From Lachnospiraceae bacterium (GTDB lineage: Bacteria; Bacillota; Clostridia; Lachnospirales; Lachnospiraceae): a DNA stretch of 48,392 nt. Location of the stretch: assembly GCA_017405805.1 (NCBI GenBank), contig JAFQZU010000033.1, positions 1 to 48,392 of the forward strand, read 5' to 3'. Made by a program: the position numbers and the translations under genes. Below the pieces are notes generated by a model. The model saw nothing but the letters and a program-made list of their open reading frames with translations. It was not told the DNA's origin and did no database searches. Within the stretch, counting starts at the first letter, position 1. Each line of letters opens with the position of its first letter. Below are positions 1-48,392 of this stretch, one piece after another.

Positions 1-401
1 GCGTCTACGAGACCCCCGGCGGAACCATCCTCATGGAGGCGCACCAGCAGCTGGAGGAGCTGATCCTCGACCGCGCCACCTATGAAGTCAAGGATGAGAT
101 CGGTCACAAGTTTGCCTCCCTTGTATATGAAGGCAAATGGTTCTCCCCTCTTCGCGAGGCGGAGCAGGCCTTTATCGAATCCACGCAGAAGTATGTGACC
201 GGCGAAGTCAAATTCGGCCTCTACAAGGGCAACATCATCAAGGCCGGCACCACTTCTCCCTACTCCCTGTACAGCGAGGAGCTGGCCTCCTTCACCACGG
301 GCGATCTGTACGACCACCACGACGCACAGGGCTTCATCACCCTCTTCGGCCTTCCCGAGAAGGTGCGCGCCACAAAGATGCAGAAGCTGGGACAGCTCTG
401 A
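1..401 (+). CDS. argG: Argininosuccinate synthase, C-terminal part (gene cut by window edge)
   Basis: The frame is open from base 3 and gives the last 133 residues of argininosuccinate synthase, which joins citrulline and aspartate with ATP in arginine synthesis in the cytoplasm. The visible part starts VYETPGGTIL and carries the family's C-terminal tetramerisation region: an EAHQQLEELILDR helix, then KFASLVYEGKWFSPLREA and the GEVKFGLYKGN strand pair typical of ArgG. The ATP-binding N-terminal half lies outside the window. It ends in TGA at 399-401, and no clear terminator follows before the next promoter. The identity rests on strong family resemblance along the whole visible stretch. No other arginine gene is in view, so operon membership cannot be judged. 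Confidence 0.93.
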   Translation, partial: VYETPGGTILMEAHQQLEELILDRATYEVKDEIGHKFASLVYEGKWFSPLREAEQAFIESTQKYVTGEVKFGLYKGNIIKAGTTSPYSLYSEELASFTTGDLYDHHDAQGFITLFGLPEKVRATKMQKLGQL

Positions 402-432
402 TACCGCCCCTCTATATTTGTTGCGGACAGTC

Positions 433-461
433 TTGATTCTCACACCCGAAACCGCTACAAT
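433..461 (+). promoter_or_regulatory. Sigma-A-type promoter before the DUF1294 gene
   Basis: TTGATT (433-438) and TACAAT (456-461) are separated by exactly 17 bases, and the first gene starts 44 bases downstream. It is the only good promoter seen before the closely packed DUF1294 - DUF5721 - pyrB - pyrI - ttcA run, so it may drive all five genes. Confidence 0.6.
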
Positions 462-505
462 GGGAAAAACAGACCGGTGGCAGCAGGTTTCAGCAAAGGG
501 ATCCG

Positions 506-799
506 ATGGGAGCAAGAGGATTTATCATTCTTTATTATATCGTCATGAACGTACTCGGCCTTACATCCATGGCCGCGGACAAGATCAGAGCTATGGAGCG
601 CAGATTCCGGATTCCGGAATCTGTGCTCCTTATTATTGCGCTGATCGGCGGAGCGGCCGGCTCCACTGCCGGTATGTACATCTTCCGCCACAAAAAGAGA
701 AAACCCCTTTTTGCGATCGGACTTCCGCTCATGGTATTACTTCATATTTTCCTGTGGGTCCTTCTACTCGTCACTTCCTCTGCCGTAGTCTTTTTATGA
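506..799 (+). CDS. DUF1294 family small membrane protein
   Basis: A 97-residue protein with three hydrophobic segments (about residues 5-22, 39-58 and 70-95). It has the DUF1294 pattern: a D-K-x-x-A segment after the first helix (AADKIRA), RIPE, a Gly-rich GGAAGSTAGMY stretch and a conserved RHKKRKPLF motif near position 62. Function is unknown; members are short inner-membrane proteins, sometimes fused to cold-shock domains, but no such domain is present here. AAAGGGATCCG before the ATG is a usable ribosome site. The stop at 797-799 lies 15 bases before the next start, so the two genes are probably co-transcribed. Confidence 0.82.
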   Translation: MGARGFIILYYIVMNVLGLTSMAADKIRAMERRFRIPESVLLIIALIGGAAGSTAGMYIFRHKKRKPLFAIGLPLMVLLHIFLWVLLLVTSSAVVFL

Positions 800-814
800 A
801 TGTCAGGAGCAGCT

Positions 815-1321
815 ATGAGAGCATTTCAGATCCGGGAGACCGGCAGCTTTATGTCCGGCCTTCTGTCCGGCGACCTGTTTGACGCCTTCCTGCTTGAGGA
901 GGCTTCCCTGCACACGGCGGTGCACTGGCAGACGGACGGCCGCGTCAACCGGGACTTCTATGACAGTGAAACGTGGAACGATCCCGCTCAGCGCCCGTAT
1001 GAGCTGGCGCAGTGGAAGCAGGTGCGGCCGTATTTTCGCGAGCTGATCAAGGGGACGAGAGCCCCCTCCTCCTTCCGCTTCGTCCTGCACCTGAAACCCG
1101 AAACGATGACCGCCCTGCTCTCCCGGGCAGGCCTCTCCGGTCTTTCGGACAGCATCGCAGCGCTGGTGTTGACGATCCGCTACGACGGAAAACAGGTGTC
1201 CCTGGTCACCGGCGTCGGAATGAAGACCTTCACGATGGACAGGAGCGCGGACAAAATGTGGGACGACGCCATGCAGCGTTTTCTGGTCCGCGCCGACATT
1301 GCCTTTGATCCCCTTACATAG
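815..1321 (+). CDS. DUF5721 family protein (function unknown)
   Basis: A soluble protein of 168 residues that looks like the DUF5721 family found in Lachnospiraceae beside housekeeping genes. It begins MRAFQIRETGSFMSGLL and has a central LAQWKQVRPYFRELIKGTRAPSSFRFVLHL segment and a C-terminal KMWDDAMQRFL helix. No catalytic motif or membrane segment is visible. An in-frame ATG lies at 800, but the AGGAGC at 804-809 sits correctly only for the ATG at 815, which is therefore chosen. The gene lies between DUF1294 and pyrB with short gaps. The family assignment is from resemblance only. Confidence 0.7.
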   Translation: MRAFQIRETGSFMSGLLSGDLFDAFLLEEASLHTAVHWQTDGRVNRDFYDSETWNDPAQRPYELAQWKQVRPYFRELIKGTRAPSSFRFVLHLKPETMTALLSRAGLSGLSDSIAALVLTIRYDGKQVSLVTGVGMKTFTMDRSADKMWDDAMQRFLVRADIAFDPLT

Positions 1322-1357
1322 TACGTGCGCCAGCACAATATTCGAAAGGAGCAACGC

Positions 1358-2281
1358 ATGCGCCATTTACTATCCCCCCTCGATTTTTCCGTGCAGGAGC
1401 TCGAGGATCTCTTTGACCTCGCGGCCGACATCGAGAAAAACCCCGGCAAATACGCACACGCCTGCGACGGCTTAAAGATCGCCACGCTCTTCTATGAGCC
1501 GAGCACCCGCACCAGGCTCAGCTTTGAGGCGGCCATGATGAATCTGGGCGGCAAGGCACTGGGCTTTGCCAGCGCGGACAGTTCCTCCGCCGCAAAGGGC
1601 GAGAGCGTCGCGGATACCATTCGCGTCATATCCTGTTTTGCCGATATCGCGGCCATACGGCACAGCAAGGAAGGCGCTGCCCTTGTGGCCTCCCGCTTCT
1701 CCTCCATCCCGGTCATCAACGCCGGGGACGGCGGACACGAGCATCCCACCCAGACCCTTCTGGACATGATGACGATCCGCACATTGAAGGGGCGTCTTGA
1801 CCACTTTACCATCGGCATCTGCGGCGACCTCAAATTCGGCCGCACCGTGCACTCCCTGGTCAACGCCATGTCCCGCTACGAGGGCGTTCACTTTGTCTTC
1901 ATCTCCCCGCCGGAGCTGCGCGTCCCGGATTACATCACGGAGATGCTCGACGAGAAGGGACTCTCCTATGAAGAAAAGATCAGTCTCGACGAGGCCATCT
2001 CCGGGCTCGACCTTCTGTATATGACCCGCGTGCAGAGAGAGCGCTTCTTCAACGAAGAGGATTACGTGCGCCTGAAGAATTTCTACGTCCTGACGCCCAA
2101 GCTTATGAGCATGGCCAAGGAAGACATGTACGTCCTCCATCCCCTGCCCCGCGTCAACGAGATCTCCGTCGAGATCGACAAGGATCCGCGGGCCGCGTAT
2201 TTCAGGCAGGTGCAGTACGGCGTGTACGTGCGCATGGCCCTGATCCTGACCCTTTTGGGAATCGACGTGGATTCCCTCTGA
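1358..2281 (+). CDS. pyrB: Aspartate carbamoyltransferase, catalytic chain
   Basis: Catalyses carbamoyl phosphate + aspartate to N-carbamoylaspartate, the committed step of pyrimidine synthesis. The 307 residues include the carbamoyl-phosphate motif STRTR (49-53), the active-site loop lysine in SAAKGES (K80), HPTQTLLDM (from H129), the TRVQRERF segment and HPLPRVNEI near the C-terminus. The frame extends upstream to a GTG at 1325, but AAAGGAG (1345-1351) fits the ATG at 1358, and the protein from there has normal length. pyrI, the regulatory chain, follows after 41 bases, so a class B holoenzyme (allosteric, catalytic plus regulatory chains) is expected. No PyrR-type attenuator was seen in the 36-base gap before it. 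Confidence 0.97.
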
Positions 2282-2322
2282 ACCGGCTGTCCCTTTGATA
2301 TTATCCAACAGGAGGAAACCGT

Positions 2323-2772
2323 ATGCTTAACGTCGGCAAAATTGAAGAAGGCATCGTCCTGGATCACATCGAGGCCGGGAAAGCCATGCTGATCTATCAC
2401 TATCTGAAACTGGACCGCACGGAGTATCCCGTGGCGATCATCAAGAACGCCCGCTCCGAGGCCATGACCCGCAAGGATATCCTCAAGGTGGAATGCGACC
2501 CGGACAGCCTCAACCTGGACGTGATCGCCTTCATGGCGCCTTCGGTCACCGTCAATGTCATTAAGGGGGGCGAGATCGTCGAGAAGAGGCAGCTCCATCT
2601 GCCCGAGGAGATCACCGGGGTCCTCAAGTGCCACAATCCCCGCTGCATCACTTCCATCGAACAGGAACTGCCGCATATTTTTTATCTGTCCGACCACACG
2701 AGGCAGATCTACCGCTGCCGCTACTGTGAGGAGCGCTACACGGCAGGCGTATTGGAGAAACGTTACAGATGA
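2323..2772 (+). CDS. pyrI: Aspartate carbamoyltransferase, regulatory chain
   Basis: A 149-residue regulatory subunit that binds nucleotide effectors and links PyrB trimers. The N-terminal allosteric domain starts MLNVGKIEEGIVLDHI. The C-terminal zinc domain keeps all four ligands, C103 and C108 (CHNPRC) and C132 and C135 (CRYC). A strong CAGGAGG lies eight bases before the ATG. The stop codon TGA overlaps the next start as ATGA (2769-2772), which implies translational coupling with the TtcA-like gene. Length and motifs match the PyrI family. Confidence 0.96.
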   Translation: MLNVGKIEEGIVLDHIEAGKAMLIYHYLKLDRTEYPVAIIKNARSEAMTRKDILKVECDPDSLNLDVIAFMAPSVTVNVIKGGEIVEKRQLHLPEEITGVLKCHNPRCITSIEQELPHIFYLSDHTRQIYRCRYCEERYTAGVLEKRYR

Positions 2773-3632
2773 GCATCCGCCCCGAACAGGAAGAAGTCCT
2801 TATGAGGACACAGCGGGAGGAGATCGAGAAAAGCCTGCGCAAGAAGTTCAAGCACGACCTGGAGGGCCGCTTCGAAAAGGCGGTCGTGCGGTATGAACTG
2901 GTGGAGGAGGGAGACCGGATCGCCGTCTGCATTTCGGGCGGCAAGGATTCCATGCTGATGGCAAAGCTCTTCCAGGAGCTCAAGCGCCACAACAAGTTTC
3001 CCTTCGAGCTTGTCTTCGTGTGCATGGATCCCGGCTATCTTCCCCGAAACCGCGAGCTGATCGAGTACAACGCCAGGCTTCTCGGGATCCCGCTCCGGTT
3101 TTTTGAGACGCCGATTTTTGACGCGGTATACACTATCGAAAAATCGCCCTGCTACCTGTGCGCCCGCATGCGCAGAGGTTATCTGTACCGAAAGGCACAG
3201 GAGCTTGGCTGCAATAAGATCGCGCTGGGGCACCACTATGACGACGTGATCGAGACGATCCTGATGGGAATGCTCTACTCAGGGCAGTTCCAGGCCATGC
3301 TGCCCAAGCTGCGGAGCACGAATTTTGAAGGGATGGAGCTGATCCGCCCCATGTATCTGATCAGAGAAGAGGACATCAAGCGCTGGCGGGACGCCTCCGA
3401 CCTGCGCTTTCTGCAGTGTGCCTGCCGGTTCACGGAGGCCTGCGCCGCGCAGGATGAGGGGAGCGCTTCCCTGTCCAAGAGACAGGAGACAAAGGAACTG
3501 ATCGCCGCCCTGAAGAAGACCAACCCGCAGGTGGACAAGAACCTCTTCCGCAGCACGGAAAACGTGGTCCTCAACAAAGTGCTGGGCTACAAGCTGCACG
3601 GCGAGCGGCATTCCTTCCTGGAGGACTACTGA
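2769..3632 (+). CDS. TtcA/TilS-type PP-loop tRNA-thiolation ATPase
   Basis: A 287-residue member of the TtcA group of PP-loop ATPases. In the family these adenylate a tRNA cytidine or uridine and add sulfur using an iron-sulfur cluster. The PP-loop SGGKDS lies at 56-61. A Cys pair CYLC (C128, C131) and a later Cys in the FLQCACRFTEAC segment could hold the cluster, as in TtcA. GHHYDDVIETILMGM is the second conserved nucleotide-site motif. Its start overlaps the pyrI stop by four bases; a second ATG at residue 12 is possible, but coupling favours the first. The last seven bases overlap the end of maf on the other strand. The exact tRNA position modified cannot be told from sequence. Confidence 0.85.
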   Translation: MSIRPEQEEVLMRTQREEIEKSLRKKFKHDLEGRFEKAVVRYELVEEGDRIAVCISGGKDSMLMAKLFQELKRHNKFPFELVFVCMDPGYLPRNRELIEYNARLLGIPLRFFETPIFDAVYTIEKSPCYLCARMRRGYLYRKAQELGCNKIALGHHYDDVIETILMGMLYSGQFQAMLPKLRSTNFEGMELIRPMYLIREEDIKRWRDASDLRFLQCACRFTEACAAQDEGSASLSKRQETKELIAALKKTNPQVDKNLFRSTENVVLNKVLGYKLHGERHSFLEDY

Positions 3633-4243
3633 AGCCCCTCTTCCCTGACGAAAAGGTTCAGCTCTCTCCGAAGCCGCGCGATGGGAAGGCCCACCACATT
3701 GTAATAACAGCCGTGGATCCCGCGTATGAACACGCCAAAACTTCCCTGGATCCCGTACGCGCCGGCCTTGTCGTAGGGCTCGGGCGTCGCGATATACGCC
3801 TCGATCTCCTCTTTGGACATGTCGTAAACATCCACATCCGTACACTCATGGAAGGTGCGGGTGTGGATGTTTTTGTCCCGGTCGACAAACAGAAACGTCA
3901 CGCCCGTGTAGACCTGGTGACGCTCGCCCTGTATAAGATCGATCATGCGGAATGCCTCCTCCCGGTCGGCGGGCTTGCCCAGGATCCTGTGCTCCGCCGC
4001 GACAACCGTGTCCGCCCCGATGATCACGGTCTCTCCGGGGATCATTTCGACGCTGTCCCCGCCCAGAAGTTCATCCGCCACCTGCCGTGCCTTCTGCAGG
4101 GAGAGTTCCTCCACCACTTCCGCGGGATGCGTACTGGTGATCACTTCCTCGCCCTTTGCGGGATGTACCGTAAAAGTGAAGCCGGCCTGCGCGAGCAGTT
4201 CTCTCCTTCTGGGAGACGCGGAGCCAAGTATCAGTCTGATCAT
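3626..4243 (-). CDS. maf: Maf-like nucleoside triphosphate pyrophosphatase
   Basis: A 205-residue Maf family protein, a house-cleaning pyrophosphatase for dTTP/UTP or modified nucleotides that has also been linked to septum control. It opens MIRLILGSASPRRRELL with the signature ASPRR, followed by VIIGADTVVA and the GKPADREEAFRMI segment of the active site. The open frame extends 41 codons upstream, but TGAGG six bases before the ATG at 4243 supports the start used here. It converges on the TtcA-like gene with a seven-base overlap of coding ends, so neither gene has its own spacer terminator. There is no mreB/minC neighbour, unlike many Maf loci. Confidence 0.93.
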   Translation of the reverse strand: MIRLILGSASPRRRELLAQAGFTFTVHPAKGEEVITSTHPAEVVEELSLQKARQVADELLGGDSVEMIPGETVIIGADTVVAAEHRILGKPADREEAFRMIDLIQGERHQVYTGVTFLFVDRDKNIHTRTFHECTDVDVYDMSKEEIEAYIATPEPYDKAGAYGIQGSFGVFIRGIHGCYYNVVGLPIARLRRELNLFVREEGLQ

Positions 4244-4292
4244 AGTAGTCCTCATTTCCTGAAAATATTTGTTCCTGCAGCTACAAGACCGT

Positions 4293-4301
4293 ATTGTAGC
4301 A
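4293..4301 (-). promoter_or_regulatory. Probable extended -10 promoter of maf
   Basis: Read on the minus strand, TGCTACAAT is an extended -10 element (TG, one base, TACAAT) about 50 bases before the maf start. The -35 region at 17-base spacing is weak. Confidence 0.4.
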
Positions 4302-4346
4302 CGAAACCGCCGGCTTGGACACACCGGATCTCTCATCGGGACGCAC

Positions 4347-4390
4347 AAAAAACAGACTGTCCGCACACCGGGGAAAGTGTGCGGACAGTC
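4347..4390 (-). terminator. Rho-independent terminator of the hsp20 gene
   Basis: A perfect 14-bp stem (4355-4368 with 4377-4390), arm GACTGTCCGCACAC, with an eight-base loop. On the minus strand it is followed by six T residues (A-run 4347-4352). It lies 41 bases past the hsp20 stop. Confidence 0.85.
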
Positions 4391-4431
4391 CGTTTCTTAG
4401 CGCGCGAATGGTTGTGACAGGTATCAAACCT

Positions 4432-4878
4432 TTATTTGATCTCGATGGTCTTGACTTCCTTCTCGGGAAGCGCGTCCCTCTTGGGGAAGACCACCTCAAG
4501 AATGCCGTTCTTGTAGGATGCACTGATGTCTTCCGGCATCACGTTGGCAACCCTGAAGCTTCTGCTGTAAGCGCTGGTGTGGCGCTCCCTGCGGATGTAC
4601 TTGGTCTCCTTGTCCTCCTCATTCTTCTCCTCGTTGTGAGAAGCGGAAATGGTCAGGATGTTGTCTTTGAGATCGACGTGGATGTCTTCCTTGGCAAAGC
4701 CCGGGAGCTCAGCCTGCAGTACATAATTGCCGTCGCGCTCGATCACATCCGTCGAGAAACCTGCGAAACGCTTCTCCAGGCCGCTGTTGTCCCAGAACGC
4801 CGGGAACATGCTGTCGAACTCCTCGAAGGGATCTCTCCAGAAATTGTTGTTTCTCGTGAAGATTGCAGGTGTAAACAT
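4432..4878 (-). CDS. Small heat-shock protein, Hsp20/alpha-crystallin family
   Basis: A 148-residue cytoplasmic holdase chaperone. The N-terminal arm MFTPAIFTRNNNFWRDPFEEFDSMF precedes the alpha-crystallin domain (about 38-135), which holds GNYVLQAELPGFAKEDIHVDLKDNILTI-type strands. The C-terminal A-x-x-x-NGILEVVFPK motif and a VKTIEIK tail complete the family pattern. The open frame continues 44 codons upstream through the promoter, so the ATG at 4878, preceded by GGAGGAAAG, is the real start. It is a single-gene unit with its own promoter, operator-like palindrome and terminator. No CIRCE or CtsR box is present. Confidence 0.95.
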   Translation of the reverse strand: MFTPAIFTRNNNFWRDPFEEFDSMFPAFWDNSGLEKRFAGFSTDVIERDGNYVLQAELPGFAKEDIHVDLKDNILTISASHNEEKNEEDKETKYIRRERHTSAYSRSFRVANVMPEDISASYKNGILEVVFPKRDALPEKEVKTIEIK

Positions 4879-4959
4879 ATGTCTTTCCTCCTTCTGTGAT
4901 GGAATTATATTTTGGTTTGGGAGAAGGGATCTTTTTGTATCCCTTGTTCTCTTTACAGT

Positions 4960-4992
4960 ATTTGTTATATCACTTATATAACAAATAGTCAA
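4960..4992 (-). promoter_or_regulatory. hsp20 promoter with perfect 11-bp inverted repeat (operator candidate)
   Basis: On the minus strand TTGACT (4987-4992) and TATAAC (4964-4969) are 17 bases apart. A perfect palindrome, ATTTGTTATAT - 5 bases - ATATAACAAAT (4960-4970 and 4976-4986), fills the spacer and covers the -10. A bound dimer would block RNA polymerase, so repression is the likely mode. The binding protein is unknown. Confidence 0.75.
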
Positions 4993-5040
4993 CATACAAT
5001 TTCTAAACAATTTATAAACTGCAGCGTTTTTAGGGCTGCA

Positions 5041-5073
5041 TATAAAAAGGGTGGAGTGTTATTTCACTCCACC
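5041..5073 (-). terminator. Terminator of the PBP/ABC operon
   Basis: A perfect 9-bp stem, GGTGGAGTG (5050-5058) with CACTCCACC (5065-5073), and a six-base loop. It is followed on the minus strand by a T-run (A-run 5045-5049). The stop codon of the permease (5064-5066) lies inside the hairpin. Confidence 0.8.
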
Positions 5074-7643
5074 GATTTAAGCGATTCCACCATATCGATC
5101 TTCTGAATGGAAAAGAAAGAGAAGAAGTTGACAGAAAGCGAAAAGACCGCCGTGAGCAGGACCGCGTACAGATAGCTTCTTACGTGCAGCCCTCTCCCGA
5201 AGATCAGATAGTCCACTTCGATCGTGCCGATCAGCCACCGGTGCAGGCCCTTTCCCGCAGCCATGCCGATCAGTGCCCCGATCAGCGTCAGGATGATATT
5301 CTCCCTGTACACATAGGAAGCCGTCTCCATGTCGTAGAATCCCAGCACCTTCAGGGTGGCCAGTTCCCGGATCCGCTCCGTGACATTGATGTTTGTCAGA
5401 TTAAAGAGCACGAGGAAGGCCAGCATGGCCGCCGCGCCGATGATGATGAGCACGACGGCGTCCAGGCTCCGCATGCTGTCCTCGAAGCGCTGCCGCAGCT
5501 CGTCGATCCTGCTGTATGTCAGGACGCCCCTGATCGAAGTGATCCTTTCGGCGGCTTTTCCGCTGTCGGCGCCCTCCCGCAGACGCAAGAGGAGCGTGTT
5601 GTCGGATGACCGCTCTCCGAACACGGTCTTGTACATGCCGGCCGTCATGAAGACCTGATGGTTTACGTAGTTTTCCGCCACGTCGCCGACTCTGACCGGA
5701 TGCTCCTCCTCCCTGGCGTCTACCAGCATGATCGTGTCGCCGGGCTGAACATGCAGGAGTTCGCTCATCTTTTCGTCGATGATTATGCTGTCCTGTGCGG
5801 GTCTCAGTTCCGGGGGAGGCTCTATTTTTCTGTAGCGGAGCGTGCCCCCGGACCGCGGATACAGATGGATGTACTGCCCGGTCTTCTCCCAGTCGGAGGA
5901 GACCGTCAGAGATACGTTGTCCAGCGTTCCCTCGCTGTTTCTGACGCTGAGGGTCCCCAGATAGCAGCCCGCAAAGGATTCCACGTCCGGATCCTCCTCG
6001 AGTTCCTTTTCCAGGAAGATCCGCTCCGACTGCGTCAGGTCCTCACTGATGGACACGTCGGCATTGTAGACCATAAGATCGTCGAACTGCCAGCGCAGCA
6101 CGTCAAAAATCGAATCCCGCAGACCAAATCCGGTCACCAGAAGCGCCGTGCATCCGGCAATGCCCGCGATCGTCATCCAGAAACGTTTCTTGTAGCGAAA
6201 CAGGTTTCTGGCGCTTACCTTCTGGATAAAGGAAAGCCTCTTCCATATAGGAGCGATCCGTTCCAGCAGGATCCTTTTGCCGGGACGCGGCGCGCGCGGG
6301 CGAAGCAGGACAGCCGGATTGGACCGCAGGGTCGTGTAGCAGGCCGCCAGGGCCGCGCCCGCTGTCGCAAGGACCGCGAAACCGAGCGAATAGAGGGCCA
6401 CCGGGAGCGAGATCGTCCACTTGAGGGGCGGCAGGAGGTACAGGATGCCCCACTCGTAATAGATGAGGGACGGCAATGCCGCACATCCGATGAGGAGCCC
6501 GGCTCCGCCTCCCAGGAGGCTCGAACCCAGCGAGTAGCCCAGATATTTGACGGAGACCGCCGCATCGGAAAACCCCAGCGCCTTGAGCGAGCCGATCTCC
6601 GAGCGGTGCTCCTCTACCATTCGCGTCATGGATGTGAGGGAGCTCAGCGCCGCCACGAGGAAAAAGACCAGCGGAAAGACATCCGCCAGATTGCTCATGC
6701 GCTCCGCGTCGGAGGAAAACTCCACATAACTGCGGATGCTCTCTCTGCTCAGCAGATACCACTTGCCGGACGGAATATCGACGGCGGACAGATCGCCCGT
6801 GATCATCTGGGTGAGCATATCCGTCAGACTCGTCTCCCGCAGGATCTGGTCGTGCCTGTGTGACGCGCGCTCTTTGGCGAGGGGCTTCAGCCGCTCTATA
6901 AACGCATCCACGCGCTCCGTATAAGCATCATCCAGGTAGCAGTTGTACTGCGAAAGCCCCTCCAGCTCGAGATAGATGGAGGAATAATAATCCTGCGTAA
7001 AGCACGCCCCGGGAATCGCCACAAACCCCGTGACGGAACCACTCCCCACCTCCGAGTTTCCCCTCGTGCGCGAGATGTAGAGCGGGCTGTGGACCATCCC
7101 CACGATCGTAAACGTGTGCTGCCTGAGCAGATCCTGTCCCGTGGAGCTCTCGTAGGATTCGCTCGTGTCCACCGTTATGGTGTCCCCGATCTTCAGGTCC
7201 AGGGCTTCCAGCACTTTCTCCTCCGTGACGCACTCCGAATCCTTCTCCGGCATCCTTCCCTCCTGCAAATCCAGAAGATTAAGGGTCTGCGGCAGGGAGA
7301 ATACCGTGACGGTCTCTTCTCCCGCCAGCGCATCAAAAGAAAAGCTCCCTTCGGCCGCCTGCACGCCCTCCACTTTCTGGAGCGCCTGCAGGTCGTCCTC
7401 CGTGAGCCCGAGACTTGACACCACTCTGATGTCCATAAAACGAAGCCTGTCGTAATACAGGTCCACCGTCCGCTGCATATCCGGCGCCGTCATGCGCAGT
7501 CCCGAAAGAAAGCCTACCGCCAGAAAACTCATGACGAACAGGGACATAAATCGCTTGAAGGTGCGGCGCACCTCACGCAGCATATCGGTGAGAAGCCTGT
7601 TCGGACGTCCCGTGACGGCTCCGCCTGCGGCTCCTCTTACCAT
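5064..7643 (-). CDS. ABC transporter permease, FtsX/MacB type
   Basis: An 859-residue membrane subunit of a MacB/LolCE-like exporter. A short N-terminal cytoplasmic stretch leads into TM1 (about 33-50), then a large extracellular domain, a three-helix FtsX domain with the cytoplasmic EEHRSEIGSLKALGFSDAAV loop, and a second extracellular domain. A second FtsX domain near the C-terminus has the matching TERIRELATLKVLGFYD loop. Its ATG overlaps the ATPase stop by seven bases (7637-7643), with GAGGAGAT as ribosome site inside the ATPase gene, so the two are translationally coupled. Substrate is unknown; such systems export peptides or lipids or transmit force across the membrane. Co-transcription with a PBP suggests a cell-envelope role (inference). 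Confidence 0.9.
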   Translation of the reverse strand: MVRGAAGGAVTGRPNRLLTDMLREVRRTFKRFMSLFVMSFLAVGFLSGLRMTAPDMQRTVDLYYDRLRFMDIRVVSSLGLTEDDLQALQKVEGVQAAEGSFSFDALAGEETVTVFSLPQTLNLLDLQEGRMPEKDSECVTEEKVLEALDLKIGDTITVDTSESYESSTGQDLLRQHTFTIVGMVHSPLYISRTRGNSEVGSGSVTGFVAIPGACFTQDYYSSIYLELEGLSQYNCYLDDAYTERVDAFIERLKPLAKERASHRHDQILRETSLTDMLTQMITGDLSAVDIPSGKWYLLSRESIRSYVEFSSDAERMSNLADVFPLVFFLVAALSSLTSMTRMVEEHRSEIGSLKALGFSDAAVSVKYLGYSLGSSLLGGGAGLLIGCAALPSLIYYEWGILYLLPPLKWTISLPVALYSLGFAVLATAGAALAACYTTLRSNPAVLLRPRAPRPGKRILLERIAPIWKRLSFIQKVSARNLFRYKKRFWMTIAGIAGCTALLVTGFGLRDSIFDVLRWQFDDLMVYNADVSISEDLTQSERIFLEKELEEDPDVESFAGCYLGTLSVRNSEGTLDNVSLTVSSDWEKTGQYIHLYPRSGGTLRYRKIEPPPELRPAQDSIIIDEKMSELLHVQPGDTIMLVDAREEEHPVRVGDVAENYVNHQVFMTAGMYKTVFGERSSDNTLLLRLREGADSGKAAERITSIRGVLTYSRIDELRQRFEDSMRSLDAVVLIIIGAAAMLAFLVLFNLTNINVTERIRELATLKVLGFYDMETASYVYRENIILTLIGALIGMAAGKGLHRWLIGTIEVDYLIFGRGLHVRSYLYAVLLTAVFSLSVNFFSFFSIQKIDMVESLKSVE

Positions 7644-8341
7644 TCGATCTCCTCTACGGGAACTGGATTTGCATTTTGCTCGACGCCTGCCGCCTTCCCG
7701 TTGCGGATATGGATCACGCGGTCCGCCATGGGCGTAAGCGCGAGGTTGTGGGTGATCACAATGACTGTCATCCCTCTCTTTCTGCACATATCCCACAAGA
7801 GGGAAAGGATCTGCTTGCCCGTTATATAATCGAGCGCCCCCGTGGGTTCGTCGCACAAGAGCAGGGCGGGATTTTTGGCGATGGCGCGCGCAATGGCAAT
7901 GCGCTGCTGTTCCCCTCCCGACAGCTGTCCGGGGAAATTGTTCATTCTGTCAGCCAGTCCCACGTCCGCGACTGTCTGCGCGGCATCCAGGGGATCCCTG
8001 CAGATCTGCGCGGCCAGTTCCACGTTCTCGATCGCCGTCAGGTTCTGCACCAGATTGTAGAACTGGAAGACAAAGCCGATCTCTTCTCTTCTGTACCGCG
8101 TGAGCTGACGCCTGTCATAGCGGCTGATCTCCCGCCCGTTTACGATGATCGTTCCCGAGGTGCATGCGTCCATACCCCCGAGCATATTCAGGATCGTCGT
8201 CTTGCCGGCGCCGCTGGGGCCGACGATCACGACGAATTCTCCCTTCGCGATGGTGAAGGAGGCGCCGTCTACGGCGCGTATCTTCACTTCTCCCATGGAG
8301 TATTCTTTCGTGACATTGTCAAAAGTTATAAATTCACTCAT
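7637..8341 (-). CDS. ABC transporter ATP-binding protein, MacB/LolD type
   Basis: A 234-residue ATPase subunit. Walker A is GPSGAGKTT (41-49), the Q-loop falls in [18 protein letters not shown], the signature is [14 protein letters not shown] (from 140), and Walker B is [12 protein letters not shown] (160-171), followed by the H-loop VITHN. These are typical of the MacB/LolD/FtsE group that pairs with FtsX-type permeases, and such a permease follows with a seven-base overlap. Its ATG overlaps the stop of the upstream penicillin-binding protein as ATGA (8338-8341), an unusual and tight link between a peptidoglycan synthase and an ABC exporter. Confidence 0.93.
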
Positions 8342-11133
8342 CCCTGAATGGCAGCCTCTGTGGAATTGGAGCCGGATTCCGTTTTGGTTCCGATCTCATT
8401 GCTGGATGCACTGCTGTCGTTTCCGCCGCCGCTGTCGCCGCCGGCATCCGCGCTGCTGCCTTCGCTTCCGCCTCCGCCGGTCTCGCCGCCTTCACTTCCG
8501 CCTCCGCCGGTCTCGCCGCCTTCGTTTCCTCCGCCGGTCTCGCCGCCTTCGTTTCCGCCGCCGCCGGTCTCGCCGCCTTCGTTTCCGCCTCCGCCGGTCT
8601 CGCCGCCTTCGTTTCCGCCTCCGCCGGGCTCGCCGCCTTCGTTTCCGCCGCCGGACTCACCGCCTTCGTTTCCGCCGCCGGTCTCACCGCCTTCATTTCC
8701 GCCGCCGGGCTCACTGCCCTGGTTTCCGCCTCCGCCGGGCTCACTGCCCTGGTTTCCGCCTCCGCCGGGCTCACTGCTCTCGTTTCCGCCCCCACCGGGC
8801 TCGCTGCTCTCGTTTCCGCCTCCGCCGGGCTCGCTGCTCTCGTTTCCGCCGCCGGACTCATTGCCCTGGTTTCCGCCGCTCTCACTGGTGTTTCCGCCGC
8901 TGCTGCCACTCTTGCCGCCGCTGCTGCTGCCGCTCTTTTTGCCGCCGCTGCTGCCGTTCTTTTTGCCGCCGCTGCTGCCCGGCTCGACTGCCGGCGTCGG
9001 TTCCACTACAGGAGGCACTACAGGCTGCACTTCCGCAGGCTTCTGCTCCGGCTTCTTCTCTTCTTCATCGTCCCAGTCATCCCAGTCGTCGTCATCGTCA
9101 TCATACAGTTTGTCCTCTTCCGTATGATCGTAGTCGGGGAAATCCACGGGGGCGAGTCCCTCATGGAGTTTTTCCATGTAGGAGCGCCAGATGCCGCCGG
9201 GATAGGTCGCACCCTGCAGATTCCTGACCGTCTCGGGCGTATCGCATCCCACCCAGACGACGGTCGTGAAATAATGCGTAAATCCGCAGAACCATCCGTC
9301 CTTGAAATCATCCGTGGTACCCGTCTTGCCTGCGCAGGGCATCCCGCCCGACAGACGGAGACCGCGGCCTGTGCCCCAGGGCTCCTCAAAGACGCCCTTG
9401 AGCACGTTCACCATCATCCGGTCCGCATTCTTCTGATAGACCCGCTTTGCGTAGTCCTCCGGAATATATACCACTTCGTCCGAGAAATTCCGGATGTAGC
9501 GGATACAGGTCGGCCTGCGGAAGAATCCGTCATACTGAAGCGTGGCGTAAGCCGAAGCCATCTCGACAGGCTCCACGCCGTGCGTAAAGCCGCCCAGTGC
9601 CGTCGCCAGCACATTGTCGGAATCGCAGATATGATGGAATTCCATATCCTTGAGGTATTTGAGTCCGACCTGCGGGGTCACGTCCTCGTAAACCTGCCAT
9701 GCCACTGTATTAAGTGAGCGCTGGACCGCTTCCTGCAGCTCCAGTTCTCCCATATATCCTCCGCCGTAGTTGGAGGGGCCGTTTTCGATCTCCTGGTCCT
9801 CCACTTCGGTCTTGGGAAAATATCCGTGCTCAAAAGCGGGCGTGTAGACGACGAGCGGCTTGATGCAGCTTCCGGGCTGCCTTCTCATCTGGAAAGCCCT
9901 GTTGAGGGTCAGGCCGGCCTCCAGTTCCGAGGTCCTTCCGCCCACCATCGCCACGACCGCGCCGGTACTGTTGTCGATACAGACCGAAGCACCCTGCATT
10001 TTATATTTGCCCTGGTCATCTATGTCCGTAAAGGAGGCAAGTCCTTCGTCCACGCTCTCCTGCAGCATAGCCTGCTTGTCCATGTCAAAAGTCGTATAGA
10101 TCTTATAGCCTCCGGTGTAGAGCTTGGCCTCGCACTCCGAATAAACTTCGTTGTAGCTCTCCTCGTAGGCCGCTTTGTCGTCGTCCGAAGCAAAATCATA
10201 CCGCAGCTCGAACCCCTGCATCTGCATGAGCGCTTCCGTCGCGCAGTGATAGGTATAAGAGACGATATAATTGTTCTCCAGGACCCTGTAATTGCTGTTG
10301 TCGGAAAGATCCAGCACGATCTGTTCCGCCACGGCCGCATCGTGGTCGGTCTGGGAGATCACGCCGTCCTGCAGCATATTGTCGAGGATCAGGTCACGCC
10401 TTGTCAGCGTGTTTTCCATATTTACGATCGGATCGTAATAGGTCGGGCTGTTGGGTATGGCGCACAAAAAAGCCACCTGGGAGACATCCAGGTCCGCGGC
10501 GTGCCGATTGAAATACCCCTCGCTGGCGGCCTCGATCCCGTAGTACCCGTTTGCGAAATAAATGTTGTTGAGGTAGAACTCCATGATCTGCTTCTTGGAG
10601 TACTTCTTTTCGAGATTCTGGGCAATGAAGATCTCCTTGACCTTTCGTCTCCAGCTGACTTCATTGGTCAGGAAGATTCCTCTGGAAAGCTGCATGGTAA
10701 TGGTACTGCCGCCCTGCGTGATCCTTCTCTTCGCGATCAGCTCCTTGGCCGCTCTCATGATGGCGCGGTAATCGACGCCGTGATGCTCCATGAATTTCTT
10801 GTCCTCGATGCTCATCATGGTCTTGGTGAAGACCTCCGGGATCTCATCGTACAGAAGATAGGTGGAGTCCTTCTCCGCCCTCGTCTCAGAGATCAGATTG
10901 TCCGCGGCATCGTATATCTCGCCGGTCTGGGAAGGGACAAAATCCTCCGGTGTGGATTCCGCCACAAGCCTGTCGGCGTCCTGCTTCATCGCCTTGATCT
11001 CAGCGTAATATCCGCCAAAATAAAAGACTCCCACGAGTCCCAGGCATATGATCAGGAACATAAGGAGCAGGGTCTTCAGGATGAGACCTGCCATGCTCGT
11101 TTTCTTGCGTTTATTTCTCTTTTTTGCGGCCAT
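8338..11133 (-). CDS. Class A penicillin-binding protein (PBP1A-like) with Gly-rich repeat tail
   Basis: A 931-residue bifunctional peptidoglycan synthase. A Lys/Arg-rich cytoplasmic start is followed by one TM (about 16-40). The glycosyltransferase-51 domain has IEDKKFMEHHGVD (catalytic Glu110) and GGSTITMQ (141-148). The transpeptidase domain has SCIK (S422, K425), SLN (473-475) and KTGT (603-606). From about residue 675 the protein turns into an Asp-rich stretch, a Pro/Val linker and roughly 200 residues of Gly-rich repeats (GGGNEGGE, GGGNESSEP) with no further domain. The ATG at 11133 has AGAGGTG as ribosome site; the frame runs 53 codons further upstream into the promoter and a repeat. 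It is the first gene of an operon with the ABC genes, joined by ATGA. Confidence 0.95.
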   Translation of the reverse strand: MAAKKRNKRKKTSMAGLILKTLLLMFLIICLGLVGVFYFGGYYAEIKAMKQDADRLVAESTPEDFVPSQTGEIYDAADNLISETRAEKDSTYLLYDEIPEVFTKTMMSIEDKKFMEHHGVDYRAIMRAAKELIAKRRITQGGSTITMQLSRGIFLTNEVSWRRKVKEIFIAQNLEKKYSKKQIMEFYLNNIYFANGYYGIEAASEGYFNRHAADLDVSQVAFLCAIPNSPTYYDPIVNMENTLTRRDLILDNMLQDGVISQTDHDAAVAEQIVLDLSDNSNYRVLENNYIVSYTYHCATEALMQMQGFELRYDFASDDDKAAYEESYNEVYSECEAKLYTGGYKIYTTFDMDKQAMLQESVDEGLASFTDIDDQGKYKMQGASVCIDNSTGAVVAMVGGRTSELEAGLTLNRAFQMRRQPGSCIKPLVVYTPAFEHGYFPKTEVEDQEIENGPSNYGGGYMGELELQEAVQRSLNTVAWQVYEDVTPQVGLKYLKDMEFHHICDSDNVLATALGGFTHGVEPVEMASAYATLQYDGFFRRPTCIRYIRNFSDEVVYIPEDYAKRVYQKNADRMMVNVLKGVFEEPWGTGRGLRLSGGMPCAGKTGTTDDFKDGWFCGFTHYFTTVVWVGCDTPETVRNLQGATYPGGIWRSYMEKLHEGLAPVDFPDYDHTEEDKLYDDDDDDWDDWDDEEEKKPEQKPAEVQPVVPPVVEPTPAVEPGSSGGKKNGSSGGKKSGSSSGGKSGSSGGNTSESGGNQGNESGGGNESSEPGGGGNESSEPGGGGNESSEPGGGGNQGSEPGGGGNQGSEPGGGNEGGETGGGNEGGESGGGNEGGEPGGGGNEGGETGGGGNEGGETGGGGNEGGETGGGNEGGETGGGGSEGGETGGGGSEGSSADAGGDSGGGNDSSASSNEIGTKTESGSNSTEAAIQG
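8450..8985 (-). repeat. In-frame Gly-rich minisatellite encoding the PBP tail
   Basis: Roughly 24- to 30-base units, variants of a GGC-GGA-GGC-GGA-AAC-GAA theme, repeat about 15 times and encode G/N/E/S/T-rich blocks. Neighbouring units differ by only a few bases, a sign of recent slippage or recombination. Copy number is likely to vary between strains. Confidence 0.85.
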
Positions 11134-11192
11134 GGATGCACCTCTTTGAAGATCAGAATATATGCTGAACATACAAAGTAATGTTACCATGT

Positions 11193-11221
11193 TTTTAATA
11201 TTTGCACCAGATGTTTGTAAA
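11193..11221 (-). promoter_or_regulatory. Possible promoter of the PBP operon
   Basis: On the minus strand TTTACA (11216-11221) and TTAAAA (11193-11198) are 17 bases apart, about 60 bases before the PBP start. A 12-base palindrome, GTAAATATTTAC (11216-11227), overlaps the -35 and could bind a regulator. Confidence 0.35.
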
Positions 11222-11268
11222 TATTTACGTAATATTGGAGGATTGTTTTTTACAAATTGTTTTGGGGA

Positions 11269-11435
11269 TTTGACGCGTTCTCTTTGAGCCATGCGTCCTC
11301 GCAGGAATGCGATGCATTCCTGCGAGTCACGGCATTCGCCGTATGTAGAAAAAGAAGGGACTGCCCCCTTGTGAGTAAGCTCACAGTGTGCAGTCCCTTC
11401 TTTTTCTACGCATGGCTCAAAGCGAACGCGTCAAA
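11269..11435. repeat. 167-bp nested inverted repeat (cloverleaf-like) between rubrerythrin and the PBP
   Basis: Outer arms 11269-11295 and 11409-11435 pair over about 27 positions with one mismatch. Inside lie three hairpins: a 13-bp stem with arm CTCGCAGGAATGC (11298-11326), a small one (11329-11342), and a 20-bp perfect stem with arm GTAGAAAAAGAAGGGACTGC (11345-11364 with 11390-11409) holding a further GTGAG-TAAG-CTCAC hairpin. The rubrerythrin stop codon lies in the right outer arm. The 20-bp hairpin has a T-rich 3' side on both strands and may end transcription either way. Confidence 0.85.
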
Positions 11436-11991
11436 AGTTGTCCGCCCTCAGCTCAAAATAGGCCTGGGGATGATCGCACACGGGACATACATCCGGCGCG
11501 GAAGGCCCCACCACGATATGGCCGCAGTTGCCGCACTCCCACACGCGGTCCCCGTCTCTGGAGAATACAAGGCCGCCCTCGATATTGGCGATCAGCTTGC
11601 GGTATCTGGCCTCGTGCTCCTTCTCGATGGCAGCCACCATCTCAAAGAGCTTGGCGATCTCCTCGAAGCCCTCTTCCCTTGCGTCTTTCGCGAAACCGGG
11701 ATACATCTCCTGCCACTCGTGCTGCTCGCCGTCCGCAGCGATCTCCAGGTTGTCGACCGTGCTGTGAACGCCCTCGAGGATCTTGTACCAGATCTTGGCG
11801 TGCTCCTTCTCATTTGCGGCCGTCTCCTCAAAGATCTTGGCGATCTGGTTGTAGCCGTCTTTTCTTGCCTTGGAAGCGAAATAGGTGTATTTGTTCCTTG
11901 CCTGGGACTCCCCTGCAAACGCTTCCATCAGATTGTCAAAGGTTTTTGTTCCGATCAGATTTTTTCCGAGATTTGCGTAAATATCTGCCAT
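11431..11991 (-). CDS. Rubrerythrin
   Basis: A 186-residue non-haem iron peroxidase that reduces hydrogen peroxide in anaerobes. The ferritin-like four-helix part holds the di-iron ligands in [27 protein letters not shown] and [14 protein letters not shown] (two ExxH motifs). The C-terminal rubredoxin domain has CGNCG and CPVCDH for one Fe(Cys)4 site. AAAGGAGAT lies six bases before the ATG. The gene has its own extended -10 promoter and ends inside a large inverted repeat. No PerR-type box was recognised. Confidence 0.97.
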
Positions 11992-12049
11992 TTGTAATCT
12001 CCTTTCCTGTATCGTTGCGGATAAAGACTCTACTGGGTCCTACAGAAAG

Positions 12050-12078
12050 ATTATACCATAGCTCACTGCTTATTTCAC
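12050..12078 (-). promoter_or_regulatory. Rubrerythrin promoter (extended -10)
   Basis: On the minus strand TGGTATAAT gives an extended -10 (TATAAT at 12050-12055) with a weak -35, GTGAAA, at 17-base spacing. The -35 lies within the end of the VanZ gene. Confidence 0.6.
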
Positions 12079-12681
12079 TCTCCAGATAGTCGCGAGAAGG
12101 CACCCCGCGATGGCCCCGGCCAGTGTCCCCAGCGTGTTATTGATGATATCGTCCACGTGAAAATAGCCGATGCGCCAGTACAGCTGCGCCAGCTCCGTCG
12201 CGAAGCTGCACAAAAAGCCGATCAGGGTGATCACCGCTATGTGCCGGTGCTTTCTGGGGAAGACAAAGGAGAGGATATATCCCATGGGAAAATACAAAAG
12301 GATGTTGAGGATGATCTCACGCAGGGCTGACGAGCTCCTCATGTGGACGTGCCGCAGGCCTTCGATCAGCCCCTCCTCCATGATCTCTTTTATGGTTCCC
12401 ACAATGCCGAGGTCCAGATACAGCGCCCGCCTGTAGTTGTCAAAGCTCGGCAGGATGACATAATAATCCGACAGCGTCTCCCTGTTCAGGATGGTAAAGC
12501 TCAGGTTTCCCACAAGATAAACAATAAGCAAAACAACCGCCGTCGAGCGGACGAGCGGTCTGTAGCGAAGTGCAAAAAGCACGATGGGCAGCAGCGTCAC
12601 CAGAAGCAGGATGACCATAAAGATCGACATGTCCTGGGTCCCGAAGACTGCCCGCATATGTTCGACAATTCTTTCAACCAT
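12070..12681 (-). CDS. VanZ-like family membrane protein
   Basis: A 203-residue integral membrane protein of the VanZ family. Hydrophobic helices lie at about 17-37, 47-65, 125-141 (IILNILLYFPMGYILSFVFP), 148-165 and 180-198. The family motif is the N-I-L-x-x-x-P-x-G helix followed by E-L-x-Q and D-D-I-x-N-N-T-L-G, all present here (ATELAQLYWRIGYFHVDDIINNTLG). VanZ of enterococci gives low teicoplanin resistance; other members have no proven role. It is the last gene of a five-gene minus-strand run, 24 bases after the small hypothetical gene. Confidence 0.9.
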   Translation of the reverse strand: MVERIVEHMRAVFGTQDMSIFMVILLLVTLLPIVLFALRYRPLVRSTAVVLLIVYLVGNLSFTILNRETLSDYYVILPSFDNYRRALYLDLGIVGTIKEIMEEGLIEGLRHVHMRSSSALREIILNILLYFPMGYILSFVFPRKHRHIAVITLIGFLCSFATELAQLYWRIGYFHVDDIINNTLGTLAGAIAGCLLATIWRVK

Positions 12682-12705
12682 GAAATCCTTCTCACCTTCC
12701 GAGAT

Positions 12706-13005
12706 TCACGCGTCCCGCGCTATGCGCTCGTTGAGCCAGGCACAGGCCTGCTCCAGTCCGTCCTGGGTGAAGGAAAATTCCTTCTCCTCCATGCTGCTCC
12801 GGTCCGCAGCGGCGTAACCGAGCGGCTCCGGCCAGATCTGGGCGCGCAAAGACTGCTCCCCTCTTCTGTCGGGGGGCGTATAGTGTACGTTGGCAAGGGG
12901 TTCCCGGGCTATTCTGAACCGGTACCCCTGTGCGCTTCCGTAATATGCTTCTCCGTATTCGTAAAAAGTGATCGTATACAGATCCTTTACATCAATTCTG
13001 CTCAT
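12706..13005 (-). CDS. Conserved-looking 99-residue protein of unknown function
   Basis: A soluble protein beginning MSRIDVKDLYTITFYEYGEAYYGSAQGYRFRIAREPL. A central PPDRRGEQSLRAQIWPEPLGYAAAD segment is followed by a C-terminal amphipathic helix, FTQDGLEQACAWLNERIARD. No known domain was recognised. It starts inside the end of the AAA ATPase gene (14-base overlap) in a different frame, so it is probably translated by coupling and may act with that ATPase. Good coding character and the position in a tight operon support it being a real gene. Confidence 0.65.
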   Translation of the reverse strand: MSRIDVKDLYTITFYEYGEAYYGSAQGYRFRIAREPLANVHYTPPDRRGEQSLRAQIWPEPLGYAAADRSSMEEKEFSFTQDGLEQACAWLNERIARDA

Positions 13006-14425
13006 CGGGCTCCGTCTCCGCCTCGATCCCGGCTTCTGCCTCCGGCGCGGGCTCCTCCGACGGCAGATCCTCCGTCTGTGCGGCGTCCGGCTCCTGTTCC
13101 GGCGCGGACTTCTCTTCGAGTTCCTCCAGCTCCGCCTCCGCTTCCGCTTTTTCCACGGCTTTGCTGTCTGTCTTGTCCCCGATATCCTCGCTCAGATCCT
13201 CCAGGGAGATCGTCATCATGTCCTCCTGCGAGGGGTTCTCCATGGCCGCCACGCGGCGCGCCTGGTTGGTGATGATGTCCTCGAACATATTGCGGACGTC
13301 CCTCGCGTTGGCGTAGTTCTCCAGCTGGGCCAGTTTTCTCGCGACGATGATGGCGCGGATCTGGCGCCTGACGTCCTCATCCGCGATGTAATCGTACTTT
13401 TTGCAGTTCATGTCAAAGATCGCCATCAGCTCGTCGAGCGTGTAATCCGGGAACTCGATGTATTTGTTGAAGCGGGATTTAAGGCCGGGATTGCTCTCGA
13501 TAAAGCGCTCCATGGGCTTTGTGTACCCTGCGACGATGACCACCAGATCGTCCCGGTGATCCTCCATGGCCTTCAGGATCGTGTCGATGGCCTCCTGCCC
13601 GAAGGCGTCGTCCTTCTGGGAGAGCGCGTAGGCCTCGTCGATGAAGAGCACGCCGCCCATGGCCTTGTTGATCTGCTCCTGGGTCTTGAGCGCCGTCTGC
13701 CCCACATATCCGGCCACGAGTCCGGACCGGTCCACCTCAACCAGCTGTCCCTTGGACAGCACGCCGATCTGCTTGTATATGCGGGAAATGATCCGGGCGA
13801 CCGTCGTCTTGCCGGTCCCGGGGTTGCCCGTGAACACCAGATGGAGCGACACGGGAACGGCGCGGAGCCCCGCGTCCTTGCGCATCTTCTGGATCTTCAC
13901 GAAGTCCGTCAGTTCCTTCACGTCATGCTTGATCTTGGTCAGTCCGATCAGGGAGTCCAGCTCCTCCTGGGGATCCTTTTCCGGTTCCTTGGGCGGCTCT
14001 TCCTTTGGCTTTTCCGGCGCCGGCCCGGATACGGCCGCCTGCACGGGGAGCGCCCCTTCCTTCGCGCCCGCCTCTCCGGCTCCCGGGAGTTTTCCGGCGC
14101 GCTCGTTATTGGCGCGGATGAGCTCCTTTGTCACGGAATCGGTCCTGTCCATCAGGTCCTGGGCCTGCCTGAGCGCGTCCTGCGCCTTTCTGACCGCGTC
14201 ATCCGTCTCCTTCTTCAGGTCTTTCCCGTAGTTTCTGCCCGTCGCCCTGTCCAGAAGCTCCGCCGCGGTAGGCTCTTTCTCTTCGAACTCGTCAAAAACA
14301 GACTTCTCCTTCTTCACGCGCCTTCCGCTTCCGAACATATCGTCATAGATTCCGCCAAGAACATCCTTCTGTGCCTGTGTCACGCGGCGAAGCCGCTCCA
14401 GTTCTTTCCTGGTCCTTTTATCCAC
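12992..14425 (-). CDS. CbxX/CfqX (SpoVK-like) AAA+ ATPase
   Basis: A 477-residue AAA+ protein. The first 150 residues are a charged helical region with a Pro/Glu-rich linker. The AAA core has Walker A GNPGTGKTT (200-208), the pore-loop-like GLVAGYVGQTALKT, Walker B GVLFIDEAYAL (from 258) and VIVAGYTKPMERF. A C-terminal small domain is followed by a Glu/Ala-rich tail. The fold is that of CbxX/SpoVK remodelling ATPases; the target is unknown. The start is GTG at 14425, one base after the upstream stop (TGA-A-GTG), with AAAGGCGGG inside the LOG gene as ribosome site. A later ATG at residue 30 is a weaker alternative. Confidence 0.88.
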   Translation of the reverse strand: MDKRTRKELERLRRVTQAQKDVLGGIYDDMFGSGRRVKKEKSVFDEFEEKEPTAAELLDRATGRNYGKDLKKETDDAVRKAQDALRQAQDLMDRTDSVTKELIRANNERAGKLPGAGEAGAKEGALPVQAAVSGPAPEKPKEEPPKEPEKDPQEELDSLIGLTKIKHDVKELTDFVKIQKMRKDAGLRAVPVSLHLVFTGNPGTGKTTVARIISRIYKQIGVLSKGQLVEVDRSGLVAGYVGQTALKTQEQINKAMGGVLFIDEAYALSQKDDAFGQEAIDTILKAMEDHRDDLVVIVAGYTKPMERFIESNPGLKSRFNKYIEFPDYTLDELMAIFDMNCKKYDYIADEDVRRQIRAIIVARKLAQLENYANARDVRNMFEDIITNQARRVAAMENPSQEDMMTISLEDLSEDIGDKTDSKAVEKAEAEAELEELEEKSAPEQEPDAAQTEDLPSEEPAPEAEAGIEAETEPDEQN

Positions 14426-14426
14426 T

Positions 14427-14969
14427 TCAGCACCCGCCTTTCTTCAGGACTTCTTCGATCTCCCCGGGAGATGATACGAAGTGCAGTTTACGCAGTGTCT
14501 CCTCGTTCAAAAAGCCTTCCTCGACCATCCGGCCGAAAAAATCGCGCAGAAGGTCAAAGTATCCCCGGATATTATAGAAAAAGACCGGGGCGTCCATATG
14601 CTCCAGACGCACCATGGACACCACTTCCGAGATCTCCTCCAGTGTGCCGGTCCCGCCGGGAAACGCGACATAAGCATCCCCCAGCTCGATCATTCTCGCC
14701 TTGCGCTCGGCCATCGTCTCCGTCTCGATCAGCTCCGAGATCCCGTCGTGCTGCAGCACGCTCTCGATAAAGAACCGGGGCTCCACGCCGATCACGACCG
14801 CGCCCTCCTCGAGCGCCGCCTGCGCCAGGATCCCCATCAGCCCGATGCGGCTGCCGCCGTACACGAGGCTGTTCCCGCTGCGGCCGATCCATTTTCCCAG
14901 CTTCATCGCCTCCTGCGCATAAAAGGGATCTTTTCCCGCGGCCGATCCAAGATAAACCGTAATGTTCAT
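14427..14969 (-). CDS. LOG family protein (cytokinin riboside monophosphate phosphoribohydrolase-like)
   Basis: A 180-residue Rossmann-fold LOG protein. It has the family nucleotide-site motif PGGTGTLEE, preceded by MAERKARMIELGDAYVAF (R and K residues of the active site) and the N-terminal YLGSAAGKD and LVYGGSRIGLMG loops. Family members cleave nucleoside 5'-monophosphates to base and ribose phosphate. In bacteria the physiological substrate is often unclear. The open frame runs 20 codons upstream into the hydrolase gene, but the ATG at 14969 starts the canonical N-terminus. It lies seven bases after the hydrolase stop and one base before the AAA start. Confidence 0.9.
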   Translation of the reverse strand: MNITVYLGSAAGKDPFYAQEAMKLGKWIGRSGNSLVYGGSRIGLMGILAQAALEEGAVVIGVEPRFFIESVLQHDGISELIETETMAERKARMIELGDAYVAFPGGTGTLEEISEVVSMVRLEHMDAPVFFYNIRGYFDLLRDFFGRMVEEGFLNEETLRKLHFVSSPGEIEEVLKKGGC

Positions 14970-14976
14970 GCTCTCT

Positions 14977-15969
14977 TTACCACTCCGCCATGCTCGCGCC
15001 GTTCTGGGCGCGGCAGTTCTGCTGCGCATACCTGAAATTTTCCATCAGAAAACGCCTGGCGCTCGCGGCGATCCGGCTTCCCACGGCCGTCTGCTCAAAA
15101 TTGTGGTAGCAGCCGCCGAAAACGCGAAGCGACACCTTGACGCCGCTCTTTTTCAGGCGCGCGATATAGCGCACCGTCTCATCCCGCAGAGGATCCAGCT
15201 CGCCCACATAGCTGCAGGCGGGCGGAAGATCGGACAGGCGTCTCTCGCGGGCTGGCGCCGCAAAGGCGGGAACGGGCATGTCCTCCTCCTTCAGCGTCTT
15301 CAGATACAGGTCCCAGGCCGCGCGGTTCTTTCTGCTGTCCCAGACCGGCGCGTTGTTGTCCTGGGAGGATGCCGTGACCATGCGGTCGTCCAGCATGGGG
15401 CTGATCAGGATCTGATAGGCGATATTGATATCTCCCCGCTCCCTCGCCGCGATGCACAGCGCCGCGGCCAGTCCGCCGCCGGCTCCCGTGCCGCCGACAA
15501 AAAGCTGGTTGGCACTGATCCCGATCTCCGCAGCGTGATCCTTCATCCAGAAAAGCGCCAGCCGGCAGTCCTCAAAAGCCGAGGGGTAGGGCGACTGCGT
15601 GGATTTCGTGTAGTCGGGCATCACCGCGACGCAGGAGCCGTCCTCACAGAAGCGCTCCGCGAACAGGGCGTCATCCTCCGGCACGCCGTAGGCAAAGCCG
15701 CCCCCGTGCATCCACAGAAGACCCGTCGCCTGCGGCTGGGTCCCCCCGACGGCGCTGCAGATGAGGAGCCGCAGCACGCTGCCGTCCGGGCGTACGACGC
15801 CGGCCTCCTCGGCCCTGATCAGACGGCTGCTCCACTTTCCCTGTTTTCGCCCGGACCGCTTGTCCATGGCGGCAAATCCGTCCTCATCGTGCGCCCTGTA
15901 ACGTATATTCAAGAGTGTCGCAGCAGGCCGGAGCTCCGGCCTGATATCCGATCTCTTCACTTTTCCCAT
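14977..15969 (-). CDS. Alpha/beta hydrolase-fold protein (HSL type) lacking the catalytic serine
   Basis: A 330-residue protein with the hormone-sensitive-lipase layout. The oxyanion motif HGGG is at 88-91, the nucleophile-elbow region is at 158-166, an Asp sits in GELDPLRDE, and a His in GGCYHNFEQ. The expected G-D/E-S-A-G-G elbow reads G-T-G-A-G-G here: codon 162, where the nucleophile Ser should be, is GGA (Gly). The protein may be catalytically dead, use another residue, or have a binding role. A GGAGG-type ribosome site precedes the ATG, and a consensus promoter makes it the first gene of a five-gene operon with LOG, AAA, hypothetical and VanZ genes. Confidence 0.85.
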   Translation of the reverse strand: MGKVKRSDIRPELRPAATLLNIRYRAHDEDGFAAMDKRSGRKQGKWSSRLIRAEEAGVVRPDGSVLRLLICSAVGGTQPQATGLLWMHGGGFAYGVPEDDALFAERFCEDGSCVAVMPDYTKSTQSPYPSAFEDCRLALFWMKDHAAEIGISANQLFVGGTGAGGGLAAALCIAARERGDINIAYQILISPMLDDRMVTASSQDNNAPVWDSRKNRAAWDLYLKTLKEEDMPVPAFAAPARERRLSDLPPACSYVGELDPLRDETVRYIARLKKSGVKVSLRVFGGCYHNFEQTAVGSRIAASARRFLMENFRYAQQNCRAQNGASMAEW

Positions 15970-16005
15970 CTCTTCCGTTCCTCCGTCCGTTTGTCAATTT
16001 CTTCC

Positions 16006-16033
16006 ATAATACCCGCGGGGCTGTCTTTGTCAA
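16006..16033 (-). promoter_or_regulatory. Promoter of the hydrolase-LOG-AAA-VanZ operon
   Basis: On the minus strand a perfect TTGACA (16028-16033) and TATTAT (16006-16011) are 16 bases apart, with the start codon 37 bases downstream. Confidence 0.7.
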
Positions 16034-16124
16034 GTATGGTACAAATCGTGTCCGTTTTGTGTTACAGTAAAAATGCAAGTACTCCAATCCATCCTGCCGG
16101 GCAAGGGCCCTATATGGTAGCAAA

Positions 16125-16322
16125 ATGAAAGAAAACATCTACACTATTCTGGAATTGACGGGAGATACGTGGAGTATCCTCGCACAGTGCGGGACGCTGC
16201 CCGCGGCGCGGCGCATCTGCCGGGCCATGCAGCACGCATATCCCAAAAGCCGCACAGCCATACGTAAAGGCCCTGTGCAGATCGAGGAGTTTGCCCCTTT
16301 GACCGCGCCGGACCATCCCTGA
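16125..16322 (+). CDS. Possible 65-residue protein of unknown function
   Basis: A short frame encoding MKENIYTILELTGDTWSIL followed by an Ala/Arg-rich helix (PAARRICRAMQHAYPKS) and a QIEEFAPL end. The mix of strand-like and helix-like stretches looks protein-like, but there is no good ribosome site (only TATGGTAGCAAA) and no recognised family. It converges on proB, ending 15 bases before it. An overlapping minus-strand frame is also open, so the call is weak. Confidence 0.35.
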   Translation: MKENIYTILELTGDTWSILAQCGTLPAARRICRAMQHAYPKSRTAIRKGPVQIEEFAPLTAPDHP

Positions 16323-16337
16323 ACCCCGGCGCCGCAG

Positions 16338-17138
16338 TCAGTTCAGTATTCCCTCGAATACCGTTCCGACCTCTTTGCCCGCGACGATGTCATACAGGGC
16401 GGCAGGCCGGTTTCCGTTGGTCACGATCGTATCGATCCCCTGCGAGGAGGCAAGATCCGCCGCCTGGAGCTTCGTGCGCATGCCGCCGGTTCCCCGCCTC
16501 GACCCCGCGCCGCCGGCAAGCTTGTAGACGCTCTCGTCGATCCTGCTGATGCGCCGGATCAGGGCCGCGTCCTTGTACAGACGGGGATCCCTGTCAAAAA
16601 AGCCGTCGATGTCCGAGAAGATCACCAGGAGATCTGCCCTGCACAGGACCGCCACGACGGCGGAGAGCATATCGTTGTCGCCAAAAAGCCTGTCCTTGGA
16701 CTCGATCTCCGTATAGCTGACGGAGTCATTCTCGTTGACGATGGGGATCACGCCCTGCTCGAGGAGCGTATTGAAGGTATTGGTCAGGTTTTCTTTCTTC
16801 TCCTCCTGGGAGATATCTTCCGCATTCAGCAGGATCTGCGCCACGATCTTGTCATAATACCCGAAAAACTTGTCATAGAGGAACATGTTCTCGCACTGGC
16901 CCACCGCTGCCGCCGCCTGTTTGAGGCGCATGCTGGAAGGCTTTTCCTTCAGGCGCAGTTTGTTGGCGCCCACCGCTATCGCGCCAGAGGAGACGAGAAT
17001 CACTTCGTACCCCATGTTCTGAATGTCAGCGATCGTCATGGCCAGTTCCTCCATGCGGCGCAGATTGCTCTTGCCCTGATCGTTTGTAAGTGTGGAAGTC
17101 CCTACTTTGATGACGATCCTGCGATATCTCGTGTTCAT
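16338..17138 (-). CDS. proB: Glutamate 5-kinase (PUA-less)
   Basis: Phosphorylates glutamate to gamma-glutamyl phosphate, the first step of proline synthesis. The 266 residues cover only the amino-acid kinase domain: IVIKVGTSTLT at the N-terminus, VSSGAIAVGANKL, IVNENDSV, the FGDNDMLSAVVA nucleotide segment and GTGGMRTKLQAA. The C-terminal PUA domain of the E. coli enzyme is absent, as in many Firmicutes. The frame is open 22 codons further up, but MNTRYRRIVIK is the usual N-terminus. No strong ribosome site is seen. proA is not in the window. A 9-bp hairpin (17184-17210) lies upstream with no clear role. Confidence 0.93.
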   Translation of the reverse strand: MNTRYRRIVIKVGTSTLTNDQGKSNLRRMEELAMTIADIQNMGYEVILVSSGAIAVGANKLRLKEKPSSMRLKQAAAAVGQCENMFLYDKFFGYYDKIVAQILLNAEDISQEEKKENLTNTFNTLLEQGVIPIVNENDSVSYTEIESKDRLFGDNDMLSAVVAVLCRADLLVIFSDIDGFFDRDPRLYKDAALIRRISRIDESVYKLAGGAGSRRGTGGMRTKLQAADLASSQGIDTIVTNGNRPAALYDIVAGKEVGTVFEGILN

Positions 17139-17252
17139 ACTTTTACCGTCCGTTCCGGAGCGAAATTTCTCCCGGCAGGCTTCGGACCGGTGTCGCTCCG
17201 GCACCGGTCCTCCTTATGTCTGTCTCTGTGCTGCCCGTGTGATATACCGTTT

Positions 17253-17531
17253 TCAGATCAGCCTGCGGAGTGCCGCGCGGGCTGCCGCTTTCGCGATCCG
17301 ATGTCTGCCCTGTTTTTTTCGCCCGGTCTCATTGGCTGCGCCGGCAGGGCAAACGGCCGCAGCGCCTATCCTGTTCCTGAGGACGCGCAGGCGGGATGCC
17401 CCCTCTGCCCGCAGGATCTCACAGGCCGCCCGGGCCGGCTTCTTTCCCTTTATGAGTAGATAGGCCGCATACGCGGCATAGGCCTCCAGCAGTCTCTTGT
17501 TGACCTTTTTCTTCCCTGCGCGATCCTTCAT
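17253..17531 (-). CDS. Possible 92-residue basic protein of unknown function
   Basis: A Lys/Arg/Ala-rich frame (KKKVNKRLLEAYAAYAAYLL, then ARAACEILRAEG and a basic C-terminus). It starts 12 bases after the stop of the second lipoprotein, with AGAGGGAT close to the ATG, so it could be the third gene of that unit. Composition is biased and no family was recognised; a frame on the other strand is also open. Confidence 0.4.
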   Translation of the reverse strand: MKDRAGKKKVNKRLLEAYAAYAAYLLIKGKKPARAACEILRAEGASRLRVLRNRIGAAAVCPAGAANETGRKKQGRHRIAKAAARAALRRLI

Positions 17532-17543
17532 ATCCCTCTGTCC

Positions 17544-18284
17544 TCACGTGAAGCTCTCGGAATCCTGCTCCAGCAGCACTTCCCCCGCCTCATTCACAAA
17601 TGCAACATGTACGTGGTCCGCGTCGTTTCCGGTGTAGTAGTGGTAGAGCGTGCCGTACATAAAGAGCTCCTGGGCTATGTAGCTCTCCATAAAGTCCACC
17701 TCTTCGGACCTGGTCCTCACGGTGAATTCCGAATAATCATCGCTGTGCTCCACCGCGGTGATCTCGGGAAAATCCTCCGAGCCGGCAAGTTCGTCCAGCC
17801 CCTTGTCGACGGCGTCCCTGAACTCGGCGATCATCGTGTCGTACACGTCTTTCTTCATGGTCACGGAGAGACTGCCGTCCTCTAAAAGCTCTGCGCTCTC
17901 GTACCCGTTTTCCTTACAGATCCGATCCGCTTCCTCCTGGCTGCCGATATTTTCAAAGGCAGCGGGAATGACCAGCGTGACCGTCTCCGGCTCCGCGGCT
18001 TCCGCCGGCTCCCCGGCCGTTTCCTCCGCGGCCTCTGTTCCGGCCGCTGTCCCTTCAGCGGCGCCTGTCTGCGCCGCGCCTGTGTCCGCGTCCTCCCAGC
18101 CCGCTTCCTGTCCGGCGCTCTCTGCCTGCTGTTCCGTTTCCTGGGCGTCAGGCTGCTGCGCCTCCTGCTCCTTCTGGCTGCCGTCTGCTGTCCCGCCGCC
18201 GTTTCCTGCCCCGCAGGCGGCCGCCGCAAAGAGGCAGACACACAGCAGGAACGTCAGAAATCCTCTGCTCTTATATCTTTTCAT
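17544..18284 (-). CDS. Lipoprotein of unknown function with Ala/Glu-rich linker
   Basis: A 246-residue predicted lipoprotein. The signal MKRYKSRGFLTFLLCVCLFAAAAC ends in a lipobox (AAAC, lipidated C24). A low-complexity Glu/Ala/Gln/Gly linker (about 25-95) leads to a globular domain starting VTLVIPAAF, with conserved-looking NGYESAELLEDGSLSVTMKKDVYDTM. No known family was recognised. GGGAG five bases before the ATG at 18284 decides the start; an ATG at 18299 overlapping the upstream stop (ATGA) is possible. It shares overall layout with the preceding lipoprotein, suggesting a pair at the membrane. Confidence 0.75.
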   Translation of the reverse strand: MKRYKSRGFLTFLLCVCLFAAAACGAGNGGGTADGSQKEQEAQQPDAQETEQQAESAGQEAGWEDADTGAAQTGAAEGTAAGTEAAEETAGEPAEAAEPETVTLVIPAAFENIGSQEEADRICKENGYESAELLEDGSLSVTMKKDVYDTMIAEFRDAVDKGLDELAGSEDFPEITAVEHSDDYSEFTVRTRSEEVDFMESYIAQELFMYGTLYHYYTGNDADHVHVAFVNEAGEVLLEQDSESFT

Positions 18285-18295
18285 TTCGTCTCCCG

Positions 18296-18955
18296 TCATG
18301 ACTGCTCTTCCGCTTCCGAGCTGCCCTTTTCAAAGGTGTAGGATCCGCTCCCGGCAAAACCCTCCATCACCTGCGGGATCTGCCGGTACAGCTCCGTATA
18401 CCGCTCCTCCGTCGTCTCGTCAAACTGCACGTCGGACGGATACCGGAAGACCACGTGGTACATTTTTCCGCTCTCGTTCGTCAGCGTCCCCAGATAATCG
18501 CAGGGGAGCATGTCGAGATACTCCGGATAGTCCGGCGTCAGGTCCACGGTGAACAGGATGCCGCCGGCTCCGGCCGCGGCGCTTTCCCTCTCGCAGACCT
18601 CCAGAGAGCACTTGTCGCGCTCCGTATTCTCGTAAAAATGGTAGATGACCGCATCGGACCATGATTCCGGGAAGGTGATGGAAAAGTACTCCGTCTCGAC
18701 TTTTCCGCTCTCCGTCCAGAGGTTGTCCGCGGGATCGTCCGCCGCCTCTTCCTCCGGCTGCCCGGAAGGGTCGGAGGCCTCATCGACCTGCGTATCCTGA
18801 ACCGCAGTCTCCTCCGCGGGGCTTTCCTCTGCGGTCTCCCCCTGAGGCGTCTTCCCCCCGCCGCATCCGGCCGTAAAGGCGGCTGCCGTCAGGGCGCAGA
18901 GCACCGCGCATCCCGTGCGCAGGCGGCGGGCTCCGAACATCTGTATATCAAACAT
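18296..18955 (-). CDS. Lipoprotein of unknown function
   Basis: A 219-residue predicted lipoprotein. The signal peptide ends in LTAAAFTAGC (lipidated C31), followed by a Glu/Asp/Pro-rich linker to about residue 80. The globular domain begins TEYFSITFPESWSDAVIYHFYENTERDKCSLEVCERE. The YFSITFPESW opening resembles extracellular domains seen in many clostridial lipoproteins, but no named family is assigned. AAAGGA lies eight bases before the ATG. Its stop overlaps or abuts the start region of the second lipoprotein, so the two are co-expressed. Confidence 0.75.
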   Translation of the reverse strand: MFDIQMFGARRLRTGCAVLCALTAAAFTAGCGGGKTPQGETAEESPAEETAVQDTQVDEASDPSGQPEEEAADDPADNLWTESGKVETEYFSITFPESWSDAVIYHFYENTERDKCSLEVCERESAAAGAGGILFTVDLTPDYPEYLDMLPCDYLGTLTNESGKMYHVVFRYPSDVQFDETTEERYTELYRQIPQVMEGFAGSGSYTFEKGSSEAEEQS

Positions 18956-19034
18956 ACTGTCGTTCCTTTCCTGCTCTTATGCCATACTACAACAGTTTAT
19001 TGTACCATCATAGCCATATGACGTCAAAGTGAAC

Positions 19035-19097
19035 GTCCCTCCCGGAGGGACCGTAAAAGCCGCTGCGCGAAGACCTCTCCGAGCACAGCGGCTTTTA
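19035..19097. terminator. Two hairpins including a bidirectional terminator
   Basis: GTCCCTC-CCG-GAGGGAC (19035-19051) is followed by a 12-bp stem, TAAAAGCCGCTG (19054-19065) with CAGCGGCTTTTA (19086-19097). The second has a T-run on both strands. It lies 23 bases past the end of the PIN-like gene and can end that transcript. Confidence 0.7.
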
Positions 19098-19120
19098 TCC
19101 TTTCCGACCGATTTTCCTTT

Positions 19121-20392
19121 TTACATCTGGTTCATCACTTTTACATAGGGCTTGACCAGGAAATAATACCTGCGCCCCAGATCCTTGCCGAATTTTTTCA
19201 AAAGCGCGTAGCGAAGTGAGTTGAGATTGCGTCTTTTGGAATCGGCAGCGCACAGAAAACCGGCGAGCGCAAAGATCGCCTCCTCCGTGCAGTATTCCTC
19301 CTCGAGATCGCTGTGCCGCACGATCAGCGCACAGTAGTAGAGGAATTTCTCCTGTTTGTCCCAGTCCTGTACGGGGAGCTTCAAGCTTCCGTTCTTGATG
19401 GACTGATAGATCTTCTTTCCGCCTTCACCGTAAAACTGAATGAGCTGGTTGTGGAGCTCCGCCAGATTGTCCTGGCCGATGCAGCTGATGATGACTGTAA
19501 GCTCCTCCTCGTCCGGTACGATTGCAAATTCATTGATATCGTCCTCGAGATCGTCCTCTTCTTCCCCGTACTGAGCGGGTTCCTCCTCCAGGATGGCCTC
19601 GGCCGCGGGCGCATATTCCTCCGCGGTTTCCTCCGCAGCTTCTGCCTGATCGAGCTGCGCTTCAGGCTCTGCCGGGACTTCCGGCTCCGCGGGCGCTTCC
19701 TCCGCTTCGACGGCGTCCGGCTCCGCGGCAGTTTCCTGCGCATCCTGCTCTGCAGGCTCGTCCTCCGCTTCGGGGAGATCCGCCGCATCCTGCTCTGCGG
19801 TCTCATCCTCCGCTTCGGCGGCGTCCGGCTCCGCGGCGGCTTCTGCTGTATCCGGCTCCGCGGGCGCTTCCGTCATTTCGGAAATCGCCGGTGCTTCCTG
19901 CTCCGCAGGGGTTTCAGGAACTTCCGATACTGCTTCGGGGGCTCCCTCTTCGGGCTCCTGTTCCTGGTTCAGTTTTCTGATGAGGTCCTTCTTTTCGTCC
20001 GCCCTGCGTTCCGCCTTGGGGACCAGCCGCTCCACCGCCTTGGCTTCCTTGCCGGTGATGCGTTTGACCGGATATTTCTTGTGTCTCCAGTATTTCACCG
20101 CCGCGTCGTATCCGGTATCGTTCGTCACGATGATGAACTCGTCACCCTCGTCGGAGCAGAGCCGGAAGCCCAGCTCGGAGCACAGCTGGAAATCCAGCGC
20201 GTTCGTGCCCTCGTAGCACTTCACGAAAGTGACCTTCCTGTCGGATTCCTTGAGCCTGATGAGACTCTCATAGCTCATGTGGGGGCTGTTCTTGGTATAA
20301 AAGACGATCAGCTCCGTATCCTCAGCCGGCAAAGTCAGCAGAGGGATCCAAAAATCTCCGACATTTTCACTGTCAATAAAAAAATGTTTCAT
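19121..20392 (-). CDS. PIN/NYN-like domain protein with long Glu/Ala linker
   Basis: A 423-residue protein with three parts. Residues 1-110 look like a PIN/NYN-type nuclease fold: MKHFFIDSENVGDFW with the first acidic site, then NALDFQLCSELGF and IIVTNDTGYDAAVKYW with further Asp/Asn residues. Residues about 145-275 are a low-complexity linker of EAEDEPAEQDA-like units. The C-terminal 140 residues (VIISCIGQDNLAELHNQLIQFYGEGG to LGRRYYFLVKPYVKVMNQM) form a helical domain of unknown function. PIN-like proteins of this type occur in Lachnospiraceae; an RNA-cleaving role is inferred from the fold only. It has its own promoter, divergent from dhaL. Confidence 0.75.
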   Translation of the reverse strand: MKHFFIDSENVGDFWIPLLTLPAEDTELIVFYTKNSPHMSYESLIRLKESDRKVTFVKCYEGTNALDFQLCSELGFRLCSDEGDEFIIVTNDTGYDAAVKYWRHKKYPVKRITGKEAKAVERLVPKAERRADEKKDLIRKLNQEQEPEEGAPEAVSEVPETPAEQEAPAISEMTEAPAEPDTAEAAAEPDAAEAEDETAEQDAADLPEAEDEPAEQDAQETAAEPDAVEAEEAPAEPEVPAEPEAQLDQAEAAEETAEEYAPAAEAILEEEPAQYGEEEDDLEDDINEFAIVPDEEELTVIISCIGQDNLAELHNQLIQFYGEGGKKIYQSIKNGSLKLPVQDWDKQEKFLYYCALIVRHSDLEEEYCTEEAIFALAGFLCAADSKRRNLNSLRYALLKKFGKDLGRRYYFLVKPYVKVMNQM

Positions 20393-20420
20393 TCACGTAC
20401 CTGGTCGGTCGGATAACGGA

Positions 20421-20450
20421 ATTATACATTGAAGAAACACCCTGCGTCAA
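20421..20450 (-). promoter_or_regulatory. Promoter of the PIN-like gene
   Basis: On the minus strand TTGACG (20445-20450), 18 bases, TATAAT (20421-20426), close to the start at 20392. It lies back-to-back with the dhaL promoter. Confidence 0.7.
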
Positions 20451-20453
20451 CTG

Positions 20454-20462
20454 TGCTATAAT
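20454..20462 (+). promoter_or_regulatory. Extended -10 promoter of the dha operon
   Basis: TGCTATAAT is an extended -10 with a perfect TATAAT at 20457-20462, 41 bases before dhaL. No good -35 is present, so an activator may be needed. Confidence 0.55.
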
Positions 20463-20503
20463 AATGCTGAAACGTTCGGTATGACCGGAAACAGGGGGTG
20501 CTT

Positions 20504-21127
20504 ATGGCTTCACATATCTACGAGTGCATAGAAAAGATCGGCCAGTCGATCATCGATAACAGGGGTTTTCTCACGGAGCTTGACCGGGAGATCGGAGACG
20601 CCGACCACGGGATCAACATGGCAAGGGGTTTTGGCGAAGTGCTGGCACAGCTTCCCGCGGACAATGAGGATATCGGCGCCGCCCTCAAGAAGACCGGCAT
20701 GGTCCTCCTGTCCAAGGTAGGGGGCGCCTCGGGACCGCTCTACGGGACCGCCTGCCTGGAGGCGGCAAAGGTATGCGCCGGCAGGACCGCCCTCACGGCG
20801 GAGGACGGCAAGACCGTATTCGCAGCCGTGATCGCCGGAATCCAAAAGCGCGGCAAGGCCGTGCGCGGTGAAAAGACCATGCTGGACGCCATCATTCCCG
20901 CCTCGGAGGCCTATGCGGCCGCTGTCGACGCGGGAGCGCCGGTGGACGCCTGCCTGGACGCCATGTGCGAAGCGGCGAAGGAGGGCGCAGAATACACCGC
21001 TTCCATCCGCGCCACCAAAGGTAGAGCAAGCTATCTGGGCGACCGCAGCATAGGGCACAAGGATCCCGGGGCAGCTTCCTCTCTTCTCGCGATGGAAGCG
21101 ATCCGCAGCTATGTCAAAGGGGCCTGA
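20504..21127 (+). CDS. dhaL: Dihydroxyacetone kinase, ADP-binding subunit DhaL
   Basis: A 207-residue subunit that holds ADP, which is rephosphorylated by DhaM, and passes phosphate to dihydroxyacetone on DhaK. The family metal/nucleotide motif GDADHGINM lies near residue 30, and GGASGPLYGT (near 73) and the C-terminal ATKGRASYLGDRSIGHKDPGA complete the DhaL pattern. The ATG at 20504 follows AGGGGGTG; an in-frame GTG two codons up is less well placed. It heads a dhaL-dhaM-dhaK operon, a less usual order. PTS-type kinases take phosphate from PEP via EI and HPr. Confidence 0.93.
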   Translation: MASHIYECIEKIGQSIIDNRGFLTELDREIGDADHGINMARGFGEVLAQLPADNEDIGAALKKTGMVLLSKVGGASGPLYGTACLEAAKVCAGRTALTAEDGKTVFAAVIAGIQKRGKAVRGEKTMLDAIIPASEAYAAAVDAGAPVDACLDAMCEAAKEGAEYTASIRATKGRASYLGDRSIGHKDPGAASSLLAMEAIRSYVKGA

Positions 21128-21147
21128 GAGCCCGGGGAGGAGCGTGT

Positions 21148-21540
21148 ATGGTAGGCATTGTCATCGTCTCGCACAGCGCCAAAGTCGCTGAGGGCATAGT
21201 CGAACTGGCCGCGGAAATGGCCGCGGACAATGGGCACATCATCGCGGCGGGCGGCCTTTCGGACGGCGGGATCGGAACGGATCCTCTCCGCATCCAGGCG
21301 GCCATCGAACAGGCGGACACGGGGGACGGCGTAGCAGTCCTGGCGGATATCGGGAGCTCCATCATGAGCGCGGAGACCGCCATAGAGTTCCTGGAAGGCA
21401 GCGGGATCCGCGTGCGGATCGCCGACGCGCCTGTCCTGGAGGGAGCCGTCAGTGCGTGCGCCGCGTCGGCGGGGGGAACCTCGCTGGATGAGGTGATCGC
21501 CGCCGCGGAGGAGGCGAGAGGCTTTTCAAAACTGGCGTAA
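21148..21540 (+). CDS. dhaM: PTS-dependent dihydroxyacetone kinase phosphotransferase subunit DhaM (EIIA domain only)
   Basis: A 130-residue subunit with the mannose-type EIIA fold. MVGIVIVSHSAKVAEGIVELAAEM carries the phospho-acceptor His9, and the IGTDPLRIQAAIEQADTGDGVAVLADIGSSIMSAE stretch is characteristic. The HPr- and EI-like domains fused in E. coli DhaM are absent, so phosphate must come from general HPr. GGAGG lies nine bases before the ATG. It sits between dhaL (20-base gap) and dhaK (36-base gap). Confidence 0.93.
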   Translation: MVGIVIVSHSAKVAEGIVELAAEMAADNGHIIAAGGLSDGGIGTDPLRIQAAIEQADTGDGVAVLADIGSSIMSAETAIEFLEGSGIRVRIADAPVLEGAVSACAASAGGTSLDEVIAAAEEARGFSKLA

Positions 21541-21576
21541 CAGTATATGGGGTACGGAAAAGACAGGAGGTATCGT

Positions 21577-22575
21577 ATGAAAAAACTGCTGAACGGGATC
21601 GACAGCGTCGTCGACGAAATGCTGAACGGTATGGCGGCCGCCCATCCCGAATATCTGCGCCGGCTGGACGGGACCGATGCGCTCATCCGCACCGGGGCGA
21701 AGAAGACGGACAAGGTGGTCCTGATCTCCGGCGGCGGCTCCGGCCATGAGCCGGCACACGGCGGATACGTCGGAAGAGGAATGCTGGATGCGGCCGTGTC
21801 GGGCGCTGTTTTTACGTCTCCCACGCCCGATCAGGTCTATGAGGCCATCATGGCCGCGGACTGCGGCAGGGGGACCCTCCTGATCATCAAGAACTACACG
21901 GGCGACGTCATGAACTTCGAGATGGCGGCGGACATGGCTGCCGACGAGGGGATCCGGGTGGAAAAAGTCATCGTGGCAGACGACGTGGCCGTGGAGAACA
22001 GCACCTGGACGACCGGCCGCCGCGGCATAGCCGGCACCGTCTTCGTACATAAGATCGCCGGCGCAAAGGCCGAGGAAGGCGCCCCTCTCGAGCAGGTCAA
22101 GGCCGTCGCCGAGAAGGTCATCGCGAACGTCCGCTCCATGGGCATGGCCATCGAGCCCTGCACGGTTCCCGCCGTCGGAAAGCCGGGCTTTGAACTGGCG
22201 GACGATGAGGTCGAGATCGGCATAGGCATCCACGGGGAGCCCGGCACGCACCGCGAGAAGATCGGCACCGCACAAGCCACCGCGGACCAGCTCCTTGAAA
22301 AGATCTTCGCGGAAGGCATTTATCACGAGGGCGACCGCGTCGCCGTCATGATCAACGGCATGGGCGGAACCCCTCTGAGCGAGCTCTATATCGTCGCCCT
22401 CCGCGTGGAACAGGTCCTTGGGGAGAAAGGCATCTGCGCCGCGAAGACCCTCGTCGGCAATTATATGACCTCCCTCGAGATGGCCGGCTTCTCCATCACG
22501 CTCCTCAAGCTGGACGGGGAACTCGAGGCCCTTTTGAACGCGCCCGCCGACACGCCGGCTTTCAGGCAGCTTTGA
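21577..22575 (+). CDS. dhaK: Dihydroxyacetone kinase substrate-binding subunit DhaK
   Basis: A 332-residue DhaK that binds dihydroxyacetone covalently through a His. Visible motifs are VLISGGGSGHEPAHGGYVGRGMLDAA, NYTGDVMNFEMAADMA, and GIGIHGEPG with the substrate-binding His (near 215). NGMGGTPLSELY is also typical. ACAGGAGG before the ATG at 21577 decides the start over an in-frame codon at 21547. Third gene of the dha operon. No glycerol dehydrogenase or glycerol facilitator gene is adjacent in the window. Confidence 0.95.
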   Translation: MKKLLNGIDSVVDEMLNGMAAAHPEYLRRLDGTDALIRTGAKKTDKVVLISGGGSGHEPAHGGYVGRGMLDAAVSGAVFTSPTPDQVYEAIMAADCGRGTLLIIKNYTGDVMNFEMAADMAADEGIRVEKVIVADDVAVENSTWTTGRRGIAGTVFVHKIAGAKAEEGAPLEQVKAVAEKVIANVRSMGMAIEPCTVPAVGKPGFELADDEVEIGIGIHGEPGTHREKIGTAQATADQLLEKIFAEGIYHEGDRVAVMINGMGGTPLSELYIVALRVEQVLGEKGICAAKTLVGNYMTSLEMAGFSITLLKLDGELEALLNAPADTPAFRQL

Positions 22576-22606
22576 CCATCGAATTGATTTTTCAGGAAGG
22601 AACAGC

Positions 22607-23122
22607 ATGAAAATATGTCCACACTGCGGCACATCCTGCCGAAATGACCAGAAATACTGTGAAAACTGCGGCGCCCCGCTCCCCGCGGCCGGCGCCTCCC
22701 GCGCGTATGCCGGCGGCAGTGCCGGGGACCGGTCCGCGCCCTTTTCGGACAGCCGGGATATCCCCCCGCAGGACCGCGTGATCTACACGGATATCATTCC
22801 GCACAGCATCCCCGTATCCATCATCCTGTGCATCGTGACCTGCGGTCTCTACGGCCTGTACTGGATGTACCGGCTCAACAACGAGATCAACGAGATGGCG
22901 GAGGACATCCAGGCGCCCGAGGGGCTGCTCGTCATCATTTTTACCGTCATCTCCTGCGGGATCTACGGCCTGTACTGGTTTTACCAGATGGGACGCAAAT
23001 GCGACTACATAAGCGGGGTGGACTCCTCCTCTTCCGTGCTGTACCTGGTTCTTGCCCTCTTCGGCCTCGGCATTATCCCCATGGCGCTGATGCAGGACAC
23101 CATCAACAAGGCGCTGCAGTGA
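22607..23122 (+). CDS. Zinc-ribbon DUF4234 membrane protein
   Basis: A 171-residue protein. The N-terminus has a zinc ribbon, CPHCGTSCRNDQKYCENCG (CxxC pair twice). A variable linker follows, then a DUF4234-type membrane part: two similar helices, IPVSIILCIVTCGLYGLYWMYRLNNEIN and LLVIIFTVISCGIYGLYWFYQMGRKCDY, and a third, VLYLVLALFGLGIIPMALMQ. The repeated CGLYGLYW/CGIYGLYW motif is characteristic. Function is unknown. GGAAGGAA precedes the ATG. It lies 31 bases after dhaK and overlaps the DUF2752 start by four bases. Confidence 0.85.
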   Translation: MKICPHCGTSCRNDQKYCENCGAPLPAAGASRAYAGGSAGDRSAPFSDSRDIPPQDRVIYTDIIPHSIPVSIILCIVTCGLYGLYWMYRLNNEINEMAEDIQAPEGLLVIIFTVISCGIYGLYWFYQMGRKCDYISGVDSSSSVLYLVLALFGLGIIPMALMQDTINKALQ

Positions 23123-23463
23123 GAACTGCCGCGCCGGTCTTCCTTGCCGGAATCCTTTACTATCTGTGGATCCGGGCAACGGGCGTTATGATCCCCTGCC
23201 CCTTTCGGGCCCTGACCGGTCTGAAGTGTCCGGGCTGCGGGATCACGCACGTCTTTCTCTCCCTGGCACGCGGGGATCTGCGCGCGGCCTTTAAGGCCAA
23301 TCCCTTTATCACGCTCACGATCCCCTGGCTGGCCCTCATGGTCCTGTCGGACTTTGCCGCCCGCCGCGCGGAGGGAGAACCGCCCCTGTGGACCAGAATC
23401 ACAAAGAGGAGCGAGGCAGTCTATCTCGTACTGCTGCTCCTCTTTGGAATACTCCGGAACTGA
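23119..23463 (+). CDS. DUF2752 family small membrane protein
   Basis: A 114-residue protein with a GTG start that overlaps the upstream stop (GTGA at 23119-23122). The family motif CPFRALTGLKCPGCGITHVFLSLARGD is clear, followed by FKANPFITLTIPWLALMVLSDF and a C-terminal hydrophobic segment. DUF2752 proteins are small membrane proteins of unknown role, often beside zinc-ribbon DUF4234-type genes, as here. It ends one base before the convergent M13 peptidase stop, leaving no spacer. Confidence 0.85.
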   Translation: MRTAAPVFLAGILYYLWIRATGVMIPCPFRALTGLKCPGCGITHVFLSLARGDLRAAFKANPFITLTIPWLALMVLSDFAARRAEGEPPLWTRITKRSEAVYLVLLLLFGILRN

Positions 23464-25560
23464 TTACCAGACCGCCAGTCTGTCCTCCGGCGCCAGGTAC
23501 ATGCCGTCCCCTTCTTTTATGTCAAACGTCTCATAGAACTCCGGGAACTGCTGCACGACCGCATTGACCCGGAGATAGGCCAGCGGGTGATTGTCCTGGA
23601 TGATCGAATAGTATTCGTTCTGCTCCGAACTGATCATTTTCCACGTCTGCGCATAGGACCGGAAGAACCGGTCGTAGTCGAAATCCTTCTCCTTTTCCGC
23701 CAGCTTCAGCATGGTCTTCATGCCGACCAGGTCCGCAATCGCCTCCGCCTGCACCAGCACGCCGCTGCAGTGCACGGAGGGGAAAGGCTCGATCGCGTCG
23801 TAGTACTCCACCAGTTTGTCCGCTCTCCCGCGAAACGCCGTATAGTCCTCCGGGCTCCACCAGTCGCGCAGATTTCCCTTCTCGTCAAAATGACACCCCG
23901 AGGAGTCAAAGGCGTGCGAGATCTCGTGCGCCGCCGTGCATCCGACAGAGGCCATCAGTTCCTCCTTCGTCATCTCCGTATTGTAGAAATCCCCTCCCAG
24001 AATGCCCGCGCAGATCGTGACGGTATTCTCCCGGGGATTGTAGTATGCGTTGATGTCCTGCGGGGACGAAGTCCAGTACTGATGGTTGACGGTCCCGTTG
24101 ATGTATGTCTTCTGCCTGGCCAGAAGGAAGCTCCCCATCTCGTCCTGGGCCTTGAAAAGATTGCTTCCGTCAGCGGGGCCCGACACGTGCAGTGCCGACA
24201 TGTCCTCCCACACCTGGGGCATAGCGATATGAAGCCGGATGTTGTCCAGCTTCCGGACGGCCTCCTCACGAGTCTCCTCCGAGAGGAATTCCTCCTTCTG
24301 GAGCATGGAGCGGTACTCGTCCAGGATCTGCTTCGCGAGGGCCGTCACTTCCTCCACGGTCTCCTGCTTCACGTAGCGCTCCGAATAGATGCGGCCGAGC
24401 TGACCGGGCAGGAACCTGCCCACCATGCCCACGGCCGCCTCCTCATCCGAGATCCGGCCGCTGGCGCCGTTGATGCCGTTCAGCACATCGCCGTAGAGCT
24501 CATACGTCTCCCTGTCCAGAAGCTGCGCGTAATCCTGCGCGGTATAGATGATAAGATAACTGCGGATCCGCTCCAGGTTCTCCTCCGTGTACAGCGTCCC
24601 CATGGCCTCCAGCCAGTCCGGCTCACACAGGATGTAGCGGTCCGACCCCTCGGTTTCGTTGGCGTCTATGATCCCCATGATCGGGAAATCCCCGGCCAGC
24701 TCTTCAAGTTCTTCGGCCGTGCGTATGTTGTTCTGCTTTTTGACCGCATCCTCCGCGCTCAGCTCCTCCAGCGTCATGCAGTATTCCGCCACGTCTTTTT
24801 CAAAACGGAACCCGTCCGCAAGGATCTTCGTGGCCTCGTCCTCCGAGTAGCCCATCCGCTCCAGGATGTGGCGGATCAGGATGTTGTAGTAGGGCTCCTG
24901 CTGCCAGCTGTCGTAGTCCATGCTCTGATAGAACATGGTGTCCTTGAAGATCACGTCCATGCGGTCGATATAGACCGCGTAATGATCGGTGTCGTTCCAG
25001 TCGGACGAGGCGTAGCACTGGGCCAGCTCCGTGGCGTTGCAGGCCGTCTTCTCATCGCTCAGGTACTCCGTCATCTCATCGAGCGTCTCCACCTCAAAAA
25101 GCGGCCCCAGAAGATCCAGCAGCGGCTTCATGCCAAGCTCGTCCCTGGTCTCCCAGTCCATCCACAGATCGTAGTAATTCTGCGTATTCTGCCGCGCCTG
25201 TTCCGCGTCCGCGTCCGAATAGGGCGTGCGGTCGGTCATGAGCGCCTTCAGCTCATCGTTCACTTCAAAATTGCGCGCGACAAAAGGATCATAACTGCTG
25301 TAGCCGTCCGGCACGCTGTTGGCAAGGGACCACTCCCGGTTGACCGCCAGGGCAAAGTCGTCCTTTTCCGTCACGTCCCCGCTCTCTTCCATGACGGATT
25401 TGAGATCGGAGTTGCGCCACTGGGCAGGCTTTGCGGCACTGCCTCCCTGGCTCTGCTGGCCGCCGCCCCCTCCCTGGGGCAGGACAGCGCACGCCGTCAG
25501 TGACGCCGCCGCTGCCAGCGCCGTTATGATCGCTCTGATTCGTCTTCCGGTCTTTCCCAT
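23464..25560 (-). CDS. M13 (neprilysin-like) zinc metallopeptidase lipoprotein
   Basis: A 698-residue extracellular peptidase anchored as a lipoprotein: signal MGKTGRRIRAIITALAAAASLTAC with lipidated C24. The zinc motif HEISH lies in CTAAHEISHAFDSSGCHFD (near 545) and the third ligand in EAIADLVGMK, with the family segments INAYYNPRENTVTICAGIL and a C-terminal HPLAYLRVNAVVQQFPEFYETF. Bacterial M13 enzymes such as PepO cut oligopeptides. AAAGGAAATAT precedes the ATG. The start overlaps the upstream 100-residue gene by 37 bases. Confidence 0.95.
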   Translation of the reverse strand: MGKTGRRIRAIITALAAAASLTACAVLPQGGGGGQQSQGGSAAKPAQWRNSDLKSVMEESGDVTEKDDFALAVNREWSLANSVPDGYSSYDPFVARNFEVNDELKALMTDRTPYSDADAEQARQNTQNYYDLWMDWETRDELGMKPLLDLLGPLFEVETLDEMTEYLSDEKTACNATELAQCYASSDWNDTDHYAVYIDRMDVIFKDTMFYQSMDYDSWQQEPYYNILIRHILERMGYSEDEATKILADGFRFEKDVAEYCMTLEELSAEDAVKKQNNIRTAEELEELAGDFPIMGIIDANETEGSDRYILCEPDWLEAMGTLYTEENLERIRSYLIIYTAQDYAQLLDRETYELYGDVLNGINGASGRISDEEAAVGMVGRFLPGQLGRIYSERYVKQETVEEVTALAKQILDEYRSMLQKEEFLSEETREEAVRKLDNIRLHIAMPQVWEDMSALHVSGPADGSNLFKAQDEMGSFLLARQKTYINGTVNHQYWTSSPQDINAYYNPRENTVTICAGILGGDFYNTEMTKEELMASVGCTAAHEISHAFDSSGCHFDEKGNLRDWWSPEDYTAFRGRADKLVEYYDAIEPFPSVHCSGVLVQAEAIADLVGMKTMLKLAEKEKDFDYDRFFRSYAQTWKMISSEQNEYYSIIQDNHPLAYLRVNAVVQQFPEFYETFDIKEGDGMYLAPEDRLAVW

Positions 25561-25826
25561 ATATTTCCTTTCCGTGTCCTTCTCATCCTGGGATAGGGCT
25601 CCTCCCGCACCTGTGCGTACGCGAGCGTCCTCTCCAGGACCTCCGACCTTCCCTTCATATCGTAATAGCGTCTGAGGTTCCCCTCTTCATTCCACCACCG
25701 CTCGAATTCCTGCGCCGTCATGGCGTCGTGCCTGCGCTCCATCTCGAGCAGCAGATCCGTCATGGAATCCCTCAGACTCTGCAGCTCGTCCTGATACATG
25801 CGGTAGTCGTACTGCGACATCTCCAT
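25524..25826 (-). CDS. 100-residue coiled-coil protein of unknown function
   Basis: A short soluble protein, MEMSQYDYRMYQDELQSLRDSM, with a heptad-like helical first half (DELQSLRDSMTDLLLEMERRHDAM) and a WWNEEGNLRRYYDMKGRSEVLERTLAYAQ second half. No family was recognised. It overlaps the M13 peptidase start by 37 bases in another frame, so the two are probably coupled. The ribosome site is weak (GGCGGGAAC). Confidence 0.6.
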   Translation of the reverse strand: MEMSQYDYRMYQDELQSLRDSMTDLLLEMERRHDAMTAQEFERWWNEEGNLRRYYDMKGRSEVLERTLAYAQVREEPYPRMRRTRKGNIWERPEDESERS

Positions 25827-25980
25827 ATCGTTCCCGCCGTTTCCCTATGATTTCTTCAGCGCCGCGCTTCGCCCGGCGGCGGCGTAAGTGTATTGTAACA
25901 CTTAGACCGGTTTCCCGCCACAAGGGAGACCCATTCCGGATACATTAAAAAATATCAAACTAACCGATTAAATATAGTCA

Positions 25981-26009
25981 TTGCGTCCACTCCGCCTGAG
26001 ATATAAAAT
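25981..26009 (+). promoter_or_regulatory. Probable promoter of the LeuA-AraC fusion gene
   Basis: TTGCGT (25981-25986), 17 bases, TAAAAT (26004-26009); the start codon lies 49 bases downstream. The AT-rich 60 bases upstream (25940-25980) contain two AATAT-led segments 20 bases apart (25951 and 25971), a weak hint of tandem sites. Confidence 0.45.
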
Positions 26010-26057
26010 GAGGTCATGACTTTTGATAAATTTTAAGTTTCAGGAGAGCACACAGCC

Positions 26058-28061
26058 ATGAAAAATTTCAATAAGTATACGAGACAGTATTTTCTTCCCC
26101 CGCAGGACTGCTTCGACTGGGTCCGCAAGGATCACATCGACAAGGCGCCCATCTGGTGCAGCGTCGATCTGCGTGACGGAAACCAGGCCCTGATCGAGCC
26201 CATGAGCCTCGAGGAGAAGATCGAGTTTTTCCAGCTGCTCGTCAAGATAGGATTCAAAGAGATCGAAGTGGGTTTCCCCGCGGCGTCGGAGACAGAGTAC
26301 GACTTTCTCCGCGCGCTGATCGACAGAGATATGATCCCCGACGACGTGACCATCCAGGTCCTGACGCAGGCCCGCGAGCACATCATCCGCAAGACCTTCG
26401 AAGCCGTAAAGGGCGCCCCCCGCGCGGTGGTGCACCTCTACAACTCCACGTCTGTGGCGCAGCGTGAGCAGGTCTTCCGCAAAGACAAGGAAGAGATCAA
26501 AAAGCTTGCGGTGGACGGCGCAATACTGCTCCGCGACCTCGCCAACGAGACTGAGGGGAATTTCCTCTTCGAGTACAGTCCTGAGAGTTTTCACGGGACA
26601 GAGGTCGAGTACGGTCTCGAAGTATGCAACGCCGTACTTGACGTGTGGCAGCCCACGCCCGACCGCAAGGCCATCATCAACATCCCCGCGACCGTGGAGA
26701 CGGCCATGCCCCATGTCTTTGCCTCCCAGATCGAATATCTGAGCAAGAACATGCATTTCCGCGACAATGTCGTCCTCAGCCTTCACCCCCACAACGACCG
26801 CGGCTGCGGCGTGGCGGACACGGAGCTCGGAATCCTTGCCGGCGCCGACCGCGTGGAGGGTACGCTCTTTGGCAACGGCGAGCGCACGGGCAACGTCGAC
26901 CTCATCACGGTGGCCATGAACCTGTTCTCCTACGGGATCGATCCCGAGCTGGACTTCTCTCAGATGCCTGTCATCCGCGAAGTGTACGAGCGCGTGACGC
27001 GCATGGAAGTGCCTTACCGCCAGCCTTACGCGGGCGACCTGGTCTTCACGGCCTTCTCCGGCTCACACCAGGATGCCATCTCCAAGGGCATGACTTTCCG
27101 CGAAAAGGGCGACACCGACAAGTGGACCGTTCCGTATCTGCCCATCGACCCGGTGGACGTCAGCCGCACCTACGACGCGGACGTCATCCGGATCAACAGC
27201 CAGTCCGGCAAGGGCGGCGTCGCCTACATTCTCAAGCAGAACTACTCCATTGACCTGCCCGAGAAGATGCGCGAGGAGGTCGGCTATGCCGTCAAGCAGG
27301 TATCCGACGAGACCCACAGCGAGCTCTCTCCCCAGAGCGTCTACGAGATCTTCTCCGACCGCTATGTGGATTACATGCCGCACTTCAACATTCCGGAATT
27401 CCACTTCCGCCAGGTGGACGGCATCATGGCGGAGGCCGTCATCGACGTGGGCGACAGGCGCACCGTCGTGGACGCCAACGGCAACGGCCGTCTGGACGCG
27501 ATGAGCAACACGATCAAGCAGTATTTTGGCGTGAGCTACGAGCTGAGCATCTATGAAGAGCACGCGCTGTCCCAGGGATCCTCCTCCATGGCCATGGCCT
27601 TCGTGGGGATCCTCTGCGACAATAAATTCTACTGGGGCGCCGGCACCCACGAGGACATCATCACCGCCTCCGTCCACGCGCTCGTCGTCGCCGTCAACAA
27701 GCTTCCGCAGCTCTCCGAGGGCATCGCGGAGAAGGACAGCCGCCTGATGGCCATGCTCAATTATATCCAGGCAAACTACCAGACCATCACCCTCGAGGAG
27801 ATGGCAAGGGAATTCCATCTCTCCGCGCCCTATATCTCCAAGTTCATCCGGGATAAGTCCGGAAGGACCTTCGGGGAACAGGTCACGAAGGTGCGCATGA
27901 AGCGCGCGAAGACGCTCCTCAAGAACGGCAATATGACGATCGAGAACATCTCCTATTCGGTCGGCTACCCCAACGCGGAGCACTTCTCGAGAGTCTTCAA
28001 GAAGACCTTCAACGTATCGCCTGCCCAGTACAGGAAACAGGCGACCAAACAGGTCGGCTGA
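26058..28061 (+). CDS. 2-isopropylmalate synthase fused to a C-terminal AraC-type HTH domain
   Basis: A 667-residue protein. Residues 1 to about 440 are a LeuA type-2 catalytic domain: APIWCSVDLRDGNQALIEPM (substrate/metal site), KEIEVGFPAASETEYDF, and LHPHNDRGCG with the metal-binding His pair. It condenses acetyl-CoA with 2-oxoisovalerate, the first step of leucine synthesis. About 445-555 is the LeuA regulatory (dimer) domain, in which family members bind leucine. Residues 560-667 are an AraC/XylS double helix-turn-helix: ITLEEMAREFHLSAPYISKFIRDKSG, then MTIENISYSVGYPNAEHFSRVFKKTFNVSPAQYRK. The frame is continuous with no internal start at the junction. This suggests a leucine-sensing trigger enzyme that also binds DNA (inference). 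No other leu gene is adjacent. Confidence 0.9.
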   Translation: MKNFNKYTRQYFLPPQDCFDWVRKDHIDKAPIWCSVDLRDGNQALIEPMSLEEKIEFFQLLVKIGFKEIEVGFPAASETEYDFLRALIDRDMIPDDVTIQVLTQAREHIIRKTFEAVKGAPRAVVHLYNSTSVAQREQVFRKDKEEIKKLAVDGAILLRDLANETEGNFLFEYSPESFHGTEVEYGLEVCNAVLDVWQPTPDRKAIINIPATVETAMPHVFASQIEYLSKNMHFRDNVVLSLHPHNDRGCGVADTELGILAGADRVEGTLFGNGERTGNVDLITVAMNLFSYGIDPELDFSQMPVIREVYERVTRMEVPYRQPYAGDLVFTAFSGSHQDAISKGMTFREKGDTDKWTVPYLPIDPVDVSRTYDADVIRINSQSGKGGVAYILKQNYSIDLPEKMREEVGYAVKQVSDETHSELSPQSVYEIFSDRYVDYMPHFNIPEFHFRQVDGIMAEAVIDVGDRRTVVDANGNGRLDAMSNTIKQYFGVSYELSIYEEHALSQGSSSMAMAFVGILCDNKFYWGAGTHEDIITASVHALVVAVNKLPQLSEGIAEKDSRLMAMLNYIQANYQTITLEEMAREFHLSAPYISKFIRDKSGRTFGEQVTKVRMKRAKTLLKNGNMTIENISYSVGYPNAEHFSRVFKKTFNVSPAQYRKQATKQVG

Positions 28062-28079
28062 TATACCTGATCGATCCCG

Positions 28080-28113
28080 CCCTTCGCCGGATAACACCGG
28101 CGGAGGGTTTTTT
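28080..28113 (+). terminator. Terminator of the LeuA-AraC fusion gene
   Basis: Stem CCTTCGCCGG (28081-28090) with CCGGCGGAGG (28097-28106), one G-T pair, then TTTTTT (28108-28113). Confidence 0.85.
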
Positions 28114-28120
28114 ACGCCTT

Positions 28121-28165
28121 AAAAAAAATGCCCCGCCGGGACCTTCCCGGTCCCGATGAGGCATT
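28121..28165 (-). terminator. Terminator of apt
   Basis: An imperfect hairpin between 28128 and 28165 with a strong CGGGACC-TTC-type centre, followed on the minus strand by eight Ts (A-run 28121-28128). It lies 25 bases past the apt stop and faces the plus-strand terminator. Confidence 0.75.
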
Positions 28166-28189
28166 CTCATGACAATATGCTGTGCCGGC

Positions 28190-28720
28190 TCACTCTCCGT
28201 CGAAAACAAGCGGGGAGAAGACCTTGTACCCCTCTGCTTCCAGCTTGTCTTTTCCGCCCAGCGCCGGAAGCTCCGTCATGACCAGTACGCCGGTCACGAC
28301 GCCGCCCAGTCTCTCGCACAGGCGGATCGTCGCTTTGATGGTGCCGCCGGTAGCCAAAAGGTCATCGACGACCAGACACTTCTGGCCGGGTTTGATGGCG
28401 TCCTGGTGGATCTCGAGGGTCGCTTTCCCGTACTCCAGGTCATACTCCTCCGAGATGGTCTTCCAGGGGAGTTTACCCTTCTTGCGGACCAGAACAAGCG
28501 GCTTATGCAGATTGTAGGCAAATGCGGCCGCATAGATAAAACCGCGCGCCTCCGCTGCCACGATCACGTCAAAATCCACGTCCTTGATCAGATCCTGCAT
28601 CGTGTCGATGGCCAGCTTCATGCCGTCCGGATCCTGGAAAACCGTAGTGATATCGCGGAACATAACGCCCGGCTGCGGAAAATCAGGTATTGTGCGCACA
28701 TAATCTTTCAGTTCTTTCAT
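28190..28720 (-). CDS. apt: Adenine phosphoribosyltransferase
   Basis: A 176-residue purine salvage enzyme: adenine + PRPP to AMP. The Apt N-terminus is YVRTIPDFPQPGVMFRDITTVFQDP, with the adenine-site segment VIVAAEARGFIYAAAFA, the flexible loop RKKGKLPWKTISEEYDLEYG, and the PRPP loop CLVVDDLLATGGT. GGAGGGTTATCC before the ATG at 28720 sets the start; the frame extends eight codons further up. Length is normal for the family. It ends at a T-rich terminator. Confidence 0.97.
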   Translation of the reverse strand: MKELKDYVRTIPDFPQPGVMFRDITTVFQDPDGMKLAIDTMQDLIKDVDFDVIVAAEARGFIYAAAFAYNLHKPLVLVRKKGKLPWKTISEEYDLEYGKATLEIHQDAIKPGQKCLVVDDLLATGGTIKATIRLCERLGGVVTGVLVMTELPALGGKDKLEAEGYKVFSPLVFDGE

Positions 28721-28815
28721 GGATAACCCTCCGTTTATCAACATCTTCCAAAAGCGCTGTCCGCGCCTTTCCCATTATAGCACGGCGCCCCTTTTATGAA
28801 AATATAAAGCACCGG

Positions 28816-29643
28816 TCAGATGAAGAACTCCGTCTTTGCCCTGCGCTGCAGGTCTCTCTCCAGCATTCCCTTGTGGGAGAGCATGACCGGATCGTCAAAA
28901 TACTTGGCTCCCTTCGGGCACACTCTGACGCATGCATGGCACTTGATGCAGATCCCGGTGACCAGCGCGGGGTCCTCCGCGTCGATGGATCCCATCGGGC
29001 AGGCCTTGACACATCGCATGCAGTGGTCGCAGAGTGCCGGATCCGTCTTCGGCTTCGCCTTCAGGAAGTTCGTGGGTTCGCCGTTCACTCCCTTCGGCCT
29101 GTAGTAGGGGGCGTCCGCGTCGCCCGGGACGGGCGGGAGCGGAATGGACTGTGCAGACGCATAGCGGTCTGCCTTTTCGCATACCTGTGCGCAGAAGGCC
29201 TTCATGGCCTCCCAGTCCGCCTCATCGGGCCGGTCCTGCGCGATCACATTGGAAAAGCAGTGCCGCGTCACCACACTGGCGCCTGCAAGGACCCTGAAGC
29301 CGTTGTCCGCAAGACATTTGGCCGATTCGGCCACGGCGTTGTCGACGCTCCTGTTTCCGAAGGTCTGCACGGCCACGGCGAACGCGCCGTTTCCCGAAAA
29401 CCCGGTCTGTACAAAGGGCAGGATCTTATTGGGGAGCTTCCCCGCGTAGGTGGGACATCCGAACACCACCAGCTCCTCTCCGTCAAAAGCGTACTTCTTC
29501 TCTCTGGCCGCGGGAAGCGTAAAATCCACGGATTCGCAGGGTACGCCACAGCGGTCCGCGATCTGCCGCGCCATAAATTCCGTCACCTTGCGGGTCATGC
29601 CTGTAGGACTGAAAAAAACTGCCTTAACACTCCTGAGTTTCAT
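28816..29643 (-). CDS. EFR1-type flavodoxin-ferredoxin fusion protein
   Basis: A 275-residue redox protein. The N-terminal 160 residues are flavodoxin-like: AVFFSPTGMTRKV (phosphate loop for FMN), LVVFGCPTYAGKLPN and GNRSVDNAVAESAKCL. The C-terminus has two [4Fe-4S] motifs, CDHCMRCVKACPMGSI and CIKCHACVRVCPKGA. The order matches the EFR1 family of anaerobes; electron partners are unknown. AGCGGAGGTAATT before the ATG at 29643 sets the start. It lies 71 bases after the F420-ligase-like gene and 95 before apt, on the same strand. Confidence 0.9.
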   Translation of the reverse strand: MKLRSVKAVFFSPTGMTRKVTEFMARQIADRCGVPCESVDFTLPAAREKKYAFDGEELVVFGCPTYAGKLPNKILPFVQTGFSGNGAFAVAVQTFGNRSVDNAVAESAKCLADNGFRVLAGASVVTRHCFSNVIAQDRPDEADWEAMKAFCAQVCEKADRYASAQSIPLPPVPGDADAPYYRPKGVNGEPTNFLKAKPKTDPALCDHCMRCVKACPMGSIDAEDPALVTGICIKCHACVRVCPKGAKYFDDPVMLSHKGMLERDLQRRAKTEFFI

Positions 29644-29714
29644 AATTACCTCCGCTTTGTACTGAGAACAGGCGCCCCGCAAGGCGCCTGCTCCCGATCT
29701 TATGTTATAACCGC

Positions 29715-30917
29715 TCAATCATTCGTATAGTTGTCGAAATAGCCCTGCACCAGGACCACGGGCGTTCCTTTGTCGCCGGATCCGCTGGTCAGATCGCACA
29801 GGGAGCCGATCAGATCCGTAAGCTGGCGGGGCGTCGTGCCCTGGGAAGCCATATTTCCCTTGAGGTCCGCATCCTTCCTGCGGATGCTCTCGGAGATCGC
29901 CTCGCGGAGCGCCTCGCCGGAGAGATGTTTAAAATCATTGTCCGCAAGATATTTGAGCTTGAGCTCGTTGGGCGTACCGATCAGGCCTTCTGTAAAGAAG
30001 GGGGATACGACCGGATCTGCCAGTTCCCAGATCTTGCCCTGGGGGTCCTTAAACGCGCCGTCGCCGTAGATCATGACCTCAACGTGCCTGCCCGTGGCCT
30101 TGAGGACTTTGGCCTGAATGGAATGGACCAGCTCCGAGCTGTCGCGGGGGAAGAGCTTCACTTTATCTTCCGTGGACTTGTTGGAGCCCAGAAGGCCGTA
30201 AAGCTCATTGCAGCCGCTGCCGTTTACGGGCGCGTTCATGATCTCGTCGAGGCTGCAGACCACCTTTGCGCCGGCGCTCAGGAGGATCCTCTTGGTGCGC
30301 CTGCGGGTATGGATATCGCAGTTCAGAATGTGATCCGCATACTCCAGAATGGCCGCGGGCTGATTGGCGAAGATGATCTCACACTCCGCGCCGCAGCTGC
30401 GGATCAGTTCCTGATAGTACTCCACATAGTCGACGCCCGTGAACTCGTGCGGGTTGACGCCGAAGAGCTCCCTGTATTTTTCCAGCGTGAGGACGTCGCT
30501 GTAGGGATTGATGCCGGCCTCGTCAATTTTGTCGAGGCTGACTAACTCATTGCCCACCTCGTCCGAAGGATAGCTGAGCATCAGGACCACCTTCTTTGCG
30601 CCCATCGCGATCCCGCGCAGGCAGATGGCAAAGCGGTTGCGGGACAGGATCGGGAAGATGACGCCGATGGTCTCTCCGCCGAGTTTCTTCTTCACATCCT
30701 CCGCGATATCGCTGACAGAGCAGTAATTGCCCTGTGACCTTGCAACAACGGATTCCGTCACGGCGATCACATCTCTGTCGCGAAGCTCGAAGCCTTCGCT
30801 TTCAGCTGCCTGCAGCACGCTTTCTGTCACGATCGTGCTCAGATCATCTCCCTGGCGGATGATCGGGCAGCGGATGCCTCTTGATACGGTTCCGACTCTG
30901 CGATGTGTTTTACTCAT
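29715..30917 (-). CDS. Coenzyme F420:L-glutamate ligase-like protein
   Basis: A 400-residue protein of the CofE/F420-0:gamma-glutamyl ligase superfamily. It has RGIRCPIIRQGDDLSTIV, DVIAVTESVVARSQGNY, an IFPILSRNRFAICLRGIAMGAKKVVLML segment and VEVMIYGDGAFKDP in its second half. Clostridia do not usually make F420, so the true acceptor is unknown; a gamma-glutamylation of another metabolite is possible. AAGGAGAAGAAG precedes the ATG at 30917. Its promoter is at about 31013-31041. Confidence 0.8.
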   Translation of the reverse strand: MSKTHRRVGTVSRGIRCPIIRQGDDLSTIVTESVLQAAESEGFELRDRDVIAVTESVVARSQGNYCSVSDIAEDVKKKLGGETIGVIFPILSRNRFAICLRGIAMGAKKVVLMLSYPSDEVGNELVSLDKIDEAGINPYSDVLTLEKYRELFGVNPHEFTGVDYVEYYQELIRSCGAECEIIFANQPAAILEYADHILNCDIHTRRRTKRILLSAGAKVVCSLDEIMNAPVNGSGCNELYGLLGSNKSTEDKVKLFPRDSSELVHSIQAKVLKATGRHVEVMIYGDGAFKDPQGKIWELADPVVSPFFTEGLIGTPNELKLKYLADNDFKHLSGEALREAISESIRRKDADLKGNMASQGTTPRQLTDLIGSLCDLTSGSGDKGTPVVLVQGYFDNYTND

Positions 30918-31012
30918 CTTCTTCTCCTTGTCCGGGCAGCCGGATGAACGGCGCCTGTTCACTCTTTTCTATTATTCCTGTGCTGTAATAAACGGGGATT
31001 TCCCCGAAGTAG

Positions 31013-31041
31013 ATTATATGTTCATCCCATTGCGAGCGCAA
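31013..31041 (-). promoter_or_regulatory. Promoter of the F420-ligase-like gene
   Basis: On the minus strand TTGCGC (31036-31041), 17 bases, and a perfect TATAAT (31013-31018), about 95 bases before the start. A small GGGGA-TT-TCCCC hairpin lies in the leader. Confidence 0.6.
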
Positions 31042-31070
31042 CTAAAAAAAGTGTGAAATCTGAAAGCAAA

Positions 31071-31099
31071 GGCGGTTCCGCGCCTTTTGCGGAACCGCC
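31071..31099 (-). terminator. Hairpin after the WYL regulator gene
   Basis: An 11-bp perfect stem, GGCGGTTCCGC (31071-31081) with GCGGAACCGCC (31089-31099), eight bases past the stop. On the minus strand only a short T-rich stretch follows, so its strength is uncertain. Confidence 0.55.
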
Positions 31100-31107
31100 C
31101 GTGTCCT

Positions 31108-32097
31108 TCACATATACTGCGCCTGGAGCCTTTTTATCTCCATCTGCATCTCTTCCACCACCGAATCCGGTGAGATGATCCTGACCTTATCTCCCAGGGA
31201 AATGATCCATCCCAGGAACTGTCTGCTGAAGGAAACGTTCACCGTTGTCCTGAAATGCTGCTTTCCCACAGGCATGATGAAGATGTCCTTCCCGAACCGG
31301 TCGATCAGGACGCCGACCATGGAATTATCCGCTTCCAGCGTGATATTCTTTTCCTCCCCGCCGAACATGCCGAAAAGACTCTTGGTATACTTGGGAATAT
31401 CAAACTCGGCAAGGAGTTCACCTCCCTCCCGCTGCTCGTCCGTGACGCTCAGAAGGAGCATCTTGTCCACGCGATAGTGCTTTACGCTGCCGTCCAGCTT
31501 GTCGTAGCCCACCATGTAATAGTTTTCATCATCCCACATGAGCGCCCATGGACTGACCTGGTACCAATCGCCGTTTCTGCGCAGTTCCATCTCTTTCCTG
31601 ATGTTCCAGCGGTAATAGCGGAAGCGGATCTGTCTGTCCGAGCAGATCCCCTCGTGGATGATATCTACATTTTTGTAAATATCCTCGTTGATGCTCTTCA
31701 CGCGGCCGGCGATGATCACCTCTCTCTGCAGCTGCTTTGCCTGGTGCTTGCTGACAAGCGTATCCAGTTTCCGGATCAATTCCTCAGACTTCCGGTCCGT
31801 AATAAATTTGGCAGACTGCACTGCGTCCACGAGCAGTTTCATTTCCGGCAGGGCAAACTGCCTGCTCTCGAGAAAATAAAAATAATTTCTCTCGGCCTGT
31901 TTCGTTGCGATATCAAAACCAAAACGCCTGAGCTCCTCAAAATCCTGATACAGCGTCTTGCGATTGGCATTGACGCCGCAGAAACGAAGCTTTGAGATGA
32001 TATCCGCCATAGTGAGTCCGTGCTGACTGTCCGTCTCTTCCGAGAAGATCCTGACCAGGTACAGCATCTTCAGCTTTTGGTTGTAGCCCTTGACCAT
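31108..32097 (-). CDS. WYL-domain transcriptional regulator
   Basis: A 329-residue regulator. Residues 1-80 form a DeoR-like winged helix: KMLYLVRIFSEETDSQHGLTMADIISKLRFCGVNANRKTLYQDFEELRRFGFDI. The WYL domain runs from about 140, with IRFRYYRWN, the sensor strand WYQVSPWALMWDDENYYMVGYD and HYRVDKM. WYL domains bind ligands such as nucleic acids or nucleotides, and many such regulators control defence or stress genes. The target here is unknown. AGAGGGGGATAAT precedes the ATG. Confidence 0.92.
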   Translation of the reverse strand: MVKGYNQKLKMLYLVRIFSEETDSQHGLTMADIISKLRFCGVNANRKTLYQDFEELRRFGFDIATKQAERNYFYFLESRQFALPEMKLLVDAVQSAKFITDRKSEELIRKLDTLVSKHQAKQLQREVIIAGRVKSINEDIYKNVDIIHEGICSDRQIRFRYYRWNIRKEMELRRNGDWYQVSPWALMWDDENYYMVGYDKLDGSVKHYRVDKMLLLSVTDEQREGGELLAEFDIPKYTKSLFGMFGGEEKNITLEADNSMVGVLIDRFGKDIFIMPVGKQHFRTTVNVSFSRQFLGWIISLGDKVRIISPDSVVEEMQMEIKRLQAQYM

Positions 32098-32253
32098 ATT
32101 ATCCCCCTCTGGTCTTATGGAACGATCCGCCTCTGTAGTATCGTTTCAATTCTGGCACAATTTTGTCTCTTATATTGTACACAAACTCCTGTCCATAAAA
32201 ACTCACTTCCACACTTTTTTCGGATAGAATATGTTTTTTTTTTGTACTTTTCG

Positions 32254-32303
32254 AAAAAAAAAAGACTGCCGCAGTTTTCTTTTTGAAAACTGCGGCGGTC
32301 TTT
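32254..32303 (-). terminator. Terminator of the isochorismatase-like gene
   Basis: A 19-bp stem (arm AAAGACTGCCGCAGTTTTC, 32261-32279, with 32285-32303; one G-T pair) and a five-base loop. On the minus strand it is followed by ten Ts (A-run 32254-32263, partly inside the stem). Confidence 0.85.
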
Positions 32304-32309
32304 CACCAA

Positions 32310-32852
32310 TTATTTGACCAGTGCGGATATTTCTCTGAAATGGGGATTTTTCGAGTCGACTGTCATCTCGAACAGCGCCGCCTCCGTCGTGGTGAGCAGG
32401 ATCCCTTCCTGCACGGCTCTCTGCAGTCCGATCTCTTTGTCGAACGGTTTTCTGGAACCGACCGCATCCGCCACCATGATCGGCTGAAAACCGAGCGCTT
32501 TGAGCTCCATGCAGCTCTGCAGGACACAGATATGGGTCTCCGTGCCGCACACCAGGATGTTTTTCCGGCCGTTGTCCCGCAGTGCCTTCAGGGTCTCCTC
32601 GTCCCTCACGCAGCTGAAGGTATTCTTCTCATAGTACTTCGTAGTGCCGGCTGCCTCATAGACATAGGGAAGGCTGTTCCCAAGACCCTTGGTGTACTGC
32701 TGCGTGAGCATCATGGGGATCCCCAGCAGGCGAAGGCCCTTGAGCAGGATCTCCACGCGGTTATTGAGGTTTTCCAGGTCCGACATGGCCGGCACCAGCT
32801 TCTCCTGCATATCGATGACCAGGCATTGTGTCTCTTCCGGTAATAATCTCAT
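32310..32852 (-). CDS. Isochorismatase-like cysteine hydrolase
   Basis: A 180-residue hydrolase of the isochorismatase superfamily. The catalytic triad is visible: Asp14 in CLVIDMQEKL, Lys76 in YYEKNTFS and Cys109 in CGTETHICVLQ. YcaC-like members of similar sequence have unknown substrates; nicotinamidase motifs for a metal site are not evident. AAAGGAG precedes the ATG. It lies 39 bases after cysE on the same strand, so the two may be co-transcribed. Confidence 0.9.
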   Translation of the reverse strand: MRLLPEETQCLVIDMQEKLVPAMSDLENLNNRVEILLKGLRLLGIPMMLTQQYTKGLGNSLPYVYEAAGTTKYYEKNTFSCVRDEETLKALRDNGRKNILVCGTETHICVLQSCMELKALGFQPIMVADAVGSRKPFDKEIGLQRAVQEGILLTTTEAALFEMTVDSKNPHFREISALVK

Positions 32853-32891
32853 TGTATAAGCTCCTTTCTGTGATTGCTTTGCATCCAGTAT

Positions 32892-33818
32892 TTACCAGGC
32901 TCCGTCCTCGTCTCCGCGCTTGATCAAAAGCTCCTGCGTTTTGACGCTGACACGGGATCCCGGTTTGACGCTCGTAGTGATGAAGACGTTGCCCCCGATC
33001 ACGGATCCTTTTCCGATGACGGTATCGCCGCCCAGAATGGTGGCGCCGCCGTAGATCGTGACGTCGTCTTCGATGGTAGGGTGACGCTTGGCCCCCTTCA
33101 GACGCTGGCCGCCCTTTGTGGAGAGCGCGCCGATGGTCACACCCTGATACACTTTAACGTGCTCCCCGATGATCGATGTCTCACCCACCACGATGCCGGT
33201 GCCGTGGTCCATGAAAAAGTATCTGCCGATGGTGGCGCCGGGATGGATATCGATCCCGGTCCTGCTGTGGGCATATTCCGTCATCATGCGGGGGATCAGC
33301 GGGATCTCCAGGAGAAACATCTCGTGTGCCAGCCGGTTGATCGAGCTTGCGAGAAAACCGGGATAGCACAGGACGATCTCTTCCTTATTGAATGCGGCGG
33401 GGTCTCCCTCGTAAAAGGCCTCGAGATCCGTGTCCGCCAGTGCGCGGATCTTCGGGATCTCCTCCAAAAAGCGGATGGCCTTGTCCTCAGCGGCTGCGCT
33501 GACCGTCTCATAGGATGCGTCCTGATAGTCCTTCGCGAAGCGGAGCGCGATCGCGATCTGCTTCTGCAGGTTGTACAGGACATCCTCGATGAGGACGGAG
33601 ATCCGGCTGTTGTAATTGTAGCTCCTGTAATTGCGCTCCCTGTAATAACCGGGATACAGGATATTCAGAAGTTTAAGCGTTATATCGGTCACTACAGCGC
33701 TGTCCGGACGGCTGAAAACGTCGATCTGGTCCACGTCCCGCCCCAGCTCGTAATCCGAAAGGATCACGTCGGTCAGCTTCCGCACACGCTGATTGGTCAA
33801 AGTATTATCTGCTGCCAT
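32892..33818 (-). CDS. Serine O-acetyltransferase, EpsC type
   Basis: A 308-residue enzyme making O-acetylserine for cysteine synthesis. An extended helical N-terminal region of about 170 residues is typical of the EpsC/large SAT type. The hexapeptide-repeat left-handed helix follows: IDIHPGATIGRYFFMDHGTGIVVGET with the catalytic His, then GEHVKVYQGVTIGALS and DDVTIYGGATILGGDTVIGKGSVIGG. GGGAGGTAAAC precedes the ATG. DUF815 lies 28 bases upstream and the cysteine hydrolase downstream, all on the minus strand. Confidence 0.94.
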   Translation of the reverse strand: MAADNTLTNQRVRKLTDVILSDYELGRDVDQIDVFSRPDSAVVTDITLKLLNILYPGYYRERNYRSYNYNSRISVLIEDVLYNLQKQIAIALRFAKDYQDASYETVSAAAEDKAIRFLEEIPKIRALADTDLEAFYEGDPAAFNKEEIVLCYPGFLASSINRLAHEMFLLEIPLIPRMMTEYAHSRTGIDIHPGATIGRYFFMDHGTGIVVGETSIIGEHVKVYQGVTIGALSTKGGQRLKGAKRHPTIEDDVTIYGGATILGGDTVIGKGSVIGGNVFITTSVKPGSRVSVKTQELLIKRGDEDGAW

Positions 33819-33846
33819 GTTTACCTCCCAATCCGGAATTTTCCCC

Positions 33847-35163
33847 TCAATGCTCCTTCGCCGGTGCGCTGCCCGCGAGGAAATTGATGAACTGCTGTGC
33901 CGAGCGGCCCGATGTTCCGCCCCCGCGAAGTTCCCACTGGTTTGCCTTCAGGAGCAGCTCTTCCTCCGTCAGCGTGATCTGCGGGTAGCGCTCCGCCAGT
34001 TCCTTTACAATATGAAGGTATTCCTGGTGCGACGGCTTCAGATAGCCGATCTGCACGCCAAAACGTGCCGCCAGCGACATCTTCTCCTGCACGGTATCGC
34101 TCCGGTGCAGCTCGTCGGAGGAGCGGTCGCTCCTGTCGCTCCAGGTCTCCCGGATCAGATGTCTGCGATTGGAAGTGGCGTAGATCAGGACGTTTTCCGG
34201 TTTGGTCTCCAGTCCGCCTTCGATCACCGCCTTCAGATATTTATACTCGATCTCGAATTCCTCAAAGGAGAGGTCGTCCATGTAAATGATGAAACGGTAG
34301 TTTCTGTTCTTGATCTCCGTCACCACCTGCTGAAGATAGCGGAACTGGTGCTTGTAGATCTCGATCATGCGAAGGCCCTGGTCGTAGTATCGGTTCAGGA
34401 TCGCCTTGATGCTGGTCGATTTGCCGGTCCCGGCGTCCCCGTACAGGAGCACGTTGTTGGCCACGCGTCCTTTGACAAAGGCCTCCGTGTTCGCGATCAG
34501 CTTCTGCTTCTGCTGCTCGTAGCCGATCAGATCCTCCAGCTTCACATCGCTGACCGCCGTGATGGGGATCAGCAGCTCTCCGTCCGGATCCTCGCCGATG
34601 CGGAAGGCCCGGTTCAGGCCCAGCTTGCCGACGCCGTAGTCCCTGTAAAAGGCCGTGACGATATCGTACATCTGCCGCGCGTCCTTCGCCTGTTCGATCC
34701 GCCCGCTCAGCTCCTGCACCTTTTCGCTCACGCTCCGGTTAAAGATCCGCTCGGGTTTGCCCACCGCGTGATAACTGCTGATGACCGAAAAAACATCGAT
34801 CCCCAGTTCCCGCTCCATGGGGGAGAAGTCATAGTCGAACAGCTGCCGGAAGATCTCGAGATCATTGAGCGCAAAAACATTGACGCTCCCCTCGTGGGCC
34901 CCCACCTTCTCCGAGACAAGCGTAAACGGCGTCTCCGTCGTCGCCAGAAGATATGCCAGATAATTGTGCCACAGATTCCTGTTGAAGCCGTACCGGGTGG
35001 CGACGTCGAGAAGGCGGTGGATCTGCTCCAGGATCTCCGTGATCAGATCCTCCTTCTCATAGTTCCCGCCGGCAAATCTGTGGGAAATGTCGGAGAGACG
35101 CGTGAGAATGCTGTCCTCTCCTATATTCCTGTAGATGATCAGTTTGGAAGTAAGACGATACAT
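33847..35163 (-). CDS. DUF815 family AAA ATPase
   Basis: A 438-residue ATPase. An N-terminal helical part of 200 residues precedes the ATPase domain, with Walker [10 protein letters not shown] (242-250), Walker [16 protein letters not shown] (near 293) and a sensor-like [12 protein letters not shown]. The C-terminus has [21 protein letters not shown] with a likely arginine finger. This layout is the DUF815 family. Biochemical role is unknown. AAAGAGGTATAGC precedes the ATG. It diverges from the DUF1846 gene over 111 bases. Confidence 0.9.
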
Positions 35164-35274
35164 GCTATACCTCTTTCTAATTAACCCGTTTGTATCAGTA
35201 GTATAGCATAAACCGTTTAGTTGTAATATAATAGGACTTGTTTTTTAATCAGTCAGCGAACGGAGGTGTTCTTC

Positions 35275-36759
35275 ATGCAGATCGGTTTTGACAATGCCAA
35301 ATATCTCAAAATGCAGTCAGCGCATATCCGGGAACGGATCAGCCAGTTCGGCGGCAAGCTCTACCTGGAGTTCGGCGGTAAGCTTTTTGACGATTACCAT
35401 GCCTCCCGCGTGCTGCCCGGCTTCATGCCCGATTCCAAGATCACCATGCTGCAGGAGCTGAAGGATCAGGCCGAGATCGTCATTGTCATCAACGCCGGCG
35501 ACATCGAGAAGAACAAGGTCCGCGGCGATCTGGGGATCACCTATGACGAGGATCTTCTGCGCCTGGTGGACGCCTTCACCGGCAAGGGACTCTATGTCGG
35601 GAGCGTTGTCCTCACCCGTTTTTCGGGCCAGCCCTCTGCCGTCGCTTACGAAAAGAAACTCCAGTCCCTGGGTCTGAACGTATACAGACACTATCCCATC
35701 CCCGGCTATCCCGCCGACATCCAGACCGTGGTCAGCGACGAGGGATACGGCCGCAACGACTACATCGAGACCTCCCGCCCTCTGGTGGTGGTGACGGCGC
35801 CCGGCCCCGGCAGCGGCAAAATGGCCACCTGCCTCTCCCAGCTCTACCACGAGAACAAGCGGGGCGTGAAAGCCGGCTACGCAAAGTTCGAGACCTTCCC
35901 GGTCTGGAACCTGGACCTGAATCATCCGGTCAATCTGGCCTACGAGGCCGCAACGGCGGATCTGGACGACGTCAACATGATCGACCCCTTCCACCTGCAG
36001 GCCTATAAGGAGACCTGCATCAACTACAACCGGGACGTGGAAGTCTTCCCGCTCCTGCGCTCCATTTTTGACGAGATCTACGGCATGTCGCCCTATAAAT
36101 CCCCCACGGACATGGGCGTCAACATGGTCGGCAACTGCATCTGCAACGACGAGGTCTGCCAGAAGGCAGCCCGCCAGGAGATCATCCGCCGCTACTACGC
36201 CGCCCTGTGCGAGCGCCGCAAAGGAAACGCCGGGGATGACCCGGTCTACAAGATCGAACTCCTGATGAAAAAAAGCAGGATCCCTCTCACCGAGAGACCC
36301 GTGATCGCCGCTGCCCTGGAGAACGCCGAGAAGACCGGCGCGCCCGCCGCCGCCATGCAGATGGAGGACGGCCGCATCCTCACGGGACGCACGTCGGCGC
36401 TTCTGGGTGCATCCTCAGCGCTCCTTCTCAATGCCCTCAAGTACCTGGCCGGCATCGCGGACGACGTCAAGCTTATCTCCCCCAAGATCATCGCACCCAT
36501 CATGGATCTCAAGATCGATCACCTGGGAAGTGACAACACCTCGCTCCTGCACCTCAACGAGCTGCTGATCGCGCTGGCGATCGCGGGCGTGACCGACGAC
36601 AAGGCCAAAGCCGCCATCGATCAGCTGGAAAATCTGCGCGGGCTGGAGGTCCATTCCTCCGTGATCCTCTCCCAGATCGACGAGGGCGTATTCAAGACGC
36701 TGGGCTGCAATCTGACCTGCGAGCCGACGTACGAGAGCAATAAGTTATATCACAAATAA
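35275..36759 (+). CDS. DUF1846 family protein
   Basis: A 494-residue cytoplasmic protein of the DUF1846 family: MQIGFDNAKYLKMQSAHIRERI, FGGKLFDDYHASRVLPGF and VVVTAPGPGSGKMATCLSQLYHE (a nucleotide-loop-like GPGSGK). NMIDPFHL and TDMGVNMVGNCICND follow in the second half, with a C-terminal LISPKIIAPIMDLKIDHLG. Structures are known for the family, but its function is not. GGAGG eight bases before the ATG at 35275 sets the start. A terminator follows. Confidence 0.9.
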   Translation: MQIGFDNAKYLKMQSAHIRERISQFGGKLYLEFGGKLFDDYHASRVLPGFMPDSKITMLQELKDQAEIVIVINAGDIEKNKVRGDLGITYDEDLLRLVDAFTGKGLYVGSVVLTRFSGQPSAVAYEKKLQSLGLNVYRHYPIPGYPADIQTVVSDEGYGRNDYIETSRPLVVVTAPGPGSGKMATCLSQLYHENKRGVKAGYAKFETFPVWNLDLNHPVNLAYEAATADLDDVNMIDPFHLQAYKETCINYNRDVEVFPLLRSIFDEIYGMSPYKSPTDMGVNMVGNCICNDEVCQKAARQEIIRRYYAALCERRKGNAGDDPVYKIELLMKKSRIPLTERPVIAAALENAEKTGAPAAAMQMEDGRILTGRTSALLGASSALLLNALKYLAGIADDVKLISPKIIAPIMDLKIDHLGSDNTSLLHLNELLIALAIAGVTDDKAKAAIDQLENLRGLEVHSSVILSQIDEGVFKTLGCNLTCEPTYESNKLYHK

Positions 36760-36782
36760 ATATGTCAACCATCAGAAAGTCA

Positions 36783-36816
36783 AGGGGCTGCCGTTTGAAA
36801 ACGGCGGCCTCTTTTT
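36783..36816 (+). terminator. Terminator of the DUF1846 gene
   Basis: Stem GGGCTGCCGTT with AACGGCGGCC (about 36785-36809) and loop TGAA, then CTCTTTTT. Confidence 0.8.
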
Positions 36817-36836
36817 GACATAAAATGAGGAAAAAG

Positions 36837-36875
36837 TTTTGTCACGGAATTATCAATTTTGTCATGTAATTATCA
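36837..36875 (+). repeat. Tandem 19-bp direct repeat in the pyc upstream region
   Basis: TTTTGTCACGGAATTATCA (36837-36855) and TTTTGTCATGTAATTATCA (36857-36875) differ at two positions and start exactly 20 bases apart, about two helical turns. They look like paired binding sites on one DNA face, about 135 bases before the pyc start. Confidence 0.65.
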
Positions 36876-36966
36876 GATAAATGTACCCGTTTTTGTGCAG
36901 TTAACTATTTATCAATTATTTCGCATGCAAACCATCTGTACTAAAATTTTATTAACGGATGTTCCT

Positions 36967-36988
36967 CGCTGCCTTGGGGGAGGCAGCG
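36967..36988 (+). promoter_or_regulatory. Leader hairpin just before the pyc ribosome site
   Basis: CGCTGCCT (36967-36974) pairs with AGGCAGCG (36981-36988) around a TGGGGG loop, nine bases before the AGGAGG ribosome site. It could affect ribosome access or RNA stability. Confidence 0.4.
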
Positions 36989-37010
36989 GGAAGAATTAGG
37001 AGGTTTTTAT

Positions 37011-40000
37011 ATGCAAATCAAGGAATTCGATTAAGTACTCGTCGCCAACCGCGGCGAGATCGCGATCCGCGTCTTCCGGGCCTGCTATGACCTCGGCCTC
37101 AAGACCGTCGCGGTCTATTCCAATGAAGACACCAACGGACTGTTCCGCACGAAGGCGGACGAAGCTTACCTGATCGGCAAGAACAAGAGCCCTCTGGGCG
37201 CTTATCTGGATATCGCCGAGATCGTCGATCTCGCAAAAAGGCGCGGCGTATCCGCGATCCATCCCGGATACGGTTTCCTTTCCGAGAACGCTGATTTTGC
37301 CGCGGCGTGCGAGAAGGCCGGCATCAAATTCATCGGCCCCTCCTCGAAGGTCCTGGGCCAGATGGGCGACAAGCTCAGCGCCAAGGAGATCGCCATCGGC
37401 TGCAATGTCCCAATCATCCCCGGCTGCACCGAGCCTCTGAAGGATGCGGACGAAGCCGTCGCCATGGCGGAGGAATTCGAGTATCCCGTGATCCTGAAAG
37501 CCGCGGCAGGCGGCGGCGGACGCGGCATGCGCCGCTGCAACACTGCCGAGGAGGTCCGCATCAATTTTGACCTGGTCCAGAACGAGGCCAAAAAGGCCTT
37601 CGGCAACGGCGACATATTCATGGAGAAGTTCCTTGTGGAGCCCAAGCACATCGAGGTGCAGATCCTGGCAGACCAGTACGGCAACGTCATGCATCTGGGC
37701 GAGCGCGACTGCTCCCTGCAGCGCCGCTATCAGAAAGTCGTCGAGTTTGCGCCCGCCTGGTCCGTTCCCGAGATCACGAGGGAAGCACTCCATCGCGACG
37801 CCGTCAAGATCGCGCAGGCGGTCGGCTATGTCAACGCCGGAACCGTCGAGTTCCTGGTGGATACTAAGACCAATAAGCACTACTTCATCGAGATGAACCC
37901 CCGGATCCAGGTCGAGCACACCGTCACGGAGATGATCACCGGCATCGACCTCGTGCGCGCCCAGATCCTGATCGCCGAGGGCTATCCGCTCTCCGATCCC
38001 GCCATCGGCCTGCGCTGCCAGGAGGATCTGCGGATCAACGGCTACGCCATTCAGTGCCGTGTAACGACCGAGGATCCCACCAACAATTTCGCCCCCGATA
38101 CCGGAAAGATCACGGCCTATCGCGCAGGCGGCGGCTTCGGCGTGCGTCTGGACGGCGGCAACGCGGAGACCGGCGCGGTCATCTCTCCCTATTACGACTC
38201 CCTGCTGGTCAAGATCACCTGCCAGGACAACACCTTCCCGGGCGTCTGCAAGAAGGCCAGCCGCGCCATCAATGAGGTGCATATCCGCGGCGTGAAGACG
38301 AATATTCCTTTCGTCACTAAGATCCTGAACCACCCGCTGTTCATCTCCGGACTCTGCCACACCAAGTTCATCGACGACACGCCGGAGCTGTTCGACATCC
38401 AGATGAGCCGCGACAGGGCGACGCGCGTACTCAAATACATCGCGAACATCCAGGTGAACGAGCCCAATACCGAGCGTCACCAGTACGACACGCCCCGCTT
38501 CCCCCAGCCTTCCGGCAAGCCTCTCACCGGCCTCAAGTACATGATGGACAAGGAGGGGCCCAAGGCGGTCAGCAACTGGGTCCTTTCCCAGAAAAAACTC
38601 CTTGTGACGGACACCACTATGCGCGACGCCCACCAGTCGCTCCTCTCCACCAGAATGAGAAGCCGCGACATGATCAAGGGCGCCGACGGCACGGCCGATA
38701 TCCTTCGGGACTGCTTCTCTCTGGAGATGTGGGGCGGCGCTACTTTTGACGTGGCGTACCGGTTCCTGCGCGAATCTCCCTGGGAGAGACTGGACCTTCT
38801 GCGCGAGAAGATTCCGAATGTCATGTTCCAGATGCTGCTGCGCGGCTCCAACGCCATCGGCTATTCGAACTATCCCGACAATCTGGTCCGCGAATTCATC
38901 AAGGAGGCGGCAAGGAGCGGCATCGACGTCTTCCGCGTATTTGACTCTCTGAACTGGATCCAGGGCATGGAAGTCGCCATGGACGAGGTCCTGAACCAGA
39001 ACAAGCTCCTGGAAGCGACCATGTGCTACACGGGCGATATCATGGATCCCAAGCACGATCGCTACACACTGGAATATTACGTCAATATGGCGAAGGAGCT
39101 GGAGCGCCGCGGCGCCCACACCCTCGCGATCAAGGATATGGCGGGCCTTCTGAAGCCCTATGCGGCCAAGAAGCTGATCAGCACGCTTAAACAGGAGATC
39201 GGCATCCCGATCCACCTTCATACGCACGACACCACCTCCAACCAGATCGCCACATACCTGATGGCTGCCGAGGCGGGCGTGGACATCGTGGATACCGCCA
39301 TTTCGTCTCTGTCCGGCCTTACCTCCCAGCCTTCCATGAATGCGCTGGTGGCCGCCCTGCAGGGAACGGAGCGCGATACGGGCATGGACCTCGACGAACT
39401 GCAGAAGCTCACCGATTACTGGGGCGACGTGCGGCTGCGCTACGAGAAGTTCGATCACGGCCTCAAATACTCTGCCACGGACATCTACAAGTATGAGATC
39501 CCCGGCGGCCAGTACACCAACCTGGAGCCGCAGGTCGTCTCCCTCGGTCTCGGAAACCGCTTCTCCGAGGTCAAGGAAATGTACGCGAAAGTTAACACGA
39601 TGCTGGGCGATATCGTGAAGGTCACGCCTTCCTCCAAGATGGTCGGCGACATGGCCATCTTCATGGTCCAGAACGACCTCACGCCCGAGAATATCCTCGA
39701 AAAGGGCGCCGACCTGTCCTATCCCGACTCGGTCGTCTCCTACTTCAAGGGCATGATGGGCCAGCCCGCATGGGGCTTCCCGGAGGATCTCCAGAAGATC
39801 GTCCTCAAGGGCGAGAAGCCCATCACCTGCAGGCCCGGCGAGCTGCTTGATCCCGTCGATTTCGACAAGGTCCGCAAGGAAGTGGCGGAATTCCTGGATG
39901 AGAGCCAGATCGACATGCGCTCGCTCATCTCCTACAGCCTCTATCCGAAGGTATACGAGGACTACTGCCGCCACGACAAGGAGTTCGGCTACCTGATGCG

Positions 40001-40442
40001 TATGGGCTCCCACGTCTTCTTCAACGGCATGGCGCTGGGCGAGACCAACCAGATCAACATCGAGGACGGCAAAACACTGGTCATCAAGTACATCGGCCTG
40101 GGCGACCTCAACGAGGACGGCACCCGCAATGTGCACTTCGAGCTGAACGGTCAGAGAAGAGACGTCGCCGTACCGGATCCCAGTGCGGTCAGCAGCACTA
40201 AGCAGGTCGTCATCGCTGATCCTTCGGATCTGAGCCAGATCGGCGCGCCGATCCCCGGCCTGATCACCACGATCAACTGCAAGAAGGGCGACAAGGTCAA
40301 GAAGAACGACGTCGTCGCCGTCATCGAGGCCATGAAGATGGAGACCTCCGTCTCGGCGCCTATGGACGGCGTGATCGATGAAGTGCTTGTCAGTGAGGCT
40401 TCGCAGGTGCAGGCTGGAGAACTCTTGATCAAAATGGAGTAA
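37011..40442 (+). CDS. pyc: Pyruvate carboxylase with an in-frame TAA at codon 8 (possible recent pseudogene)
   Basis: Carboxylates pyruvate to oxaloacetate using biotin. From the well-placed ATG at 37011 (AGGAGG seven bases upstream) the frame reads MQIKEFD-stop-VLVANRGEIAIR; TAA at 37032-37034 stands where relatives usually have Lys or Arg. After it the frame is intact for 1,135 codons. The biotin carboxylase domain has KAAAGGGGRGMR and EMNPRIQVEHTVTE; the carboxyltransferase domain has TMRDAHQSLLSTRMR, the carbamylated-lysine segment AIKDMAGLLKP and HLHTHDTTSNQ; the biotin site is EAMKMETS near the end. The first ATG after the stop is at 37362, which would lose about 117 residues including VLVANRGEIA. 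One A-to-T change in a Lys codon explains the stop. It may be a real inactivation, a sequence error, or bypassed. Confidence 0.85.
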
Positions 40443-40449
40443 AAAAAAT

Positions 40450-40610
40450 CTGTGTATAAGCACCTTGGAGGTCAACTGTGTATAAGCACCTTGGGCACGC
40501 GGACTAAAGTCCGCTAAAAGCCCTGCGGCTGCTTATACACAGCTGGTAGGGGGGGTTGCTTCCCTATACAGGATAGGGAGGTTTGCTTCCCTATACAGTT
40601 TTATACACAG
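40450..40610. repeat. Structured repeat, copy 1 (with nested arms)
   Basis: The 31-bp core (40493-40523, centre GCGGACTAAAGTCCGC) is framed by perfect 12-bp arms, CTGTGTATAAGC (40476-40487) and GCTTATACACAG (40531-40542). A second copy of the left arm with its linker begins at 40450 (19-bp direct repeat with 40476), and TTATACACAG recurs at 40601-40610. Between lie two copies of TTGCTTCCCTATACAG (40556, 40583). It starts eight bases after the pyc stop and is inverted relative to copies 2 and 3. Confidence 0.85.
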
Positions 40611-40649
40611 CATGCAACATCTATCAAAAATAATTTGACAGACTTTTAC

Positions 40650-40730
40650 AAAAAAAGTCCCCGTATATAGGTGTCCAAGGGCTTTTAGCGGACTTTAGTC
40701 CGCGTGCCCAGGACACCTATATACGGGGAC
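40650..40730 (-). terminator. Structured repeat, copy 2, acting as terminator of the SLOG-SLATT-like gene
   Basis: The same 31-bp core (40679-40709) sits between perfect 20-bp arms, GTCCCCGTATATAGGTGTCC (40657-40676) and its complement (40711-40730). On the minus strand seven Ts follow (A-run 40650-40656). It begins nine bases past the gene's stop. Arms differ entirely from those of copies 1 and 3. Confidence 0.85.
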
Positions 40731-40738
40731 AACCCCTA

Positions 40739-42379
40739 TCAGAGGCTGATATCCGGCTCATTCATACTCTGGAAAACATACCACGCACTATTCTCCCCCA
40801 GCGCCTCCTGCGCCAGCCGTTCCAGAATTTCCCGCGTCTCCCCCTCATATCCGATACTGCACTCCGCCTCTTCAAAGAGTGCCGCCATTTTTTTGTGATC
40901 CTCCGCATTCTGCGTCAGAGAAAGCTTGCCGTAGTAATTGCCGGCAAAAAGCGTTCCTGCAGAGAGACCTCCCAGAACGATCTTCAGGACAGTCCTAAAG
41001 AGCTCGATCCGTTCCGGGGACATCCGCGGGACCGCTCCCAGAAGTCCTGCCATTACGATTTCGAAGATCAAGGCCGCAATATAAGAGATGATCGCGGCGA
41101 TGAGCGCGATCCGTTCGATCCGCTCGTTGGTCTCATGCGCCTGCAGCGTCTTTTCCAGCGCGTTCCGGTGGTAGGTCTTCTGGTCCAGGATCCAGTCGTC
41201 CATCACAGATTTCGCCTCCGGGACGCTGTTCCCGATCATGACTGCCGCAGCCGCCTTTCGCACCCAGGGCAGGTGGATCTGCAGCGTCCAGGGGAGCTGC
41301 TCCGACACCTCGAAGGGGCATCCCGCCCTCCACATGTAAAACTGCACGCGCATCGCTTCCGCCAGCACACGGTACTCCGGATACTTTCTGTGACACTGCA
41401 GTCTCCCCTCGATCCGGTTGACCGCAAAAAGTGCCAGGATCATCAGTCCGCAGACCAGGATCATCCAGTACATCTCCGCCTCATCATACAGAAGGAAGGC
41501 GACGGTCACGACCGTGGCCGCCACAGACATAAAAGCCAGGACTTTCCGGTTTTGGGCCTGATTCTGAACGCTCATCGAATCGGCGGCCTTGTATATCCCG
41601 GAGATCCGCTCCGCAGTCCGCTCATTTTGCCCATGGACCCGCGTGCCTGCCAGATCATATCCCCCGTTTCCGCTCTGCAGCGCATCCCGGTTATATTCCT
41701 CCGTCCGCTCACAGAGCACGCGAAAAGCATTCCGGTCCCCAAGCCATATGACCTTGCCGGCCTCTTCGGGAGGCAGGGGTCCGGCCCCGCTGCGGGATGC
41801 CCGAATCTGCGCGACGGCGCCGTCCTCCGGATGAAGAAGGGAGCCGTTCACATCGCGGTACGCGTTCCAGAGCTTCATTTCCACGGTATCCGACGTGCCG
41901 CATCCGCCGGGCCTGCCGGCTTTTCCATCCCAGACCGCCATGAGGACATGGGAGTGCTGCACCAGATAAATATTCGCCTGCCTGTAGTGATATCTCCTGT
42001 CAGCCGCCGCATCATCCCCCGCTTCGTTCCTCTTCTCCGCATCGGGCGCGACCAGCACCGTCGCTGCTTCAGCCGTCAGCACACGCAGTTTTTCCAGTGC
42101 TTCTCCCTGAAAGTCCTTTTCGTACTCCTCATACGCCATAGGAAGGACCGCGGCCAGCGCATAGCCCTCCTTCAGCGCCTCTTCCGCGCACAGCTGGTCC
42201 GCCCCCTCCGCGAGGCAGGTCAGAAAGACATGGGGCGAATCCGGATACTGCGCCGCAAATTCACGCAGGAACCCTCTGACGCTCTCCCGGACCGCCTCTG
42301 ATTCCGCTTCATTCAGATGCCGGTGCCCGCTCTGCGCCACTACAAGCGGGATCCGCCTATCCTCTTTTCCCAAACTCAT
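40739..42379 (-). CDS. SLOG-like domain protein with four TM helices (SLATT-like effector)
   Basis: A 546-residue protein in two parts. Residues 9 to about 230 resemble the SLOG/LSDAT Rossmann fold, which binds nucleotide-derived ligands: PLVVAQSGHRHL (the GHR loop), FLTCLAEGADQLCAEEALKEG, and NIYLVQHSHVLMAVWDG. Residues 245-546 resemble a SLATT-type membrane module: helix pairs at 279-297/303-321 and 423-447/463-483, with amphipathic stretches (AEAMRVQFYMWRAG; LTQNAEDHKKMAALFEEAE) typical of these effectors. SLOG-SLATT combinations have been predicted as conflict systems in which a sensed nucleotide opens a membrane effector. No SMODS/CD-NTase gene is in the window. The gene lies below the helicase operon and between two direct repeat copies. 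The assignment is by motif and layout, not search. Confidence 0.72.
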   Translation of the reverse strand: MSLGKEDRRIPLVVAQSGHRHLNEAESEAVRESVRGFLREFAAQYPDSPHVFLTCLAEGADQLCAEEALKEGYALAAVLPMAYEEYEKDFQGEALEKLRVLTAEAATVLVAPDAEKRNEAGDDAAADRRYHYRQANIYLVQHSHVLMAVWDGKAGRPGGCGTSDTVEMKLWNAYRDVNGSLLHPEDGAVAQIRASRSGAGPLPPEEAGKVIWLGDRNAFRVLCERTEEYNRDALQSGNGGYDLAGTRVHGQNERTAERISGIYKAADSMSVQNQAQNRKVLAFMSVAATVVTVAFLLYDEAEMYWMILVCGLMILALFAVNRIEGRLQCHRKYPEYRVLAEAMRVQFYMWRAGCPFEVSEQLPWTLQIHLPWVRKAAAAVMIGNSVPEAKSVMDDWILDQKTYHRNALEKTLQAHETNERIERIALIAAIISYIAALIFEIVMAGLLGAVPRMSPERIELFRTVLKIVLGGLSAGTLFAGNYYGKLSLTQNAEDHKKMAALFEEAECSIGYEGETREILERLAQEALGENSAWYVFQSMNEPDISL

Positions 42380-42395
42380 CTATACTTCTCCTTCT

Positions 42396-42538
42396 GCCTT
42401 AGCCATGTATAAGCAGCCGCAGGGCTTTCAAGCTCTATGCCTTAGCCATGTATAAGCAACCGCAGGGCTTTTAGCGGACTTTAGTCCGCGTGCCCAAGGT
42501 GCTTATACATGGCTCCTCCAAGGTGCTTATACATGGCT
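42396..42538. repeat. Structured repeat, copy 3 (with nested arms)
   Basis: The identical 31-bp core (42465-42495) lies between arms AGCCATGTATAAGC (42444-42457) and GCTTATACATGGCT (42501-42514). Each arm with its linker is duplicated outward: left at 42401-42414 (a repeat of about 32 bp with one change), right at 42525-42538. The right outer arm contains the helicase stop codon (42527-42529). It is in the same orientation as copy 2. Confidence 0.85.
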
Positions 42539-44755
42539 AATCCACTCCACCATCTCCTCCGTATCCAGCACCCCCAGCGCAAACCCTTTCCGCACCAGCT
42601 CCTCCGGCACATACGCATCGTACTTCTCAAAGATGGGATTCTCTTTGGGATACAGCAGCTCCATCGGATCCACGCCGGCCTCCGCCTCCTCTCTGAGGAT
42701 GCGGCGGAAGTCCTCTTCCGACACCTGCATGGTAAACTGCATATAGTATGGCCTCGAGGCGGTAAGCCCCTTCAGGCCCAACTTCTTAGCGCAGCGGATC
42801 TTCAGAAAGCGCTCCAGGGCGAGGAAGGCATAACTCCCCAGCCAGGGGAAGAGCGCCCACATTTTGCCGCCCAGGTGGATCAGCGAGTGCGTCTCCATGC
42901 CGGATTTTGCGAACGTCTGCCGCGCGTCACGGAGTCTGCTGACCGCATGCCGCATCAGGTATGGATAGTTTCTGTCCTCCTTCAGGACGCCGTACATGCG
43001 CTGCAGGATCCGCGTGTGGATGTCGCCGGCCACATCGCCAAAATAAGCCGGTATATTTCCCTTCACCAGCGCGCAGTAAACCTGTCTCCGCTTGTGGTCG
43101 ACCTCTTCCACCACCCAGACTCTGCCGGCGATGGCGATTTTGTCGCCGACCGGCGGCGGCTTTACGATGGTGCCCAGCTCCTCGGAGCCCGCGTGCACCG
43201 CGTATTCGATATTCTCCTGAAAAACAGCGTAGAACTTATAATTATTGACTATCCGCTCGCCGGCTATGCCGAGAATGAGACCGTCATTCTCTGTTTTGTT
43301 CACGTGATCGATCTCCAGCAGGTGACGCAGCAGCAGGCGGAAATCATCCTGCGTGATCCTGTGAAAATAGGAGAGGGGCAGGACGCGGGAAGCCAGTTCG
43401 CGCGGCGTCATCTCCCCGCAGGAGGCCAGGGTGCTCATGGTCTGGTGGTAGAGCAGGCTGAAGGGGAGCCGGTCCGTTCTGGGCGGCTCGACGAAGCGCT
43501 CCTCGATGTAGAGCTGAATGAGGGCAATCCCCTGGATCAGGTACCACGGGATCAGTGCCGGCAGCATGGCGCGCGCCTCCGGATGGTCCTCCCGCATGAC
43601 GAACCACATCTCGGAAGGATCTCCCCGGCGGCCTGTGCGGCCCATGCGCTGCAAAAAGCCCGAGACCGTGAAGGGCGCGTCGATCTGGAAGGCCCGCTCC
43701 AGCCTCCCGATGTCGATCCCCAATTCCAGCGTGGCGGTGGCGCACACACTGATCAGCGCGTCATCGTCCTTCATCTCCTCCTCCGCGCTCTCTCTGTAGG
43801 AGGCCGAGAGATTGCCGTGGTGGATGAGGAACCGGTCCGGCTCATGCCGGAGTTCACAGTACTGCCGCAGGTTCTGGCAGACTGCTTCGCACTCCTCCCT
43901 GGAGTTGGTGAAGATCAGGCACTTCTTTCCCCTCGTATGCTCGAAAATGTATCCCACGCCGGGATCTGCCGCCTCCGGCGCTGTATCGGTGGGTTCCTCC
44001 GGCACGGGCGTCTGCGGAAGGCTGTCATCCGGTCTGTTCTCGCCCGCCTGCGGCGCCGAGTTGTAGAAGTGTTCCATGGACAGGCGCCACACTTCTTTTC
44101 CCCCCTCAAACTTTGGGATCACGGTCCCCCGGCCGCTTCCTGCCGCGAGAAACCGTCCCGCCTCCTCCGGCTTTCCGATGGTGGCGGACAGGCCGATCCT
44201 CCTGGGACTGCAGCCCGCCAGAGCGCACAGGCGCTCGATCAGGCAGAAGGTCTGCCCGCCGCGGTCTGCCCTGAGCAGGGAGTGGATCTCGTCGATCACG
44301 ATAAAACGCAGATCCCCGAACAGGGACGGAATCTCCATGTGCTTGTTGATCATGAGGGATTCCAGTGATTCCGGGGTGATCTGCAGGATCCCGGAGGGCT
44401 TCTTCATAAGCCTTCTCTTGCTGGTCTGCGAGGCGTCCCCGTGCCATTTCGTGACTTTGATGCCTGCCTCCTCGCACAGCTCCTCCAGCCTCCCGAACTG
44501 ATCGTTGATCAGCGCCTTGAGCGGCGCGATATAGAGGACGCCTACCGTCCTGGAGGGCTCCTCGTCCAGAAGCGTGAGGATGGGGAAGAAGGCGGCCTCT
44601 GTTTTGCCGGAGGCGGTGGAGGCCGTCAGGAGCACATTCTCCTGCGTGCCGAAGATCGTGTCGCCGGCAGCGTTCTGCACGCCCCGCAGGGACTGCCAGC
44701 CGGAGCGGTAGATAAAATCCTGGATAAAGGGCGCATAGCGGTCAAATACATCCAT
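42527..44755 (-). CDS. Lhr/BrxHI-like DEAD/DEAH helicase
   Basis: A 742-residue superfamily-2 helicase. Motif I is TASTASGKTEAAF, Ia is YIAPLKALINDQ, TPESLESL follows, motif II is VIDEIHSLL (DEIH), motif III is GLSATIG, and motif VI is LQRMGRTGRRG. A C-terminal region of about 330 residues has the Lhr-type AGRVWVVEEVDHKRRQVYC beta domain. The frame starts at 44791, but TGAGGTTTTT before the ATG at 44755 and the ATPase stop at 44763 favour the later start. ATPase/helicase pairs of this kind (BrxD-BrxHI) occur in type 2 BREX; here the third gene is TerB-like instead. The last codons and stop are supplied by a repeat arm. Confidence 0.9.
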   Translation of the reverse strand: MDVFDRYAPFIQDFIYRSGWQSLRGVQNAAGDTIFGTQENVLLTASTASGKTEAAFFPILTLLDEEPSRTVGVLYIAPLKALINDQFGRLEELCEEAGIKVTKWHGDASQTSKRRLMKKPSGILQITPESLESLMINKHMEIPSLFGDLRFIVIDEIHSLLRADRGGQTFCLIERLCALAGCSPRRIGLSATIGKPEEAGRFLAAGSGRGTVIPKFEGGKEVWRLSMEHFYNSAPQAGENRPDDSLPQTPVPEEPTDTAPEAADPGVGYIFEHTRGKKCLIFTNSREECEAVCQNLRQYCELRHEPDRFLIHHGNLSASYRESAEEEMKDDDALISVCATATLELGIDIGRLERAFQIDAPFTVSGFLQRMGRTGRRGDPSEMWFVMREDHPEARAMLPALIPWYLIQGIALIQLYIEERFVEPPRTDRLPFSLLYHQTMSTLASCGEMTPRELASRVLPLSYFHRITQDDFRLLLRHLLEIDHVNKTENDGLILGIAGERIVNNYKFYAVFQENIEYAVHAGSEELGTIVKPPPVGDKIAIAGRVWVVEEVDHKRRQVYCALVKGNIPAYFGDVAGDIHTRILQRMYGVLKEDRNYPYLMRHAVSRLRDARQTFAKSGMETHSLIHLGGKMWALFPWLGSYAFLALERFLKIRCAKKLGLKGLTASRPYYMQFTMQVSEEDFRRILREEAEAGVDPMELLYPKENPIFEKYDAYVPEELVRKGFALGVLDTEEMVEWISHV

Positions 44756-44762
44756 AAAAACC

Positions 44763-46094
44763 TCATATCGTGAATTCTGCAAAGTTGTCATCCGCCTTGT
44801 CGGAGACCGCCTCCGATTTGGTGAAGGCGAACTCGTCCGACTGCAGCAGCTCCTCCATGTTCAGGGAAGGATTCTGGTAAAGAAGATCCAGCAGCTCGAT
44901 AAAATCCCGTATCACTTCCCTGGGCGTGATATTCTGGTCCGCGCCGATCCGGCCGTACTCGATCTTTATGAAGGCCGCGAGCTCCTGTGTGCCTATGTGC
45001 TGCGCATACCCGTAGAGGCCCGCATGCATGGCCGCCAGTTTTTCGCACAGGACCAGCATCTCCTCTGCCGTGAGGGGCTCCAGACGGATGACCGGCGCCA
45101 TCAGGTCCCTGGCGCCCGGCCGGGAGAACTTGCCCTCCGCCAGGCGGGACCGCAGTGCCTCATAGCTGTAGACGCCCCTTCGTTTGTCCTCCAGGGCCTG
45201 CGGGGTCGCCCCCATGATGATGCCCAGATACCTGGCTTTTCCCTGGAGGGTATCGTTGTACATGGTCAGCATTTTCTCGTAGTTGTACTGGCGCGTGATG
45301 GAGTTGGGGATCTTGCTGATATTCACCAGCTCGTCGATCAGGATCATCATGCCGGCGTATCCGGCCAGGCGGAAGAAGACCGCGAACAGCTTCAGATACT
45401 CGTACCAGTCGTCGTCCGTGATGATGATATTGACGCCCAGTTCCTCCTTGGCCTCTCTCTTGAGCGTGTACTCGCCGCGGAACCACCGGACGACCCTGGC
45501 CGCCGTCTCGTCGTCTCCCTCCACGTAGGCGTGGTAATAGGCCGACAGGAGTTTTGCGAACTCAAAGCCGTGCACCAGCTCGCTCAGGGAAGACGTCACG
45601 GCATAGATCTTCTGATCCACAGCCTGCGTCAGGACCGGTTCGCCGGGCCGGGCCCCCGTCTCCTGCGCCGCTTCGCTCTGTACGCTGTTGATCCACCTGT
45701 CCAGCACCAGTTTTAACGCGCCGCCCTCCGGCTTCGTCTTCGTGCTCAGATTCCCGATCAGTTCCCTGTAGGTGGCAAGTCCCTGCCCCCTCGTACCCTG
45801 CAGTCTCCTCTCGGGCGACAGATCCGCGTCCGCCACGACAAAACCTCTGTCCATCACATAATTGCGGATCGTCTGCAGAAGAAAGCTCTTTCCCGAGCCG
45901 TATCGTCCCACGATGAAGCGGAAGGAAGCCCCGCCCTCCGTCATGATGTCCACGTCGTGCAAAAGCGCCTCGATCTCATTTTTTCTGCCGACTGCAATAT
46001 AGGGGAGCCCGATCCTGGGCACTACGCCTCCCTTCAGGGAATTGAGTACCGTCTGGGCGATCCTTTTCGGTACCTTTTTGTTGTCACCGTTCAT
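44763..46094 (-). CDS. BrxC/BrxD-like (DUF2791) P-loop ATPase
   Basis: A 443-residue ATPase. The N-terminal segment RIAQTVLNSLKGGVVPRIGLPYIAVGRKNEI leads into Walker A, VGRYGSGKSF, and then a FVVADADLSPERRLQGTRGQGLATYRELIGNLS segment typical of DUF2791/BrxD. Walker B is MMILIDELVNIS (IDE), followed by a sensor region, LGIIMGATPQAL. The frame is open 10 codons further up, but AGAGGAAGCAAAT fits the ATG at 46094. It lies seven bases before the helicase start and 54 bases after the TerB-like gene. In BREX the homologue works with the Lhr-like helicase; its action is not settled. Confidence 0.88.
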   Translation of the reverse strand: MNGDNKKVPKRIAQTVLNSLKGGVVPRIGLPYIAVGRKNEIEALLHDVDIMTEGGASFRFIVGRYGSGKSFLLQTIRNYVMDRGFVVADADLSPERRLQGTRGQGLATYRELIGNLSTKTKPEGGALKLVLDRWINSVQSEAAQETGARPGEPVLTQAVDQKIYAVTSSLSELVHGFEFAKLLSAYYHAYVEGDDETAARVVRWFRGEYTLKREAKEELGVNIIITDDDWYEYLKLFAVFFRLAGYAGMMILIDELVNISKIPNSITRQYNYEKMLTMYNDTLQGKARYLGIIMGATPQALEDKRRGVYSYEALRSRLAEGKFSRPGARDLMAPVIRLEPLTAEEMLVLCEKLAAMHAGLYGYAQHIGTQELAAFIKIEYGRIGADQNITPREVIRDFIELLDLLYQNPSLNMEELLQSDEFAFTKSEAVSDKADDNFAEFTI

Positions 46095-46148
46095 ATTTGC
46101 TTCCTCTCTCCTTCTACACGCCATAAGCGCCGGAACCGCCTTGCTCCG

Positions 46149-48098
46149 TCATCCCATTAACGCCTCCAGATCCGCCCGGTAGTCCTCCACGATGGTCAGG
46201 CGGTCATTGTCACATTCCACCACGCTGTCCCCGAACTCGTCGAACAGTGCCTCGTTGATGGCGTCCGCCACCACGGAGGGCATGAGGAAGGCCTCCCTCA
46301 TGATCGCATCTGCCGGTCCGTCCTCTAAAAGAGCGCGGAGGATCCGCCGCTGCACAGGGTCGAGCACATTGTCTGATTGCAGGTCTCCGGCAGGGCCGGC
46401 CTCCTGCACGGGATCATCCTTCTCAGGCTCTTTCTCAGGCTCCGCGCCGGACAATACAGTTTCTGCCTCTTCGCTCCTCTCCTCCTTTGTCAGAAGACTC
46501 TCGCGCGTTAAGGCGGCGTCGCTCCGGATCCTGTCCAGCCCCGTAAAATCAATGGTCACCGCCGTCCTGGCAGCCTCCTCTTTCACTTTTTCTTCTTCGA
46601 TCACCGCCTCGGCATAAGGCGTGACCCAGGCCTCCTCCTCTTTCTTTTTCAGATAGTGGCCCGTATTAAAATATTTGCGCAGAAGCCTCTCTGTCTCATG
46701 CACCAGCGCACGGAGCGGGGCTTTATCGAAGAACAGGTCCTCATACCGTTCCTCCTGCCAGATCACGCCTCTGCGGATATATCTCCGACAGGCGTTCAGG
46801 ACATACTCCACGTCCTCCGGCCTGCTCCTGTCCCAATACACCGCGTTGCCCAGAGGGCTCCAGGGAAAGACCCTCTTTTTGTCGAAGCAGGCGGCAAAAA
46901 GATCTTCTCCCTTTGCTTTCTGCCCCTCTTCCGCTTTCCGATAGACCTGTGCGAACAGTCTCTTTGCCCGTTCCCCCTCCTTTTTGACCGCCGTGGAATC
47001 GCCAAGCCTTTTCCCCGTCCAGAAACACATCGCCTCATAGATCTCCTCATCGGTATGGTCCTGCGGGCCGCGGAGGACCTCGATGGCGGCGTCTCTTTTC
47101 ATCGTTTCCGGATCGGCATACCTGCGCGCCGTCTCAAGGGGCAGACCGCAGCACACGCAAAAATCCGTCATCCACCGCCTGAGGTTCTTTGCAAGTATCT
47201 CATCCCCGTAACCGGCGCCGAGATAGCGGGTCTCAAATTCCTGCATCCTTCGCAGGCGGTCTTCCGGATAGATCTCGCCGATCCCGTTGAGCAGCTCGTA
47301 GAGATAGATGTAGGCGAAGGCCGAGGCCGTTTTCCTGTACTCGCCCTTTCTGACTTGCGTTCTCCAGGTAAAATACCCCCTGAGCTGCCGCACGTTCAGG
47401 TCATGATAGGTGGGAAAGTACATCTGCAGATCCGTTTCCCAGGGCAGGTCGTCCTCATAGTTTTCCATGGACATGCCCTGCAGGTAAAAATTCCTGCACC
47501 GGCTGCGGAAGGATCCGTCGCCCCGCTGATACAGGCGCATCATATCGCGGATCGGTTCAGGCACCATATCGTCCTGCCTGTCGCTCCGGATCCTTGCGGG
47601 AGGCTTTCTGTCCTGCTGCCTCCTGTCCTGCTGCCTCCTGAACTGATCCCGGGGCGGAAGCGCAGTATCCCGGTACACCTTCTCCGGCATGCCCTTCGTA
47701 AGTCCCTTTAATCCCGGAGACGGCGCTTTCTTCTCATCCAGCACGATGGTATAGCCGCGCTGGTCCCCGGAGCGCAGCGCCCGGTCAAAAAGAATATGCA
47801 CGATCTCCGGCTCCGTTTCCCTCGTAAACTGCACGCCGACCCACTTCTGTCCCTTCATGCGGAAAGGTCCGGAGAGATAGGGTCTTTTATACTCTTCCAG
47901 CGCCTGCCTTCCGCATTTTATGTCGCAGCGCTGAAGCTCCGTCCCGGTCTCCGAATCCCACTGGCGCATGAGGAGCGCCGCCCATTTCCCCGTGACCGGG
48001 TCGACCAGTACGGAGAAACCGGGAAACTCCTGCCATTTGTGATCCTCTGCGATATGATATTTTTCCTGTGCGTAAGCCGCAAGATCCGAAATCGTCAT
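46149..48098 (-). CDS. MmcQ/YjbR-TerB_N-TerB_C-like protein
   Basis: A 649-residue multidomain protein. Residues 1 to about 110 look MmcQ/YjbR-like (MTISDLAAYAQEKYHI, HKWQEFPGFSVLVDPVTGKWAALLM, CDIKCG, GVQFTRE), a fold linked to DNA binding. A basic Gln/Arg linker (RRQQDRRQQDRKPPARIR) follows, then a TerB_N-like region (FRSRCRNFYLQGMSMENYEDDLPW, FTWRTQVRKGEY, ASAFAYIYLYELLNGIG). The TerB_C-like end is DPVQRRILRALLEDGPADAIMREAFLMPSVVADAINEALFDEFGDSVVE. The frame is open to 48185, but a consensus promoter at 48153-48182 lies in that stretch, so the ATG at 48098 is the likely start, despite a weak ribosome site. It is the first gene of the TerB-ATPase-helicase operon. Confidence 0.8.
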   Translation of the reverse strand: MTISDLAAYAQEKYHIAEDHKWQEFPGFSVLVDPVTGKWAALLMRQWDSETGTELQRCDIKCGRQALEEYKRPYLSGPFRMKGQKWVGVQFTRETEPEIVHILFDRALRSGDQRGYTIVLDEKKAPSPGLKGLTKGMPEKVYRDTALPPRDQFRRQQDRRQQDRKPPARIRSDRQDDMVPEPIRDMMRLYQRGDGSFRSRCRNFYLQGMSMENYEDDLPWETDLQMYFPTYHDLNVRQLRGYFTWRTQVRKGEYRKTASAFAYIYLYELLNGIGEIYPEDRLRRMQEFETRYLGAGYGDEILAKNLRRWMTDFCVCCGLPLETARRYADPETMKRDAAIEVLRGPQDHTDEEIYEAMCFWTGKRLGDSTAVKKEGERAKRLFAQVYRKAEEGQKAKGEDLFAACFDKKRVFPWSPLGNAVYWDRSRPEDVEYVLNACRRYIRRGVIWQEERYEDLFFDKAPLRALVHETERLLRKYFNTGHYLKKKEEEAWVTPYAEAVIEEEKVKEEAARTAVTIDFTGLDRIRSDAALTRESLLTKEERSEEAETVLSGAEPEKEPEKDDPVQEAGPAGDLQSDNVLDPVQRRILRALLEDGPADAIMREAFLMPSVVADAINEALFDEFGDSVVECDNDRLTIVEDYRADLEALMG

Positions 48099-48152
48099 GT
48101 AATTTTCTTTTCTCAGGTCGAATTTGTGTTGAATCGGTGTCTTTGAACTTTT

Positions 48153-48182
48153 ATTATAATATATTTCGATGTACTCTGTCAT
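48153..48182 (-). promoter_or_regulatory. Promoter of the TerB-ATPase-helicase operon
   Basis: On the minus strand ATGACA (48177-48182), 18 bases, and a perfect TATAAT (48153-48158). It places transcription start about 50 bases before the ATG at 48098 and argues against the upstream start codons. Confidence 0.7.
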
Positions 48183-48306
48183 CACTTTTTCGAATATATG
48201 TTCTAAAAATCAATCGCCACCCGTCGTTCCTCCATAACGGGAAATGGGCTTAGTTGAGTGCTAAACTTAATTCCGCATTGCAGCAGTAAATTCCATGTAA
48301 GCGGAC

Positions 48307-48336
48307 TTTACCTCTGCACAGCTTTTCGGCTATACT
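48307..48336 (+). promoter_or_regulatory. Possible promoter of the gene entering at the right edge
   Basis: TTTACC (48307-48312), 18 bases, TATACT (48331-48336). An 8-bp hairpin, GCACAGGC (48337-48344) with GCCTGTGC (48358-48365), lies in the leader. Confidence 0.45.
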
Positions 48337-48381
48337 GCACAGGCTGATGATTGCCTTGCCTGTGCCAGAAAGAGAGGAACA

Positions 48382-48392
48382 ATGAGTACTCA
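48382..48392 (+). CDS. Start of a gene cut by the window edge
   Basis: ATGAGTACT follows AGAGAGG at 4-base spacing and the promoter above. Only three codons are visible, so the product cannot be named. Confidence 0.4.

Follow-up and report, generated by a model that had tools for sequence, protein, structure and literature searches.

The 48,392-nucleotide stretch of Lachnospiraceae DNA analysed here (the window) encodes the known anti-phage system Shango (sngABC), as an architectural variant with an MmcQ-type SngA. While Shango itself is already known, it is less ordinary to find an SngA protein that lacks a detectable TerB core and carries an N-terminal MmcQ/YjbR domain. The best explanation overall, to which we assign a probability of roughly 0.6, is an MmcQ subtype of Shango in which SngA would serve as recognition and adaptor subunit and SngB as a loader, with SngC blocking phage replication.

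The three genes form an operon of tightly spaced minus-strand open reading frames (ORFs) at 42527-48098, confirming the MmcQ-TerB protein, ATPase and helicase operon proposed there in a first-pass annotation of the same DNA. The features are as follows, in window coordinates:

46149 to 48098, minus strand: sngA, MmcQ/YjbR-TerB_N-TerB_C protein, 649 aa from ATG 48098
47736 to 48098, minus strand: SngA MmcQ/YjbR domain, a profile match, approximately residues 30-150 in the numbering of the 678-aa ORF
46980 to 47558, minus strand: TerB_N (PF13208), residues 210-402, Pfam 2.4e-19
46164 to 46595, minus strand: TerB_C (PF15615), residues 531-674, Pfam 1.3e-21
44763 to 46124, minus strand: sngB, BrxC/BrxD-type P-loop ATPase, 453 aa
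42527 to 44791, minus strand: sngC, Lhr/BrxHI-type SF2 helicase, 754 aa
48153 to 48182, minus strand: promoter-like site before sngA, ATGACA-18-TATAAT, a consensus match only
42395 to 42541, plus strand: dispersed-repeat cluster at the sngC end, with 12 genome matches to this stretch, itself included

The sngA reading frame is open from a GTG at 48185 (46149-48185, 678 aa); since several homologues start at ATG 48098 with MELSELTAYA or similar, the latter is the likely start. For sngB the likely start is a later ATG at 46094, nearer to the beginning of homologue matches (residues 5-18), and for sngC it is ATG 44755 (MDVFDRYAPF or equivalent), the position at which 12 of 16 homologue ORFs begin. 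Depending on the starts used, the sngA-sngB gap measures 24-54 bp, and the sngB-sngC junction ranges from a 29-bp overlap to a 7-bp gap. A sigma-70-like site (11/12 match) runs from 48182 to 48153, 55 nt before ATG 48098. Six such sites were found in 42300-48392, where 2.3 were expected over both strands, and this is the only one of the six on the minus strand. No terminator-like site was found after sngC on the minus strand. One repeat copy (42518-42541) contains the final four sense codons of sngC together with its stop; the repeat family is partly palindromic and is also present at 40450-40730, and the 12 matches to the cluster are spread over six contigs of the same genome.

The identification as Shango is based on PADLOC models and on the adjacency of the SngA, SngB and SngC homologues in Shango order. 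All three Shango models were matched over nearly their full length (SngA 2.7e-75, SngB 2.4e-188, SngC 1e-281). The described Shango systems are those of Pseudomonas aeruginosa PA14 and of E. coli, and phage tests have been made in Pseudomonas and E. coli (PMC10250203); in PAO1 it lowered plating 10-100-fold for many phages, not all (PMC10250203), and it has already been reported from rumen genomes by DefenseFinder (PMC13356809). Compared with that system via models and descriptions, the window has the same three genes in the same order and an ATPase and a helicase with intact motifs. SngB matches BrxC_BrxD (PF10923) at 9e-169 and retains GRYGSGKS at residue 73 and MILIDEL at residue 260, while SngC matches DEAD at 7.9e-30 and Helicase_C at 1.6e-18 and contains TASGKT, DEIH, SAT and QRMGRTGR; these matches bear out the earlier calls of a BrxC/BrxD-like ATPase and an Lhr/BrxHI-like helicase. 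The window differs from described Shango in its N-terminal MmcQ/YjbR domain and in having no detectable TerB core (PF05099), which is listed for Shango in PMC10952713. Since the PADLOC SngA model is still matched, the missing TerB core marks a variant and does not exclude the operon from Shango.

The operon also resembles type 2 BREX (Pgl), whose BrxD-BrxHI pair is a homologous and adjacent ATPase and helicase, and with which a loader-helicase logic is perhaps common (PMC12839542). One alternative reading is a BREX remnant or piece whose core has disappeared or is located past the end of the contig. The PF10923 match and the similarity to BrxHI (PADLOC 1.9e-124) are compatible with this; moreover, the window is a complete contig that ends at 48392, only 0.3 kb upstream of sngA, so that sequence beyond that point is unreadable, and the assembly is 84% complete. 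However, the Shango models outscore their BREX counterparts by hundreds of bits, both for the ATPase (SngB 625 bits versus BrxD 165, the latter with E 6.3e-49) and for the helicase (SngC 935 versus BrxHI 414). The ATPase reaches 167.5 bits against an NCBIfam BrxD cut-off of 350 (NF033438), and SngA matches none of the PADLOC BREX models. No PglZ was found in this 84% complete assembly, and among the 19 SngB-bearing genomes of the family only three have PglZ at E 0.001 (two over the cut-off), always on a contig other than that of SngB, these being draft assemblies. We rejected the BREX reading, which we consider extremely improbable, on the model scores and the missing PglZ. The first-pass annotation was therefore right to see a compact three-gene defence module related to the BrxD-BrxHI pair and to see no BREX core; its further proposal, that a TerB protein stands in for that core in a novel system, was rejected, as the set is the described and phage-tested Shango and a TerB core was not found.

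Shango has a patchy distribution. SngB is present in 19 of 200 genomes of the host family, Lachnospiraceae, and in 25 of 398 genomes of the phylum, the host being counted in both, and it has matches in 692 of the 72,556 plasmid records searched; 542 of these 692 are predicted to be conjugative, and BrxD relatives may be included in the count. Klebsiella contributes 449 of these 692 records and Salmonella 144, and the annotation of one Raoultella conjugative plasmid that we looked at shows all three genes in A-B-C order. SngB relatives with 78-86% identity are found in metagenome-assembled genomes (MAGs) labelled as other phyla, where binning errors are possible. A phage origin was rejected, since a search of 50,697 phage records at 1e-5 returned no SngB match.

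Gene order was followed in 98 loci, comprising 18 from the family and 80 named loci. The latter are the 80 most similar to the window SngB among 579 confirmed relatives and are thus biased towards close kin; their titles are MAG labels, which may be wrong, and two of them (L024 and L059) are apparently one contig. To these were added 20 phylum loci, from the 24 hits other than the host, and 10 plasmid loci picked from hit lists, most of them for an annotated TerB N-terminal protein. Gene calling identified SngB in 94 of the 98 loci (in L060, L095, L098 and L118 it was missed in the first gene calling and recovered by an ORF scan). SngA lies within four genes upstream of SngB in 84 of the 94, SngC within four genes downstream in 89, and both partners within four genes in 80, making A-B-C the usual order. 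An ORF scan recovered A, B and C together in 14 of the 18 family loci and in 72 of the 80 named ones. Identity to the window proteins is 49-83% for SngB (18 loci), 44-82% for SngC (16 loci) and 21-50% for SngA (14 loci), the most variable of the three. Judged by these values, the ATPase-helicase pair appears as the constant part of the system and SngA as the changing part. Such variability would fit a recognition subunit, but would equally fit mere looser constraint.

There are exceptions to this order. No SngA was found beside the SngB-SngC pair in five of the 98 loci (L026, L033, L087, L102 and L104); L104 is a 3.2-kb contig, and a very diverged SngA may have been missed. In L022 and L058 SngA is missing, wholly or mostly, at a contig edge, and L038 has SngB alone. 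The idea that other genes have replaced SngA in L090, L092 and L101 was dropped, as SngA is found there five genes upstream of SngB. In L102, where sngA was undetected, a gene directly upstream of sngB-sngC (7036-8886) has a CHAT match (1e-6) and a TPR match below its cut-off. In L034 (9390-11609) sngC is split into two ORFs, perhaps as a broken copy, and this locus was accordingly left out of the SngC alignment.

We then consider the neighbourhood of these operons. Of 102 neighbours listed in family loci, 20 were picked, and 17 of these gave no PADLOC hit at 1e-5; the remaining three are in L021, L027 and L028, that of L027 being UvrA-like by Pfam. Among the neighbours named by Pfam are a sulphate permease and a GGDEF-HD protein. 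As a raw count, 17 of 20 would speak against a strong defence-island setting in the host family. Further genes are nested within some of the operons themselves: two DNA methyltransferases (L039), an MmeI-like type IIG restriction enzyme (L090) and a RhuM-Fic gene (L040) lie between sngB and sngC, and L090, L092 and L101 share a four-gene insert between sngA and sngB that includes a DUF3990 gene (PADLOC PDC-M13B; scanned in L092, with near-identical sequence read in L090 and L101). A PD-(D/E)XK nuclease gene (L092) and Sel1-repeat genes (L090, L101) are likewise nested in Shango operons. Adjacency to defence genes, a check proposed at first pass, is seen as restriction-modification and candidate-defence genes inside some operons and not among most of the picked neighbours.

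These neighbours would suit a housekeeping DNA-repair or stress (Ter-type) operon with no role in defence, as would the ORF at 37362-40442 downstream in the window, which looks pyruvate carboxylase-like by eye. We nevertheless judge such a role improbable, given that SngB is confined to the fractions of family and phylum genomes stated above, that its matches extend to many plasmids (with the possible BrxD relatives among them), that closely similar SngBs occur in MAGs named for other phyla (binning errors again being possible), and that Shango protects against phages (PMC10250203). Taken with the nested defence genes, this patchy and plasmid-borne presence is not the picture of housekeeping contexts only that the first-pass annotation had set against its own proposal, even with 17 of 20 picked neighbours free of PADLOC hits.

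The distinguishing features of the variant lie in SngA. Taken alone, the window SngA matches YjbR (PF04237) with E 0.016 for its N-terminal piece and 0.097 for the whole protein, both under the Pfam cut-off, and no match to PF04237 at E 0.01 was found in its own genome. A profile of 29 SngA N-termini (the window and 28 relatives) matches PDB 2kfp/3h9x, the solved protein PSPTO_3016, with E 3.3e-12, and a 2kfp fragment in turn matches PF04237 at 6.2e-21. In addition, PF04237 is matched at E 0.01 or better by 14 of 61 SngAs, a set made up of the window and 60 chosen relatives, mostly full-length, from 90 SngA genes. At the level of sequence comparison, homology of the window N-terminus to solved YjbR proteins holds with the profile; the MmcQ call made at first pass thus failed on the single sequence and stood on the profile of N-termini. 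As for the label TerB-like, the flanking TerB_N and TerB_C domains are present and the TerB domain proper was not found.

By Pfam, the TerB core (PF05099) was detected in none of the 61 SngAs, the window's included, and in 8 of 10 plasmid-borne SngAs. The TerB-type SngAs sampled, in which the core sits between TerB_N and TerB_C, come from seven Pseudomonadota plasmids and one archaeal plasmid. A TerB-core HMM found the core in none of the 98 family and named loci, in 1 of the 20 from the phylum and in 8 of the 10 from plasmids; as this HMM was built from 8 of the 10 plasmid sequences that were then counted, Pfam provides the independent count. The two plasmid SngAs without a TerB core by HMM, one also by Pfam, are both from Paenibacillus. 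When the profiles of the two SngA sets were compared, the alignment covered 96 columns, all of them inside TerB_N, and the middle of SngA may hold a TerB-like fold too diverged for sequence detection. MmcQ was detected by HMM in the window, in 6 of the 18 family and 52 of the 80 named loci; none of the 20 phylum loci or the 10 plasmid loci gave a hit. Since 32 of the 90 loci with SngA have no MmcQ, the domain cannot be needed everywhere, although 6 of the 32 are cut by a contig edge, so that MmcQ may be undercounted there. The match to the PADLOC SngA model (528 positions) starts at residue 73, a position that falls in the MmcQ region, so that TerB-less or MmcQ-bearing members may already underlie that model. 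In one locus (L036, 10555-13221) the SngA frame is continuous with an N-terminal radical-SAM domain (PF04055, 1e-10); this may reflect a genuine fusion, or else a start site predicted too far upstream.

MmcQ/YjbR has a double-wing fold and is proposed to bind DNA, a proposal that rests on fold similarity (PMC7641849). Fusions such as MmcQ-EVE and MmcQ-TerB join it to defence-linked proteins, with MmcQ as the suggested DNA-recognition part, and the window SngA resembles them in this respect. The MmcQ-TerB fusion has already been mentioned in print (PMC7641849), but the available text does not place it in Shango; in the window, moreover, MmcQ is joined to TerB_N and TerB_C with no detectable TerB core. 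Our searches of the open literature, subscription papers lying mostly outside them, turned up neither a description of nor an experiment on a Shango of the MmcQ type or without TerB. Neither "Shango" nor "TerB" occurs in PMC12458937 and PMC12839542, two papers on helicases and BREX.

A tree of 128 SngB proteins was used to place these SngA types. The tree was made with a quick method, and long branches were flagged (for example L037, MmcQ, and L178, TerB). All 59 MmcQ rows fall inside one supported clade of 88, which holds a further 25 plain rows and 4 without usable SngA. The TerB-type rows, nine in number, also group together with support. The MmcQ label requires 20 changes on this tree, of which at least 6 are imposed by supported branches; when the labels are shuffled, the mean is 42.5. 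When the first 60 SngA residues were read by eye, four MmcQ-less proteins (L044, L053, L099 and L110) were seen to keep the first residues of the module followed directly by its TIVL-like end, and a fifth (L024) to keep the front end only; these retained ends are traces such as in-frame deletions would leave. From this we infer one gain of MmcQ followed by repeated loss; repeated gain may be the alternative. The tree also contains MmcQ-plus and MmcQ-minus sisters (L067 and L024; L086 and L110), which constitute a natural experiment.

How Shango works is given as unknown in a 2026 review (PMC12926258). The MmcQ/YjbR and TerB_N/TerB_C parts of SngA would find invading or replicating phage DNA, making SngA a combined recognition and adaptor subunit. 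The BrxD-like ATPase SngB would then load or license (or gate) SngC, by analogy with a published proposal in which BrxD loads or activates BrxHI in the manner of replicative helicase loaders (PMC12839542). SngC, an Lhr/BrxHI-like SF2 helicase placed in one clade with BrxHI, DruE and DpdJ (PMC12278908), would translocate on phage DNA and unwind or strip it, resulting in a replication block. Each functional step in this scheme, from DNA recognition by MmcQ to helicase loading and the block itself, is one that we infer. Since Pfam found no nuclease domain in the three proteins, interference, not cutting, would be the simplest outcome.

The same components could also act through abortive infection, in which an SngB-SngC pair triggered by SngA damages host DNA or replication and infected cells die. 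DruE, from the same helicase clade as SngC (PMC12278908), lends this some weight, since DruE and DruH block phage DNA circularisation and replication with abortive infection (PMC13316683). On the other side, no toxin domain was found by Pfam in SngA, SngB or SngC any more than a nuclease, and P. aeruginosa Shango generally protected liquid cultures (PMC10250203), which argues somewhat against simple suicide. On balance abortive infection seems to us rather unlikely, and direct interference with phage replication the better account.

A broader and more tentative proposal, which we hold at a little short of even odds, is that Shango is modular. Because the TerB core lies between TerB_N and TerB_C in TerB-type SngAs, one portion of SngA has the look of an interchangeable unit, and TerB_N/C, the ATPase and the helicase would then form a constant chassis that carries exchangeable SngA recognition modules, the TerB core being dispensable. 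In the MmcQ-holding clade, mostly from gut bacteria, a DNA-binding MmcQ would have taken the recognition role once, and several later in-frame deletions of it would then have altered recognition. Should the TerB core prove dispensable and MmcQ bind DNA, DNA recognition would be a better place to look for the Shango sensor than the sensing of tellurite or metal. The label of TerB-domain system does not apply to Shango in the lineage of the window.

Finally, some loci carry genes that might add an effector. Next downstream of sngC in the window, at 40739-42379, is a gene for a 546-aa protein with a weak mid-protein SLATT/DUF4231 match and an N-terminus that is SLOG-like by eye. It was rejected as a fourth Shango gene, having no relative in the 18 family loci at 1e-5. 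The gene is bracketed by 66-nt inverted repeats (40479-40544 and 42444-42509, 95% complementary) and is a candidate effector gene in a repeat-bounded stretch. In two Roseobacteraceae plasmids (L125 and L128), an annotated PD-(D/E)XK nuclease gene directly follows sngC and is a possible added effector.
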